Source: Peptococcaceae bacterium
GTDB taxonomy: Bacteria > Bacillota > DSM-12270 > Thermacetogeniales > Thermacetogeniaceae
Direction: 5' to 3'
DNA length: 59,113 nt
Assembly (NCBI GenBank): GCA_023249405.1
Contig: JAHFCR010000015.1
Location: 1-59,113, forward strand
The notes beneath the pieces were generated by a model. It did no database searches. It saw only the letters and a list, made by a program, of their open reading frames with translations, and had not been told where the DNA came from. Positions 1 through 59,113 of the stretch are shown here, piece by piece. Every line of letters begins with the position of its first letter. Position 1 is the stretch's first letter. The translations under genes and the position numbers were made by a program.

Positions 1-1678
1 CGGCGTGGTCGCCCTTATAATCTCCCCTCATCTCCACGTCCAGGTTGCCGCCGGCCATCTCCTTGAGGCAATCGGAGGCCTCGTTGACCGGCATGATCAC
101 TGCATCCAGTGTGGCGTTGACACCTTCGACCACCTTGCGGAATTGTCCCTGATGCTTCGCGGCATCAGCTCTGGTGCCAAGCTTGCCATTTACTGCTTCA
201 TCGGCGAGCATCTCGGTATCCTCTATCAGCGTCTCGATAGCATCCATCATCTTGATGAAGGCCGGCACCAGCTGATCGTTCTCGCTCCTGCGACCAATCT
301 TCTTGAAAGCATCCAGATCGCTGAGATCGCCGTTGCTGATCTTGATCGCCGTTTCCTCTATACGCAGCACGCGTTCCAGCGTCAGGTTGACGGCCTTCTT
401 TAACGCGTCCCAAACACCGGAGTAGTTCTTGTCCATCTTCTGGGTATAATCATTCATGGCCATGCGGTCAAGAACTTCGATCAGTTCGCTCATCGGTGTA
501 GCCACAGATTCGATCAGCCCATCCAGACCATGCACGATGTCGCGGTAGGCTCCCTGAAACAGGTTCTCGTCAGCTCGCTTGGAGAGATCTCCTACCGATA
601 CAGAACCGGTCAGTTCGACAATCTCGTCGATCACACTCTTGATCGATTCGATCAGTTTGATGAAGGCCGGCACCAGAGTGTCGTTCTCGCTTTTCTTCCC
701 GATCTTCTTATAGCTGCCAAGGTCGCTCAGGTCACCATTGCTGATGTTGATAACGACCCCACGAATACTGACCAGTTGGCCTTGAACTTTATTGGTGGCC
801 ATCTTCAGTTCGTTCCAGACGCCCGGGTAATCCTTGGACATCTTCTTGGTAAGATCGTTCAGCGCCATCCTATCCAGGCAGGTCGTCAGATCGCCGAGCG
901 GATCGGCAATGGATTCGATCAGCCCGTTCATATCCTGGATCATTTCTTTATAGGCGCCCTTGAACCTGTCAGTGTCGCCGCGCTTGGTCAGCACGCCTTC
1001 GGATGCCGCACGCACCAGGCTGCTCATCTCTGTGGTAACACCGTTGATCTCGTCGATGCAGTTGTTCAGGTTGTTCTTGATGACGTTGAAGTCACCACTA
1101 TACTCCTCCGTGATCTTTTCGGGGATGTCGCCTTTGCTGATTCGGTCGATATAGCTAGTTGTAAGGCGTAGGGGATTGATAAAATCATCCAGCATCTCGT
1201 TGATGCCATCCACGAGAATCCGGTAATCCCCCTCCGCATTGACCTTAGCCCTGGCCGACAGGTCCCCGGCTCTGGCTTTACCTATCAGTTCGTGGACCGC
1301 CTGCATGGCCAACTTCTGACCTGTCAGATCAATGATCGCCTCGATGGCTCCAGTGATATTACCCTTGGAGTCATAGGCCGGGCTGGGACGAAACTCGAGG
1401 AAATATCTCCTGTTTCTGATCGTGGCCCAGGCCTCGACATAAGTGCTATCACCGGCAGCAAGGGCTCTTTCTACTCCGCTCTTCTCAGATTTAATCAAGG
1501 ATACTAAGGGAATTCCCTCTAACTGCTCCCGCTTCTTTCCTACCAGATCCGCAAAGGCATCGTTGCTATGAACGACTTTTCCTTCCCTATCTACAACAAA
1601 CACGGGTACTTGAAGCGCATCGAACACCGATAAATCTTTTTTACCACTCTTGACGACCGCGTCATTGTCAGCTTCCAT
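1..1678 (-). CDS. Methyl-accepting chemotaxis-type receptor, PAS plus poly-HAMP, 3' end outside window
   Basis: An open frame of 559 codons runs from an ATG at 1678 to the left edge without a stop, so the C-terminal signalling part is missing. Residues about 15-125 look like a PAS domain (VFVVDREGKVVHSNDAF near the start). The rest is a series of HAMP-like helical units in which blocks such as ISNGDLSDL and SENDxLVPAFIK recur about 138 residues apart. No transmembrane segment precedes the PAS domain, so the protein is probably cytosolic. It starts 2 bases after the cheW stop and is the last visible gene of a REC-cheA-cheW-receptor operon, so it likely feeds that CheA. The receptor (MA) domain is inferred from context and architecture, not seen. 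Confidence 0.8.
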   Translation of the reverse strand, partial: MEADNDAVVKSGKKDLSVFDALQVPVFVVDREGKVVHSNDAFADLVGKKREQLEGIPLVSLIKSEKSGVERALAAGDSTYVEAWATIRNRRYFLEFRPSPAYDSKGNITGAIEAIIDLTGQKLAMQAVHELIGKARAGDLSARAKVNAEGDYRILVDGINEMLDDFINPLRLTTSYIDRISKGDIPEKITEEYSGDFNVIKNNLNNCIDEINGVTTEMSSLVRAASEGVLTKRGDTDRFKGAYKEMIQDMNGLIESIADPLGDLTTCLDRMALNDLTKKMSKDYPGVWNELKMATNKVQGQLVSIRGVVINISNGDLSDLGSYKKIGKKSENDTLVPAFIKLIESIKSVIDEIVELTGSVSVGDLSKRADENLFQGAYRDIVHGLDGLIESVATPMSELIEVLDRMAMNDYTQKMDKNYSGVWDALKKAVNLTLERVLRIEETAIKISNGDLSDLDAFKKIGRRSENDQLVPAFIKMMDAIETLIEDTEMLADEAVNGKLGTRADAAKHQGQFRKVVEGVNATLDAVIMPVNEASDCLKEMAGGNLDVEMRGDYKGDHA

Positions 1679-1679
1679 G

Positions 1680-2180
1680 TTATGCACTCTCCTCCTCGTC
1701 ATAAAGTAGTCTATTGGCGTTCAACAGAATCTTTACCTGATCACCGACCTTACCCATACCCTGGATAAACTTGTTGCTCTTCCCCTTCCTCATCTGCGGC
1801 GGGGGCTCGATCGCATCTTTTTGTATATCCAGCACCTCCAGCACCCGGTCAACGATCAGCCCTACCGGCTGCTCGTTGATATTGATCACGATGATGCAGG
1901 TACGGTCATCATAGGAGCGCTCATCAACCCCGAAACGCAACCGGACGTCCATGACCGGGATCACCTTTCCCCGAAGGTTGATCACGCCCTTGATGTAGGA
2001 TGGCATGTCAGGGACCTCAGTAATGCCCTGGATGCCGATGATCTCCGTCACGTACCGGATTTCAATGCCGAAGTCCTCCCTGCTAATGACAAAGGTAAGA
2101 AACTTGTCCTCCTGGGTGTCCTCTTCTCCCCCTTCATCATCCTCAAGCAGGTCGGCATCCAGCCTTTCCTTTTCGGTCAC
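1680..2180 (-). CDS. cheW: CheW-like coupling protein
   Basis: A 166-residue CheW-domain protein that couples receptors to the CheA kinase. The core is typical: LTFVISREDFGIEI, then the hallmark PDMPSYIKGVINLRGKVIPVMD and GLIVDRVLEV. An acidic linker of about 25 residues precedes the domain. The frame could open at a TTG at 2195, but that codon sits inside the ribosome site GGAGGTGA. The GTG at 2180, 5 bases after this site, is the better start. The gene overlaps the end of cheA by 38 bases, which suggests translational coupling, and is followed almost immediately by the receptor gene. Confidence 0.9.
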   Translation of the reverse strand: MTEKERLDADLLEDDEGGEEDTQEDKFLTFVISREDFGIEIRYVTEIIGIQGITEVPDMPSYIKGVINLRGKVIPVMDVRLRFGVDERSYDDRTCIIVININEQPVGLIVDRVLEVLDIQKDAIEPPPQMRKGKSNKFIQGMGKVGDQVKILLNANRLLYDEEESA

Positions 2181-4797
2181 TCTCTTCACCTCCAACGATT
2201 AGTAGCTTGGTCTTTATGGCTAATGCATCATGCTCAACTGAACTGACCAGATCCGCAATGTCCAGGATCATGCTGATCTCACCATCGCCCAGGATGGCGC
2301 AGCCGGAGATTCCTTTGACATGATTCAGGCAGCCTGGCAACCCCTTGATCACGATCTGCTGCTGGCCTAGCAACTCGTCCACAAATAGACAGCATTTACT
2401 ATCGCTGCCTTCGACAACGATCAGAATGCCCTCGTTCAACTGGTGGTGCCGGGGAGGCACCCTATAGAGTTCGTGCAGCCGGAGCACAGGCAACAGCCCT
2501 CCGCGGATACGAACGATTTCCAGGCCGTCGGGAGTGCAGGTAATCTGCCCGGGACTGGGGCGAAACGATTCCTTGACAGAGCTGATCGGAATCGTGTAAC
2601 GATTGGCTCCGACCTTGACCACCATCCCCTCGATAATGGCAAGGGTCAGGGGAATACGGATGGCAAAAATTGTTCCCATCCCTGCCTTGCTCCTAATATC
2701 TACCTTGCCTCTGATCCTCTCGATGTTCCGTTTGACCACATCCATGCCGACGCCTCGTCCTGAGATACTGGAGATCTGCTCGGCAGTAGAAAAACCAGGC
2801 TCGAAAATCAGTCGCCAGAGGTCCTCGTCTTTTATCTCCTCATCCTCGCTCTTGATCAACCCTCTTTCTACGCCCTTTTGAAATATCTTCTGGCGACTCA
2901 AACCCCTCCCGTCGTCTTCCACGGTGATCCACACCTCGCCAGCCGAATGCTTGGCCTCGATAATGACCCGCCCAATCTCCTGTTTACCAGCGGCCAATCT
3001 TTCGGCGGTCTGTTCCAGCCCGTGGTCGACAGCGTTGCGGACAAGGTGTACCAGCGGGTCAGAGATCTGTTCGATGATCGTTTTGTCAACCTCCGTATCC
3101 TCACCGATGATCTCCAGGTTCACCTGTTTGTTCGCCTTTTGGGAGAGATCTCGGACCAGGCGCATCATCTTGCGGAACACCCCTGCCAGGGGAATCATCC
3201 TCATGGACATAGCCACTTCCTGGATCTCCCGTGAAATCTTATCAAGCTGCACCACAGCCTTATTAAAACGGTCATCCTGGCTGGTGTTCAAATCCTGGGA
3301 GTTGGCCACCATTGATTCTGCAATCACCAGTTCCCCCACCAGATCGAGGAGTTTATCCAACCTGTCAATATCCACCCGGATTACCGTTTCCGGTGGCGCC
3401 TGAACAGCGCCAGGCTGGCGCTGTTCAGGCGCCACACCACTGGCCGCGGCATCCTCCACAACAACCGGAGCGCCCATGCCTGCCTTGGCCTCAGGCGCTA
3501 GTTGCAAACCCCTCTCGAGCTCATTAGAACTAAACTTGGGTTCTATACTGATCGTCGTGGCGGGTACACTGAACAGGGCAGGATGATCATCCTTAGGCAC
3601 AGTCTGTGGATGCACATTCCATTGCTCGGTTAGATCAGATTCAAGGATCTTTTCATTAGGCCCTGCAACTTCGAGATCTTCCGCATGAAGTGGTGAATAA
3701 ATTAGTTTTTCATCGCTTTCAAATATTTGCCCATCCTCACTATCGGCCAATTGCTCCAGGCCCTCGCAAATCTGGTCGAAATCAGGTATCTTGCCGTCGT
3801 CACCGCAGTGCATACCGTTTACCTTGCTGCGGACAACGTCAACTACTTTCAGCAGGGCAGATATAGCGACCTCGTCGCCAGCTTTCTCTCCATCCCTAAG
3901 CCTGTCCAGCACGTTTTCAGCCAGATGGCTGATCTTTTCAAGATCGCCGTAGCCAAAGAACCCGGCATTACCCTTAATGCTATGAAAGGCGCGAAAGGCC
4001 TGGCCGGCAGATTCCCTATCCGGCATTTTCTCAAGTTGCAGCAAAGCCGACTCCGCGTCCTCGCTCAGCTCCAGCACTTCTTCGGTAAATCTCCTGGACA
4101 TTTCAGGCGTAATCCTCAGCCCCATTTCATCCAGGTTAGGGGATGGCTTAAAGTTCTCTCCCGCTGGGTACTGAGATTCTGTCTCAAGATCCCCGGGCAG
4201 GAGCATGGATGCACCCTCTGGAGCGCTTTTAACACCGGAAAGAAGTTCATCAAACTCCATGCCCAGATCATCTGGCGTCTCCGGTTCCCGATACGCCCGG
4301 CTGCCGTCGGCCGAGGTCTGGCTTTCCTGCAACCGCAGGCTGTCGTTTTCATCCTCATCATTTATGGCCATAATCACGTGTCTCAGATCATCGATCAGGC
4401 TGGCGGCCATGTCCTCAAATCCATCATCACAAAGTTTGCGCTCTACTACATCAAGTATGTTCCTGATAAAATCAGTGGTACGGCAAAGGAGATCCACATG
4501 GTAGGGTGTGACCGCGGCTTTACCCTTACGGAAAAGGTCCAACAGGGTTTCCGCCTCGTGGGTGACACTGATGATAGTCTGAAAATCAAGGAAGGATGCT
4601 GTTCCTTTCAGCGAGTGAAAGAGACGGAAGATCGTATTCAAGATCTCTTCATCAAGTTTTCCAGAGTCAAACGCGCCTTTTTCCAGATCAATGATCTGGG
4701 GCTCAGCATCATCTAACAGTTCCCGACCCTCGGTCACAAAATCTTTGACCATTTCCATTCTTTCCTCAAGATCGCTGTCCAGATCATTGCCCATCAT
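2143..4797 (-). CDS. cheA: CheA-type histidine kinase with two HPt domains
   Basis: An 884-residue cytosolic CheA homologue. HPt domain 1 lies near residues 12-125 with phospho-acceptor H61 in FHSLKGTASFL. HPt domain 2 lies near 230-350 with H272 in FHSIKGNAGFFGY. A low-complexity linker (about 355-470) follows, then the dimerisation helix, a HATPase domain with the N box HLVRNAVDHG (584-593) and the G box GRGVGMDVV, and a C-terminal CheW-like domain. No P2 CheY-docking domain is apparent. Two HPt domains and an operon with a stand-alone receiver suggest a non-flagellar or branched phosphorelay; no flagellar gene is visible here. The linker holds a perfect 20-bp inverted repeat (3393-3435). 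Confidence 0.93.
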   Translation of the reverse strand: MMGNDLDSDLEERMEMVKDFVTEGRELLDDAEPQIIDLEKGAFDSGKLDEEILNTIFRLFHSLKGTASFLDFQTIISVTHEAETLLDLFRKGKAAVTPYHVDLLCRTTDFIRNILDVVERKLCDDGFEDMAASLIDDLRHVIMAINDEDENDSLRLQESQTSADGSRAYREPETPDDLGMEFDELLSGVKSAPEGASMLLPGDLETESQYPAGENFKPSPNLDEMGLRITPEMSRRFTEEVLELSEDAESALLQLEKMPDRESAGQAFRAFHSIKGNAGFFGYGDLEKISHLAENVLDRLRDGEKAGDEVAISALLKVVDVVRSKVNGMHCGDDGKIPDFDQICEGLEQLADSEDGQIFESDEKLIYSPLHAEDLEVAGPNEKILESDLTEQWNVHPQTVPKDDHPALFSVPATTISIEPKFSSNELERGLQLAPEAKAGMGAPVVVEDAAASGVAPEQRQPGAVQAPPETVIRVDIDRLDKLLDLVGELVIAESMVANSQDLNTSQDDRFNKAVVQLDKISREIQEVAMSMRMIPLAGVFRKMMRLVRDLSQKANKQVNLEIIGEDTEVDKTIIEQISDPLVHLVRNAVDHGLEQTAERLAAGKQEIGRVIIEAKHSAGEVWITVEDDGRGLSRQKIFQKGVERGLIKSEDEEIKDEDLWRLIFEPGFSTAEQISSISGRGVGMDVVKRNIERIRGKVDIRSKAGMGTIFAIRIPLTLAIIEGMVVKVGANRYTIPISSVKESFRPSPGQITCTPDGLEIVRIRGGLLPVLRLHELYRVPPRHHQLNEGILIVVEGSDSKCCLFVDELLGQQQIVIKGLPGCLNHVKGISGCAILGDGEISMILDIADLVSSVEHDALAIKTKLLIVGGEESDRKGKAGCRPA
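3393..3435. repeat. Perfect 20-bp inverted repeat, 3-base loop, inside cheA
   Basis: Positions 3393-3412 are the exact reverse complement of 3416-3435, separated by GGC. The repeat keeps the cheA frame and encodes a Pro/Ala/Gln-rich stretch (APEQRQPGAVQAP) in the linker between the HPt and dimerisation domains. A perfect stem of this length is unexpected by chance in coding DNA. It may be an in-frame palindromic insertion or an extreme mRNA hairpin. Confidence 0.85.
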
Positions 4798-4828
4798 GTG
4801 TTCACATCCTTGCCTGTTGTCTTTTCCT

Positions 4829-5290
4829 CTATGAATCCTTTAATAAACCCAGTAGATCCTCGTAAGCGCTCTTCAGCCGGGCGTATTCCATGGCCAGACG
4901 CGCATGTTCGTTTTCGACCTTTTCCCGGTGCTCGCTTTCCTGCTCGATCCTCTTGATCACCGTCATCAGGTTGGCCAGCTTCAAGGGTTTGCAAAAAAAA
5001 GCGCATGCTTGGTTGTTCATAGCTGCAATAACAGTGTCTATATCCCAGCAGGCAGTAACAATGACCACTTTGGTATCGGAATTACAGCCGCGAATCCGCT
5101 GCAATACCTCAATCCCATTCATGCCGGGCATTTTTAGATCTATAATCGCCACGTCAAAGCCGACCTGCTGGTGTGCTTCCAGGGCCTGCTCAGCCTTGAT
5201 GAACGCATGGCAGACATGTCCGTCTATTTCCAGGGCAGAGGCCAGGCTCTTCAGGCAACCAGGATCATCGTCGATCAGCAAGATGTTCAC
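4829..5290 (-). CDS. Single-domain response regulator with helical tail
   Basis: A 153-residue receiver protein. The acidic pocket is D7-D9 (LLIDDDP), the phospho-acceptor is D51 in IIDLKMPG, the switch residue is T79 (VIVTA) and the conserved lysine is K101 (FCKPL). About 40 Glu/Arg-rich residues after the receiver look like a short coiled coil, and there is no DNA-binding domain. A longer frame opens at 5362, but the GTG at 5290 follows GGAGG by 7 bases and starts exactly at the receiver. It is the first gene of the che-like operon, 31 bases before cheA, so it is the natural phosphoryl acceptor of that kinase. Confidence 0.88.
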   Translation of the reverse strand: MNILLIDDDPGCLKSLASALEIDGHVCHAFIKAEQALEAHQQVGFDVAIIDLKMPGMNGIEVLQRIRGCNSDTKVVIVTACWDIDTVIAAMNNQACAFFCKPLKLANLMTVIKRIEQESEHREKVENEHARLAMEYARLKSAYEDLLGLLKDS

Positions 5291-5389
5291 ATAACGCCCT
5301 CCATGCGCTAAAAGTCTTAAAAAGGTAGATTGCAAGAAACATGCTAGACCTAAAAGAAGCAAAGCGCTGTGCTCCTTTGAACGGCAAAA

Positions 5390-5415
5390 CCCCCTGAAGT
5401 CCAGACAGCAGGGGG
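5390..5415 (-). terminator. Hairpin terminator between two signalling operons
   Basis: CCCCCTG pairs with CAGGGGG across a 12-base loop. On the minus strand TTTT follows the stem. It lies about 130 bases beyond the stop of the sigma54-type activator and upstream of the che-like operon, so it probably ends transcription of the kinase/activator pair. The T run is short, so termination may be leaky. Confidence 0.55.
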
Positions 5416-5543
5416 AATTTTAACATGACACACTAATCTATCAACCTTGATTGAAAAATATTTTCGATGCTAAAATGGCAAATGTGAGTTCTAATCAGGC
5501 AAATATGGCATATATGCAAAAACTGCAAGTAGTTCTATCGGAA

Positions 5544-6968
5544 TTATTTTAAACGATTATAAAGAGTGCGGAGGGGAATGTCGAGATAGTGCGCTGTTTG
5601 CAATTTATTGCCATGGTGCATCTCTAACGCCCTCAGAATGATTTCGTCTATAAAAGGCTTAAGCGGCAAACCATCAGGCGGAAGTACAAAACTAGCGCCC
5701 GGTGTCTCCTCGCAATATGATTGAGAATGGGCTTTCCGCAGCTTCAGGTGCAAGGGTTTTAACTCGGTATCATCATGCATTATCACCGCCCATTCAATCA
5801 CATTTCTCAACTCCCTGATATTGCCGGGCCATTCATATGACAGCAACAAATCAACAGCCGATTTGCTTATAGTTTTAAAGTTTTTCCTTTTTTCTTTGGA
5901 AAACCGGTTCAGGAACATCTCCACCAGAGGAATGATGCCATCTTTGCGCTCCCTTAACGGTGGCAGATAAATACGGGCAACATTGAGCCGATAAAAGAGG
6001 TCTTGCCGAAACTCCCCTCGCTCCACTTTTTGTTCAATATCAACATTAGTGGAGCAAATGATGCGAACATCAGTCTTAAATTTTTTCAGTCCTCCCACCC
6101 GGTAGAATTCCTTTTCCTGAAGAACGCGTAGTAATTTGGCCTGGAGTTCAACGGGGATCTCGGTGATCTCGTCAAAGAAAATCGTGCCTCCCTGAGCCAT
6201 GTCCAGCTTTCCTTTTTGACCCCTGGGAAGGCCACCGGTATAGGCGCCGGCATCGTAACCAAACAATTCGCTCTCAAAAATGCTTGGAGCCAGAGCAGCA
6301 CAGTTCAGGTCAACGAAAGGCAAGGCAACACTCTCCTCGCCATAATGGATATACCTGGCGACCAGTTCCTTACCGGTTCCCGTTTCGCCCTCGATCAGGA
6401 CCGGCATAGAGCGTTCGGCATGAAGCGTCAGCGCTTGCTGATACACCTTTTTCATGGCCTCCGTATAAATGACGATGTCACCCAGGCCAACTATCCGGAA
6501 ATAGGCCTCCTTCAGATGAAGTAATTCCTGCGTGGTTGCTGCAGCCGCCACCCTGACTGCTGATTCAAACCTGTTGGTCAAAAACTCGTTTTCTCTTCTA
6601 AGAACCTGATACTCGGCTGCGCGATCTATAGCGATAACCAACTCCTCGAGCTTGATTGGCTTCTGTAAATAGTCATAGGCGTCGTAACGCATCGCCTCAA
6701 TAGCAGTCTGGAGTTCGCCATATCCAGTCATAAAGATCACACTGGCATCGTGTCCCCCCGGAAGACTGCGCAGCTCGCGCAAGAATTCTATTCCGGACAT
6801 TCCTGGCATTTTGATATCAGTCAATACTATTGAAAACTCTTGCGTCTTAAAGGCTGTCAAGGCAGTTTCACCATTCGAACATTCTGCAATTACATGGCCA
6901 ATCTCCCTCAAAAATGATGATAAGTATGCTCTCCCTCTTTTGTCATCGTCAACGATCAGGATATTCAC
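5544..6968 (-). CDS. Sigma54-type response regulator (NtrC family)
   Basis: A 474-residue regulator: receiver (1-120, phospho-acceptor D51 in LTDIKMPG, lysine in YDYLQKPIK), AAA+ domain (about 165-390, Walker A GETGTGK at 194-200, Walker B GGTIFFDE at 260-267) and a C-terminal Fis-type helix-turn-helix (GNKLQTAHYL..RTLYNRLK). The sigma54-contacting loop, normally GAFTGA, reads GAYTGG at 241-246. Tyr for Phe is tolerated in known activators, but Gly for the final Ala is unusual. The gene starts 26 bases after the REC-PAS histidine kinase and presumably receives its phosphate. It should act at a sigma54 promoter; I could not place one convincingly. Confidence 0.93.
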   Translation of the reverse strand: MNILIVDDDKRGRAYLSSFLREIGHVIAECSNGETALTAFKTQEFSIVLTDIKMPGMSGIEFLRELRSLPGGHDASVIFMTGYGELQTAIEAMRYDAYDYLQKPIKLEELVIAIDRAAEYQVLRRENEFLTNRFESAVRVAAAATTQELLHLKEAYFRIVGLGDIVIYTEAMKKVYQQALTLHAERSMPVLIEGETGTGKELVARYIHYGEESVALPFVDLNCAALAPSIFESELFGYDAGAYTGGLPRGQKGKLDMAQGGTIFFDEITEIPVELQAKLLRVLQEKEFYRVGGLKKFKTDVRIICSTNVDIEQKVERGEFRQDLFYRLNVARIYLPPLRERKDGIIPLVEMFLNRFSKEKRKNFKTISKSAVDLLLSYEWPGNIRELRNVIEWAVIMHDDTELKPLHLKLRKAHSQSYCEETPGASFVLPPDGLPLKPFIDEIILRALEMHHGNKLQTAHYLDIPLRTLYNRLK

Positions 6969-6994
6969 GGCAGAGACACCTTCCCAGGTTTTTC

Positions 6995-9247
6995 TTAGAG
7001 GACTGGCAATAACACCCGAAAAGTTGCCCCGCCCTTTTCGTTGTTGCGAACAACAATATTGCCGTTCAAGTTTTCTACAATCGACTTCACAATCGATAGC
7101 CCGAGGCCCATTGATTTATCGGGATTCTTCGTGCTGTACAGGGGCTCAAAGATCCTGCGGCCTATTCCTGCGTCGATGCCAATCGCGTTGTCTGCCACCT
7201 CGAAAATCACTTTTCGCTCTAATTGGCAAGTAATAATGACGATCTCTTTCTCGTTGCCGCTCACATCATCCAGCGCCTCCATTGCATTGACCAGCAGGTT
7301 GATCACCACTTCTTCCAGGTCGTTTCTTGTGGCCATCACATCCGCCAGGTTAGCAGCAAAATCTTTTTTAATGGTGATTCCATGAGCGGCCAGTTGACTT
7401 CCCAGCAAGTCCAGCGCATCATCAACCGCCTTATTGATGCTACAGGGCACCATCTCCGCGTGCCCGACCTGGGCAAAAGAACGGATGTGTTTGATAATCG
7501 CATTGATGCGGTCTATCTCTTCCGAGATGCTCTGCAATTTTTCCTTGATTTTTTCCGATCCCAGCTCCTTGCCCCGATTAAGCATATATAACATTCCATC
7601 GGCTAACACGGAAATAGAATTCAGCGGCTGGGCAATTTCGTGAACCACACCAGCTGACAGAGCGCTCAAGGAAGACAGCTTATGCATTTGTGCAATCTGC
7701 CCCTGAATGCGCTGCTTCTCTCTTCTAACTTTCTCATTTGCAGTTATATCCTGGAATACTCTTATATAATGTGTCACCTGTCCCTTTTTATCTATAATGG
7801 TGGTGATTGTATAGGCCTCAAAATATTTTACGCCATCCTTGCGAAGCGCCCAGGTCTTACCGCGATACTGGCCAGTCTCTTTGAGCGATCGCCGTAACTC
7901 CTTGGATTTTGTCGGGCCCAAGTGATTGAAAAACAGTAAACTGCGATCATTTCCAATCACTTCTGATTTGCTATATCCGGTTATCGACGTAAAAGCAGGG
8001 TTAATAGAGTCTACCACTCCATCGACGGTGATCACCAAAATACCGGCAGATACATTTTCCAAGACCTCGGCAGCCAGATGAAGCCGATCTTCCGCCTGCC
8101 TCTGTTCCGTGATGTCCAAACCAGTGGCGACAATATATTCTACAGAACGCACATCGTTTAGCAGCACGGTGTTCTTCCATGCAATCAACCGACGGTCGCC
8201 CTTCTTTGTAAGCCAGAAGTTTTCGGTATTATTGGGGTATTTTCCACTGCACAAATCTTTAAAAACCGCCCTGACCCGTTCTTTTTCTTCTGGAACGAGA
8301 ACTAGATCACAGAATGCCTTCCCTTGTACCTCCTTAAAGCTATACCCTGATACTGATTCACAGGTACGGTTGAAGCCGACGATGCGCCCCTCGATATCCA
8401 GTACTAACACCAACGCCCCTGCAGTATCAAGCACCGCGCTGGAAAAAACCCGTTCTCGTTTCAGCGCCGCCTCCGCCATCTTGCTCTGGGTGATGTCGCT
8501 GATAAACGATACGCAGGCAGGTCCATCAGGTAAATCTAACTGCGCCGTCTCGATAAAAGTCGGAAAGGTCGAACCATCCTGTTTTAACCCGACAGTTTCC
8601 AACAACTTGGGCAAAACCTTGCCCAGTTTACGCCTTTCTATTCTTTCTCTTATCTCTTGTCGGTAGTCTGGCGCAATATAGTCAACCAGTGATGTGGTAT
8701 GAATCATAGAGGCATCTTTTAATCCATACATATACAGAAGCGCCTGGTTGGCAAACATGATCGAGTTATCGCGGTATATGATTATGCCCATCGGCGCATT
8801 TTCAAACAGGCTGCGGAAGCGCTCCTCGCTCTGTTCCACAGTTTTCTCAGCCCGCCTGCGCTCCTGTCTAATCGCAGCTTCGCGCAGTTCCCGTTTTATA
8901 GCAGGGACCAGCCTAGACAGATTGTCTTTCAAAACATAGTCATGGGCACCCGCTTTCATGGATTCGACAGCAAGATCCTCGCCGATATTTCCGGATACAA
9001 TTATAAAAGGTAGGTCAAGCCCCTTTTCCTGAAGCAGCCTGAGGGCATCCAGGCCACTGAAGCACGGCATGACATAATCGGAGATCACAAGATCCCACCC
9101 CTGTCCATCAAGGGCGGTGTTCATCGCCTCAGCCGTTTCCACCCTTTCACACAGCAAATCATAACCGCCGCGCTGCAGTTCACGGATCAGCAGCGCGGCG
9201 TCTTCCTCACAATCCTCAACGATCAGTAAACGCAGACCGGCGCTCAT
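6995..9247 (-). CDS. Hybrid histidine kinase, REC-PAS-PAS-PAS-HisKA-HATPase
   Basis: A 750-residue soluble kinase. It begins with a receiver (D57 in LVISDYVMP, lysine in HDYVLKDN), followed by three PAS domains (about 150-270, 275-395, 400-525), a HisKA helix with the acceptor histidine in VVHEIAQPLNSI, and a HATPase domain with NLLVNAMEAL and GLGLSIVKSIVENLNG. The helical region resembles NtrB-like kinases. The start at 9247 has AAGGAG 7 bases upstream; the longer frame from 9286 lacks this. With the sigma54-type activator 26 bases downstream it forms a two-component operon. No membrane segment is present, so the signal is intracellular. Confidence 0.92.
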   Translation of the reverse strand: MSAGLRLLIVEDCEEDAALLIRELQRGGYDLLCERVETAEAMNTALDGQGWDLVISDYVMPCFSGLDALRLLQEKGLDLPFIIVSGNIGEDLAVESMKAGAHDYVLKDNLSRLVPAIKRELREAAIRQERRRAEKTVEQSEERFRSLFENAPMGIIIYRDNSIMFANQALLYMYGLKDASMIHTTSLVDYIAPDYRQEIRERIERRKLGKVLPKLLETVGLKQDGSTFPTFIETAQLDLPDGPACVSFISDITQSKMAEAALKRERVFSSAVLDTAGALVLVLDIEGRIVGFNRTCESVSGYSFKEVQGKAFCDLVLVPEEKERVRAVFKDLCSGKYPNNTENFWLTKKGDRRLIAWKNTVLLNDVRSVEYIVATGLDITEQRQAEDRLHLAAEVLENVSAGILVITVDGVVDSINPAFTSITGYSKSEVIGNDRSLLFFNHLGPTKSKELRRSLKETGQYRGKTWALRKDGVKYFEAYTITTIIDKKGQVTHYIRVFQDITANEKVRREKQRIQGQIAQMHKLSSLSALSAGVVHEIAQPLNSISVLADGMLYMLNRGKELGSEKIKEKLQSISEEIDRINAIIKHIRSFAQVGHAEMVPCSINKAVDDALDLLGSQLAAHGITIKKDFAANLADVMATRNDLEEVVINLLVNAMEALDDVSGNEKEIVIITCQLERKVIFEVADNAIGIDAGIGRRIFEPLYSTKNPDKSMGLGLSIVKSIVENLNGNIVVRNNEKGGATFRVLLPVL

Positions 9248-9390
9248 CCCCGTTCTCCTTTCTATAAACAGAATGCTTAGCCTCAAACAGGGTTCGTCTT
9301 CTCCTACTTGAAAGTTATCGGGAAAGCTTCCTTAGCAGGCTTTAGTTCCAACCAAAGTTTAGTTGGCCCGATCGCGCCCGGGTGCCCGGC

Positions 9391-9542
9391 GTAGTCGCTC
9401 TTACCTGTACCGTTTTCTATTGTGCAAGCATGCCCGCCCGCCGGGCGGGCACCTGTAACCTGATCGTAGCAGGGGTACCTGCTCTAATACCCACCACTTT
9501 AGAAGAAGTGGTGGGTATTAGAGCAGTAGCCATCGGATAAAA
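9391..9542. repeat. Dispersed repeat, copy A (expanded), palindrome-rich
   Basis: The ends of this block match copy B at 11692-11755. The left end is GTAGTCGCTCTTA in both. The right ends are ATTAGAGCAGTAGCCATCGG (A) and ATTAGAGCGGCAGCCATCGG (B), each followed by WTAAAA. Copy A is longer because it contains a nearly palindromic GC-rich 21-mer (9431-9451) and a perfect 19-bp inverted repeat (9481-9524). Its right end abuts the decayed receiver gene. It lies upstream of the 9247 kinase gene on the minus strand. Confidence 0.7.
9481..9524. repeat. Perfect 19-bp inverted repeat, 6-base loop
   Basis: Positions 9481-9499 are the exact reverse complement of 9506-9524 with TAGAAG between. It has no T run on either side that would make it a simple terminator. 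It sits inside repeat copy A. Confidence 0.85.
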
Positions 9543-9905
9543 TGCGGCGGGGGTGTATTCATAAACAGTTAATATATGCCAAGCTGTTTTGACGGTATCG
9601 GCAAATTGATCAAAGTCTACCGATTTGCAGATATAGCTGTTTGCTCCCAATTGGTAACCTCTGGCTAGGCCTTTGTCTTCGTTGGAAGAGGTCAGGACGA
9701 CCACCGGTAGATCGCTAGTGCCCCTTCCTGCGTACGCACCAGTGCCCAAAAGAAATTCCAACGCTTCAGCGCCATTCTGCGCTAGCACAATCACGTTGGC
9801 AATTCCGCTTCTACAGAAGAAAGCCCGCAGAGCCAATTCGGTGTCATCGGGGTTACCTTCTACCAGGAGAATGAATTTACCCGCCCATATGCCGCCTATT
9901 CTTTG
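9543..9905 (-). pseudogene. Decayed Rcp1-like response regulator
   Basis: The remnant begins with KFILLVEGNPDDTELALRAFF. The usual ED pair of the receiver pocket has become EG, and the only nearby ATG is out of frame and hits a stop after three codons. The middle goes straight from RGTSDLP to VVVLTSSNEDK, so about 25 residues holding the phospho-acceptor Asp and DGLEVL region are deleted. After DFDQFADTVK the frame shifts near 9587. In the shifted frame the family ending KQLGIY-xLFMNTPPP is readable, but with a TAA (9569-9571) where a Trp codon is expected. The upstream neighbour is a phytochrome-type kinase, the usual partner of this receiver class. Confidence 0.82.
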
Positions 9906-9919
9906 TTGTAATTATTCGA

Positions 9920-11452
9920 TCAGGATAGTGTAAAATAAAAAACTGCCCCTTTGTCCACTTCACCTTCAGCCCAGATCTTCCCACAGTGCCTGAGAACAAT
10001 CCGCTGGATAGTGGCCAGGCCAATACCGGTGCCGGAAAACTCGGTTTGTGAATGCAGGCGCTGGAAAGGGCTGAAAAGCTTGCCGGCATAAGCCATGTCA
10101 AAGCCAGCGCCGTTGTCACGCACGCTGTAAACCTGACTGCCATCCAAATTGGTGATACCAAATTCGATTCGCGTTTCCGGTTTACGCCCGGTAAACTTCC
10201 AGGCATTTTCCAGCAGGTTCTCCAACATCACCCGCAGTAGGAGGAGATCGCCCTCGGCTGTCAATCCTTCCTGGATGATAATGGTTGCCTGCCGTTCCGG
10301 CTGCGTCATTCGCAACTCGCATACAATCGACCGCGCCAGTGCGCTTAGATCAACTTGCTCCCGATGCATCTCGATACGAGTGATGCGAGACAGATCGAGC
10401 AGGGCATCAATTAATTCGGCCATCCGTTTGCTGGACATCTTCAACCGCTCCAGGTATTCCTTTCCCTGTCGATCCAGGCAGCCTCCATAGTCTTCCAGAA
10501 GCGCCTGGCTGAAACCGTGGATGCTTCTCAACGGGGCGCGCAGGTCGTGGGAGACAGAATAGGCGAACGATTCCAGCTCAGATGTGCGCTCCCTGATTAG
10601 CTCCTCCAGGTGTTCGCTATACTTGTCTAGTTCCTCTTTTGCTTGCTTGCGGTCGGTGATGTCGCGAGCAGATATGATGGCCCTCTTAACCGTCCCATCT
10701 TCGACTACTCCTTTGCTGAGAACCTCAAGCCAAAGATAATGACCGTCTGCATGCTTAAATCGCAAGTCTGCCTTCTCAATGGAGAGGAGATTAATTGCTG
10801 TTTTAAATAACGCCCTGATCCTGCCCTGATCATCGTTATGAACGTAATCAAAAACAGCTTTTCCTAATAATTTTTGCGGATCATACCCCAGGATAGCTTT
10901 AATTGAAGGCGTGATGTATCGGAAATTGCCTTGTTCATCTATTTTTAAGATTATATCAAGCATATTATCGGTGATCTGCCGTAGCTGCGCCTCGCTTTCC
11001 TGCAGCGCTTCCTCCATTCGCCTGCACTCGGTGATATCACGGATAACGGCGATTACTTTGCTCACCTTGCCGTCTTCGATGACCGGTATTTTCCAGATTT
11101 CTGTACAGACGCGGATGTTGTTCAGAATAAATAACTCATGCCCATAAGTCGCATCTCCTGTCACAAAAATCCGGCGATATTCCTCTTCAGCATTCTTCGG
11201 CAAATACGGATTTGTCTCCATCAAGGTTTTACCGATTATATCCGTAGGGAGGCCAGCCTGTCTGCGCATAATTTTGATAGCCTCATTGACAAAAACTATC
11301 TGCAAATCCCTGTTCAGCACCATCAGTCCATCATTGATATAATTTATAATGGTATTATAAAACGCCTCCGACTCTTGTAGGGTTTGCTCTACTTTTTTGC
11401 TTGCGGTCATATCTCTGGCATCCGCCACAAATTGCCTGCTTTTTGGGTCCAT
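9920..11452 (-). CDS. PAS-PAS histidine kinase of the phytochrome-kinase type
   Basis: A 510-residue soluble kinase. Two PAS domains (about 25-145 and 150-270) are followed by a HisKA segment with the acceptor histidine in YSVSHDLRAPLRSIHG near residue 300, and a HATPase domain with NLLENAWKFTGR, DNGAGFDM and GTGIGLATIQRIV. The SHDLRAPL box and the KF.GR N box match Cph1/bacteriophytochrome-like kinases, but the GAF and PHY light-sensing domains are absent. GGAG precedes the ATG by about 9 bases. The dedicated receiver directly downstream is a pseudogene, so this kinase may now lack its own partner. A 477-base non-coding region with repeat copy B precedes it. Confidence 0.9.
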   Translation of the reverse strand: MDPKSRQFVADARDMTASKKVEQTLQESEAFYNTIINYINDGLMVLNRDLQIVFVNEAIKIMRRQAGLPTDIIGKTLMETNPYLPKNAEEEYRRIFVTGDATYGHELFILNNIRVCTEIWKIPVIEDGKVSKVIAVIRDITECRRMEEALQESEAQLRQITDNMLDIILKIDEQGNFRYITPSIKAILGYDPQKLLGKAVFDYVHNDDQGRIRALFKTAINLLSIEKADLRFKHADGHYLWLEVLSKGVVEDGTVKRAIISARDITDRKQAKEELDKYSEHLEELIRERTSELESFAYSVSHDLRAPLRSIHGFSQALLEDYGGCLDRQGKEYLERLKMSSKRMAELIDALLDLSRITRIEMHREQVDLSALARSIVCELRMTQPERQATIIIQEGLTAEGDLLLLRVMLENLLENAWKFTGRKPETRIEFGITNLDGSQVYSVRDNGAGFDMAYAGKLFSPFQRLHSQTEFSGTGIGLATIQRIVLRHCGKIWAEGEVDKGAVFYFTLS

Positions 11453-11691
11453 TCAATGTGTCTCCATAAGTTTACTAGTCTTTTTAAATGCATATTGGCA
11501 CAAAGCTTGATTCTTCTTTTTTCGACAATTTTTTCATTGCTTCCTGCCTGTCTTTAAACTATTAAGAATTTTCTATGATAACAATCAATATCATAGCTGC
11601 TATATCGAGGCAAACCTATAAACAGAGTTCTTAGCTTTAGGAGAGGGGTTTTTATTCTCCCCTTGAAATCTAGAAAACGCTATCTAGGAAC

Positions 11692-11755
11692 GTAGTCGCT
11701 CTTAACCGCTACCTAAGAGAAATGGAGGCATTAGAGCGGCAGCCATCGGTTAAAA
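11692..11755. repeat. Dispersed repeat, copy B (compact)
   Basis: A 64-bp copy of the element whose ends flank 9391-9542. TTAACCG near its left end is the reverse complement of CGGTTAA near its right end, and CCGCT also pairs with AGCGG, so two alternative stems are possible. It lies in the 477-base gap (11453-11929) upstream of the kinase at 11452. I see no gene in the rest of that gap. Confidence 0.65.
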
Positions 11756-11929
11756 AGGCTCCTGTTATTGCTAGCTTTTTATGAGAGGCAGTTTTACGTC
11801 CGTACGGTATAAGCGGCTAAATTCGATTGTTCTTTTTCTTTTTTTGGGGGGCAGTTCGTGAGAATGCTACGAGGGTATTCGGATAACTACAACCGCATAA
11901 TTTGAAAACACCGTTATGGCGCCATGGCC

Positions 11930-13273
11930 TTAGAGAACAGGACGAGCGCCACGCCTGGACGACCGTTTGACCTTATACTTTTCTTTGATCCTGGGCACCA
12001 CATAGACTACATACAGCCCGATAACCACCAGTCCCGCAGCCACCCAAAAGGCTATGACCGGGTCGGTGGCAATGGCCATCACAGCCAAAACAGCAAATAT
12101 CAACATGGTCAACACCGGAATGACCGGGCCAAAGGGCACCCTAAAACTCCTGGGCGCATCAGCCATCGTTTTTCTTAATACCAACACTGCCGCGGCTGAA
12201 AGAACATAGATAATACTTTCGGCTGCAGCAGCCATATCTACCAGCACCAGATACCTGCCGGTATAAAGGATGACCAGGGAAAAGATATAACCAACCGCAA
12301 AAACAGCTATGATAGACACCCATGGAGTCATGAATCTCATGCTAACCCGGCTGAATACCGGCGGTAGAGCGTGTTCCCTGGCCGTAGCGTAAAAAAAGCG
12401 GGATACGCTTAAAAGACCGGCGTTAAAGGTGCCAAAGGAACAAGACAGGCAGATCAGCAAAATCCAGACCAATCCGGCCTTGCCCAGCACTTTTTGGGCA
12501 AACAGCACCTGGGGTATGGGGGAATGGATAAAGACACCGCGGGCAATATTTGCCGTCATGGCCGCTGTGAACAGGGCATAAACAACGCACACAATTCCCA
12601 CCGCTATAAACATGCCGCGGGGTATGATCCGGGAATCGGTGACTTCTTCGGCCAGCGGAGTGACCCATTCAAAACCGACAAAAAGAAAGACTCCCACCGC
12701 TACAGCCTGGATAAATTTAGTTGCACCGCCGACAGCCAGCGGTGCAACAAGGTGGAAATTGACCTGCCTCAGTCCCCAAAGAGAGAGCAGGATCACAGAG
12801 ACAATCACTCCGTAAGTAACTACATCCTGAAAACGGCCAGCCAGTTTAATACCCCTGATGTTCAGCAGGGTCACTATCGCCAGCATCGCTGTAATCCAGA
12901 TCACGGGGGCTACCTGTGGGATTGAATAATTAAATATCTTGGCCAGCACAAAGCTTTCGGCGCCCACCACCCCCATCACTATCAGCATATAGAGCATGGA
13001 AAAGGTCAGGGCCACCTTGTCCCCAAAAGCCTTCCCCAGATACAGGCGTATTCCGGCAGCCGAGGGCAGGATACTGTTGAGTTCCGAAAAGCACGTTGCT
13101 GCTAATATGCATAAAACCCCGCTGACCAGAATAGACAGCCAGGCGCTGTCGCCCGCCATAAAACCGGCTACCTGGGCAGCCGCCAAGAAAGAGGATGTGG
13201 CCAGAGTGAGACCAGCGCTGGTAGCCACCACGGTACGCAGGGTAAGCACCCTTTTTAGCTGCAAATTATTCAC
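11930..13273 (-). CDS. APC-family amino-acid permease
   Basis: A 447-residue integral membrane protein with about 12 hydrophobic segments. The first-helix region (TVVATSAGLTLATSSFLAA) and the overall spacing fit APC-superfamily amino-acid/polyamine transporters. The last residues are Arg/Lys-rich and would face the cytoplasm. The start overlaps the end of the SCP2-like gene by 8 bases, so the two are probably co-translated with the quinate-dehydrogenase-like gene upstream. The substrate cannot be read from sequence. By context it could be an amino acid or an aromatic acid, but that is a guess. Confidence 0.85.
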   Translation of the reverse strand: MNNLQLKRVLTLRTVVATSAGLTLATSSFLAAAQVAGFMAGDSAWLSILVSGVLCILAATCFSELNSILPSAAGIRLYLGKAFGDKVALTFSMLYMLIVMGVVGAESFVLAKIFNYSIPQVAPVIWITAMLAIVTLLNIRGIKLAGRFQDVVTYGVIVSVILLSLWGLRQVNFHLVAPLAVGGATKFIQAVAVGVFLFVGFEWVTPLAEEVTDSRIIPRGMFIAVGIVCVVYALFTAAMTANIARGVFIHSPIPQVLFAQKVLGKAGLVWILLICLSCSFGTFNAGLLSVSRFFYATAREHALPPVFSRVSMRFMTPWVSIIAVFAVGYIFSLVILYTGRYLVLVDMAAAAESIIYVLSAAAVLVLRKTMADAPRSFRVPFGPVIPVLTMLIFAVLAVMAIATDPVIAFWVAAGLVVIGLYVVYVVPRIKEKYKVKRSSRRGARPVL

Positions 13274-13619
13274 CCCAGATCAACAGCGTGATAAAATCAA
13301 GTCTCATGATGTCATCTTCGGAGCCAATAATTTTCAGCGTACCGTTAAGGTATGGTTCTGTGGGAGTTATATCCCCAAAAAACATATCGGATAGGATGCC
13401 ACTATCGGAAATCACAGTCAAATCCGGATCGCCCTGCCGGCCCTCTTGAAAGGACAGTTCCCCTTCCTTGAGCACCAGCGTATGGGTGGATTCTACATCA
13501 TTGGCAATCACCAACACGGTCCTGTTCCAGTCTTTATTCATTACTTTAAGCCGTTCATTTTCCTGGTAGCTCTTGTGAAAGGCTTGCAAACTCTCAGTAA
13601 TTTCACCATGCGTTGCCAA
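13266..13619 (-). CDS. SCP2 sterol-binding-domain-like protein
   Basis: A 117-residue soluble protein. The pattern of an N-terminal helix, strands rich in polar residues (TLVLKEGELSFQEG, PDLTVISDSGILSDMFFGDI) and a C-terminal segment LNGTLKIIGSEDDIMRLDFI resembles small SCP2-fold proteins that bind lipids or acyl chains. The start is a TTG with a GGGGG run upstream; no in-frame ATG is available nearby. It lies 29 bases after the quinate-dehydrogenase-like gene and overlaps the permease start. The domain assignment is by recognition of the fold signature and its function here is unknown. Confidence 0.65.
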   Translation of the reverse strand: MATHGEITESLQAFHKSYQENERLKVMNKDWNRTVLVIANDVESTHTLVLKEGELSFQEGRQGDPDLTVISDSGILSDMFFGDITPTEPYLNGTLKIIGSEDDIMRLDFITLLIWGE

Positions 13620-13648
13620 CTGTTCTAACCCCCGTTTATTCCGGCAGA

Positions 13649-14560
13649 TTAAAGTTCGAGAACTCTCGGCTTCATATTCAAGCGATCAATCAGCGACAGG
13701 TAGTCCTCAGGCTTGATATCATTCCAGGCCTTCCCCAGCAAGACCAGCATTACCGCCTCCATGACATTGGTGCCGAAAGACCGTCCTTCCAGTTCCGGAG
13801 TAGTAGTAACCAGCACGCCGGCTCCCCTGTCCTTTAAAAACAGCAGATCTTCCCTGGTGGTGGTATTGGTGATCACCAGCTGCCCATTCAACCCCCCAGG
13901 CATGTAGCGCTTTACCAGGTGATAGTCCCCGGCAATCACCTGGGACTCATGGTAGTAGTGTCCGAATTTCTGGACCTTGCCTTCATCCTGGGAATCCTGC
14001 TTGGCTCCGGTGGGATACAGCATATGAAAGGGCATCTTAACCATTTCAGGCAGTATTCTACGAGCTATGTCTGCAAGCTCAGCAACCGACTTGATCGGGT
14101 AGGGTATACCCGTGGTAAAGATCAGGTCCCCGAAGGTCACATCACAACCGAGTTCTGTCAGGGCATCCGCCATCCCAAACCGGTCTACGGCGCTAACCAT
14201 CAGTACCTTACACCCGCTGGGAAGCAATCCGGTGTTCTTCCGCAAATAATAGACCGTCTCTCTTTCCAGCGTGTTTTTAAGACCGCTGCCGTCCACCACC
14301 GGTGTTTTCTTGGCAGCATCCATCAGCTTCAATCCATCATTGATGGCATATCTGGTGTCACCTGCATATAAATAGACATCGATGCCGCCAAGTCCGATGG
14401 CATCAACATTGCCATCAAGCTCTTCAATCATGGACAGCGCCCGCCCATAATCGCCGTCAGTGCCCAACCGGCTGATTTCAAACTCCTGGCCTGCCATATT
14501 TGTGATCACTTTATGGTCTCTTTTTGATGATCCCAGGCTAACGCTGACAACTTTCTTCAT
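13649..14560 (-). CDS. Quinate 5-dehydrogenase-like protein
   Basis: A 303-residue cytosolic protein beginning KKVVSVSLGSSKRDHKV, with GLGGIDVYLYAGDTRY and VVDGSGLKNTLERETV as conserved blocks. I associate this family with Clostridia proteins named quinate 5-dehydrogenase. It does not look like the AroE/YdiB shikimate dehydrogenases, so that name should be treated as nominal. A Rossmann-like pattern is not obvious at the N-terminus. GAGGAG precedes the ATG by about 8 bases. It is the first gene of a three-gene unit with the SCP2-like protein and the APC permease, which suggests uptake and handling of a small organic acid (inference). Confidence 0.6.
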   Translation of the reverse strand: MKKVVSVSLGSSKRDHKVITNMAGQEFEISRLGTDGDYGRALSMIEELDGNVDAIGLGGIDVYLYAGDTRYAINDGLKLMDAAKKTPVVDGSGLKNTLERETVYYLRKNTGLLPSGCKVLMVSAVDRFGMADALTELGCDVTFGDLIFTTGIPYPIKSVAELADIARRILPEMVKMPFHMLYPTGAKQDSQDEGKVQKFGHYYHESQVIAGDYHLVKRYMPGGLNGQLVITNTTTREDLLFLKDRGAGVLVTTTPELEGRSFGTNVMEAVMLVLLGKAWNDIKPEDYLSLIDRLNMKPRVLEL

Positions 14561-14997
14561 AGGGACCGCTCCTCTAAATCACTTGATTTTTAACAAAAAA
14601 AAACAAAATCTACAAGCTGATTATATTATTGAACATCTATACTGCACCGTGGGACCGCATTGTCTTCTTTATCGATTCTTCTTCGTGCTTTAATTCGACA
14701 GCCCATCCCTTTTTCCTGCCCTGGCAGTTTTACCCGATGCCTGATTTTTTTGGACTATTGTTCTTGCTTCAGTCTGGCCAGGAAGATCTTGCATAGCCTT
14801 CTATATTATATATCAATCAAAGATATTTAACCCGTTTTCTCCACTTGGTTGCTTTTAAAGTCAACTTTGACCAATACATTTGCACCGGCAAACTAGTACC
14901 GGAGCATGTATCTGGCCCAAGCCTTCCGCCGCGTCCTTACGCGGCAGCCCCAAACCACAGGCAATGCGGTCCGATTGAAAAGAAGGCCCTGAAGGGA
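14561..14997. other. Intergenic region with several strong hairpins
   Basis: No gene is visible. On the minus strand, just past the zinc-ribbon gene, three stems can be drawn: GCCGCGT/ACGCGGC with loop AAGG (about 14936-14953), CCGCA/TGTGG, and an enclosing GGCCTTC/GAAGGC. A further stem pairs TGCaCCGG with CCGGaGCA (about 14880-14906). The arrangement is branched rather than terminator-like and has no T run. The left part (14561-14690) is AT-rich and holds the presumed promoter of the quinate-dehydrogenase-like gene. Confidence 0.4.
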
Positions 14998-15327
14998 TCA
15001 TCTAAATAGAAAGGAGTTCCTTCTGTTATTAATGCTTTGCTTTCTTGACAAACACTCTTTGCAATAAACAGGCCGGTCGTAATTGGGCCGGAATGGAACT
15101 TGAGTTTTAACGCCACAGCCGGAACAGGTCGCAGAATGCATTTCCCGCTGCTGTGGATGGGACCCTGAGCCGAAGGCATTTAGATTATTTTTTTTACGCA
15201 CTTGGCGGCATTGGAGGCACCGTCCAGGATCGGCAAATCCCTTCTCAGCAAAGTACTCCTGTTCAGATGCTGAAAATACGAACTCACATCCGCATTCACG
15301 ACATTTCAGGATTTTGTCTTCAAACAC
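14998..15327 (-). CDS. Double zinc-ribbon protein
   Basis: A 109-residue protein with two four-cysteine clusters. The first is CRECGCEF...CLQC near the N-terminus, and the intervening pattern (FSASEQEYFAEKGF) matches the small zinc-ribbon family zf-trcl. The second is CSGCGVKTQVPF...YCKEC, similar to CxxC ribbons found alone in DPANN and Clostridia proteins. A GTG at 15327 after a run of six G is the preferred start; the TTG at 15342 lies upstream of that site. A clear promoter precedes it and the gene is monocistronic. The function is unknown; nucleic-acid or protein binding is likely. Confidence 0.75.
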   Translation of the reverse strand: MFEDKILKCRECGCEFVFSASEQEYFAEKGFADPGRCLQCRQVRKKNNLNAFGSGSHPQQREMHSATCSGCGVKTQVPFRPNYDRPVYCKECLSRKQSINNRRNSFLFR

Positions 15328-15347
15328 ATACAGTCCCCCCAACGATT

Positions 15348-15376
15348 CATATAGAACACAATAAACAAATTTTCAA
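15348..15376 (-). promoter_or_regulatory. SigmaA-type promoter of the zinc-ribbon gene
   Basis: On the minus strand TTGAAA (15371-15376) and TATATG (15348-15353) are separated by 17 bases, followed within 20 bases by the G-rich ribosome site of the zinc-ribbon gene. Confidence 0.55.
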
Positions 15377-15626
15377 TTTCTTGCTGTCAGCTACCACGCT
15401 GCTATAAAGACAGCTTAACTGCCCCTGCTTACCTGATACTTGATATTTCGGTTCCTGGAGATCGCTCTAAGAAAATATCTCGCTTTCAGATTGCTAGCCT
15501 TGGTAAACGAGCGGCATCCGAAAACTTCAATTTTATGGTAATAAATGAAATATATACCGTAGCATCCCACATGTCAAGCATCCACCCCGGCGATCCGTAT
15601 CTAAGTTCGCAGAAAAACCATTACAA

Positions 15627-15656
15627 GGGGCTGTCCCAAAACCTCGGAACAGCCCT
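15627..15656 (-). terminator. Hairpin downstream of iorB
   Basis: AGGGCTGTTCC can pair with GGGACAGCCCCT around an 8-base loop, about 90 bases beyond the iorB stop; a TTTTT run follows 10 bases later on the minus strand. The sequence GGGGCTGTCCCAAAAC also resembles ends of some insertion sequences, so a small mobile-element remnant is an alternative. The rest of 15377-15742 holds nothing I recognise. Confidence 0.4.
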
Positions 15657-15742
15657 GGACATACCCGTCCTTGTCCTGATACTCATATCAGCAGCCGTCC
15701 GTATGGCGCCCGTCCATTTGCAGCGCAGTTCCATGAGACGGA

Positions 15743-16363
15743 TTAACGATTACAAACTAGCACTTGCGGCCGGGAATGCCGCACCAGTTCCATTCCCGAC
15801 CTGAACGCCTCAAGATTCAATTCCTTATACTGGGGCTTCACTGCTGCGGTCACTACCGCGCTCCAGTCCAGATCGTCGGCCAGTCCGATCAGCTTGATCA
15901 AGGCGCCTGCCATGATGACATTCATGACTCGTACGTTCCCCAGCTCCCGGGCCTTGGCCTCGGCCGCAATGGGGAAAAACTTCACCGGCAAGGCCCCGAG
16001 CCGCTCGTTGATGTCCCCGGGGTAGGACGATTCTCCAGTTAAAACAGATGCCGGCGGGATCTCCATCTCATTCATAAGGAGGAGCCCGTCTTTCTTTAAA
16101 AAATGGGCATACCGCATGGCCTCTAACTTTTCCATCGCAAACAGGACATCAACCGCCCCCTCGCCCACCAGTGAGGAGTAAACCCTATCGCCATAGCGCA
16201 GCTGGGTGATCACGCTGCCGCCGCGCTGGGCCATACCGTGGACTTCCGAGCTCTTCACATCATAATCCGCCTGGATCAGACCGTCGATGAGGATCTTCGA
16301 TGCCATGATGATCCCCTGGCCGCCAACACCGTCGAGCATGATGGTTCTTGTTTCTCTGATCAT
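15743..16363 (-). CDS. iorB: Indolepyruvate ferredoxin oxidoreductase, beta subunit
   Basis: A 206-residue gamma-type subunit of 2-oxoacid:ferredoxin oxidoreductases. The diagnostic N-terminus is GVGGQGIIMASKIL, followed by VKSSEVHGMAQRGGSV. With IorA it oxidatively decarboxylates arylpyruvates (indolepyruvate, phenylpyruvate) to aryl-acyl-CoA, passing electrons to ferredoxin in the cytoplasm. It overlaps the end of iorA by 4 bases (ATGA), a sign of tight coupling, and is the last gene of buk-ptb-iorA-iorB. The length is typical for the family. Confidence 0.92.
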   Translation of the reverse strand: MIRETRTIMLDGVGGQGIIMASKILIDGLIQADYDVKSSEVHGMAQRGGSVITQLRYGDRVYSSLVGEGAVDVLFAMEKLEAMRYAHFLKKDGLLLMNEMEIPPASVLTGESSYPGDINERLGALPVKFFPIAAEAKARELGNVRVMNVIMAGALIKLIGLADDLDWSAVVTAAVKPQYKELNLEAFRSGMELVRHSRPQVLVCNR

Positions 16364-18153
16364 GACCTGACCTCCGCCACCTCATAGATAGATTCATGCC
16401 TGCATACCTGCTGGCAGATACCACAACCAAAACAGCTAAGGGCGTCGATGACTGGCTTGCCATCCTCGCCGAGCGAGATCGCCGGGCATCCAAGCCTGAG
16501 GCACAGCCTGCAATCCTGGCACTGGTTCTGATGCACGGCACGCCTGGACCCGCCCTCGACGCCCCTGATTAACCGGCAAGGGGCCTTCACCACGATGGCA
16601 GCCTTGCCGGATGCCATTTTAGCTGTCTGGATGGCACTACGGATGGCATCCAGGTCGTAGGCGCCGACCTGCATCACCGGGTCATAACCCATGGCCTTGA
16701 ACAATACCGCAGGCTCCTGCATGAGGGTGGGAGCGCCGTTCATCATGCGGCCCGTCCCGGGGTTTTGCTGGTGGCCGGTCATAGCGGTGATCCGGTTGTC
16801 CAAAACCACGGGCACAAACGCCCGGCCATTGTAAATCCCCTCCAGGGCGCCGGTAATGCCTGAGTGAAAAAATGTGGAGTCCCCCATGACCCCGAAGACC
16901 TTCTGGCCTTCGGGGACCGTAAGGCTCAGTCCCTGGGCCATGGTGTACCCGCCGCCCATGCAGATGGATGCCTCGAAGGCCTCCAGCGGCGGCATGGCAC
17001 CCAGACTATAGCACCCGATATCCCCGGTCATCATCAGTTTGGCTTTTTTGGCCATGTAGAAGAAACCGCGGTGGGGGCAGCCCGCGCACAGCAGCGCCGG
17101 TCTGGCAGGAACGCCCGGCAATGGGCCCGGCGCAGCCGGTTCAGCTCGGCTGCCAGCTGACGGGAACGGTATATTCAGGGTGGTATTGGCCAGCGAAGCG
17201 GCCACGATCTGGGGATTGAGCTCGTAAAAGCTGGTGATATACTTCTTGCCCTCGCACCTGATCCCCATCGCCTTGATATTGTTCTCAAGGTAGGGATCCA
17301 GTTCCTCTACAACAACAAGCTCCCTGACCATACCGGCAAACTCCCTGATCCTGTTCACATTGAGCGGGTAGACGAGCCCCAGCTTCAGGACCGAGCAGCT
17401 ATCGCCAAAGACTTCCTTCACGTAGTTGTATGATGCTCCGGAGGTGATGATCCCCACCTCCGGGCTGGTGATCTCCATCAGATCCAGCGTTTGCACAGAC
17501 TCATCTTCAACGATAGCTGCCAGGTTCCGCTCCAGCACCTTTTTGCGAGCGCGACTGTTGCCGGGAAGGGTGACATATCTAGGGCTGGGTACATAGTCAC
17601 GCTTGATCCGGCTGTACTTCATCTCCTCATTCAGCAGCACCAGTCCGCCGGCATGGCTGGTGCGGGTGACCAGGCGCAGCAGGATCGGAACATCGTAGCG
17701 CTCACTCAGCTCGAAGGCCAATTTGGTAAACCGGAGGCATTCCTCGCTGTCCGCCGGCTCCAGCATGGGAACCTTGGCATGCAGGGCATACCAGCGGTTA
17801 TCCTGCTCGTTCTGGGAGCTGTGCATCCCCGGGTCGTCCGCCGCAGCGATCACCAAGCCGCCGTTGACGCCCAGATAAGCGGTTATAAACAGGGGGTCCG
17901 CCGCCACGTTCAGTCCCACATGTTTCATGGTCACTATGGCTCTCAGACCACCTACCGCAGCGCCGTAGGCCTCCTCGAGGGCCACTTTCTCGTTCACCGC
18001 CCAGCATACCTCGGGTCCATCCTTGAGGCTGAGGGCTTCCAGGATCTCCGTGCTAGGCGTTCCGGGATAGCCGATTCCCAATCCGACCCCGGCCTCCCAG
18101 GCGCCCCGGGCGACAGCTTCGTTGCCTGTCAGCATCACCTTGGTAGTCAACAT
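16360..18153 (-). CDS. iorA: Indolepyruvate ferredoxin oxidoreductase, alpha subunit
   Basis: A 597-residue catalytic subunit. The N-terminal pyrimidine-binding part starts TGNEAVARGAWEAGV and GYPGTPSTEILE. The thiamine-diphosphate part has GDIGCYSLG and GDSTFFHSG. The C-terminus carries two [4Fe-4S] motifs, CQDCRLCLRLGC and CFGCGICQQVC. Product and partner are as for iorB: 2-oxoacid + CoA + oxidised ferredoxin to acyl-CoA + CO2. It lies 19 bases after ptb. The presence of Ptb/Buk upstream suggests that the acyl-CoA formed here is used for ATP synthesis. Whether the substrate is aromatic or branched-chain cannot be settled from sequence. Confidence 0.93.
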   Translation of the reverse strand: MLTTKVMLTGNEAVARGAWEAGVGLGIGYPGTPSTEILEALSLKDGPEVCWAVNEKVALEEAYGAAVGGLRAIVTMKHVGLNVAADPLFITAYLGVNGGLVIAAADDPGMHSSQNEQDNRWYALHAKVPMLEPADSEECLRFTKLAFELSERYDVPILLRLVTRTSHAGGLVLLNEEMKYSRIKRDYVPSPRYVTLPGNSRARKKVLERNLAAIVEDESVQTLDLMEITSPEVGIITSGASYNYVKEVFGDSCSVLKLGLVYPLNVNRIREFAGMVRELVVVEELDPYLENNIKAMGIRCEGKKYITSFYELNPQIVAASLANTTLNIPFPSAGSRAEPAAPGPLPGVPARPALLCAGCPHRGFFYMAKKAKLMMTGDIGCYSLGAMPPLEAFEASICMGGGYTMAQGLSLTVPEGQKVFGVMGDSTFFHSGITGALEGIYNGRAFVPVVLDNRITAMTGHQQNPGTGRMMNGAPTLMQEPAVLFKAMGYDPVMQVGAYDLDAIRSAIQTAKMASGKAAIVVKAPCRLIRGVEGGSRRAVHQNQCQDCRLCLRLGCPAISLGEDGKPVIDALSCFGCGICQQVCRHESIYEVAEVRS

Positions 18154-18172
18154 TGATCTCCCTTCTTTGAAA

Positions 18173-19108
18173 TCATGAGATAGCTTCTCCTTGTTTCCGC
18201 GCCGATCTCAGCTTGGCCAGACTGGCCAACGCCATAGAATTCAATTTCTCTTCGGGAGCTGAAGCCCGCGAGGTCAGAATGACCGGCGTTTTCGTGCCCA
18301 GCACCACCCCGGCCATGTGCGCCCCGGCAAAGTAGATCAGCGACTTGCCGAAGACGTTCCCGGTCTCGATGTCCGGCATCAATAGCAGTTCCGCCCTGCC
18401 GGCGACCGGGCTCCCGCTTCCCTTGCGGCGGGCAGCCTCCAGACTGATGGCCATATCCAGCGAAAGCGGTCCGTCCACCAGGGCGCCGCTAATCTGGCCG
18501 CCGGCTGCCATATCAGCCAGGGCCGCAGCATCCAAAGTAGCCTGCATCTTCGGATTTACCACCTCATTGGCCGTAACGACGGCCACCCTGGGCTCGATCC
18601 AGCCCAGATCCAGCATGAAGCCAATGCCGTTTTCCAGGATCGCCCGCTTCTGTTCCAGGTCTGGGGCAATGTTGACGCCGCTGTCCGTGACAAACAGCAG
18701 ACGGTCAAAACCGGGAATCTGGAAAACCGCCATGTGGCTCAATATTCTTCCGTTGCGCAGCCCGCAATCCCGGTTCAGGACAGCCTGCAGGAAATCGCTG
18801 GTGTTGACCATTCCCTTCATGAGGATCTCCGCCGTCCCATTGCTGACCGCCCTCACTGCCTCCAGGGCAGCCGCTCCCGGATCGGGCGCATCGATGATCT
18901 CAACCCCGTCCAGCGGCAGGGAGATCCTCCCGGCGATCTCCCTTATTTTCTTTTCATCTCCCGCCAGCACCGGTGTGACCAGCCCGGCATCCATCCCCAT
19001 TTTCACCGTCTCCATGACGTGCTCATCATCGGCGGCCGCAACGCTCATCCGGCAGGCACCCAATGATCCGGAGGCCTTCAAGATCTCCTGAAATGTTTTA
19101 TAGCACAC
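18173..19108 (-). CDS. ptb: Phosphate butyryltransferase
   Basis: A 311-residue member of the phosphate acetyl/butyryltransferase family, transferring an acyl group from CoA to phosphate. Recognisable blocks are EILMKGMVNTSDFLQAVL, LSHMAVFQIPGFDRLLFVTD and VDGPLSLDMAISLEAARRKG. The length is normal for Ptb (about 300) and shorter than Pta. The start is a GTG at 19108 behind AAGGGGAG. It follows buk by 12 bases and precedes iorA by 19, so all four genes are one transcription unit. Relatives often accept branched-chain acyl-CoA as well as butyryl-CoA. Confidence 0.92.
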   Translation of the reverse strand: MCYKTFQEILKASGSLGACRMSVAAADDEHVMETVKMGMDAGLVTPVLAGDEKKIREIAGRISLPLDGVEIIDAPDPGAAALEAVRAVSNGTAEILMKGMVNTSDFLQAVLNRDCGLRNGRILSHMAVFQIPGFDRLLFVTDSGVNIAPDLEQKRAILENGIGFMLDLGWIEPRVAVVTANEVVNPKMQATLDAAALADMAAGGQISGALVDGPLSLDMAISLEAARRKGSGSPVAGRAELLLMPDIETGNVFGKSLIYFAGAHMAGVVLGTKTPVILTSRASAPEEKLNSMALASLAKLRSARKQGEAIS

Positions 19109-19120
19109 GCCAGTCTCCCC

Positions 19121-20200
19121 TTAGCCAAGATATGTCTTCGGCTGTTCCTCGCCCCGCAGCACGCGCAGGCCACCCAGGGCCAGGGACTCCAGTTCTTCTT
19201 CACCGGGCATCACCACTACCGGAGCGATAAACCCGACCCTGGCGATCACCCGGTCAGTGATAAACTGCGAGTAAGCGATGCCTCCGGTGATGATCACCCG
19301 GTCCACTTCGCCTGACAGAACCGCGGCCATTGCCCCGATCTCCTTGGCAATCTGGTAGGCCATCGCCTCAAGAACGAGGCGTGCCTGATCATTGCCGTCT
19401 TCCGCCAGTTTTTCAGCCTCCCGGACATCCTTCGTCCCCAGATAGGCGTACATGCCGCCCCACTTCATCAGCTTGTCGTACATCTCCTGGTAGCTATAGC
19501 CGCCTGAATAACATAGTTTCAAGAGCTGCATGGCCGGCAGGCCGCCGCATCGCTCCGGAGAGAAGGGCCCATCCTGGATAGCGGCGTTGGAATCCACGAT
19601 CCGGCCCTTTTTAAAGGGGGAGACCGAGATCCCGCTGCCCAGGTGGACGACCACAAAATTGCAGTCCTCCAGGCGGCGGCCCAGGCTGGCCGCTACCTTA
19701 CGAGCTACGGCCTTCATGTTCAGGGTGTGGCATAGGCTGATCCTTTCCAGCTCCGGCAGGCCGGAGATGCGCGCCACCTCATCCAGTTCATCGGTGCTGA
19801 CAGGGTCTACTATAAAAGCCGGAATGCCGGCCATGCCCGCGATGGTGTCAGCGATCAGGGCACCCAGGTTGGCTGCATGTTCTTCCCGCGGAGCGGAGGC
19901 CAGGTCATTCTTCATCCGGTCATTGACCGTATAGGTACCGCTCTCCATGGGCTGCAGGATGCCTCCGCGACCGACCACCGCCGCGAATGAATGCGCGGTC
20001 AATTCCTCCTCAGCCAGGGCATCGAGGATGAGATTCAAGCGGTAATCCTTCTGGTCGGCCACTCTCTGAAATTTTTGCAGATCAGAGGCCGGATGTTCAA
20101 TCTTCTTCTCAAAAAGGCAGGACTCGTTATCATAAACTGCAAGCTTCGTCGATGCTGACCCAGGGTTAATGATCAACTGGCGGAAAATCTCTGCCTCCAT
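19121..20200 (-). CDS. buk: Butyrate kinase
   Basis: A 359-residue ASKHA-fold acyl kinase that converts acyl phosphate and ADP to acid and ATP. Family blocks are IINPGSASTKLAVYDNE at the N-terminus, GRGGILQPMESGTY, FVVVHLGSGISV and RVIITGGIAYSQF. GGAGG precedes the ATG by 6 bases. It is the first gene of the buk-ptb-iorAB unit, and its promoter region contains two matching palindromes (20226-20238 and 20316-20328). With Ptb it gives substrate-level phosphorylation from the acyl-CoA made by IorAB. Confidence 0.93.
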   Translation of the reverse strand: MEAEIFRQLIINPGSASTKLAVYDNESCLFEKKIEHPASDLQKFQRVADQKDYRLNLILDALAEEELTAHSFAAVVGRGGILQPMESGTYTVNDRMKNDLASAPREEHAANLGALIADTIAGMAGIPAFIVDPVSTDELDEVARISGLPELERISLCHTLNMKAVARKVAASLGRRLEDCNFVVVHLGSGISVSPFKKGRIVDSNAAIQDGPFSPERCGGLPAMQLLKLCYSGGYSYQEMYDKLMKWGGMYAYLGTKDVREAEKLAEDGNDQARLVLEAMAYQIAKEIGAMAAVLSGEVDRVIITGGIAYSQFITDRVIARVGFIAPVVVMPGEEELESLALGGLRVLRGEEQPKTYLG

Positions 20201-20225
20201 AATGGTCCTCCATGTTCTGTTCGTC

Positions 20226-20271
20226 AGAACTCAGTTCTATTATATTCCGACTAAAAAATGCTGGGTGTCAA
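20226..20271 (-). promoter_or_regulatory. buk promoter with operator-like palindrome
   Basis: On the minus strand TTGACA (20266-20271) and a perfect TATAAT (20239-20244) are 21 bases apart, longer than ideal. Directly after the -10 lies AGAACTGAGTTCT (20226-20238), a perfect AGAAC-N3-GTTCT palindrome where a repressor would block the start site. The gene immediately upstream encodes an IclR regulator, and IclR-type operators are often palindromes of this size. Confidence 0.6.
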
Positions 20272-20298
20272 TACCAGCCAGCTTGCATCGTCCGGGTG

Positions 20299-20334
20299 CT
20301 AGAGTTCTATCTAGCGGAACCTAGTTCTAATATA
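20299..20334 (-). promoter_or_regulatory. Second promoter/operator module upstream of buk
   Basis: The minus strand reads TATATT followed by AGAACTAGGTTCC (20316-20328), the same -10/palindrome arrangement as at 20226-20244. Next to it GCTAGA and TCTAGC form another inverted repeat around an AGAAC half-site (about 20299-20316). No convincing -35 is seen. Confidence 0.45.
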
Positions 20335-20342
20335 GCCCGTTT

Positions 20343-20374
20343 AAAAAAACGTATCTGGGCCTATGCCCGGATCT
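20343..20374 (-). terminator. Rho-independent terminator of iclR
   Basis: On the minus strand a hairpin centred on GGGC-ATAG-GCCC, extended by flanking pairs with one mismatch, is followed by TTTTTTT. It lies about 110 bases after the IclR stop and separates that gene from the buk promoters. Confidence 0.6.
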
Positions 20375-20480
20375 GACAACAAGTACTCGTTCTTATAGGC
20401 ACACTTCTGAAAAAAGTATTCTCTGAATGCAGATAGAATTCCTTCATAGATACCGATAACCTTATCCCATGACCATCCTA

Positions 20481-21257
20481 TCAGTCGCCAATGCGCTCGG
20501 AGATCCCAGCCGCAGCCTCTTTGACGGCAGCGATGATCTCCGGCATCCGGTCGGGAGTGAGCCGGGTAGTGGGGCCGGAGACACTGATGGCTGCAATCGC
20601 CCTGTTCTGGACAGTGAATATCGGCGCCCCAATACAGATCAGCCCCAGCTCAATCTCCTCCCGGTCCATACTATACCCCTGCTCTTTAATCCGGCACAGC
20701 TCCTTCTGCAATTCCTGAACATCGGTGATGGTATTTGGCGTGTATCTTTCCAAGCTGTTCTCGGCAATTCTTCGCAAGTAATCGTCCGGCTGATAGGCCA
20801 GCAACGCTTTGCCCAATGCCGAGCAGTAGGCCTTGGTTCCGGTGCCAATCGCAGGGGTTAGCTTGAGAACCTTCTGGGTCTCCACCTTATCGATAACCAC
20901 TACCCGGCCCGGATCCTGCTCATCACTTTCCAGAACGCCCAGGTGCACCACCTCCCGGCACTGCTCGGCCAGTTTTTCCGTAAAAGGCCTGGCCAACTCC
21001 TGTATCTTCATTTTATCCCGGTAAAGCATGCCCAGGGAAAAAAGCTTGATTCCCAGCCAATACTTGTTGGTTACCGGATTCTGCTCGATAAACCCCCGCT
21101 CTTGCAGGGTGCCCAGCGCCCGGTGCACCGTGCTTTTATACAGCCCCAGATCCGCAGCGATCTCAGTGATCCCCATCTCACGCCTCTCCCGAAAGATAAG
21201 AAGCAAAATATCCAGGGCACGGTCGATCGATGAGACAGCATACCTGTTATTAGCCAC
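20481..21257 (-). CDS. IclR-family transcriptional regulator
   Basis: A 258-residue regulator with an N-terminal winged helix-turn-helix (EMGITEIAADLGLYKSTVHRAL, about residues 25-60) and a C-terminal effector-binding domain (TPAIGTGTKAYCSALGKALLA; SMDREEIELGLICIGAPIF; AAISVSGPTTRL), the standard IclR layout. Effectors of this family are small organic acids. It lies directly upstream of the buk-ptb-iorAB unit, separated by a terminator and two palindromic promoter modules, so it is the obvious candidate regulator of that unit. It follows the nitroreductase gene by 48 bases and may be co-transcribed with it. Confidence 0.92.
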   Translation of the reverse strand: MANNRYAVSSIDRALDILLLIFRERREMGITEIAADLGLYKSTVHRALGTLQERGFIEQNPVTNKYWLGIKLFSLGMLYRDKMKIQELARPFTEKLAEQCREVVHLGVLESDEQDPGRVVVIDKVETQKVLKLTPAIGTGTKAYCSALGKALLAYQPDDYLRRIAENSLERYTPNTITDVQELQKELCRIKEQGYSMDREEIELGLICIGAPIFTVQNRAIAAISVSGPTTRLTPDRMPEIIAAVKEAAAGISERIGD

Positions 21258-21305
21258 AATTTCACCCCTCTCATCCCAGAACTGCAGAGTACGAGCCTGG
21301 TGCGA

Positions 21306-22016
21306 TCAATCAATACCCTTGCTGCCAAACCGGTTATGGTGGGTGAAATCCTGCACCTCCCGGCGCACCCGCAGGTATTTACCCGTTGAGGAAGGATACC
21401 CCAGGCGTATGGAGAAGGCAATCCGCAGGTGGCCAGGAATGTTCAGGATACTCTTAACCTCTTTTTCCACCTGGCCGGCACTGAGGGAGCTCACCACGTG
21501 AAACTTGATCCCCAGGGCGCTAGACATGAGCCACATATTCTCCATCACACAGCCCAGGCTGATGGCGCCTAAAAAATCGCCCTCCGAGTCAGGCGCCCTC
21601 CTGCCGGGATCATAGACCACAACGAGCAGGACCGGGCCTGTTTGAATGTTCTTGCCCTGAGATGGGTTAAATCGTTCCGATGCCTCCGGTTTGGCTTCCG
21701 GAGTTCTCCAGGACGGTGGGAACATGGTGCCCAGAATCCCGACCTTTTTTCTGAGCAGTTCCTCTTCCGAAAAGGAAAGCTGCCGATAGTTTTCACGGAT
21801 AAAGGTTTCGGATGCCGGGTATCTGATCTCCCCTATCGCGCTCAGAAGCTTTTTATCGTCAACGACCACAATTTCAAAATTCTGCATGTTGTGGGCCGTA
21901 GGCGACCAGCGTCCCGCCTCCAGGATCTGCCTCAGGTCATCTTTTGCTATCTGGTGTTCGGAGTCGTAGGGCCCTCTTGCCGACTGCCTTTCCTGGATCA
22001 GCTGCAAGGTTTCCAT
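21306..22016 (-). CDS. Nitroreductase-family protein
   Basis: A 236-residue FMN-dependent nitroreductase-fold protein. The N-terminus METLQLIQERQSARGPYD, then LRQILEAGRWSPTAHNMQNFEIVVVDD, holds the Arg/Ser and Asn residues that usually contact FMN. LGAISLGCVMENMWLMSSALGI is the dimer helix. The start at 22016 has GGAGG 7 bases upstream; the longer frame from 22034 runs through that site. It lies 23 bases after the alcohol dehydrogenase and probably shares its message. The substrate is unknown; members reduce flavins, quinones or nitro compounds. Confidence 0.85.
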   Translation of the reverse strand: METLQLIQERQSARGPYDSEHQIAKDDLRQILEAGRWSPTAHNMQNFEIVVVDDKKLLSAIGEIRYPASETFIRENYRQLSFSEEELLRKKVGILGTMFPPSWRTPEAKPEASERFNPSQGKNIQTGPVLLVVVYDPGRRAPDSEGDFLGAISLGCVMENMWLMSSALGIKFHVVSSLSAGQVEKEVKSILNIPGHLRIAFSIRLGYPSSTGKYLRVRREVQDFTHHNRFGSKGID

Positions 22017-22039
22017 GCCATGACCTCCTAACAAAATAT

Positions 22040-23047
22040 TTAGCTCATTCTTAAAACTGACCGGAAATGCACCTTTGATGTCATCATCTTTTCAAAGGCC
22101 AGTGCCGCCTGCTCCAGGGGGAATACCTCCACCACCGGAACCACCCCGAACAGCATGCTGAACCGGACGGCCTCTTCAATGCTGCCCGCCACCCAGCCGC
22201 TGACGGAACGGCTGCCCGCCAGCAAAAGAGACGGTGAAAAGTGCAGTGGTTCCGACACGCCGGTGACGATAATCATCTTACCGTTGCGGCTGAGACCGCC
22301 GATCAACTCCGATATGGCCTTGCTGCTCGGAGCCGTACCGAGAATGACCCGTGCCCCTCCCAACTCCTTCAATTCCTTCACCGCATCGGTGGCATTGGTA
22401 TCGATATAGATATGGGCGCCCAGCTTGTATGCCAACTCCTCTTTTTCCCTGCCGCGGGACAGAACGGCGGTTTGGAAGCCGAGTTTGGCAGAGTATTGCA
22501 CTGCCAGATGGCCCAGCCCTCCCAGGCCGTGGATCGCCACCAGTTCCCCGGCCCTGGCGCCACAGTTTTGCAGCGCTCCAAATGTCGTCCGCCCGGCGCA
22601 GAGAAGCGGCGCCGTCTCCACCGGAGTGAGCTTGTCCGGTATGCCGACCAGGGCTTCCGAGCGGGCAACCATATATTCGGCATAGCCGCCGTCAATCGAG
22701 AGGCCTGTGGTTAAAGAGTGTCCGCAGGCCAGAAAATCACCCCTCCGGCAGGCGCTGCACTGAAAGCAATGCCCTCCGTGCCATCCCACGCCAACCCTCT
22801 GCCCGATCTTCCAGCCTTTGGCCTGAGATCCCACAGCCTCAACAACACCAACAACTTCATGTCCGGGAATGATCGGATACTTGATACCCGGCCAGTGGCC
22901 CTCCTTGGCGAGCGCATCTCCACGGCAGATCCCACAGGCCTCTACCCTGATCAGGACCTCGTTGTCCCCTGGTTCGGGAATTTCCCTATTGACCAGCTCC
23001 AGGCCGGCTCCAGGCTCACTCACCTGAACCGCTCTCATCATCGGCAC
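22040..23047 (-). CDS. Zinc-dependent alcohol dehydrogenase
   Basis: A 335-residue medium-chain dehydrogenase. The catalytic zinc ligands are in EACGICRGDALA and PIIPGHEVVG. Structural zinc is bound by four cysteines in CFQCSACRRGDFLAC. The nucleotide site is GLGGLGHLAVQYSAKLG. The GTG at 23047, 8 bases after GGAGG, is preferred over the GTG at 23056, which lies inside that ribosome site. It heads a probable adh-nitroreductase-iclR unit. Upstream a perfect TATAAT lies beside an imperfect TGTGG..CCACA palindrome. It is related to NAD(P)-linked primary-alcohol dehydrogenases; the substrate is not predictable. Confidence 0.9.
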   Translation of the reverse strand: MPMMRAVQVSEPGAGLELVNREIPEPGDNEVLIRVEACGICRGDALAKEGHWPGIKYPIIPGHEVVGVVEAVGSQAKGWKIGQRVGVGWHGGHCFQCSACRRGDFLACGHSLTTGLSIDGGYAEYMVARSEALVGIPDKLTPVETAPLLCAGRTTFGALQNCGARAGELVAIHGLGGLGHLAVQYSAKLGFQTAVLSRGREKEELAYKLGAHIYIDTNATDAVKELKELGGARVILGTAPSSKAISELIGGLSRNGKMIIVTGVSEPLHFSPSLLLAGSRSVSGWVAGSIEEAVRFSMLFGVVPVVEVFPLEQAALAFEKMMTSKVHFRSVLRMS

Positions 23048-23077
23048 CCGATACACCTCCAGGAATATTTATCATTA

Positions 23078-23105
23078 ATTATATGTTAATGTGTGGTTAC
23101 CCACA
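23078..23105 (-). promoter_or_regulatory. Probable adh promoter with inverted repeat
   Basis: The minus strand has TATAAT (23078-23083). About 8 bases upstream, in the -35/-10 spacer, lies TGTGG-GTAA-CCACA (23092-23105), a possible operator. The ribosome site of adh follows. Confidence 0.45.
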
Positions 23106-23207
23106 AATCAACCTCGGCATCCTCATGATCAATCCCCTATTGCCTGCCCGCTTGTGTTGCCGATCAGAATCATCCCTATCTTGCTTAACACTTAATTGCA
23201 ACAAAAA

Positions 23208-23230
23208 TGCCCACCGTGAGATGGTGGACA
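23208..23230 (-). terminator. Rho-independent terminator
   Basis: TGTCCACC pairs with GGTGGGCA around a 7-base loop and is followed by TTTTT on the minus strand, about 70 bases after the stop of the pyruvate-kinase-C-like gene. Confidence 0.7.
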
Positions 23231-23298
23231 CTTTTTCTTAAGTTCCGGTTTCCAGTTCACTCGATCGATCTCATACCGCATGAAGCTCCGAGAACTGG

Positions 23299-23901
23299 CT
23301 AACCGTTCTTTTCCTTGCTCATTTTTTCATGCATCTCATCGATGGACAGCGGATTAAGGGGTTTGCAGAGGATCTCATTGACCCGGATCTTGTTGAAGTG
23401 CTGGGAAGAGGCTGCCTGCATCACTAGAGCAGTATCAGAACCCCGGCCGGTACCGGCGATGGCGATCACCCTTTCCTGGCTGGCCAACAACCCGGCATCA
23501 GTGGCCATCAGCACTGTCTCAAAGCACACCTTGGTTCCCTGGCTAAAGCAGCGCAACAGGTTAGCCATCAGAGTGGGCGCAGCGGACCCGTAGAGATTGT
23601 CCGTATGGAACAGCATGGTGCCAAAGTGTACCTCATGCCCAGCTTCTCTCAGAGCCTTCACCAACTCCGGCGGAAAGAGATTGACCGGCCGGTGAAAATC
23701 CCACTGGTGGGGCACCACAATCAACTGCACGCCGTCATCTTTAAAAAAATCCATGGCCTTTCTGGCCGTGGCGCCAGTAGTGGACGCCAGCACAATTTTC
23801 TTGATTTGCAACGCTCTGGCTCTCTCCTGAGCAAGCCTGAAGGTGATATCTGTGTTTCCGGGATCCATGCCTTCAAAATAGACTGTTTTACTCTCCATCA
23901 T
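23299..23901 (-). CDS. Pyruvate kinase C-terminal-like domain protein
   Basis: A 200-residue stand-alone protein with the fold of the pyruvate kinase alpha/beta (C-terminal) domain: IKKIVLASTTGATARKAMDFF, QLIVVPHQWDF and VIAIAGTGRGSDTALVMQAAS. It lacks the catalytic barrel, so it is not a kinase. Such proteins occur alone in Clostridia and archaea and their role is not established; nucleotide or metabolite sensing is possible. Two adjacent ATG codons (23901, 23898) follow GGAGG; either could be used. It is monocistronic with its own terminator. Confidence 0.75.
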   Translation of the reverse strand: MMESKTVYFEGMDPGNTDITFRLAQERARALQIKKIVLASTTGATARKAMDFFKDDGVQLIVVPHQWDFHRPVNLFPPELVKALREAGHEVHFGTMLFHTDNLYGSAAPTLMANLLRCFSQGTKVCFETVLMATDAGLLASQERVIAIAGTGRGSDTALVMQAASSQHFNKIRVNEILCKPLNPLSIDEMHEKMSKEKNG

Positions 23902-24191
23902 TCAACCTCCCTGAGACTTATCGCGTCGGGCATAAGCCAGCTGATGCTTAATCTGGCAGGCCTTGGTCAGAACCTTCTTTTCAGCTTAATATAGTCATTA
24001 TACCCTGAGATAATCACAGCGCCAATATAGTCCCGGATGGATCGGAGGAGGATCAAAGATGTGAGTAGGGATGCGAACTAGATAAAAAGATGCCTACAGA
24101 TATTTAATTGCCTCACGCACACTGCGGGGCTGCAGGTCATGGCTTTGCAAAAATAACCTTACAAACCTGTACTCCATGTACCCCAATAATT
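23902..24191. other. Intergenic region downstream of tRNA-Sec
   Basis: No certain gene. On the minus strand, 15 bases past the tRNA-Sec 3' end, a 27-codon frame (24094-24177) encodes a protein-like sequence (MEYRFVRLFLQSHDL..). It has no ribosome site and may be a fragment. The remainder shows nothing I recognise. Confidence 0.4.
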
Positions 24192-24288
24192 TGGCGGGAG
24201 CGTGTGAGAATCGAACTCACCAAAGACACTCGTCATGCCTCTCACTGGATTTGAAGTCCAGGCGCACCACCAGGCACAATCCGCCCCC
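24192..24288 (-). tRNA. selC: tRNA-Sec (anticodon TCA)
   Basis: A 97-base tRNA on the minus strand from GGGGGCGG to an encoded CCA. The anticodon loop CTTCAAA places TCA at 24252-24254 on a CTGGA/TCCAG stem. The long variable arm (GAGAGGCATGACGAGTGTCTTT), discriminator G, and T arm GTGAG-TTCGATT-CTCAC are typical of selenocysteine tRNA. The acceptor is 7 good pairs plus a G-A at the eighth position. It serves UGA recoding with SelA and SelB, encoded about 7 kb away. Confidence 0.93.
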
Positions 24289-24358
24289 ATGCGACGCTAT
24301 TTTATCATAAAAATAGGCTAAACGTCGAGGAAAGGGGGAAACTGGCGGGGTAAGAGGA

Positions 24359-25144
24359 TTACTCAGACTGCTGGGCATGCTTGCGCCGGGCGATGAGGGC
24401 TGCTCCCAGAGCGCCCACGATCTGCGGTTCCGGGGGGACAGCGATCTTGGCGCCCAATTGCTCGGATAGCGCCCGGACGACTCCCTGGTTCTTGGCCACG
24501 CCGCCGGTCATCATCACTCCATTGGCCAGGCCGAGACGGTTGGCCAGGCCTGCGGTGCGCTCGGCGATGGAGTGATGCAGGCCACGGACGATCTCCGGAC
24601 GCGGTACTCCTTGGGCGATCAGGGAGACCACCTCTGATTCCGCAAAAACCGTACACATGCTGCTGATTTGGGCTGCCCTACCAGCCTGCAGGTCCTCCTG
24701 CCCCAATTGCTCAATGCCCAGTTCCAGTCGTTGCGCCATCACTTCCAGAAAGCGCCCGGTACCGGCAGCACATTTGTCGTTCATCAGAAAATCGACCACG
24801 TTACCTTGGGCATCGACTCTGATTACCTTGCTGTCCTGCCCACCGATATCGATTATCGTCCTCACATCCGGTGAAAAAAAAGCGGCGCCCCGTCCGTGGC
24901 AGGAGATCTCGGTGACCTGGCTGTTGGCAAAAGGCACGCTCATCCGCCCATATCCAGTGGCGATCACCGCATCCACATCGCCCTCTGTTAATCCGGCCTG
25001 CTCCAGGGCCTGTCCGAAGGCGCGCCCGGCCGCAGTCTGCGCCTTGACTCCGGTATTGATGATGACGTAGGCCAGAACCTGGTCGTCTTGCATTACCACT
25101 GCATCCGTCGACAGCGAGCCCACATCGATCCCTGCCGTAATCAT
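24359..25144 (-). CDS. 2-hydroxyacyl-CoA dehydratase activator-type ATPase
   Basis: A 261-residue ASKHA ATPase of the HgdC/BcrAD/BadFG family. The phosphate-binding start is GIDVGSLSTDAVVM, with IIDIGGQDSKVI and MMTGGVAKNQGVV. The two cysteines that bridge a [4Fe-4S] cluster between subunits are in NDKCAAGTGRFLEVM and SSMCTVFAESEVV. Such activators use ATP to push one electron into a dehydratase or benzoyl-CoA-reductase-like partner. No partner subunits are encoded next to it. It is flanked by tRNA-Sec and a CBS-ACT gene, so it is an orphan activator. Confidence 0.92.
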   Translation of the reverse strand: MITAGIDVGSLSTDAVVMQDDQVLAYVIINTGVKAQTAAGRAFGQALEQAGLTEGDVDAVIATGYGRMSVPFANSQVTEISCHGRGAAFFSPDVRTIIDIGGQDSKVIRVDAQGNVVDFLMNDKCAAGTGRFLEVMAQRLELGIEQLGQEDLQAGRAAQISSMCTVFAESEVVSLIAQGVPRPEIVRGLHHSIAERTAGLANRLGLANGVMMTGGVAKNQGVVRALSEQLGAKIAVPPEPQIVGALGAALIARRKHAQQSE

Positions 25145-25262
25145 GCCCTGATCACATCCCAGCTTATTTTTTCGCCTTCATCTCATAGAAAAACATACGG
25201 CGCGCATTTGATAATAGGGCAGCGCGCCAGGTTCGAACAATAAAAGGTTTGTGCCTTATAAG

Positions 25263-25907
25263 CTAGTTGCTCTCCCGCCCCCGCCAAGATACCGATTCAA
25301 CGGTCAGGCCCTGTTTTGCCAGATCATCCACAATCCTGCCGGCCTCTTCGTTTCTGAGTTGAATAACCAGCATCCCCTTATGAAAAACCGCAATGTGGGA
25401 TATGTCGCCATTATTTTTATAGATGGTGTCTACGATCTTAGCCAGAGTTCCCGGTTTGTCCTCGACCTTCAGGTTGAGGCGGGTACCCGGTTCATCCAGG
25501 CCCATGATCTCGATGAAAGCGTCGAAAATATTGCTCTCAGTGATGATTCCCACCAGTTTGTCGTTCTCCACCACGGGAAGGGCGCCGATGTTGTGCTCGC
25601 GCATCAGCAAGGCAGCCTCCTCCAGGTAGGCGTCCGGTTTGATGGTGATCAGCTTCTGTCTCTTGATGGCCTTGTCGATGGTCATTTTGGAAAGCAGGTA
25701 ATTAATTTCAAAAATACTCAGCGAGGTCGCCGGTGAGGGGGACACCTCTCTCAGATCGCGCTCGGTCATGATCCCCACCAGTTTGCCCTTGTCCACCACC
25801 GGTAGACGCCTGATCTTGTTCTCCCGCAGCAGGACGAAGGCATCGGCGATATTGTTCTGCGGGGTGATGGTCACTGGATCCGGTGTCATGTGGTCGCGCA
25901 CCAACAT
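25263..25907 (-). CDS. CBS-CBS-ACT domain protein (AcuB-like)
   Basis: A 214-residue protein: two CBS domains (about 1-65 and 75-135, MTPDPVTITPQNNIADA and LITIKPDAYLEEAALLM), then an ACT domain (about 142-210, LNLKVEDKPGTLAKIVDTIYKNN). CBS pairs bind adenine nucleotides and ACT domains bind amino acids, so it looks like a sensor of energy and amino-acid status. AAAGGAG lies 9 bases before the ATG. It is just downstream of the liv transporter and in the same direction, though a 135-base gap argues for its own promoter. It resembles AcuB of Bacillus; no acuA or acuC is near. Confidence 0.85.
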   Translation of the reverse strand: MLVRDHMTPDPVTITPQNNIADAFVLLRENKIRRLPVVDKGKLVGIMTERDLREVSPSPATSLSIFEINYLLSKMTIDKAIKRQKLITIKPDAYLEEAALLMREHNIGALPVVENDKLVGIITESNIFDAFIEIMGLDEPGTRLNLKVEDKPGTLAKIVDTIYKNNGDISHIAVFHKGMLVIQLRNEEAGRIVDDLAKQGLTVESVSWRGRESN

Positions 25908-26042
25908 TTTACCCCACTCCTTTCAATGATCGCTTCACTGATCTATTGCTAGTTTACCTGTGCTCTTGCAAATTTATTATATACCCGTAGCAATGCCCAG
26001 GTGCCGCTAATGATCTATGAACCCCGTCAATGTCGTATAACT

Positions 26043-26756
26043 CTAAGCGATCTCTCCCAGATAGGCTGTGCGCACGCGCTCATCTGACCGTAGCGTCTCC
26101 GAAGGTCCGGAAATGATGATCTGGCCGGTCTCCAACACGTAACCCCGGTGGGCGACCTGCAAAGCCATGAAGGCGTTCTGCTCTACCAGCAGGACGGTAG
26201 TACCCAGCTTGTTGATGCTGGAGATGATGTTGAAGATCTCTTCCACCAGGATCGGGGACAGGCCCATGGACGGTTCATCCAGCAGCAATATTTCCGGCTT
26301 GGCCATCAGCCCGCGTCCAATTGCCAGCATCTGCTGCTCGCCGCCGGAGAGGGTGGACCCCTGCTGCTTGGCTCGTTCCTTGAGTCTGGGGAAACGGGTG
26401 AAGACCTCTTCCAGAGATTCCTGGATGCCCACCCTGTCACTACGGATATAAGCGCCCATCATTAAATTTTCCAGCACTGTCAGGTTACCGATGATCTTGC
26501 GGCCCTCGGGCACGTGAGAGATGCCCATTTTGACGATCTGGTGCGCCTTCATATTGGTGATCGGTTTGCCGTTGAAGACGATCTGGCCATTCTGGACTCT
26601 CTCCAACGAAGAGATGCTCCGCAGGGTAGTGGTCTTGCCAGCTCCGTTAGCGCCGATCAGGGTGACGATCTCCCCCTTTTCTACCTCGAAAGAGATGCCG
26701 TGCAGCGCCCGGATATTGCCGTAGGATACCTCCAGGTTCTTGACTTCCAGGATCAT
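26043..26756 (-). CDS. livF: Branched-chain amino-acid ABC transporter ATPase LivF
   Basis: A 237-residue ATPase. Walker A is GANGAGKTT, the signature is LSGGEQQML, Walker B is ILLLDEPSMGL, and the H-loop region is LLVEQNAF. The C-terminus (GYVLETGQIIISGP) is characteristic of LivF. It overlaps livG by 4 bases and is the last gene of livKHMGF. It powers import together with LivG on the cytoplasmic face. Confidence 0.95.
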   Translation of the reverse strand: MILEVKNLEVSYGNIRALHGISFEVEKGEIVTLIGANGAGKTTTLRSISSLERVQNGQIVFNGKPITNMKAHQIVKMGISHVPEGRKIIGNLTVLENLMMGAYIRSDRVGIQESLEEVFTRFPRLKERAKQQGSTLSGGEQQMLAIGRGLMAKPEILLLDEPSMGLSPILVEEIFNIISSINKLGTTVLLVEQNAFMALQVAHRGYVLETGQIIISGPSETLRSDERVRTAYLGEIA

Positions 26757-27523
26757 GCCACAGCACTCCTTCCCAGATAGGCCTCCAGCACTTTCGGATT
26801 GTCACGAATCTCCTGGGGCAGGCCGCTGGCAATAACCTCGCCGAAGTCCACCACCACCAGCCGATCGCAGATCGGCATGACTAAGCCCATCTGGTGCTCG
26901 ATCAATAGCACCGTGAGATCGAATTTCTCCTTCACGAACCGCAGCAGATCGACCATCCGTCCAACCTCTGCCGGGTTCATGCCCGCCGCCGGCTCGTCCA
27001 GCAATAATAAATCCGGCTTTACCGCCAACGCCCTAGCGATCTCCAACCGGCGCTGGGCACCGTAAGGAAGGCCGTTGGCCTTGATGTACGCCTTATCTTC
27101 AAGCCCGAGGGTGGCCAGTATGTCCAAGGCCTGATCGGTCAGCTCCGCCTCTCTGGCAATAAAACGGGGCGTGTGCAGGATGGAGTCCACCAGGTTATAG
27201 CCCGCCCGCGGGTGAAACCCGATGCGGACGTTGTCCAGCACCGAGATCTGCGGAAACAGCCGGATATTCTGGAAAGTGCGGGCAATGCCCTGTTGCGCCA
27301 CCTGAAACGGCCTCAGGCCATTCATCAGCTTGCCCTTAAAGGTGATCGTTCCGTCCGTGGGTGCGTAGTAGCCGGAAAGCATGTTGAAGATGGTGGTCTT
27401 ACCGGCTCCGTTTGGCCCAATGACGCCGACGATCTCCCCGGTCTCGATCTCCAGGTCGAAGTTGTTGACAGCCCGCAGGCCGCCGAAGTTGATGCCCAGG
27501 CTCTTAATCTCCAGCAGCGGCAT
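26753..27523 (-). CDS. livG: Branched-chain amino-acid ABC transporter ATPase LivG
   Basis: A 256-residue ATPase. Walker A is GPNGAGKTTIF, with GIARTFQNIRLFPQISVLDNV typical of LivG, Walker B LLLLDEPAAGMNP and switch LLIEHQMGLVM. AAGGAGG precedes the ATG. The start lies inside the last 20 bases of livM. It forms a heterodimer with LivF beneath the LivH/LivM pore. Confidence 0.95.
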   Translation of the reverse strand: MPLLEIKSLGINFGGLRAVNNFDLEIETGEIVGVIGPNGAGKTTIFNMLSGYYAPTDGTITFKGKLMNGLRPFQVAQQGIARTFQNIRLFPQISVLDNVRIGFHPRAGYNLVDSILHTPRFIAREAELTDQALDILATLGLEDKAYIKANGLPYGAQRRLEIARALAVKPDLLLLDEPAAGMNPAEVGRMVDLLRFVKEKFDLTVLLIEHQMGLVMPICDRLVVVDFGEVIASGLPQEIRDNPKVLEAYLGRSAVA

Positions 27524-28493
27524 GCGTCTTCCTCCTTTTTATCTGTGGCACCAGGCAAGAGGCCTCGATGCCTCCGAATACCCCCTGGGGCCGCATGATG
27601 ATAATCACGATAAGGATGATGGCATAGATCACGCCACGAAAATCATATAAGGGACCCAGCACTAATCTTAAAACTTCCCAGATGAATGCCCAGCCGACGG
27701 CTGTGATCACCGTTCCGGTGAGACTGCCCAAGCCGCCCAGCACCACTACGATCAGGTAGTTGATGGATTCCAGGAAGTTGAAGGAGTCGGGATGCAGGAA
27801 GGGGATGTTGTGAGCATAGAGAGCACCACCCAGGCCAGCCAGAGCGCACCCGATAGTGAAGGCCATGATCTTGGTCCTGGCCGGACTGACTCCCACCACA
27901 TCCGCTGCCGTCTCGTTCTCCCGGATTGCCGTACACGCCCTGCCGTGGGTGGAAAAGATAAAGTTCCGCGCCAGGATGACCGCTATCAGGACCAACACAT
28001 AGTACCATCCAAAGCCCTGAACCTGGGGAACGCCGGTCATCCCCCTGGCCCCTCCCAGGGCTGGGATCAGTTTGTCCGAGTTCTGTAAACCGTTGGTGAC
28101 GATAAAGCCGAAGCCCAGGGTGGCAATGCCCAGGTAATCGGACTTCAAGCGCAGGATCGGCACTCCGATCAGGTAGCCCACCACTCCGGCAACCACCGCG
28201 CCTACAACCAGCGATCCCAGAAAGGCCAAGATTCCGTAGTGCCTGAATGTAAGGTTAAACAGGCCGGCAGCGTAGGCGCCGATGCCGACGAAGGCAGCGT
28301 GGCCAAGTGAAAACTGGCCGGTAAAACCATACATGATGCTCAGGCCGAGGGCGCCGATGGTAACGACCATAGCGTATCTCATGATCTCCTGCCAATAGGG
28401 GCCAACGATCCCGACCATCATCAGCGCTTCAAGTACGGCGTATAATACCAGCACGCTGGCCAGGGCCATTATGACCTGCTTTTTCTTGTCCAA
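27504..28493 (-). CDS. livM: Branched-chain amino-acid ABC transporter permease LivM
   Basis: A 329-residue permease with about 9-10 membrane helices and the family blocks GLSIMYGFTGQFSLGHAAFVGIGAY and RENETAADVVGVSPARTKIMAFTIG. A GTG at 28502 lies within the ribosome site AGGAGGTG, so the TTG at 28493, 8 bases after AGGAGG, is the better start. It follows livH closely and overlaps livG by 20 bases. Confidence 0.92.
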   Translation of the reverse strand: MDKKKQVIMALASVLVLYAVLEALMMVGIVGPYWQEIMRYAMVVTIGALGLSIMYGFTGQFSLGHAAFVGIGAYAAGLFNLTFRHYGILAFLGSLVVGAVVAGVVGYLIGVPILRLKSDYLGIATLGFGFIVTNGLQNSDKLIPALGGARGMTGVPQVQGFGWYYVLVLIAVILARNFIFSTHGRACTAIRENETAADVVGVSPARTKIMAFTIGCALAGLGGALYAHNIPFLHPDSFNFLESINYLIVVVLGGLGSLTGTVITAVGWAFIWEVLRLVLGPLYDFRGVIYAIILIVIIIMRPQGVFGGIEASCLVPQIKRRKTHAAAGD

Positions 28494-28505
28494 TTGCGCC
28501 ACCTC

Positions 28506-29390
28506 CTATATCTTCTCAAGCTCGTTGCGCCCCAAGATCCCCGACGGTCTGATCAGCAGCACGATGATCAGGATAGCAAAGGCAACGGCGTCACGAGCCT
28601 GTGAAGAGATATAGGCTGCCGTCATGATCTCCACCTGCCCCATGATCAGTGCTCCCAGCACCGCTCCCGGGATGATCCCGATGCCTCCAAGCACGGCAGC
28701 GATAAAGGCCTTGAGGCCGGTCATGATCCCCAGGAAGGTCCAAAGCTCCGGGTAGGCAAAGCCGAACAGCACGCCACCCATGCCGGCCAGGGCTGAGCCG
28801 ACGGCAAAGGTAAAGGAGATCGTCTTGTCGACATCGACTCCCATCAGGCGGGCAGCGTCGTGGTTAAAGGAGACGGTACGCATGGCCGCCCCCATCTTCG
28901 TCTTGAAGATCAGGAGTTGCAGCAGCGCCAGGAAGACGACGACGGTGCCCAGGATGATCACCTGAACGATGGTGATCCGGACTCCGCCGATAATCCACGT
29001 TATATCTGGGACCGGTGGGTGAATGACGATATAGTCCGGTCCGAACACGAACTTTAAGCTGGTGAAGTACTCCAGAAAGAAGGATGCGCCAATGGCGCTG
29101 ATCAACGCCGCAATCGGAGCGGCATAACGCAATGGCCGGTAGGCGATGCGCTCATTGAGCACCCCGACAATGGCGCAGACGGCCATGGCCATGACCAGGG
29201 CTAACGGCCAGGGGAGCTTGATGAGGGTGTAGCCGAAGTAACCTGTAAAGGCGCCCACCATGAACACGTCACCGTGGGCAAAGTTGATCAGCTTGATGAT
29301 CCCGTAGACCATGGTGTAACCGAGAGCAATCACAGCATAGACCAGACCCAGTTGGAGACCATTGACGATTTGTTGGATAAAAGATATCAA
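28506..29390 (-). CDS. livH: Branched-chain amino-acid ABC transporter permease LivH
   Basis: A 294-residue permease with about 8 helices. The N-terminus QQIVNGLQLGLVYAVIALGY and YGIIKLINFAHGDVFMVGAF are signature LivH sequences. The start is a TTG at 29390 with GGAGG 7 bases upstream. It lies about 97 bases after livK, and that gap holds a stable hairpin. Confidence 0.93.
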   Translation of the reverse strand: MISFIQQIVNGLQLGLVYAVIALGYTMVYGIIKLINFAHGDVFMVGAFTGYFGYTLIKLPWPLALVMAMAVCAIVGVLNERIAYRPLRYAAPIAALISAIGASFFLEYFTSLKFVFGPDYIVIHPPVPDITWIIGGVRITIVQVIILGTVVVFLALLQLLIFKTKMGAAMRTVSFNHDAARLMGVDVDKTISFTFAVGSALAGMGGVLFGFAYPELWTFLGIMTGLKAFIAAVLGGIGIIPGAVLGALIMGQVEIMTAAYISSQARDAVAFAILIIVLLIRPSGILGRNELEKI

Positions 29391-29430
29391 TTTTACCCCT
29401 CCGTAGGGTGCCGACTGTTTAAAAGCGGAG

Positions 29431-29475
29431 AAAGGGGCCCTGCCGGGTGCCCTTCGGGCGTGGCATTGCCCCTTT
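29431..29475 (-). promoter_or_regulatory. Stable hairpin between livK and livH
   Basis: AAAGGGGC pairs perfectly with GCCCCTTT, with an inner stem capped by a TTCG-like loop (GCCC..GGGC). There is no immediate T run. Hairpins in this place often protect the upstream message, allowing more binding protein than permease. Confidence 0.6.
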
Positions 29476-29487
29476 CCGGTTATTTTG

Positions 29488-30639
29488 CTATGGTTTGATG
29501 CTGGCAGCGAACGTCGATTTCTTGTTCTTGCCGTCGATCTTGAGGATTACAGCAGACTTGATCGGGTTGCCGTCCGCCCCAAAGGAGATCTTGCCGGTAA
29601 CAGTCTGGAAGTCCTTGAGGTTCTGGATGGCGTCCCTGATCTTGGTCGGGTCGGTGGATGCAGCGTTGGTGATGCCTCCCAGCACGAGGTTCGTCGCATC
29701 ATAGGCCAGGGTCCCCAGAGCATCCGGCTTGGAGCCGTAAGCCGTCTGGTAGTCCTTGACCCAACTCTGGACCTGTGGGCTCGGGTCGTCGGCGGAGTAA
29801 TGGTTGGAGAAATAGCCGCCATCCATGGTTGCCCAGTCGAGGTCAGAGGAATCCCAGCCGTCGCCGCCCATGAACACGGCCTTGATGCCCTTGTCCCGGG
29901 CCTGCTTGCCAATCAGACTGACCTTCTGGTAGTAATCGGGCAGGTAGAGGACGTCCGGCTTCAGGGCAGCGATCTTGGTCAACTGCGCCGAGAAGTCGGT
30001 GTCATTCTTGGTGTAGGCCTCGGTGTCCAGCATCTGGCCACCAAGCTTGGTGAAGGACTGGCTGAAGAAGTCCTTGAGGCCCACGCTGTAGTCGTTGCCC
30101 TGGTCGTACAGAGCGGCCGCAGTCTTGGCCTTGAGGTTATTCACGGCAAAGGTAGCGCCCACCGTGCCCTGGAACGGGTCGATGAAGCAGGCACGGAAGG
30201 CATAGGTCTTCCGGTCGGGGTCCATCGTGACCTTGGGGTTGGTGGCGGTCGGGGTGACAAAAGGCACCTTGTACTGTTCGCAGACCACCGAGATGGGGAT
30301 AGTGCAACTGGATGTCACGGAACCGACGATGGCGGAGACCTTGTCCTGGGTGATCAGCTTGGTTGCCACTGCAGTGGCCTGGGTGGCGGTGTTGGCGTCA
30401 TCACCGATCACAGTCTGGATCGTATAGCCGGCCACCGTGTTGTTATGCTCTTTTATCGCCAGCAGGAAGGCGTTTTGGGTGGATGTGCCAAATGTTTTGA
30501 CGTCACCGGTAAGCGGTCCGATAAAGCCGATCTTGATGACCTTCTCGCTTGACTGTGTCTTGGGAGCGCAACCAGAAGCCGCTACCGAAAACATAAAAAG
30601 CACAACCAATAAAAGTGCAACCCACTTCACGTTTTTCAT
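29488..30639 (-). CDS. livK: Branched-chain amino-acid binding lipoprotein LivK
   Basis: A 383-residue extracytoplasmic binding protein. The N-terminal hydrophobic signal ends in the lipobox ASGC with the lipidated C24, so the mature protein is anchored to the outer face of the membrane. The Leu/Ile/Val-binding fold follows (IKIGFIGPLTGDVKTFG; TQDKVSAIVGSVTSSC; PFVTPTATNPKVT; AVFMGGDGWDSSDL). It heads livKHMGF. The ligand could be leucine, isoleucine, valine or another small amide or acid; the family is broad. Confidence 0.93.
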   Translation of the reverse strand: MKNVKWVALLLVVLFMFSVAASGCAPKTQSSEKVIKIGFIGPLTGDVKTFGTSTQNAFLLAIKEHNNTVAGYTIQTVIGDDANTATQATAVATKLITQDKVSAIVGSVTSSCTIPISVVCEQYKVPFVTPTATNPKVTMDPDRKTYAFRACFIDPFQGTVGATFAVNNLKAKTAAALYDQGNDYSVGLKDFFSQSFTKLGGQMLDTEAYTKNDTDFSAQLTKIAALKPDVLYLPDYYQKVSLIGKQARDKGIKAVFMGGDGWDSSDLDWATMDGGYFSNHYSADDPSPQVQSWVKDYQTAYGSKPDALGTLAYDATNLVLGGITNAASTDPTKIRDAIQNLKDFQTVTGKISFGADGNPIKSAVILKIDGKNKKSTFAASIKP

Positions 30640-30736
30640 TAATGATCAAACCCCCTGTAATATTCTCTTGCTCTCCAAACTCTTTTAGAAACCGACAGTT
30701 TCTCAGCCTCACGCGCTACTAGCTTAAAATCACCAC

Positions 30737-30788
30737 GCCAGGCAAGAGTACACGGTATCCCAATGCCGGGTACGTCTTTGTGCCTGGC
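30737..30788. promoter_or_regulatory. Long hairpin between selB and livK
   Basis: GCCAGGCA and TGCCTGGC form the base of a 52-base hairpin; an inner stem pairs GTAC-a-CGG with CCG-g-GTAC. On the plus strand TCCTTTTTA follows, on the minus strand GTGGTGATTTT. It could end selB transcription or act as a livK leader element. It lies in the 348-base gap 30640-30987, where I find no gene and no convincing promoter. Confidence 0.5.
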
Positions 30789-30987
30789 TCCTTTTTAACG
30801 CCTATTCCCTACCTACCAACACCAGTACCATAAGTTGCGCTGTTTCTACAGCACAATATTCCGGCCCCACCCCCTCCTTTCAGCCTTTTCTATTGTCTCC
30901 GAAATATTGCTTTTTAAATTAAGTTATATTCGGCAGCTAAGTATAAATCCCTTTTGCAATTTTGCCTGACTATAATTTTTTTGGCAA

Positions 30988-32880
30988 TTAGAACAGCTTC
31001 CTTTTATCTCCCAGGCGTTTTGTTTTTTTGGTCTGATCAAAATATTCCAACAGGGGTAAACAGTAACGCCGGGATATGCCCAACAGATCCCGCACTTCCG
31101 CCACAGTAACCTCTCCGTGTTCCTGCATGAAGCCCCGCAGCATTTGCCAGGCCTGTCCCACTCCTTCCTTTAAAAAGTAAAGTTCCTCCCCGACTTTCAC
31201 CAATATCTCCTGTTGGAGACAATATTGCAGCAACTCAGGATCCCCAAACAGCACACGCAACTCTTCGACCGGAGGCGGGGCGAAAGGCTGTGCCCGTAGA
31301 ACAAAAAGCGCCTTTTCCAGAACACTCTGCTGCTGCGCTGTCAATTGCACGCTGAAGCCCGACCAGGCCAACGTCTGGCCGGTAATCGCCAGTTTCCGGT
31401 CCGTCACCCATTTGTCGAGCAGGGCCTGGTAAAGCCGGGGGGGAATGGCGCTGAAGATCCGGGAGCGAAGTTCCTCCTTGGGATAACCGTTACGCAGCGG
31501 AAACTGCTGGTGATACTGCCGTAGGGCCGCCTCTACCGCCTGCTCCCAGGATGCTATTAAAGCAACGGTCACTGCGTAGGTCTCGCATCCCAGATCAAAG
31601 AGGAAGATATCCCCCGCATCCCGCATCTCCTCAAGAAACTGACGGACCTCGGCCACGGTAAGGCCGGCCTTACCGGCCAGATCGCCGGGCATGACGGGAC
31701 CGCGCACTGTCTGTAACTCCTCGCCCAGACGGGCGAAGGGACTACCGGATAATTTACGCTCCAACCGCTCCAGCACTTCGTGCCGAAAGCGGCGATGTCT
31801 GAGCCCGCCCACTTCCACGATCTCCCCACCGCCGATGGTAGTTACCGGTGAGTACTGCCTGATCACAAGCCGGTCGTGGACTGCAGCCACTACCGGCTCC
31901 TCCAGTTCGATCTGCGCAAAGGCATCGTCTCCAGGCGATAGCTCGTCATGATTCAGCAATCGTAAGCGCCCCAGGGTCTCTTTGGTGCCCAGGTGAAACC
32001 TCACCCGCTGCCAGTTCTTTAGATTATGAGGCGCCCGCTCCAGTACATGAAGCCAGATGGTCAATCGACGGACCGGGATGAATGCTCCGGGGGCTACCAG
32101 AACCTCTCCCCGCTCCACCTCGCTAACTTCCACGCCGGCCAGGTTCACTGCCACCCGTTGTCCTGCGTAGGCAGCCTCGGTCTTCTTGCCATGCACCTGC
32201 AGGGAGCGTACCCGGCCCTGTACTTCCGAGGGCATGATCGCCAGCGTGTCTCCTAGGCAGATGCTGCCGCTGAACAACGTCCCGGTCAGCACCGTACCAA
32301 AACCAGTGATGGTAAAGATCCGGTCGATCGGCAGGCGGGCGGGGCCAGTCCAGGGCTTGGACTGCACCGCAGCTGCCATCTGCTCAAGGATCCGGCGCAG
32401 TTCATCCAGCCCCTCCCCGGTCACCGAAGAGACGGAAACAATCGGAGCATCCTCAAAGCGAGTCCCGGACAGCAATTCACGCACCTCTTCCTTAACCAGT
32501 TGCAGCCAGTCCTGATCCACCAGGTCGGCCTTGGTGAGGGCCACGATACCCTGCTGCACGTGCAGCAGCTCCAGAATATCCAGGTGCTCCCGGGTTTGGG
32601 GCATCACCCCCTCGTCCGCAGCTACCACGAATAGGACTAGGTCGACGCCGGCGGCACCCGCCAACATATTCTTGACGAACCGTTCGTGCCCGGGCACATC
32701 TACGATCCCGGCCACCATACCATTGCTAAAATATAGAGGGGCAAACCCCAACTCAATGGAAATGCCTCGCTCCTGCTCCTCTTTCAGACGATCGGTATCC
32801 ACACCGGTCAGCACCTTGACCAGTTGGGTCTTGCCGTGATCCACGTGGCCGGCGGTACCAATGATGATGAAGGAGTCCAC
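30988..32880 (-). CDS. selB: Selenocysteine-specific elongation factor SelB
   Basis: A 630-residue GTPase that carries Sec-tRNA to in-frame UGA codons on the ribosome. G1 is [11 protein letters not shown], the switch region is [14 protein letters not shown]3 is [12 protein letters not shown] and G4 is TKAD. Beta-barrel domains II-III follow, then winged-helix repeats at the C-terminus that bind the SECIS hairpin. The GTG at 32880 directly follows the ribosome site GGGGGGAG and starts just before the G domain; the longer frame from 32943 adds unrelated residues. It lies 93 bases after selA, the usual order. Confidence 0.95.
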
Positions 32881-32973
32881 TCTACTCCCCCCCACAAAAT
32901 CAATCTCTGCTCCACTTTTGGTAGAATAGGGGATAGCTATCATTTTTCAGCCGCTATTAACTAGGCAGCATTA

Positions 32974-34470
32974 TTAAACGCAATCCGGATCGTCCTGATC
33001 CTCTTCCGGTTGGTCGTATAGGGCCTCATTGGCGCAAGAAATTGCCTTTTCTTCAAAATTCGATGCTTTCTTTTGGGTTATTCCACCGGCCAGGGCTACA
33101 ACTACTACCTCTACCAGCAAAGCAATCTCCTCTTCTGTCAGAGTGCGCGGGTCCAGCAGCACAGCCTCTTCCTGGATGCGCACCAGTACCGGAGGGTCGC
33201 TCCGGCGCAGGCGGTCGGCCAGGGCGACCGTGCTTAGACCCGCCGGACGCAACTCCACCAGCGTGGTAGGAAGTTCCTCCATGGGTAGGGCTCCGCCCCC
33301 CACTCTGGAACTACCCCGGCGCAGATCCACAGCGCAGGCGTGGCCCAGGCGCCCGGTCAGCAGCCTCCGCAGTTCCACCGCCCGCTGCTGCAGTATGGCA
33401 GGCGTGGCAGTGAGCATGCGCAATACCGGCAGCGCCTGCTCCGCTTCCTCCCGCACGTAAGCCTGCAAGGTAGCCTCCAGGGCAGCCAGAGTGAATTTGT
33501 CCACCCGCAGCGCCCGCAACAGCTGATTCTCTTTCAGGGTACGCAACAGTTCGGCCCGCCCCACTATCAGTCCCGCTTGGGGACCGCCCAGCAGCTTGTC
33601 CCCGCTGAAAGTAACAACGTCTACCCCTGACGCCAGGCTATCCTGAACCGTCGGCTCCGGGCCAATCCCGTGACGTTCGAGATCGATCAACGCACCGCTG
33701 CCCAGGTCTTCCACCACGATCACCTGATGCCTCGCAGCCAGACCTACCAGTTCTTCCTTGTCAACCTGGCTGGTGAAGCCCATGATCCGGTAGTTGCTGG
33801 GGCGCACCTTGAGCAGCATGGCGGTTTCGGGGCCGATCGCCCGCTCGTAGTCCCGAGGGTGGGTTTTGTTGGTGGTGCCTACTTCTTTCAGAATCGCTCC
33901 ACTCTGGGCCATCACTTCGGGAATCCGAAAGGACCCTCCGATCTCGATCAGCTCACCCCGGGACACCACCACCTCCCGGCCACGGGCCAGGGAGTGCAGC
34001 ACGAGCAATACGGCGGCGGCATTGTTGTTCACCACCAGTGCGGCCTCAGCCCCGGTCAAATCGATCAGCAACCGCTCCACGTGGCTGTAACGGGAACCCC
34101 GCCTGCCGCTTTCCAAATTGAACTCCAGGTTACAGTAGCCCCGGGCCACCCGTTCCATGGCGGCGCAAGCCTCGGCGCTGAGGGGCGCCCGTCCGAGATT
34201 GGTGTGCAGCACTACTCCAGTGGCATTGATCACCGGACGCAGGCTAAGGCGCAGCAGACTCTCCATCCGCTGTCTGACCTCTTGCACCAGGTCGTCCAGC
34301 GCCGGCGGCATCTCTCCCCGCTCCATGATTGCCTGGCGCCATAATTTCAGCACCTCCCGCGCTACCGCGGTCAACGCCCCAGAGGGATAATGGCGCTCCG
34401 CTCCTGGAGCAGCTTTCTTCACCAGTTCGTGAACCGACGGCAGTTGCCGTGCCAGCTTAGCATCAGACAT
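32974..34470 (-). CDS. selA: L-seryl-tRNA(Sec) selenium transferase SelA
   Basis: A 498-residue PLP enzyme that converts Ser-tRNA(Sec) to Sec-tRNA(Sec) with selenophosphate. The conserved core is RPVINATGVVLHTNLGRAPL, NLEFNLESGRRGSR, and the PLP lysine in TFSGDKLLGGPQAG. The N-terminal RQLPSVHELV motif is the usual SelA start. The C-terminus carries about 45 extra residues, ending in an acidic QPEEDQDDPD stretch, beyond the normal family end. It is in an operon with selB. SelD is not encoded in this window. Confidence 0.95.
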   Translation of the reverse strand: MSDAKLARQLPSVHELVKKAAPGAERHYPSGALTAVAREVLKLWRQAIMERGEMPPALDDLVQEVRQRMESLLRLSLRPVINATGVVLHTNLGRAPLSAEACAAMERVARGYCNLEFNLESGRRGSRYSHVERLLIDLTGAEAALVVNNNAAAVLLVLHSLARGREVVVSRGELIEIGGSFRIPEVMAQSGAILKEVGTTNKTHPRDYERAIGPETAMLLKVRPSNYRIMGFTSQVDKEELVGLAARHQVIVVEDLGSGALIDLERHGIGPEPTVQDSLASGVDVVTFSGDKLLGGPQAGLIVGRAELLRTLKENQLLRALRVDKFTLAALEATLQAYVREEAEQALPVLRMLTATPAILQQRAVELRRLLTGRLGHACAVDLRRGSSRVGGGALPMEELPTTLVELRPAGLSTVALADRLRRSDPPVLVRIQEEAVLLDPRTLTEEEIALLVEVVVVALAGGITQKKASNFEEKAISCANEALYDQPEEDQDDPDCV

Positions 34471-34710
34471 CGTGAGGATCCCCCCGAATCTCTTTTACCG
34501 AACGCTTACCTAGTGCAACCGCCAACTGGGCCTAGCCGCAGTGGCAGCCGAAAAAGCGGCTTAAAGCACACGGATGCCCAAGATCTTCATGCTTTATGTA
34601 GATTTCCCAACCTTCCAAGTTATTTATTCCACAACAACAGCGTAAATCCTTTCATAATCAAGGATTTATCAGCTTTTATCGCTCACTCAGGGTGGTCTGG
34701 TTCCATATTT

Positions 34711-35766
34711 CTATCGCCCGAGACCATGGGCCATGGCCCTGATCCCCTGAACCATCAGGAGCAACACGCCGACACCGCCAAACAGTGGGTAGACCAGGCG
34801 CACCAGGGATGAGAATTGCAGGCGGGCGAAAAACAAGGAGATTCCCAGGATCAGGGCCAGGGCGAGCCGGTAAGACAGGCACCACCGGAGCCGTGTAGCC
34901 ACCCCGTAACAGCTCACCACAGCAGTGCTGATAATGGCCGCCCACAGCACCACAAAATAGACCCACTGCAGACTGGGGTGCACCAACCCCGCCACCACCA
35001 GCACCGGCACCTCCCAATTAGCCACCTGACCACGAAAGGGCAGCAGGATCTGGATGATTAGCAGGGCAAAGACGGCCAGTCCCATCCCGCCCAGTAGATT
35101 GCCGGCCAGGCGTTGCCTGGCCAGGCCGCGCCGGCCTAGGGGGACGAGCACTACCATCGCTCCCAGCATGTTGAAGCCGGCATAGAACAGGGTTGCCCCA
35201 ATCCAGTGGGGGAAGATCGGGGCCATTGGCGAGATCTGGACCGTTCCCGGTGGGAACGCAAGGCCGTTCAGGCTCCGGGTCAGCAGAAACACCGCCAGGC
35301 AGACCAGAAACTTCAGCGGCACCAGGAAAACATTGAAAGAAACCAGGGACTCGAGGCCCCCCCAGAGCACCGCCAGAGTCGCTATACCCGTGAGCAAGCC
35401 GCCGCATCCTGTGCGCAGACCCAGGTGCTCCGTAAATAGGGCATTGCCCGCGGACAGCATGATGAAAACGGTGCAGAACAGATACAGGCTGATCAACAGA
35501 TCGATACACAATGCCCCGCGCCTCCCTAGCAGGTAGCGCAGGTAATCGGAGTAGTCAGTCAGCCTGCAGCGATAGCTCAGTTCACAGATGACCGCCCCCC
35601 AGATAGCAAATAGCAGGCCGGAGCCGATGATTCCATAGCTACCGGCCAAGCCATAACCAAGAAAGAATTGGCCAAGCTCCTGCCCGGAGGCGAAACCGGC
35701 GCCCACTACCGCCCCAATAAATGCTGCCGCAATTTTCCAGGATAAGCCCCGCTCCCCGTTAACCAC
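34711..35766 (-). CDS. YkvI-type membrane protein
   Basis: A 351-residue integral membrane protein with about 10 helices. The first helix, WKIAAAFIGAVVGAGFASGQELGQFF, is characteristic of the YkvI family, which is distantly related to LeuT/APC-fold transporters and common in spore formers. The frame opens at 35859, but the GTG at 35766 after GGGAG (7 bases) removes an unlikely N-terminal extension. It stands alone, divergent from yyaC. The gap before it, toward selA (34471-34710), holds only weak hairpins. The substrate is unknown. Confidence 0.8.
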   Translation of the reverse strand: MVNGERGLSWKIAAAFIGAVVGAGFASGQELGQFFLGYGLAGSYGIIGSGLLFAIWGAVICELSYRCRLTDYSDYLRYLLGRRGALCIDLLISLYLFCTVFIMLSAGNALFTEHLGLRTGCGGLLTGIATLAVLWGGLESLVSFNVFLVPLKFLVCLAVFLLTRSLNGLAFPPGTVQISPMAPIFPHWIGATLFYAGFNMLGAMVVLVPLGRRGLARQRLAGNLLGGMGLAVFALLIIQILLPFRGQVANWEVPVLVVAGLVHPSLQWVYFVVLWAAIISTAVVSCYGVATRLRWCLSYRLALALILGISLFFARLQFSSLVRLVYPLFGGVGVLLLMVQGIRAMAHGLGR

Positions 35767-35898
35767 AACATCACTCCCGTCCCCTTTAAAAATTATGCGG
35801 GAACAGGAATTTATTGCCTGGATATGCTTGTCAACGTATAAAAACAGCAGTTTTACCATAATACTTTTAGAGTAATTTAATGCTAGGGAGGGTTACCG

Positions 35899-36594
35899 GT
35901 GATCATAAACCGGGACAACTCGGGCATCACCACCGATGCCGTTTCCGAGGGAGAACTTCAGGAACTGCGGGTCAAGGTACACGACAGCGCCGCCGTCCAG
36001 CAGTTAGCCTCTTATCTGGCGCACCTGCTGCAGGAGATTGATCCGGGCCAGAGCAGGCCGCTAGTATTGGTTTCGATCGGGACCGACCGTCTCACCGGAG
36101 ACAGCCTGGGTCCCCTGGTAGGTAGCCGTGCCCGGGAACTGGCACCCGGTCTGTCTGTCTACGGCACCCTGGAGGAGCCGGTACACGCCATTAACCTGGC
36201 AGAAAAAATCAAGGAGATCAACCAAGTTTACCAGAAGCCACTGGTGGTGGCGGTTGATGCCTGCCTCGGCCAGGCCCACAACGTGGGTACCGTCTCCATC
36301 GGTCGCGGCGCTCTGTACCCTGGTACCGGAGTCCACAAGGACCTGCCCCCGGTGGGAGAGATCTTTATTTCAGGCGTGGTTAATGTGGGAGGATTTCTGG
36401 AATATCTGGTGTTGCAGAATACGCGGCTCTGCCTGGTGATGCAGATCGCCGATTGTATCGCCAGATGTCTGATGTTGACCTGTTCTACCTGGTTGCCGCA
36501 GTGCCCGGCTGCCGCCACTTCTGAAGCCTGCACGCAGATCTGTAATCACGGAGCTACCGGCTTGACAGCCCGCCCATCTATAAGAGTCCGTTGA
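35899..36594 (+). CDS. yyaC: Sporulation protein YyaC (GPR-like peptidase fold)
   Basis: A 231-residue cytosolic protein. The family signature is clear: LVLVSIGTDRLTGDSLGPLVG, YGTLEEPVHAINL, VVAVDACLGQAHNVGTVSI and GALYPGTGVHKDLPPVGEIFI. YyaC is related to the germination protease GPR and is found in endospore formers. The last 50 residues, rich in Cys, Ala and Thr, differ from the usual compact ending and may be an extension. AGGGAGGG lies upstream of the GTG start. In Bacillus it is also near the origin. Its presence supports a spore-forming host. Confidence 0.9.
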   Translation: MIINRDNSGITTDAVSEGELQELRVKVHDSAAVQQLASYLAHLLQEIDPGQSRPLVLVSIGTDRLTGDSLGPLVGSRARELAPGLSVYGTLEEPVHAINLAEKIKEINQVYQKPLVVAVDACLGQAHNVGTVSIGRGALYPGTGVHKDLPPVGEIFISGVVNVGGFLEYLVLQNTRLCLVMQIADCIARCLMLTCSTWLPQCPAAATSEACTQICNHGATGLTARPSIRVR

Positions 36595-36681
36595 CCCAAA
36601 CACCGGTGAAGCTCTGCTGCAATCTCTTCGGGAGCGCTGTGGCGTCGATCGCCAGCACCTTGGTCGTAAAATCTTCAGAAT

Positions 36682-37332
36682 TTAGGATTGCCCTTTATGG
36701 ATGACGTGGTTATATGCAAGAGCGTCGATGACCTCCTGATCGGAGGTCTGGCGAAAGTCCCCGTAGAATTGACCGACAGCATAAAAATCTGAAGGGGCGA
36801 ACACACAGACGATCTCGTCGGCTTCCGGTTGGAGACGGGAGATAACATCAGGAGGAGCGACAGGCACCGCCAGCACCAGCCGGAACGGTTGTTGCCGGCG
36901 TAGGGAACGCAGAGCGGCCTGAACCGTATAGCCAGTGGCGATGCCGTCATCTGCCAGGATTACGGTATGCCCCCGACTCTCAGGGCCTGGCCGGTCACCA
37001 CGGTAGAGACTGAGCCTGCGCCGGATCTCCCGGAGTTCCCTGGCAACCTGTCGCTCTAGTCCCTGGCGTTCAATTCCGGTATCTCTGATCAGGGTCTCGT
37101 CATAAAATACTGTGCCGTCGGGTGCCACTGCGCCAACGGCCATTTCTGGGTTGAAGGGCGCCCCGATCTTCCTGGGCACAATCACATCCAGTGGCGCATC
37201 CAAGAATGCTGCCACCTCCGCTGCCACGATCGCCCCTCCCCGGGGAATACCCAGCACGATAAGATCTGGTTTCTGGAGATGCTGCAGCCTGGCAGCAAGC
37301 CGCCGGCCTGCATCCCTGCGATCTGCGAACAC
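36682..37332 (-). CDS. Phosphoribosyltransferase-domain protein
   Basis: A 216-residue type I phosphoribosyltransferase-like protein. VILADDGIATGYTVQAAL is the PRPP-binding loop, in which the second acidic residue of the usual DDGIATG motif is kept. The N-terminus FADRRDAGRRLAARL and VLGIPRGGAIVAAEVA match the family of uncharacterised PRTases found alone or fused to hydrolases. The start is a GTG with AAGGGTGG upstream. It converges on yyaC. The nucleobase substrate is not predictable. Confidence 0.88.
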   Translation of the reverse strand: MFADRRDAGRRLAARLQHLQKPDLIVLGIPRGGAIVAAEVAAFLDAPLDVIVPRKIGAPFNPEMAVGAVAPDGTVFYDETLIRDTGIERQGLERQVARELREIRRRLSLYRGDRPGPESRGHTVILADDGIATGYTVQAALRSLRRQQPFRLVLAVPVAPPDVISRLQPEADEIVCVFAPSDFYAVGQFYGDFRQTSDQEVIDALAYNHVIHKGQS

Positions 37333-37400
37333 CGCCGTATACCACCCTTCACAGTTAGTGCAGCATTATCATCTTGGGGCGTAGGGACGGAACCCGGAGT

Positions 37401-37793
37401 CTACTCCGCTTCTCCCGTCAGACCAGCAACCGGAGCCGCTTCAGTGATGGTCTTGCACTCTCCATGGAAAACAGCCCCCTCCTCCACATACAACTTGGCA
37501 GCCCGTAAATCCCCGAAAAGCTTGCCCGTCATGGTTAGCTCCAGCTTGCCGGATGCTTCCACCTGTCCGTGTACCTCGCCGGCGATCAGTACGTTGCGTC
37601 CTGATAATTTTGCAACGGCCCGGGCGTTCTCGCCAATAATCACATCACCGGAGGCCCTTACTGTCCCCTTGAACTGCCCATCGATGCGGATTCCGCCAGC
37701 TGTCTCCAGCGTGCCCTCGAAGCCAGCTTCCTTACCTAAAACAGTATCTAGCCTCTCATCTGAACTCAAGCTGGCCTTCTTGCCCCATGCCAT
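37401..37793 (-). CDS. Bactofilin (polymer-forming cytoskeletal protein)
   Basis: A 130-residue protein. The core is a right-handed beta-helix pattern with six-residue turns (IRIDGQFKGTVRASGDVIIGENARAVAKL..VLIAGEVHGQVEAS), flanked by flexible tails. Bactofilins self-assemble into membrane-associated filaments that position cell-wall enzymes. The ATG at 37793 follows GAGGGG by 7 bases. The M23 peptidase gene directly upstream, in the same direction, is the classic bactofilin partner, as in the BacA/LmdC and CcmA/Csd1 pairs. Confidence 0.9.
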   Translation of the reverse strand: MAWGKKASLSSDERLDTVLGKEAGFEGTLETAGGIRIDGQFKGTVRASGDVIIGENARAVAKLSGRNVLIAGEVHGQVEASGKLELTMTGKLFGDLRAAKLYVEEGAVFHGECKTITEAAPVAGLTGEAE

Positions 37794-37911
37794 ATCCAAG
37801 CCCCTCTTTCTACTATACTATCCTGCTCATAAGCAAAACCTGCATCAGTCAGCTAGCATATTAACTTTTTTCTATCCCGCCAGATTCTTTTGCAGAAACA
37901 AACCGGGCAAG

Positions 37912-38850
37912 CTATTTTAGCAACGGCCTCGGGTTGACTAGAACGCCGTTCAGCGTCATCCCGAAGTGCAGGTGTGGCCCCGTGCTACGGCCATTGGTAC
38001 CCACAGCTCCGATCACGTCCCCCTTGTTAACTCGCTTGCCGGTAGCAGTGCGTACGGCACTGAGGTGACAGTATGAGGACTGGTAGCCATTGCCATGATC
38101 GATGGTGATCACCGTACCGTAGCCGGATTTATACCCGACAAACACCACCGCTCCGCTGCCCGCGGCTTGTACCGAAGTGCCGTAGGGAGCGGCGATATCA
38201 AGGCCGGTATGAAACTCGGAACTATACCCCCCGAAGGGATTGCGGCGGTAACCGAAGGGAGATGTTATCGACCCGGTCACCGGCCAATGATTGGGCATAG
38301 CCGCCAGGGCCTGAAAATGTGCAGTCAGATCGCCCTGCAACAGCTGCAGGGCCTGCCTGGCAGAAACAGCATCCTGGGAGGTCTCGTTCAGGTCTGCAGC
38401 CACAACAGTTGTCGATGGGCTCGTCTTTAAGAGACCGCCAAGTAGCATCGCCCGCCGGCTAGCGGTACCGCTAGCCGGCTCGGAACGGCTAGCCTGGCTC
38501 TTGTTGCTGAGACCTACCATCGAACGCACTTTCTGCTCCAGGCTCTGGATTTCCTGATAGGCAGAACGCTCCTGTTGGGCCTGCACCTCCAGGGACTGCA
38601 ACTGCGCCTGTTGGCTGGCGTTAATCTGGCGAAGCCGCCCCAGCTCAACAAGTTCTGCCCGCATCTGCACCGTGCGGACACAAGCGAATACAGTTACCAG
38701 CACCAGTGCAGACGCTATTAATCCGCTGGCCGCCGCCAACCAGAGAGGGAGCTTCACGCTTCTGACCTGCGTTCCCCTTGGTGGTATGAGCAGAAGGGTC
38801 AGGGGGCGGGCCAGAAAACGCTTCCCTCGCAAAATAAAACCTCGAAACAT
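37912..38850 (-). CDS. M23 (LytM-type) metallopeptidase, membrane-anchored
   Basis: A 312-residue cell-wall endopeptidase. A short basic cytoplasmic tail precedes a single membrane helix near residues 33-58 and a periplasmic coiled coil (about 65-115). An Ala/Ser-rich linker and the C-terminal M23 domain follow. The zinc ligands are all visible: H and D of FHTGLDIAAPYG, H of SSYCHL and H of GPHLHFG. The architecture matches bactofilin-linked endopeptidases. The linker contains a 26-bp perfect palindrome. It likely trims peptide cross-links during growth or sporulation. Confidence 0.93.
   Translation of the reverse strand: MFRGFILRGKRFLARPLTLLLIPPRGTQVRSVKLPLWLAAASGLIASALVLVTVFACVRTVQMRAELVELGRLRQINASQQAQLQSLEVQAQQERSAYQEIQSLEQKVRSMVGLSNKSQASRSEPASGTASRRAMLLGGLLKTSPSTTVVAADLNETSQDAVSARQALQLLQGDLTAHFQALAAMPNHWPVTGSITSPFGYRRNPFGGYSSEFHTGLDIAAPYGTSVQAAGSGAVVFVGYKSGYGTVITIDHGNGYQSSYCHLSAVRTATGKRVNKGDVIGAVGTNGRSTGPHLHFGMTLNGVLVNPRPLLK
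38454..38479. repeat. 26-bp perfect palindrome inside the M23 gene
   Basis: The block reads GCCGGCTAGCGGT followed by its exact reverse complement, without loop. A third partial copy (GGCTAGCC) follows at about 38487. It encodes a Ser/Ala/Arg stretch in the linker before the peptidase domain and keeps the frame. Confidence 0.85.
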
Positions 38851-38900
38851 AATCTCCTCCCCATTAAAGCAGGCCGGATATTCCGGCAGTAATTGCCCGC

Positions 38901-39416
38901 TCAGTGCTGCTGTGCGTCCCGCTGTTGGATCGTGGCGAGGGCTTTCTGGATCGCCTTTTTTTCCTCATTGCTCAAGGGAGTGGTAGAAACACCGCCAACC
39001 ACTTGCCGGGAATAGAGACGGCAGTCATCTCGGCCAGAGAGACAGCAAAACACAATGCCATCTCCTTTCTGGTTGAGCAGCGCCAGGGCAAAACTCATAT
39101 CCCCGCGTTCTGAAAAAGCATTGAAGCGCTCAAAACCCACTCCCTGAAGGGATGCCGCCTGGGTGGCGATCAGGCCGCTGGTGCCAACCTCGAGTTGACC
39201 GAGGCGCACCTGTATTCCCTGATAGGCCCTCATGGTCTCCTGCAACAACTCTTCCAGATTGGCGCCTTGAATTCCCCGCATCAGGCGCCGGAGCCGCCTA
39301 TCAAGCATGAACAGGCGGATGTTCAGGATCAGAAAAACAAGACCGATCACCAATACCAAGACCGAAGCCAGCAGCAACATACTCTGAGGTGTTAGCACTA
39401 TTCCGTTCATTGCCAC
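38901..39416 (-). CDS. DUF4446 family membrane protein
   Basis: A 171-residue protein with one N-terminal membrane helix (about residues 12-35, LLLASVLVLVIGLVFLIL), then a coiled coil and a soluble domain with FNAFSERGDMSFALALLNQKGDGIVF and YSRQVVGGVS, the recognisable core of DUF4446. Such genes commonly lie near the ParAB/origin region of Bacillota, as here. The GTG start has AAGGA 8 bases upstream. The function is unknown; proximity to the bactofilin/M23 pair hints at an envelope role. Confidence 0.85.
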   Translation of the reverse strand: MAMNGIVLTPQSMLLLASVLVLVIGLVFLILNIRLFMLDRRLRRLMRGIQGANLEELLQETMRAYQGIQVRLGQLEVGTSGLIATQAASLQGVGFERFNAFSERGDMSFALALLNQKGDGIVFCCLSGRDDCRLYSRQVVGGVSTTPLSNEEKKAIQKALATIQQRDAQQH

Positions 39417-39666
39417 ATAATCAATCCTTGATTATTATTTGTCCAAATGCGCCACAAACTGGGGCAACCTAATTAGCGCAGCAAGTTGTCAGCGCACCTG
39501 ATAAAAAAGATCTAACCCATCCCGCCGGCTGGATCTCAAGTATAACCTATTCTAAGTTTCTACACTTTTGGGCTTTTTCCTCTTTTTCAGGTAAAATTCA
39601 CCTATAGTATATCATGTTCCTCTGCAAAAGCAGGATCTATCCCGCACATATTTTGCTGACTGCTTC

Positions 39667-40647
39667 TTACCTTTTCTGAAAGATCAGGATATATTCATGT
39701 ACTTTATTCACCCGAAAGACATGAGGATATCCCAGCGGCTTGAGACGATTATACTCCTGGCGCCGGTCCCAGATGATAATGTCGTCCAGAATGAATCCGG
39801 GAACAAGCAAGCGCTGGCTGATATCCAGATGCAGTGGGTAGAGATTGTTCTTCTTGCGGACATCCATTACCACCACAATACAATAAGCCCCCGTGCGCAA
39901 CACCTGATAGACGCCGGTAAATACACCCTGCAGGGCAGCCAGAAACTCCTCGTAACTGTTAATGCGTCCAATATCCTGGCAATCCTCGCCGTAATGGCGG
40001 ACCGGCTTGCCATCGGCGGTGCGCCGCTGCCTGAGCACATCCCAATAAGGAGGCGAGGTAACGCAAAGGCCAACGCTTTCCGGCGCCACATAGGATAGCA
40101 ACCGCTCACTGCTATCATTGATCAATCGGGGGCGCGGTCCGGATGCGTCCGGAACCTCCGTCAGGCGTTGCCGAGCCAAGTCAATGTATTCCAGCGAGAG
40201 CTCGAAACCGATCGCCGGCAGCCCTCTTCGATAGGCCGAGCAGATAGTGCTGCCGCTACCCATGAAAGGGTCCAGCACCAGGCCCCCATCTCGGGGAGAA
40301 AAGATCTCCAGCAACCGGTCAGTCAGGCTGGATGGAAACATGGCCGGGTGCTTTAAGCTCCGCTCCTCACGGTTCTTGGCCAAATCGTCCCAAATACTGA
40401 TCGAGTACCGCAGCCAAGTCTTGCCGTCCAGCCCGGCAGCTGCCGTTCCCGCAATTGCTCCCGGCTTATCGATCCCGTTCCGGGGCCGATTTTTCGTTGC
40501 ACTATCCTTGCCTGGCAAGCTTCCATCATCCTCAGCCATGCCGCCGAGGCAGGATGCTTTGACAGAAACCTCAACGCCACCGCTCACGCTACTGCCGTGT
40601 TCCCTGGCCTGCTTTCTACCGCCCTTCATGTTATTAACAATGGTCAC
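39667..40647 (-). CDS. Orphan DNA methyltransferase (N4/N6 type)
   Basis: A 326-residue methyltransferase. SAM-binding motif I is DPFMGSGST (126-134) and the catalytic motif IV is TSPPYW (197-202). TSPPY is more typical of N4-cytosine than N6-adenine enzymes. Motif I before motif IV differs from the beta-class order of most enzymes with this motif. About 75 Gly/Ala/Lys-rich residues precede the fold and look disordered. GAGGGG lies 9 bases before the GTG start. No restriction endonuclease gene is adjacent, so it is an orphan that may mark the chromosome. Confidence 0.88.
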   Translation of the reverse strand: MTIVNNMKGGRKQAREHGSSVSGGVEVSVKASCLGGMAEDDGSLPGKDSATKNRPRNGIDKPGAIAGTAAAGLDGKTWLRYSISIWDDLAKNREERSLKHPAMFPSSLTDRLLEIFSPRDGGLVLDPFMGSGSTICSAYRRGLPAIGFELSLEYIDLARQRLTEVPDASGPRPRLINDSSERLLSYVAPESVGLCVTSPPYWDVLRQRRTADGKPVRHYGEDCQDIGRINSYEEFLAALQGVFTGVYQVLRTGAYCIVVVMDVRKKNNLYPLHLDISQRLLVPGFILDDIIIWDRRQEYNRLKPLGYPHVFRVNKVHEYILIFQKR

Positions 40648-40997
40648 TATTTTTATCCCCTCTGATGACCGGATTTAACCTGACTCACGATCTGCAGCGC
40701 CATCCAGTGTGTCCTAACCCCAATGGAACTCTTCCCTAATAAATATAGAATTTTCGCCTTGAACCAGGAAAATCCCTTTCGCTGGCATCATCCCCAGCCT
40801 GATCCTTTCTTGACGTTTCTTGTGGCCCCAGGTAAACTGGTATTGCTGGGAATCCGGGATCACCACTGCTGTTGGGCGATATCGCCAGATCTTTTTGCCG
40901 GCCGCGCCCAGTTGTAATAAAAATGATACGGCATTAGATAGGCGCCAAAGATAATACTAAATAATACCGCAACTATTTAACTTGAATTATAGGCCGG
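40648..40997. other. Divergent promoter region
   Basis: This 350-base gap lies between the divergent methyltransferase and larB genes. The last 80 bases before larB are AT-rich. I find no clear promoter hexamers, nickel riboswitch or certain gene; a 64-codon plus-strand frame (40723-40917) has no ribosome site. Confidence 0.4.
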
Positions 40998-41771
40998 GTG
41001 AAAAAATTGGACAGCGAACAGTTGGTTATGCTGCTGGAACAGGTTAAAGCAGGTGAGATAAGCGTCGCCGAAGCAGTTTCTGAGTTGAAGTATCTACCCT
41101 TCCGAGACATCGGTAGCGCCAAGATCGACCACCACCGTCAGTTGCGCAGTGGAGTCCCGGAGGTGGTCTTTTGCGCCGGAAAAACTCCGGCCCAGGCAGC
41201 AGCGGCTTTTCGTGAACTAGCCGCCCACAGTCAACGGGTGTTGGCTACCCGAGTGGCATTCCGCACTGCCCGGTTGATACTGGAAGAGTTTCCCAATGCC
41301 CGTTACTCGCGAGAGGCCCGGCTGCTCTCTCTGAGCACCGCTGAGGTTAGGCCGCGTTGGGGAACGATTGCCGTTGTGACCGGGGGCACCTCGGATATTC
41401 CGGTGGCCGAGGAAGCCGCTCTGACTGCAGAGTTGTTTGAGAACCTGGTGCTACGTATCTACGATGTTGGCGTGGCCGGAATCCATCGTCTGCTAGGGCA
41501 CCTGCCGGAGCTTGGAGATGCCCAGGCAGTGATCGCTATCGCCGGCATGGATGGGGTACTACCCAGTGTGCTGGCTGGCTTGATCGATAAACCTGTGGTG
41601 GCTGTACCCACCAGTACCGGCTACGGAGCAAATTTTCAGGGTCTGGCGCCCCTGCTGACTATGCTCAACAGCTGCGCCCCAGGCATCGGGGTGGTCAACA
41701 TTAATAATGGTTTTGGCGCAGCGGTGCTCGCCCACCTGATCACCAGAAGCGCCGGGGTGACAGATGCATGA
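40998..41771 (+). CDS. larB: LarB, pyridinium-3-carboxylate biosynthesis protein
   Basis: A 257-residue enzyme of nickel-pincer nucleotide synthesis. LarB carboxylates nicotinic acid adenine dinucleotide at C5 and releases AMP. The C-terminal half is PurE-like: GTIAVVTGGTSDIPVAEEAA, VGVAGIHRL, VIAIAGMDGVLPSVLAGL, PVVAVPTSTGYGANF. The N-terminal KLDSEQLVMLLEQVKAGEISVAEA segment is typical. It is followed after 51 bases by larC. larE and larA are not in the window. Confidence 0.92.
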   Translation: MKKLDSEQLVMLLEQVKAGEISVAEAVSELKYLPFRDIGSAKIDHHRQLRSGVPEVVFCAGKTPAQAAAAFRELAAHSQRVLATRVAFRTARLILEEFPNARYSREARLLSLSTAEVRPRWGTIAVVTGGTSDIPVAEEAALTAELFENLVLRIYDVGVAGIHRLLGHLPELGDAQAVIAIAGMDGVLPSVLAGLIDKPVVAVPTSTGYGANFQGLAPLLTMLNSCAPGIGVVNINNGFGAAVLAHLITRSAGVTDA

Positions 41772-41822
41772 TTCTAACGAGTAAAGCTTTATTAATTGAC
41801 GACATTGATGTGGAGGTAAACC

Positions 41823-43070
41823 GTGCGGTTACTCTATCTAGACTGCTTTTCAGGTATCAGCGGCGACATGTGCCTGTCCGCGCTGCTCGATCTGGGGGTT
41901 CCCCTGGATGTTCTGGAACAGGTAGTGGCCCAGCTGGGCGCCGATATTTTGCTAGAAAAGAAAACTGTCATTAAGGGATACTTGCAAGCAACCTACCTGC
42001 AGATCGGAGCGGCTGGGAACCATCCACCCGGCCGAAGCCTGCACGATCTGAGAGGGATCTTGGGTCACAGCAGCCTGCCGGCAGCGCTAAAAGAGCAGGT
42101 TGAAGGCGCCCTGCTACGGCTGGCGGAAGCGGAGGCCCGGGTGCACGGCGTCGACCCAGGGGAGGTGCACTTCCACGAGATCGGTGGCCTAGATACCCTG
42201 CTCGACCTGGCCGGAACTTTTGCCGCTATCTCCTATCTGGGGGTGGAGCAGGTACAAGTCTCCCCGCTGCCTCTGGCCAGAGGCAGCATCAAGACCAGTC
42301 ACGGGCTGCTGCCTCTGCCGGCGCCCGCCACCTTGCACCTGCTCAAGGGTATTCCCACTTATGGCATCCCACTGGAAGCAGAACTGGTCACCCCAACCGG
42401 CGCTGTCTTGGCGGCATCCTTGGCCACTGGCTTCGGACCGCCGCCCCTGGCCTGCTGGGAACAGTTCGGCTACGGCGCAGGCCGTAGCGACCTGCCCGAA
42501 CAGCCCAACGTGCTCAGAGCCTGGCTTGGAGAGACCGCAACGCTGGCCGGAACAGCTTCTGAAGCAGCACTGGCAACCGCCACCGCTACGCCAGGGACAT
42601 CCTTCGACGAAGACCTGGTACTGGTGTTGGAGACACAACTAGACGATCTCAATCCGGAATTGCTGCCCTATCTCCGGACTCAACTGGAACGGGCCGGGGC
42701 TATCGATGTGCTCTTCACTCCTGCAGTGATGAAAAAGGGGAGACCCGGCAACCTCATCACCGTGCTCTCTCCCCGGGAAAAACTGCTCACCCTGGCCACC
42801 ATCCTGTTTCGGGAAAGTTCCGCCCTCGGCCTGCGCTGGTATCCAGCCGGGAGGGTCAAGCTATTCCGGACGGCGGAGGAAGTGGTTACCCCGTACGGGT
42901 CTATCCCGGTTAAGATCGGCTATGCCCGCCGCCCGGATGGCTCCAGGGAGATCCTCAATCTGGCTCCGGAGTACGAGGCCTGTGCCAGTTTGGCCAAGAA
43001 GACCGGATCAAGCCTCAAGGAGATCTACCAGTCCGCACTCGGCACCGCCCAAAATCTATTGCAGCCCTGA
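41823..43070 (+). CDS. larC: LarC, nickel insertion protein
   Basis: A 415-residue protein that inserts nickel into the pincer nucleotide using CTP. The N-terminal domain has YLDCFSGISGDMCLSALLDLG, RVHGVDPGEVHFHEIGGLDT and ELVTPTGAVL; the C-terminal domain has LETQLDDLNPE, DVLFTPAVMKKGRPGNLI and ESSALGLRWYPAGR. In Lactobacillus plantarum larC is split by a frameshift; here it is a single continuous frame. GGAGG lies 6 bases before the GTG start. Target enzymes are the LarA-type racemases and epimerases, presumably encoded elsewhere. Confidence 0.93.
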   Translation: MRLLYLDCFSGISGDMCLSALLDLGVPLDVLEQVVAQLGADILLEKKTVIKGYLQATYLQIGAAGNHPPGRSLHDLRGILGHSSLPAALKEQVEGALLRLAEAEARVHGVDPGEVHFHEIGGLDTLLDLAGTFAAISYLGVEQVQVSPLPLARGSIKTSHGLLPLPAPATLHLLKGIPTYGIPLEAELVTPTGAVLAASLATGFGPPPLACWEQFGYGAGRSDLPEQPNVLRAWLGETATLAGTASEAALATATATPGTSFDEDLVLVLETQLDDLNPELLPYLRTQLERAGAIDVLFTPAVMKKGRPGNLITVLSPREKLLTLATILFRESSALGLRWYPAGRVKLFRTAEEVVTPYGSIPVKIGYARRPDGSREILNLAPEYEACASLAKKTGSSLKEIYQSALGTAQNLLQP

Positions 43071-43153
43071 TCGGCATGGCTGACCAGCAGCATGGCGCCG
43101 TTTTTAAGCGCTTCAGCCACTGCCACCTGACAGACATGCGCCCTTAAGCCTGG

Positions 43154-43411
43154 CTACGTCTGCAGCATCCTGACCAGCTCGTAGATCAGCCTCGCAGTGA
43201 TCCCCCAGACCATACGATGCCCCACCCGGTAGACCCTCGCTAGCACCACCCTGGATTTCTGACAAGGCATCCGCCGGGTATCGGGCAGTATTATCAGATA
43301 TGCTCCGAATCCGAGAATAATTAGTAAATAAACGAAAATCGGGTGCCAAAGCGATGAAAGGCCCGTCAGGAATGGGATAGCCATTGACGTCGGTGGCCGC
43401 CATGAAGTCAT
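43154..43411 (-). pseudogene. Remnant of a Nudix hydrolase (CoA pyrophosphatase-like)
   Basis: A short frame ends with VYRVGHRMVWGITARLIYELVRML, which resembles the conserved C-terminal end of CoA-diphosphatase-type Nudix proteins. The Nudix box itself is missing, and an overlapping frame (43113-43403) carries other protein-like pieces (GYPIPDGPFIALAP), so the gene seems truncated and frameshifted. It lies between larC and the cysteine desulfurase. The assignment rests on a short match and is tentative. Confidence 0.4.
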
Positions 43412-43443
43412 GGCCCTACTTAAGGGGCGATCTCAGAGCGGCC

Positions 43444-44586
43444 TCAGTCCAGGTTACGGGCAAGCTCTTCCATGGCCTTGATAGCCCGCTCAATCTCTTC
43501 GGCAGTATTAAAATAAGAGATCCCGAAGCGCACGACGCCCTGTTTGGTAGTACCGAGAGTACGGTGGGCAAGAGCGGCACAATGGAGGCCTGCCCGCACG
43601 GCGATCTGGTGGATACGGTCAAGTAAGAAGGCCACCTCGCCGGAGTCGTTGCCCCGGATGTTCACAGACAGAACCGGGGCTTGGGGTTGTCGACCCGGAC
43701 CGTATAAAACCAGACCGGGAATAGTCGCAAGGCCAGAGCGCAGTTGCTCCAAAAGCGCAGCCTCATGCTCCCGGATACGGTCGAGCCCCTCTTCAAGCAG
43801 AAACTCCACCCCGGCTCCTAGCCCGGCAATGCCGATAGTGTTCACAGTCCCGCTCTCGAACATCTCCGGCATGATATTAGGCTGTTCCTCGGACTCGGAC
43901 TGGCTGCCGGTGCCGCCGTAACGGAGAGGCACCAGGGAGATCCCCTCCCGGACATAGAGGCCCCCGGTGCCCGATGGCCCATACAGGCCCTTGTGGCCGG
44001 GAAAGGCCAGCAGGTCGATATGCAACGCAGCCACGTCAATAGGAAAGATCCCCGCTGTCTGGGCTGCATCCACCAGCAACACCAAATCATGCCGGCGGGC
44101 AAGAAGGCCGGCTTCGGCAATTGGCATTAATGTGCCGCTGACGTTGGATGCGTGAGTCAGAGCGATCATCCTGGTGTTGGTTTGCAGGGCTTGCTCCAGG
44201 GCAGTAAGATCCAGTTCGCCCCGCTGGTTGCAGGGAACCGCCGTGTACTCCACGCCAGAGGCGCTGAGGGCCTTCAGCGGTCTGATCATGGAGTTGTGTT
44301 CCATACTGCTGGTCAACACGTGGTCGCCAGGTTTCAGAAAACCTTTCAGGGCCAGGTTCAAAGCTTCGGTGCAGTTGAGGGTGAAAACTATCCGTGCTGG
44401 GTCATGGATGGTGAACAGTTCGGCCAGTAACTCCCGGGTATGGTAGACTACGCGCCCCGCCGCCAGAGAGAGCTGGTGGCTGCCCCGCCCGGGGTTGGCG
44501 CCCTTTTCCCTCAGGGTTTCTACTATCGCTTTTTCCACACCGGGCGGCTTGGGCCAGGTGGTAGCAGCATTATCAAGATAGATCAC
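43444..44586 (-). CDS. Cysteine desulfurase-family aminotransferase (class V)
   Basis: A 380-residue PLP enzyme. The N-terminus YLDNAATTWPKP is typical, the PLP lysine is in LAFPGHKGLYGPSGTGG, and the catalytic cysteine is probably that of RAGLHCAALAHRTLGT. The subgroup, SufS-like but shorter, is common in Clostridia, often near selenium or molybdoenzyme genes, and releases sulfur or selenium from (seleno)cysteine. The start overlaps the end of parB by 14 bases, so it is probably co-transcribed with parAB. A role in supplying selenium to SelD is possible but not shown by the sequence. Confidence 0.88.
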   Translation of the reverse strand: MIYLDNAATTWPKPPGVEKAIVETLREKGANPGRGSHQLSLAAGRVVYHTRELLAELFTIHDPARIVFTLNCTEALNLALKGFLKPGDHVLTSSMEHNSMIRPLKALSASGVEYTAVPCNQRGELDLTALEQALQTNTRMIALTHASNVSGTLMPIAEAGLLARRHDLVLLVDAAQTAGIFPIDVAALHIDLLAFPGHKGLYGPSGTGGLYVREGISLVPLRYGGTGSQSESEEQPNIMPEMFESGTVNTIGIAGLGAGVEFLLEEGLDRIREHEAALLEQLRSGLATIPGLVLYGPGRQPQAPVLSVNIRGNDSGEVAFLLDRIHQIAVRAGLHCAALAHRTLGTTKQGVVRFGISYFNTAEEIERAIKAMEELARNLD

Positions 44587-45436
44587 TGAAGAACCACTCC
44601 AGTAAACGATTCAGTTCGTCCTTGCTGTAATAGTCGATCTCGATCCGGCCGCCCCGGCGGCCGGTGCTAATCTTCACTTTAGTGCCCAGGATCTGACGCA
44701 ACCGTTCCTCCAGGGAGTCTAACTCCACGTCCCGGCTCTTCTTAGCGGCAGCCAACGCTACTCGTGGTTTTGTTGCCTGCTGGATGCGCTGGGCTTCCGT
44801 CTCGGTCTCCCGGACCGAAAGTTTTCGTGCCACGATCTGCTGAGCGAGGCTGTTCTGTCTGGCCGGGCTCTCCAGCCCGAGCAGGACTTTAGCGTGGCCG
44901 GCGCTGAGCAGACCCCGGTTCAGAAGATCCAGAATCTCTCCGGACAACTGCAGAAGCCGAAGCGAATTAGCGACGAATGAGCGGCTCTTGCCTACCCGGT
45001 GGGCGATCTCCTCCTGGGTAAGTTGAAACTCCTCGGCCAGACGTTTATATGCATTAGCCTCTTCCAGCGGGTTCAGGTCCTCCCGCTGCAGGTTCTCCAC
45101 CAGCATCATCTCGCTGGATGTCAGATCATCCACGTCCCGGACCAGCGCCGGAATCATCTCCAGACCGGCTCGTTGGCTGGCCCGCCAACGGCGCTCTCCG
45201 ATGATCAACTGATACCGCTCTCCTGCCAGGGGGCGTACCACCACCGGCTGCATTACCCCGTGCTCGACTATGGATGCGGTCAGTTCAGCCAGAGCATCCT
45301 CGTCAAACTCCTGTCTCGCCTGAAAGGGAGCAGGTTCGATCTGCCCTACCGGAATCTCGACGATCTTTCCCTCAGCAGGGGTTTCATCCTCGGGAATCAG
45401 TGCCCGCAGGCCCCGTCCCAATCCCTTATTCTTCAT
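44573..45436 (-). CDS. parB: Chromosome-partitioning protein ParB (Spo0J)
   Basis: A 287-residue CTP-dependent DNA clamp that loads at parS and recruits SMC. Family blocks are NKGLGRGLRALIP, QPVVVRPLAGERYQLIIGERRWRA (the CTP-binding GERRxRA box), ENLQREDLNPLEEA and a helix-turn-helix (LTQEEIAHRVGKSRSFVANSLRLL). The C-terminal dimerisation segment ends GGRIEIDYYSKDELNRLLEWF. It overlaps parA by 11 bases. A strong parS site lies just upstream of parA. Confidence 0.96.
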   Translation of the reverse strand: MKNKGLGRGLRALIPEDETPAEGKIVEIPVGQIEPAPFQARQEFDEDALAELTASIVEHGVMQPVVVRPLAGERYQLIIGERRWRASQRAGLEMIPALVRDVDDLTSSEMMLVENLQREDLNPLEEANAYKRLAEEFQLTQEEIAHRVGKSRSFVANSLRLLQLSGEILDLLNRGLLSAGHAKVLLGLESPARQNSLAQQIVARKLSVRETETEAQRIQQATKPRVALAAAKKSRDVELDSLEERLRQILGTKVKISTGRRGGRIEIDYYSKDELNRLLEWFFSDLS

Positions 45437-46187
45437 GTTCGATCACTTCCTGTGCTAATTCCTGATAGAGTAGCGCCCCTCGCGACTTGGCGTCATAATA
45501 AAGGGCTGGTTTGCCATGGCTGGGGGCCTCGCTGAGGCGTACGTTGCGAGGCACAATAGTGTGAAAAACCTTGTTGCCGAAGTAGTTCTTGACCTCGTCC
45601 ACCACCTGGATCGCCAGATTGGTACGAGCATCAAACATGGTCAGGAGCACTCCCTCCAACTCCAACGGAGGATTGAGGCGCTCCTGAACAAGCTTGATTG
45701 TATGAAGCAACTGCCCCAGGCCCTCCAGGGCATAATACTCGCATTGCATGGGGATCAACACCCGGTCCGCCGCTGTCAGGGCGTTTAAGGTGAGCAAGCC
45801 GAGAGATGGCGGACAGTCGATCAGGATATAATCATAGCGCTGGCGAAGCAACAACAGAGCCAGTCGAAGCAGTTTTTCGCGGTTTTCCATGTTAACCAGT
45901 TCGATCTCCGCGCCTGCCAGGTTGATAGTAGCCGGGAGCAGGTCGAGGCCAGCCACTTGCGTGACAACCAGGGCGTCCTCTCCCCTAGCCTCTCCCAGAA
46001 GCACATTATAAATGCATTTATCGAGCTTGGCCCGTTCAATGCCCAGTCCGCTGGTGGCATTCCCCTGTGGGTCGATGTCTACCAGAAGCACCTTCTTGCC
46101 CGCCACCGCCAGTGACGCCCCCAGGTTGACAGCAGTGGTCGTTTTGGCCACGCCACCCTTCTGGTTAGCAATTGCTATAATCCGCAT
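45426..46187 (-). CDS. parA: Chromosome-partitioning ATPase ParA (Soj)
   Basis: A 253-residue deviant-Walker ATPase that forms gradients on the nucleoid and regulates DnaA. The P-loop reads QKGGVAKTTTAVNLG; the usual glycine before the catalytic Lys is Ala, and both signature lysines are kept. Other blocks are LLVDIDPQGNATSGLG and DYILIDCPPSLGLLTLNAL. The frame extends to 46274 across parS, but Soj proteins begin at MRIIAIANQKGG, so 46187 is chosen even though its ribosome site (AGGA) is close and weak. Confidence 0.94.
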   Translation of the reverse strand: MRIIAIANQKGGVAKTTTAVNLGASLAVAGKKVLLVDIDPQGNATSGLGIERAKLDKCIYNVLLGEARGEDALVVTQVAGLDLLPATINLAGAEIELVNMENREKLLRLALLLLRQRYDYILIDCPPSLGLLTLNALTAADRVLIPMQCEYYALEGLGQLLHTIKLVQERLNPPLELEGVLLTMFDARTNLAIQVVDEVKNYFGNKVFHTIVPRNVRLSEAPSHGKPALYYDAKSRGALLYQELAQEVIEHEE

Positions 46188-46221
46188 ATCCTGCCGTACC
46201 TGCCTTGTACCAACTTGTTCG

Positions 46222-46249
46222 GGCAAATGTTCCACGTGGAACATTTGCC
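46222..46249. other. parS site within a 28-bp perfect palindrome
   Basis: TGTTCCACGTGGAACA (46228-46243) fits the ParB-binding consensus TGTTNCACGTGNAACA. The flanks GGCAAA and TTTGCC extend it to a perfect 28-bp palindrome. It lies 35 bases upstream of the parA start, so ParB bound here may also repress parAB. The rest of the gap (46250-46452) is AT-rich with no gene. Confidence 0.92.
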
Positions 46250-46452
46250 TCTTGCCTTTTAATCTATTCCACAATAAGTTTTATCCTCCTGCTCCTGGCA
46301 GTGAAGCAAATGCTTTCTTCACATTTTATTTTACTTTTTTCGTACTCCCCAACAAGCAATAGCTATACTTCTCTTTCTTAATATACTCCTATTCTCTTCT
46401 TTATTACCTTCTTACTTTAAGTATATTTCTATTTTAGCCGCATGCCTCTGAT

Positions 46453-47079
46453 TCATCGAAGGCTCTCCGTAAGATGATGCCACAACCTGCTGGAGCAGAC
46501 ATCAAGCAGCATTACCGCCCGATAATCCAATACGCCTGCAAAGGGTGGCAATCTCTTTGGCCTTTCATCCTCATTCCCGATTCCCAACATGTTTGCCAGT
46601 TCATCCTCCCCGGTATTGACGACCTGCGCTCTTAGCTCTGTAGCTCTCCACGAAAGAGGAGCGCAGATATAGGTACGGCAAACCAACGGCCGGCTTTCGT
46701 AGACGCCACATAATCCACGTCCGCGGTCCCAGAGGGCACAGGTTTCGTATGCATCTAGTTTCAGGGCAATGTCCAAACATCTGTTCTGGCGTTCAATCGA
46801 CCCATAGGTCTCCACCCAGCTATCCAATGGCAGCCCCGTCCCCAAGCCGCCCATTTTTAGTCGATAGACATCTATCACTGTTAGGGGGAGACGTCCTCCG
46901 CAGCAAATGCTGCATCCGATACAATTCGCACTGTACCTGCGGAGGGCGTCCTTCTCCATTAACACTTGCTCTGATACCCGTTCGTAATCTGCCACTGTTG
47001 CCTCTTTGTCAAGCAGTTCCAGGTCATAACAACCCGCATCCTCGTCCCACCAGAATCGCACTTTATTTATTAACGGCAT
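46453..47079 (-). CDS. YkgJ-family cysteine-cluster protein
   Basis: A 208-residue protein with the cluster signature of YkgJ proteins: CIGCSICCGG near residue 55, then CALWD, GLCGVYESRPLVC and a further Cys in RTYICAP. The cysteines likely bind zinc or an iron-sulfur cluster. Members are often found near origin or rRNA-modification genes; their role is unknown. The ATG at 47079 with GAGG about 9 bases upstream is preferred; TTG/ATG starts at 47088 and 47085 are also possible. It overlaps the end of noc and sits between noc and parA, an unusual insertion in this block. Confidence 0.85.
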   Translation of the reverse strand: MPLINKVRFWWDEDAGCYDLELLDKEATVADYERVSEQVLMEKDALRRYSANCIGCSICCGGRLPLTVIDVYRLKMGGLGTGLPLDSWVETYGSIERQNRCLDIALKLDAYETCALWDRGRGLCGVYESRPLVCRTYICAPLSWRATELRAQVVNTGEDELANMLGIGNEDERPKRLPPFAGVLDYRAVMLLDVCSSRLWHHLTESLR

Positions 47080-47887
47080 TGGCATCAACCTCGATCTCTA
47101 CCCGCAACCTGTTTCCATCTCGCTGCTGCTGAAATTGCACTTCCATTCCGGCCGCCCGCAGTGTCTCCACGCCTCTCTCCAGAGAGTTCAAAAACAACCG
47201 CAGATCCTTGATCAGCGGTTTCATCCTTTTCCGACTCATATTTATTTCCCGGGAAATAATACGCGCCTTTTCGCGTCTCAGAAACCGTTCCCACTCTTTG
47301 ACGCTCATTTCCTGGCCAGAAGCCTCATCCAGCGCTTCCAGGCGCAATTGGTGCTCTTTTACCTCCAGCAGTGCACGAGCGTGACGCTCAGTCATACCGT
47401 TTTCATAGATCCGCTTGCGTACGTCTTCCTCCAGCCCCAGTAGGCGTAATTTATTTGCAATGGTGCTCTGCCCAAGGCCTACCCGCTGCGCTACCTGGTT
47501 CTGCGTTAAATCATAGTCCCTGATCAGTTTGGCGTAAGCTTCCGCTTCCTCGAAAAAATGCAGACTGCGGCGCTGCAAGTTTTCAATCAGGGCGGCCTCC
47601 GCCGCCTCAGCGTCACTCAATTTGCGCACCACTGCCGGAATCTGCTCAATGCCTGCCCGGGCACAGGCACGCAGTCTCCTTTCACCAGCGATCAACTCGT
47701 AGATCAACCCCTGCGGTCGCACCAGAACCGGCTGCAGCAGTCCAACCTGCTGGATCGAAGCCACCAGTTCATCCAGATCCTCATCCTTAATGGCAAACCG
47801 CGGCTGGAATCTTCCCGGCCTGATACTACTTACCGGTATCTCTATAATCTGCTGGGTGTCATCGCTTTCCTTGCCATGCTTCCACAC
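47063..47887 (-). CDS. noc: Nucleoid occlusion protein Noc
   Basis: A 274-residue ParB-fold protein that blocks division over the nucleoid. CTP-binding box: LIAGERRLRACARAG. ENLQRRSLHFFEEAEAY and LTQNQVAQRVGLGQSTIANKLRLL (helix-turn-helix) follow. It is placed between rsmG and parA as in Bacillus, which supports Noc rather than a second ParB. The GTG at 47887 has AGGAG 8 bases upstream; a longer frame from GTG 47920 has only weak GAAGA. The coding sequence contains a perfect Noc-type binding palindrome (47242-47259). Confidence 0.9.
   Translation of the reverse strand: MWKHGKESDDTQQIIEIPVSSIRPGRFQPRFAIKDEDLDELVASIQQVGLLQPVLVRPQGLIYELIAGERRLRACARAGIEQIPAVVRKLSDAEAAEAALIENLQRRSLHFFEEAEAYAKLIRDYDLTQNQVAQRVGLGQSTIANKLRLLGLEEDVRKRIYENGMTERHARALLEVKEHQLRLEALDEASGQEMSVKEWERFLRREKARIISREINMSRKRMKPLIKDLRLFLNSLERGVETLRAAGMEVQFQQQRDGNRLRVEIEVDANAVNK
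47242..47259. other. Noc-binding-type palindrome inside noc
   Basis: TTATTTCCCGGGAAATAA is an 18-bp perfect palindrome containing ATTTCCCGGGAAAT, the Noc-binding sequence described for Bacillus subtilis. It encodes part of ARIISREIN in Noc itself. Binding in this organism is inferred from the match. Confidence 0.75.
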
Positions 47888-47932
47888 CGTCAACACTCCT
47901 GAGCATCCATTTTTATCCACTCTTCGACGCCG

Positions 47933-48679
47933 TTAACCATTCTCCTGCAAGTCCCTCCGCGCCAGCAATGGTCTCTTGGCCGGGACGCCGGTCCTTCTCG
48001 GATAACGCTCAGGTGTGTACGCCACCTTTTTTATGCAGACCACGTTTCGGCCCTGCTCCCCGGTGAATCGATAGGGTATTACTCGCTCCACAGCACCCCC
48101 TAACTGCTGCAGGGCATACTCAGCGTCGGATATCTCCGTCCAAACATCATTGCCTTTAAGGGCAACAAAGTATCCGCCCAGAGTCACGAACGGGAGGGCC
48201 AGTTCCACCAGCACCGCCAGAGAGGCTACCGCCCGGGCTACTGCGCAGTCAAAAGCCTCTCTGTAGGCCACGTCCCGGGCCATGCTCTCTGATCGCCCCG
48301 TCAGCACCGTACAACTTTTCAGGCCCAATCTTCGCACTGCCTCCGCCAAAAACAGGCTGCGCTTCTGCTGCGATTCCAACAGGAAAACTTTTAATCCGGG
48401 CCAGCAGATCTGCAGGGGGATGCCGGGAAACCCGGCTCCGCTGCCAACGTCCAACAGGCGCCCCCCGCTCCTCAGCTCTATGGCAGCACTGCACCAGAGC
48501 GAGTCCAACAAGTGAGCCCGCATCAATTCTTCTCTGCTGTTCACCCGTACCAGGTTAATCCTTTGGTTCCAGTCCAGCAGCAGGTCAGCGTAATCCGCCA
48601 ACCGTTGTTGTCGCTCACAGTCGATCTCAACGCCCAGCTCCCTGGCTCCCGTTACCAACTCCTGCAGCGACTCGTCCAT
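47933..48679 (-). CDS. rsmG: 16S rRNA (guanine527-N7)-methyltransferase RsmG
   Basis: A 248-residue SAM-dependent enzyme that methylates G527 of 16S rRNA. Motif I is LLDVGSGAGFPGIPLQ; NLVRVNSREELMRAHLLDSL precedes it and AVARAVASLAVLVELALPFV follows, all typical. Length is normal. It follows mnmE by 84 bases without the mnmG gene normally found between them. Confidence 0.95.
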   Translation of the reverse strand: MDESLQELVTGARELGVEIDCERQQRLADYADLLLDWNQRINLVRVNSREELMRAHLLDSLWCSAAIELRSGGRLLDVGSGAGFPGIPLQICWPGLKVFLLESQQKRSLFLAEAVRRLGLKSCTVLTGRSESMARDVAYREAFDCAVARAVASLAVLVELALPFVTLGGYFVALKGNDVWTEISDAEYALQQLGGAVERVIPYRFTGEQGRNVVCIKKVAYTPERYPRRTGVPAKRPLLARRDLQENG

Positions 48680-48763
48680 CTGCTCTACCGCCTTATTCGC
48701 TTCTTATTATCAGTTGCAGCCCACAAACGTATCGACGATTATTATCTTTCTAACGAGCGGTCT

Positions 48764-50155
48764 CTACTTTCCGATACAAAACTCTTTGAATATAGCATCG
48801 ACAATCTCTTCGGGCACCGCTTCTCCCAAGATCTCCCCCAGGGCCGCCCAAGCATCCCAGAGGTCAACGGCCATGCAGTCCATTGTAGCCCCATTTTTCA
48901 AGGCCTCCGCAGCGTCGTTCAGGGCATGCCTCACCCGCTGCAGGGCATTCTGGTGCCGCGCCCTGGTGATCATCGCTGGCGCTGCCGCAGTAATTCCGGC
49001 TCCCACCAGATCTACCACTGCCTGTTCCAGCTCGCTTTTGCCCTCGCCCAGCTTGGCCGAGATCTCCAGCACCGGATGGTCTGGCGCCAATATAGTCAAC
49101 TGTTCCTTGCTCAGCATTCGCGGTTTCAGATCAATCTTATTGAGCAATAACAGGCTGTCCTGCTCAGCGATCAAGTTTATAACAGCCTGGTCCTCCGGCT
49201 CTATAGGTCTACCTGCATCAAACACGGCCAACACCAGGTCCGCCTGTGCTGCTGCTGTTTTTGCACGGTCGATCCCCAGAGATTCTACTACCCCGGTATG
49301 CTTTCTTATTCCGGCGGTGTCAATCAATCGTAGAGGAATACCCCGTATGCTGACCGCATCCTCGATCAGGTCGCGTGTGGTGCCCGGGATTTCTGTCACC
49401 AGCGCCCGCTCGGTCCCCAGTAGGCTATTAAGCAAGGTAGATTTGCCGGTATTGGGCTTGCCCAACAACACCACCGCCAGTCCCTCGCGGCAGATCCGCC
49501 CGTATTTTGCTGTCTGCAGCAACTCATCCACGCTTGAGAGCAACGCCTGCAACGCTTGCCCAAGGGATTGTCCATCCTGATCGGAGATCTCCTCGGGAAA
49601 ATCAATGCCGGCTTCTACCTCCGCCATCAACATTCTTAGCCGCTCGCGTAATTCTCCCACCGTTAATGACAGGCTGCCATCAAGCTGCCTGAGAGCATGG
49701 TCTATGCTCTCATCGCTACGAGCCCGGATCAGGTCTATCACCGCCTCCGCCTGGGCCAGATCCAGCCTGCCATTGAGCCAGGCCCGCCGCGTAAACTCAC
49801 CTGGCTCAGCCATTCTTGCTCCAGCCTGGAGCGTTCGCTCCAGGATTCTGTTCATCGCCACCAGGCCACCATGACAGTGAATCTCCACCACATCTTGCCG
49901 GGTGTAACTGTGCGGACCTCTCATCACCACCACTAGAGCCTCATCCAAAGGCTCACCGCTAGCGCTGCAGATATACCCGAGGTTCATTACCCGTTCCGGC
50001 GCCTGTGTCAGTTTCAGATCCTTAAGTTTCGGATGGAACAGCCCCTCCGCCAACTCTACCGACCCGCTGCCGCTGAGCCGAATGATACCGATGGCGGCAT
50101 TCCCCAAGGTAGTACCCGGTGCCGCAACGATATCTTCATCCGATAAAATGGCCAT
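48764..50155 (-). CDS. mnmE: tRNA modification GTPase MnmE
   Basis: A 463-residue GTPase that works with MnmG on wobble uridine (cmnm5U34). The N-terminal folate-binding domain starts IVAAPGTTLGNAAIGIIRLSG. The G domain has GKPNTGKSTLLNSLLG, EIPGTTRDLIE, DTAGIRKH and NKID. The C-terminus ends with the hallmark FCIGK. The visible features are complete. Its partner mnmG is not encoded next to it. Confidence 0.96.
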   Translation of the reverse strand: MAILSDEDIVAAPGTTLGNAAIGIIRLSGSGSVELAEGLFHPKLKDLKLTQAPERVMNLGYICSASGEPLDEALVVVMRGPHSYTRQDVVEIHCHGGLVAMNRILERTLQAGARMAEPGEFTRRAWLNGRLDLAQAEAVIDLIRARSDESIDHALRQLDGSLSLTVGELRERLRMLMAEVEAGIDFPEEISDQDGQSLGQALQALLSSVDELLQTAKYGRICREGLAVVLLGKPNTGKSTLLNSLLGTERALVTEIPGTTRDLIEDAVSIRGIPLRLIDTAGIRKHTGVVESLGIDRAKTAAAQADLVLAVFDAGRPIEPEDQAVINLIAEQDSLLLLNKIDLKPRMLSKEQLTILAPDHPVLEISAKLGEGKSELEQAVVDLVGAGITAAAPAMITRARHQNALQRVRHALNDAAEALKNGATMDCMAVDLWDAWAALGEILGEAVPEEIVDAIFKEFCIGK

Positions 50156-50209
50156 CTCTCAGCCTCCGACTGGCTACAAACTGCCGTTTATGACTCGCTT
50201 AACTATTTT

Positions 50210-50242
50210 AAGGGGGGACTCCATCCAGCGAAGTCCCCCCTT
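50210..50242. terminator. Strong hairpin between jag and mnmE
   Basis: AAGGGGGGACT pairs perfectly with AGTCCCCCCTT across an 11-base loop. The minus-strand side lacks a T run, so it may be an attenuator or message-stabilising hairpin rather than a full terminator. Confidence 0.5.
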
Positions 50243-50290
50243 CTCTATCTTTCTGTTATCGCTTTCTTTATAAGAGTTTCTTCGCTACTT

Positions 50291-50926
50291 TTAGTGCCGC
50301 TCTCCCTTGCGTCTCGGACTGATAACCACCTTACGGTAGGGCTCCTCGCCAGTGCTGCAGGTCTCTACCCATGGGTCATCCTGGAGAGTCATGTGAATCA
50401 CTCTCCGCTCATTTGGTGTCATTGGCTCCAACACCACTTCCTGTCTGGTCCGGCGCACCCGTTCGGTTAACCTCTTTGCCAGCCGCTGCAGGGTCTCCTC
50501 CCGGCGGTCCCGGTAGCCTTCCGCGTCCATAATCAAACGAACCTTGTCATCCAGACACCTGTTGACTGCTAGGCTGGTAATCAACTGCAGCGAGTTAAGA
50601 GTCTCTCCTCGGCGGCCAATCAGAATGCGCACGTCGCGTCCTTCAAATTCAACCCGCCAGCGCTCCTCTTCCGGCTTCACCTGGAAGGATACATCCAGGC
50701 CAATAGCCTGCACCACCTGAGTTAAAAATTCCTTGATTACCTGGGCCGGAGCTGGCTTCAGCCTCGCTCGCACCCGGGCCAGCTTGTTGCCAATTATCCC
50801 TAGAAACCCTTTGGAGCCTGAGTCCAATATCTCCAGTTCCACTTCTTCAGAGGCGGCCCCTAGCAGCTCGAGAGCTTCCTGTCTTGCTTCTTCTATTGTG
50901 GTGCCGCTGGCCTCAACCCAACTCAT
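50291..50926 (-). CDS. khpB: RNA-binding protein Jag (KhpB)
   Basis: A 211-residue protein with three recognisable parts: the Jag N-terminal domain (WVEASGTTIEEARQEALELLGA), a KH domain (RDVRILIGRRGETLNSLQLITSLAVNR) and an R3H domain (LEPMTPNERRVIHMTLQDDP). It binds RNA and is linked to cell elongation in Bacillota. It overlaps yidC by 4 bases (ATGA), the standard arrangement. Confidence 0.95.
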   Translation of the reverse strand: MSWVEASGTTIEEARQEALELLGAASEEVELEILDSGSKGFLGIIGNKLARVRARLKPAPAQVIKEFLTQVVQAIGLDVSFQVKPEEERWRVEFEGRDVRILIGRRGETLNSLQLITSLAVNRCLDDKVRLIMDAEGYRDRREETLQRLAKRLTERVRRTRQEVVLEPMTPNERRVIHMTLQDDPWVETCSTGEEPYRKVVISPRRKGERH

Positions 50927-51624
50927 GACTTTTGTTCCTGCTCCCTTCCCGCAACAACCATACGTTTGATGACTATTTGTTCTACCATTCCGGCAACGCT
51001 AAAAATGACCCAGTATAGGGCTAACCCTGCCGGAAAGCTGTTGGCCAGATAACCGATAAAGAGTGGCATGGTGTATAACATTGTTTTTTGATTGGGGTCC
51101 ATCTTCCCAGAGGCAGTGACGCTGGTAAAATACTGTTGCCCAAAAGTGGCGATCGCCGTTAGCACCGGTAAAATGAAGTGAGGATCCCTAAAACCCAAGT
51201 TGGGAATCCATAGAAACCCTGCGTGAGTTAAATCCACATAAAGTGGATGTTTTGCAGGATCAAAAAAGGAGCGTAGGGCGCTGAAAAGTGCAAACAGGAT
51301 CGGCATCTGAATCAGCAATGGCAGACATCCCGCAAAGGGGTTGGCCCCAGCTTCTTTGTAGAGCTTCATTACCATTTCCTGTGACTTTTCCGGCTTATCC
51401 TTAAACTTATCCTGGATTGCTTTGATCTTTGGTTGCAGTTCCTGTATCACCCGCATGGAGCGCATCTGGCTGACAGTCAGGGGGAACAGCACGAGTTTTA
51501 CAAGGATGGTAAACATGATGATCGCCAGGCCATAGCTTGGCACTCCCAACCAGGCGCTCACCTGATAGAGATACTGCAGCAGATAACTGAATCCGCTTAC
51601 AAAACCACTCCAATAACTGCCCAC
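50923..51624 (-). CDS. yidC: Membrane protein insertase YidC (SpoIIIJ type)
   Basis: A 233-residue insertase with about five membrane helices, the short Gram-positive form without the large periplasmic domain. Diagnostic blocks are YGLAIIMFTILVKLVLFPLT, MRVIQELQPKIKAIQDKFKDKPEKSQEM, AGCLPLLIQMPILFALF and FPAGLALYWVIFSVAGMVEQ. The conserved positive residue of the hydrophilic groove is the lysine of ILVKLVLF. No lipobox cysteine is visible at the N-terminus. The start is a GTG at 51624. Confidence 0.93.
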   Translation of the reverse strand: MGSYWSGFVSGFSYLLQYLYQVSAWLGVPSYGLAIIMFTILVKLVLFPLTVSQMRSMRVIQELQPKIKAIQDKFKDKPEKSQEMVMKLYKEAGANPFAGCLPLLIQMPILFALFSALRSFFDPAKHPLYVDLTHAGFLWIPNLGFRDPHFILPVLTAIATFGQQYFTSVTASGKMDPNQKTMLYTMPLFIGYLANSFPAGLALYWVIFSVAGMVEQIVIKRMVVAGREQEQKS

Positions 51625-51758
51625 AAAATAGCCCCACCCTGTATTTTTCTGGGCGGGTCTTCACCTCCTCCTGATTGCTCCCTCTAAATTATTCTCCATT
51701 TCAGACGCCATCAAACATCTCTTCCATCTTGAGGGATAATAACCCAAGAGGAGTTCTG

Positions 51759-51968
51759 TCATGCCACAGGGTCGAATCCGCCCCGATTTAAGGGGTGGCA
51801 TTTGAGCAAGCGTAATAGGGCCATCCACAGCCCGCGCCAAAAACCATAGCGCTCCAGCGCTTGGACAGCATACTGTGAACACGTAGGATAAAACCTGCAT
51901 GCCGGGGGGTGCCATGAAGACCATAATTTCTGGTAGCACCTGATACCGGCAATCAGAAGCTTTGTCAT
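51759..51968 (-). CDS. yidD: Membrane protein insertion efficiency factor YidD
   Basis: A 69-residue membrane-associated protein with the complete family signature: IRCYQKLWSSWHPPACRFYPTCS, then YAVQALERYG and HPLNRGGFDPV. It shares one base with the rnpA stop codon. It assists insertion of YidC substrates. Confidence 0.94.
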   Translation of the reverse strand: MTKLLIAGIRCYQKLWSSWHPPACRFYPTCSQYAVQALERYGFWRGLWMALLRLLKCHPLNRGGFDPVA

Positions 51969-52318
51969 CAGACCTGCTCCTGTAGGGCAACCACGGTAAG
52001 CCCGGCCCGGTTGATCACCCTTACATAATCCTGTTCCAGATCCTTAAAAGATGCTTCAGACGCCGCACTAAAGATGTTTACCACTATATCCAAATCTTTC
52101 TGGAGCTCGTCTAAATGCTGACGGCAAACGCTCCTTAAACGGCGTTTGAGCCTGTTTTTTTGGACCTTGCCCCTGACCACCCTGGCCACCGCAAACCCGA
52201 CTCTGGTATTCTCGATCGGTTTTCTGATAAAGCGCACCGATAGGAATCGACCGCGTACTACCCGGCCGACCCGGTACACCTCATGAAACTTTGCAAGGCG
52301 ATGGGCGCGTTCCAGCAT
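51968..52318 (-). CDS. rnpA: Ribonuclease P protein component
   Basis: A 116-residue basic protein that supports the RNase P RNA in tRNA 5' processing. The conserved RNR-type motif is KVQKNRLKRRLRSVCRQH; the N-terminal LAKFHEVYRVGRVVRGRF and central TRVGFAVARVV are typical. It starts 17 bases after rpmH. Confidence 0.95.
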   Translation of the reverse strand: MLERAHRLAKFHEVYRVGRVVRGRFLSVRFIRKPIENTRVGFAVARVVRGKVQKNRLKRRLRSVCRQHLDELQKDLDIVVNIFSAASEASFKDLEQDYVRVINRAGLTVVALQEQV

Positions 52319-52335
52319 CTACGCATCCATCCTGT

Positions 52336-52470
52336 TCAGGCGCTCAGTACCTTTCGTCCTCTGGCCCGGCGTCTCCTGATCACGTTCTGTCCGCTTCTGG
52401 TGTGCATCCGCTTCATAAATCCGTGCACCCGCTTCATTTTTCTGTTTTTTGGCTGGTAGGTGCGTTTCAC
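52336..52470 (-). CDS. rpmH: 50S ribosomal protein L34
   Basis: A 44-residue ribosomal protein starting at a GTG at 52470: [18 protein letters not shown], then [26 protein letters not shown] residues, here [19 protein letters not shown]. The length is canonical. The ribosome site is AAAGG. It heads the rpmH-rnpA-yidD-yidC-jag operon and is preceded by a near-consensus promoter. Confidence 0.96.
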
Positions 52471-52528
52471 TCAAGATCAACCTTTCTAGTTTAAACTGAA
52501 CCTGATTTTTCCTCTGACTTCTTTTTTC

Positions 52529-52556
52529 ATTATAGACGACTGTTACGCTATGTCAA
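52529..52556 (-). promoter_or_regulatory. SigmaA promoter of rpmH operon
   Basis: On the minus strand TTGACA (52551-52556) and TATAAT (52529-52534), both perfect, are 16 bases apart, about 60 bases before the rpmH start. Confidence 0.85.
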
Positions 52557-52599
52557 GCCACGCCTAACTCTCTGGTCTTCTCATATTCTAGCCTTGCTT

Positions 52600-52728
52600 T
52601 AGAAGCCCAATGTTTGTTATATTTAACATTACGTATACAAAACTTATTTAAATTTTTTCTTTTAATTAACTGGCTGTCGTTGTTTATACACATGTTGATA
52701 GCATCTGTGGATAATAAAAGGTGTGGTT
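52600..52728. other. oriC, left part with DnaA boxes
   Basis: Between the divergent rpmH and dnaA genes lies AT-rich DNA with a perfect DnaA box TTATCCACA on the minus strand (52706-52714) and TTATACACA on the plus strand (52684-52692). Position and content match the incA-type region of Bacillota origins. Confidence 0.75.
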
Positions 52729-54045
52729 GTGATTAAAAACAAACTTTCTGACATCTGGCCCGAAGTGCTCTCCATCCTAAAAAAGGAACTTGATGAGTAT
52801 AATTACTCTACTTGGGTCAATGCTGCCCGTCCTTTAGCCTACCACGACGGCACTCTCGTGATCGGTACCCTTAATGATTTCACCCGCGACTGGATGGAGA
52901 CGCGCTTCAGCGCTCTAATCAGGTCGCACTTGGAAACTAAACTGAAACACGCGATCTCCCTGCGTTTTGTAAATTCTCTGGACACTGAGAATTTTTCCAT
53001 TACCAGAGAGCTCGATTCTATTCCTTTTCTCAATCCTAAATATACTTTTGACTCTTTTGTGATTGGCAATAGTAACCGTTTCGCTCACGCTGCATCCTTA
53101 GCTGTAGCAGAAGCTCCGGCTAAGGCTTACAACCCCCTGTTTATTTACGGTGGTGTGGGTCTTGGCAAGACTCATCTAATGCAAGCTATCGGTCACTTTG
53201 TGCTACATAATAACAAGTATAGTAAGGTGGTTTATGCATCCTCGGAAACATTTACCAACGACCTGGTGATTGCTATCCGCGAAGATAAAAACGTTGAATT
53301 CCGTAATAAATACCGCTTGGTGGACATTTTATTAATCGATGACATCCAGTTTGTAGCTGGTAAGGAGCGCACTCAGGAAGAGTTTTTTCATACTTTCAAC
53401 TCCCTTTATGAGGCTAATAAACAGATTATTATCTCCAGCGACCGCCCTCCCAAGGAGATCTCTACCTTGGAGGAACGCTTGCGGTCACGTTTCGAATGGG
53501 GATTGCTAGCAGACATTCAGCCTCCTGATCTGGAAACCAGGGTGGCTATTCTCTCTAAGAAGGCAAAAATTGAGTCTTATAATTTTCCTGATGACGTACT
53601 TTTATTTATCGCCTCAAAAGTTAAATCCAACATCCGGGAGTTGGAGGGAGCGCTGCTCCGGGTGGTTGCTTATACCTCTCTTAATCAAAAAATAATTAAC
53701 ATGGATACCGCCCAGGAAGCCCTTAAAGAGATCTTTACGTCGGACCATCCCCGCAATATTACTATACAGATGGTACAAAAGGCGGTGGCTCAGTCTTTCA
53801 ATCTTAAAATGGATGATTTCAAGGCTCGCCGTCGCACCAACGACGTGGCTTTTCCCCGGCAGGTTGCTATGTACCTGGCCAGGGAACTTACGGATTCATC
53901 CCTTACTAAGATCGGTGAGGAGTTCGGCGGCCGCGATCATACTACTGTTATGCATGCCTGTGATCGGATTAAGGAAGAAATAGCTAGTAATAACAATCTA
54001 AAATCACAGATTAATGAGATCATTAAAATTCTACAATCTTCCTGA
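52729..54045 (+). CDS. dnaA: Chromosomal replication initiator DnaA
   Basis: A 438-residue AAA+ initiator. Domain I is the N-terminal 80 residues, followed by a short linker; the AAA+ domain has Walker [11 protein letters not shown] and Walker [14 protein letters not shown]. The C-terminal helix-turn-helix carries the DnaA signature [16 protein letters not shown]. Of two GTG codons, the one at 52729 is 7 bases after AAAGG and is preferred over 52723. It opens the plus-strand replication block. AT content is higher here than in the metabolic genes to the left. Confidence 0.97.
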
Positions 54046-54234
54046 TATTTCTATAATTCACAGCCGCTCCACAGCCTGTCCTGATGTTTATCCACATTGT
54101 TAAGTGTCTCCATAAAGAGATATTTCACCACATATAAGACTTCATTCACATTTTACCAGGCCCTATTATTAGTACTTCTAGATAAATTATTATTAAAAAT
54201 AATAAATAAGCCTGACTTTTTAAGGAGGCATGTA
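54046..54234. other. oriC, right part (DnaA box and AT-rich unwinding region)
   Basis: The dnaA-dnaN spacer has a perfect TTATCCACA box at 54088-54096. From about 54150 a very AT-rich stretch (TAAATTATTATTAAAAATAA) looks like the DNA-unwinding element. A longer dnaN frame runs through it but lacks a ribosome site. Confidence 0.75.
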
Positions 54235-55377
54235 ATGAAAGTTCGTTGTTCTAAATCAGTTTTAAATAATGCCTTATCCAGTCTGAGCCGCATTACCCCC
54301 ACCCGCCCAGTACAGCCTATTCTAGGGGGTTTCATGATTTTTACCAGGGATGACACTTTAGTGCTTCAGGCCACGGATATGGAACTGAGCCTTACTATGA
54401 TCATTCCGGCACAGGTGGAGATTGAGGGTTGTATTGTGGTCACCGGCCGTTATTTGATGGAGATCGTGCGCAGGCTCCCTGATGGTGATCTAACACTGCA
54501 ATTGGATGATATTAATCAACAGGTAGAGATTTTGTATGGCGGAAAAGCTTCGGCTCATATCAATACTCTGGCGCCTTCTGATTTTCCGTCTCTACCGGTA
54601 GCCCCATCTCAGAATCAGATTGTCATGGATGGGAACAGATGGAAAAATAATCTGAGAAAGATTACTTTTGCAGCATCCCCTCAGGAGATACGGCCAAACT
54701 ATGCTGGGGTATATATGGAATTTAAATCAGGGTATTTAAAAATGGTGTCCACAGATACCTACCGGTTAGCCTTATTGACAATGCCATACGAATATGAACA
54801 TTCAGAGATCACCCTGTTTGTGCCGGTTCGTCCTCTAGGAGAGGTAATCAGATTACTTGAGGATGATCAACAACTTGAAATTATTTGGGATCAGACTGTT
54901 ATCAACTTCCAAACAAAAAAATTTACTCTAACTGCAAGGTTGATGGATGCTCAATTTCCAGCTTATGAAAGAGTGATTCCCAAAGAGTGCAGACTACGCA
55001 TAAAAGTTAATAAAGAATTATTAAATGATACACTAGAACGGGCGGTCCTATTTAATGAATTACCGTCCCAGCAAGCAGTAGTGGACCTGAAAGTGGATGC
55101 AGGCACACTTTTTATATCCGCTCAGTCTTCCCAGATGGGATCCCTTAATGAGGAGATTATACTAGGATGCGCCGAAGGAGAGGAGACGCAGGCAGCATTC
55201 ACCACACGCTATTTATTGGACCCTTTAAAGGTGATGGAACAGGAAGATGTGATACTATGTCTGAATGGGCCACGGGAACCGGCGGTCTACCTTGAAGAGG
55301 GAGATGAATCCTACCTGCATCTAGTGCTTCCAGTACGCCGATTACTAGATAATAATACAGGCGAGGCCGAGGTTTAA
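54235..55377 (+). CDS. dnaN: DNA polymerase III beta sliding clamp
   Basis: A 380-residue clamp starting MKVRCSKSVLNNALSSLSRI; AAGGAGG lies 6 bases before the ATG. Three clamp repeats are visible in the usual order (TLVLQATDMELSLTM; YLKMVSTDTYRLALLTM; C-terminal LVLPVRRL). The upstream extension of the open frame to 54097 is AT-rich origin DNA and is discarded. Its stop shares a base with the recF start. Confidence 0.96.
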   Translation: MKVRCSKSVLNNALSSLSRITPTRPVQPILGGFMIFTRDDTLVLQATDMELSLTMIIPAQVEIEGCIVVTGRYLMEIVRRLPDGDLTLQLDDINQQVEILYGGKASAHINTLAPSDFPSLPVAPSQNQIVMDGNRWKNNLRKITFAASPQEIRPNYAGVYMEFKSGYLKMVSTDTYRLALLTMPYEYEHSEITLFVPVRPLGEVIRLLEDDQQLEIIWDQTVINFQTKKFTLTARLMDAQFPAYERVIPKECRLRIKVNKELLNDTLERAVLFNELPSQQAVVDLKVDAGTLFISAQSSQMGSLNEEIILGCAEGEETQAAFTTRYLLDPLKVMEQEDVILCLNGPREPAVYLEEGDESYLHLVLPVRRLLDNNTGEAEV

Positions 55378-56489
55378 TGCTGGAAAACTTGCATCTGCGG
55401 TTCTTTCGCAATTATGAGTCTCTAGACTGGCAGCTCGGGAATGGTTTCACTGTGTTGTCAGGGCCTAATGGGGCAGGCAAGAGTAATTTGCTGGAGGGGA
55501 TTTTTTACCTAGGTGCCGGCTATCCTTACCGGCAAGCTCAAGACGAAGCTCTGGTACACTGGGGAGCGGATTTTTTTGTGATTCGTGGTAGCGTGCTACA
55601 AAATGGGCTGAAGTATGATCTGGAGATTGCTTACCAATTAGGGACTAAGCGTAAGATTACCAAAATCAACGGTAAGCGCGACCTGCCGGGAGCCTGTACG
55701 GCCTGTCTGCCGGTGGTGATCTTCTCCCCAGCGGACTTATTGCTGATTCAGGGAGCGCCCAGTTTACGCCGGCGCTTCCTAGACCTGGTGGTGACCCAAT
55801 CCAGGCCACAGCATGCTGCCGATCTGCACGATTATAGCAATATTTTGACTCAGCGAAACAACTTGCTTCGCCAGGGCGTTTTCCAGCGAGCGGAAATACT
55901 TTCCTGGGACGAACAACTTGTGGCTGTAGGCGCCCGTATTATCAGCAGAAGGCTGTCGGTATTCAAGACATTAATGGACCTGAGCCGGGTAGTATTTGCC
56001 TCCCTAAGCCGCAATGGTGAATTGGATGGTGCTTACATCTCTCAAATGATCCCGCAATACTCACTAGAGGAAGATGAAGATTTCTGCCGCCAGGCGTTTA
56101 AGGACGCTCTAGAGCGGAGGCGCAGCCTGGACGAACGCCTGCATATAACCACTACCGGGCCGCATCGCGACGACCTGCGCTTTTTTCTGCAGGGACATGA
56201 GGCCCAGCTCTACTGCTCCCAAGGGGAGCAGCGCCTGATAGCCCTATCCCTGAAGATAGCCCAGAACCGCCTGTTGAGTAGTGTACAATCCTCAGATGCC
56301 TTACTGCTGCTGGACGATGTGTTTTCGGAACTAGATACGGTACATAGGGAAAAAGTGCTCAAGGAACTGTCACGGAGCCGCCAGGTGATCGCCACCACCA
56401 CATCCTTCCTGGAAGAGGGGGATTCAGCCACTGGGCAGTTAACGCCGGAGATTACATTATATCAGGCAAAAGGGGCGGAGTGGCTGTAG
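55377..56489 (+). CDS. recF: DNA replication and repair protein RecF
   Basis: A 370-residue SMC-like ATPase that helps load RecA at gaps. Walker A is GPNGAGKSNLLEG, the signature is CSQGEQRLIALSL, and Walker B is ALLLLDDVFSELD. The N-terminus MLENLHLRFFRNYESL is typical. The ATG overlaps the dnaN TAA by one base. Confidence 0.96.
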   Translation: MLENLHLRFFRNYESLDWQLGNGFTVLSGPNGAGKSNLLEGIFYLGAGYPYRQAQDEALVHWGADFFVIRGSVLQNGLKYDLEIAYQLGTKRKITKINGKRDLPGACTACLPVVIFSPADLLLIQGAPSLRRRFLDLVVTQSRPQHAADLHDYSNILTQRNNLLRQGVFQRAEILSWDEQLVAVGARIISRRLSVFKTLMDLSRVVFASLSRNGELDGAYISQMIPQYSLEEDEDFCRQAFKDALERRRSLDERLHITTTGPHRDDLRFFLQGHEAQLYCSQGEQRLIALSLKIAQNRLLSSVQSSDALLLLDDVFSELDTVHREKVLKELSRSRQVIATTTSFLEEGDSATGQLTPEITLYQAKGAEWL

Positions 56490-56630
56490 CAACTACTTGT
56501 TGGCAGCATAATTAGTAATTAGAGAGTATACTGTTAGATATATCTGGTTAAATCTATAACTATTCATTTAGTGTTTAAATGATCAGGGCGATCGATTTAC
56601 AGGAAAAGAAAAGCTTAGGAGGCGTAAAAT

Positions 56631-56885
56631 ATGTTCCTGCATATCGGCGGCGATAACGTGGTAGCCCTGGAAGAATTAGTGGCGATCATGGATATGGAGA
56701 CCACTAAAAGGGAGTCTACCCGGGAATTCCTGGGGTTTGCGGCAGATGAAAAGCTGGTTGTCCATATCGGTAAGCGGGAAAGGGAGAAAAGCATCGTTAT
56801 TACCGCCAACCGCATCTATCTCTCGCCAATCTCCACTGCCACCCTGCTGAAGCGTTCCTTGCTCCAAGAGGAAGACGTATCCTAG
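56631..56885 (+). CDS. remB: Extracellular matrix regulator RemB (DUF370)
   Basis: An 84-residue protein of the RemA/RemB family: MFLHIGGDNVVALEELVAI and VVHIGKREREKSIVITANRIYLSPIS. RemB proteins lie between recF and gyrB in Bacillota and are related to the DNA-binding matrix-gene regulator RemA. TAGGAGG precedes the ATG. The 140 bases after recF hold only AT-rich spacer. Confidence 0.93.
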   Translation: MFLHIGGDNVVALEELVAIMDMETTKRESTREFLGFAADEKLVVHIGKREREKSIVITANRIYLSPISTATLLKRSLLQEEDVS

Positions 56886-56998
56886 CCTGGGTTACCACGG
56901 CAGCCGGGAACTACTTAAAAAGCGAAAACCGGATGTGTATGGCGCGCCTACCACAAAGCAACAAAACATAAGGAACACATGTTTTATATTATTTTTAT

Positions 56999-57039
56999 GC
57001 TATAATAAGCAATAAATGGTTGACCGGATAGTGTCAACC
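56999..57039 (+). promoter_or_regulatory. gyrB promoter and inverted repeat in the leader
   Basis: An extended -10, TGCTATAATA (TATAAT at 57001-57006), has no clear -35. Just downstream GGTTGAC (57018-57024) and GTCAACC (57033-57039) form a perfect inverted repeat with an 8-base gap, close to the expected start site. Confidence 0.6.
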
Positions 57040-57047
57040 GAGCATGA

Positions 57048-58985
<1,938 letters not shown>

Positions 58986-59113
58986 TTTATTTATAGTTTA
59001 CGCTTAAAGCAAGATCTGACAGCGGTCTTTGGCTGGCAAAGCCCAGGAAGCATTAGAATGAGGCCGGTGTTTGCAGGATCTCGTTTAAAAATGGAGAACC
59101 TGCCGGTGGCGGC

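Follow-up and report, generated by a model that had tools for sequence, protein, structure and literature searches.

Which receiver does a sensor kinase serve once the response regulator beside it has decayed? This question is raised by a locus in the window, the whole 59,113-nucleotide stretch of DNA analyzed here, which is contig C144 of a Peptococcaceae bacterium genome (3.57 Mb, 168 contigs, 98.76% complete). All genes of the finding are carried on the minus strand. In order of transcription they encode a PAS-PAS-HisKA-HATPase kinase (positions 9920–11452), a broken Rcp1-like single-domain response regulator (~9545–9888), a REC-PAS-PAS-PAS-HisKA-HATPase kinase (6995–9286; REC-PAS kinase in the following), an NtrC-type response regulator (5544–6968), a REC protein (4829–5362) and a CheA-like protein (2143–4797), the latter two recognized by domain search. 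A sequence-only reading of this DNA had proposed that the single-domain regulator decayed in several independent ways beside an intact kinase.

Lesions of the Rcp1-like regulator

Two pieces of the broken gene match an intact paralogue from the same genome (contig C43) with E-values of 3.4e-11 and 3.5e-11, and its receiver homology is therefore not due to chance; the matched pieces are 52–57% identical. PF00072 detects the remnant at E 4e-5 with 24.2 bits, below its 30.2-bit cut-off. In the PDB, the intact paralogue matches the phytochrome response regulators RcpA (E 1.3e-25), RcpB (8.5e-24) and Rcp1 (1.3e-22). The remnant thus falls into the Rcp1/RcpA/RcpB family, yet lacks the phospho-acceptor Asp, the pocket Asp, the frame and the start of these proteins.

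Every lesion named in the sequence-only reading is present on the minus strand. The gene was compared with the C43 paralogue, the regulator of the same-genus genome G001 and 39 family members, a comparison with intact relatives that this reading had suggested. The decayed gene had been placed at 9543–9905; a remnant is indeed found there (~9545–9888), but the upper end lies 17 bases past the ATG. This ATG (9888–9886) is off the receiver frame, and translation from it would end after three codons, as expected from the claim of an out-of-frame start region; among ATG, GTG and TTG codons, the receiver frame first offers a TTG, at 9836. The acidic pocket carries the D-to-G change, reading VEGN versus VEDN in the family. 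The segment with the phospho-acceptor Asp has been lost, its flanking Pro residues being joined directly and in phase. In 31 of 32 intact relatives, these Pro motifs lie 31 residues apart (39 were tried, seven of which the pattern left unmeasured), and 31 codons including that of the phospho-acceptor Asp are absent from the window regulator, a loss for which recombination between short in-phase repeats would be a natural cause. Likewise, a frame break was confirmed near 9587, where a +1 shift had been called, and a TAA (9571–9569) occupies the position of the conserved Trp of the family. Alignment with two relatives (C43 of the same genome and G001 of the same genus) further reveals an in-frame insertion of 3 bases; a Pro-to-Ser exchange lies behind the conserved Lys, and at ~9545 the 3′ end of the gene is met by a dispersed repeat.

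Across 36 readable columns with at least 85% agreement among 39 other family members, the remnant departs at four, namely at two Asp-to-Gly changes (one in the pocket), the Pro-to-Ser change and the stop at Trp, and 12 further near-invariant columns are missing. Because intact family members themselves depart at 0 to 9 such columns, the number of substitutions does not decide the matter; the gene is called dead on account of its lost segment, the altered pocket Asp, the breaks in frame and the premature stop. The remnant retains neither the full set of phospho-acceptor Asp and both acidic pocket residues nor a single open reading frame with a start. The window regulator is dead, a pseudogene.

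An assembly of 168 contigs might be thought to contain errors that mimic such lesions, the regulator being intact in the living cell. Within ~340 bases, errors would then have to account for the conserved-site substitutions, the deletion of 31 codons, both frame breaks and the stop, next to 510 codons without lesion, and we consider this explanation very improbable. A frame of 139 codons is still open and could encode a short functional pseudo-receiver; such proteins are known, and 2.0% of sampled receiver domains lack the Asp according to the accessible part of PMC12632262. This frame, however, begins past the acidic pocket, lacks the Asp segment and continues into the repeat, which renders a functional product scarcely credible.

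The upstream kinase and the intervening repeat

The PAS-PAS kinase fits its earlier description as intact, with an open frame of 510 codons comprising PAS, PAS, HisKA and HATPase domains. Within an alignment of 52 kinases, it departs at 2 of 69 near-invariant columns (range 0–10); within one of 103, it does so at 2 of 62 (mean 4.2). As judged by sequence constraint, the kinase is intact. A close kinase orthologue for dN/dS analysis was not found, the nearest row of the kinase tree being 64% identical over 220 columns. If the kinase were equally free to decay, the chance that all four disabling lesions hit the regulator would be 0.0027, a value that treats the lesions as independent and takes no account of the gene having been chosen for its broken state. 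Read with this proviso, it argues against the view that the whole kinase arm is dying and that a kinase without working partner has simply not yet collected lesions. Such a view draws on the repeat that separates the genes and on the remnant itself, which has kept the family residue at 32 of 36 readable near-invariant columns, so that regulator decay is probably recent. We regard a dying kinase arm as unlikely, with the caveat that, if the decay is very recent, even a useless kinase would look intact, which also qualifies any bypass of the lost regulator.

The lost partner could alternatively have been replaced in trans by an intact Rcp1-like regulator, the only one in the genome with close similarity. 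Contig C43 encodes this relative of 147 residues; outside the window, the next-best hit falls to E 7.8e-10, compared with 8.1e-95 for the C43 protein itself. The C43 regulator nevertheless has its own gene pair: it adjoins a REC kinase, and 11 kb further on the same contig lies a related kinase, followed after 43 bases by another REC kinase. Its identity to the window remnant is, moreover, just 52–57% in the matched pieces. A role in trans thus appears doubtful.

From the stop of the PAS-PAS kinase to the start of the REC-PAS kinase there are 633 bases, including a perfect 21-base inverted repeat. Owing to this spacing and the inverted repeat, co-transcription of both kinases is only a proposal, and we count this against a bypass. 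The inverted repeat is part of a dispersed palindromic element between pseudogene and REC-PAS kinase (9262–9545), which folds better than shuffled sequences (z −5.57). A related copy in the same orientation is found at 11616–11755, and the two copies bracket kinase and pseudogene, one copy preceding each kinase; eight other places in the genome carry the repeat with E 2.5e-4 or better. On account of this position before both kinases and of the folding, a leader RNA was also considered for 9262–9545; the few alignable copies are palindromes in varied settings, for which a dispersed palindromic repeat is the simpler reading. No Rfam family reached its gathering score over 9200–11950, where the weak matches (E 0.028 to 2.1) correspond to no sensible bacterial element. 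Among 72,556 plasmid records, 17 matched part of 9250–11500 and none covered 80% of this interval.

The module in related genomes

A search for an orthologous module within the genus matched one of two same-genus genomes (G001, 54%), in which kinase, intact regulator and REC kinase lie in a row. In the kinase tree, the G001 kinase groups as sister of its C43 counterpart and not of the window kinase. The kinase core was further searched in 398 genomes of the window's phylum (15 matching at 1e-50), in three further genomes, in 297 genomes of the G405 phylum (52 matching at 1e-60) and in 292 genomes of the G403 phylum (23 matching at 1e-60). No more than 7, 9 and 10 candidates per genome were scored in the 398-, 297- and 292-genome sets, respectively, and the match counts are accordingly lower bounds. 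Loci were obtained from 19 of at least 19 matches in the 398-genome set, 30 of 31 in the three genomes, 38 of at least 103 in the 297-genome set and 27 of at least 27 in the 292-genome set, all searches together yielding 103 different kinase loci.

Downstream of these kinases, 33 loci harbor both a regulator and a REC protein, 13 a REC protein only, six a regulator only and 51 neither; the window is counted among the 33 though its regulator is dead, and locus L074 among the 51 despite a regulator remnant. A REC gene is hence located behind 46 of the 103 kinases and a regulator behind 39, the window being included in both numbers. Since six loci have a regulator without REC gene and 51 have neither, the REC gene is not a universal partner. 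By gene order, kinase, Rcp1-like regulator and REC-containing protein form a conserved module. In G405, the genome of an uncultured Geobacter that contributes locus L011, 23 kinases of the same family were found, and across 22 loci of this genome a REC gene lies behind one kinase and a regulator behind none.

In the 13 regulator-less loci, the REC gene starts 7–294 bases behind the kinase (median 57). In a quickly built tree of 98 kinases, from which five of the 51 loci with little downstream DNA were left out, these 13 loci are scattered and require 11 changes, at least four of them forced by starred branches. The group is hardly clustered (38 of 500 shuffles gave a value as low), and the tree does not tell loss from gain. 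The kinase of C43, with a REC kinase as its next gene, and that of G001, with a regulator as its next gene, are starred sisters. Among the best six tblastn matches per locus at E 1e-3, no regulator remnant was found in the gaps of the 13 loci, the weak matches hitting either the REC gene or distant downstream sequence.

A second decayed Rcp1-like regulator was identified behind kinase L074 of genome G048 (L160, G048:C36, ~3740–4030, reverse strand). Receiver homology is here confined to one stretch with an internal stop, the front part being unreadable, and behind the remnant lie another kinase, L067, and a REC protein. L067 is one of the 13, and as neighbors L074 and L067 are not independent. 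Altogether, 38 of the 40 regulators or remnants behind kinases of the family are open frames and two are decayed. Given the scatter of the 13 loci and the second decayed copy in G048, the regulator is dispensable in the module. It may be more than that: we tentatively suggest, as a possibility short of an even chance, that the regulator is a dispensable side branch tuning the phosphate flow from kinase to REC protein, that it was lost several times independently, and that the window and G048 represent losses in progress.

How a signaling pathway is rewired once a component is lost is commonly deduced from the end result; at this locus a middle part is caught while decaying, and relatives show the regulator intact, absent or decaying a second time. 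Whether a single-domain regulator serves as output or as tuning branch hence becomes testable, and if the side-branch reading is true, these loci provide natural before-and-after pairs for phosphorelay rewiring.

Candidate route of the phosphate

The sequence-only reading had suggested that the kinase may signal to the receiver of the neighboring REC-PAS kinase. This REC-PAS kinase combines an N-terminal receiver holding the conserved residues with DHp and CA domains, separated by three PAS domains. In a set of 43 with 0 to 9 departures each, its receiver shows a single one over 43 near-invariant columns. Among solved structures, this receiver is most closely related to LvrB (E 7.3e-19). The whole protein scores 185.9 bits against the LvrB family cut-off of 500, and its kinase half most resembles AtoS. 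Located 26 bases behind it, the NtrC-type gene finds its best NCBIfam profiles in AtoC and NtrC, both under their cut-offs. By gene order and domains, kinase, REC kinase and NtrC-type regulator stand in series. The sigma-54 contact motif of the NtrC-type regulator reads GAYTGG, the usual form being GAFTGA.

Partner specificity was explored via co-variation of the kinase helix behind His with helix 1 of the candidate receivers, an exploratory analysis with few rows, shared ancestry and one choice of sequence segment. In 30 complete modules, kinase and REC protein co-vary beyond their overall divergence (partial r 0.351; 4 of 2000 permutations reached this value). The same holds for kinase and regulator (0.279; 19 of 2000). 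For 12 testable modules without regulator, kinase–REC co-variation is not significant (0.176; 275 of 2000). Pairs of segments elsewhere in the proteins scored as high in 28 of 1050 cases for the REC protein of the 30 modules, in 79 of 1155 for the regulator and in 71 of 1050 when 43 kinase–REC pairs were taken.

Two characterized systems offer a comparison. LvrA phosphorylates receiver Asp56 of LvrB and raises LvrB kinase activity, the transfer starting at His218 in the first kinase part of LvrA, as described in the accessible text of PMC5863495. Like the window, this Leptospira pair combines a kinase with a REC-controlled kinase (PMC5863495, PMC13269768). LvrA is also the best NCBIfam match of the window kinase core, far under the cut-off, yet the match aligns to the second kinase part whereas the published transfer uses the first. 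Further differences are that LvrB lacks PAS domains while the REC-PAS kinase has three, that the window kinases score far under both curated cut-offs (LvrA and LvrB), and that an NtrC-type gene is present in the window whereas the accessible portions mention none for LvrA/LvrB. In Methanosaeta, FilI phosphorylates both its regulators, FilR1 and FilR2, according to the accessible text of PMC3991700. This system resembles the window module in pairing one kinase with a single-domain regulator and a second regulator, but there the single-domain regulator is intact and the second one carries an ArsR-related domain instead of being a kinase. On our reading, such a kinase may address both partners, in agreement with FilI and LvrA.

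The 13 of 103 loci that pair kinase and REC gene without the regulator, the intact receiver and the precedent of LvrA and LvrB support the suggested contact, and the window kinase probably has the receiver of the REC-PAS kinase as its target. We propose that, after the middle gene of the module had turned into a pseudogene, the upstream kinase would pass its phosphate to the front receiver of the REC-PAS kinase, that phosphorylation of this receiver would control the REC-PAS kinase, and that the latter would in turn phosphorylate the adjoining NtrC-type regulator as the putative final output. Co-transcription of the genes would be part of this arrangement, and the middle regulator would have served as a side branch, the main output lying elsewhere. 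A His, Asp, His, Asp chain leading to a sigma-54 activator would be the natural reading of such a gene series. Among several explanations, this bypass from kinase via REC-PAS receiver to NtrC-type regulator is the likeliest, and we judge it somewhat more probable than an even chance.

TcsA, TcrA and FsrR are a kinase, a REC kinase and an NtrC-like activator acting in series. Their order is that proposed for the window, a likeness by description. The three genes are named for Ensifer in the accessible part of PMC9048898. Pseudogenes, Rcp1-like regulators and REC-controlled kinases are each known separately, and in the literature searched, with subscription journals mostly outside it, no description of the three-gene module or its loss was found. 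The locus is not a new type of system; it is a clear case, backed by comparison with relatives, in which the recurring middle gene of a relay is lost while the surrounding genes are intact.

Elsewhere in the window, a selenocysteine tRNA is encoded at 24196–24288 on the minus strand, and the other Rfam matches at gathering score beyond 9200–11950 are a tRNA and a c-di-GMP-I riboswitch. The interval 15743–18153 contains genes resembling both indolepyruvate ferredoxin oxidoreductase subunits, each scoring just under its curated cut-off.
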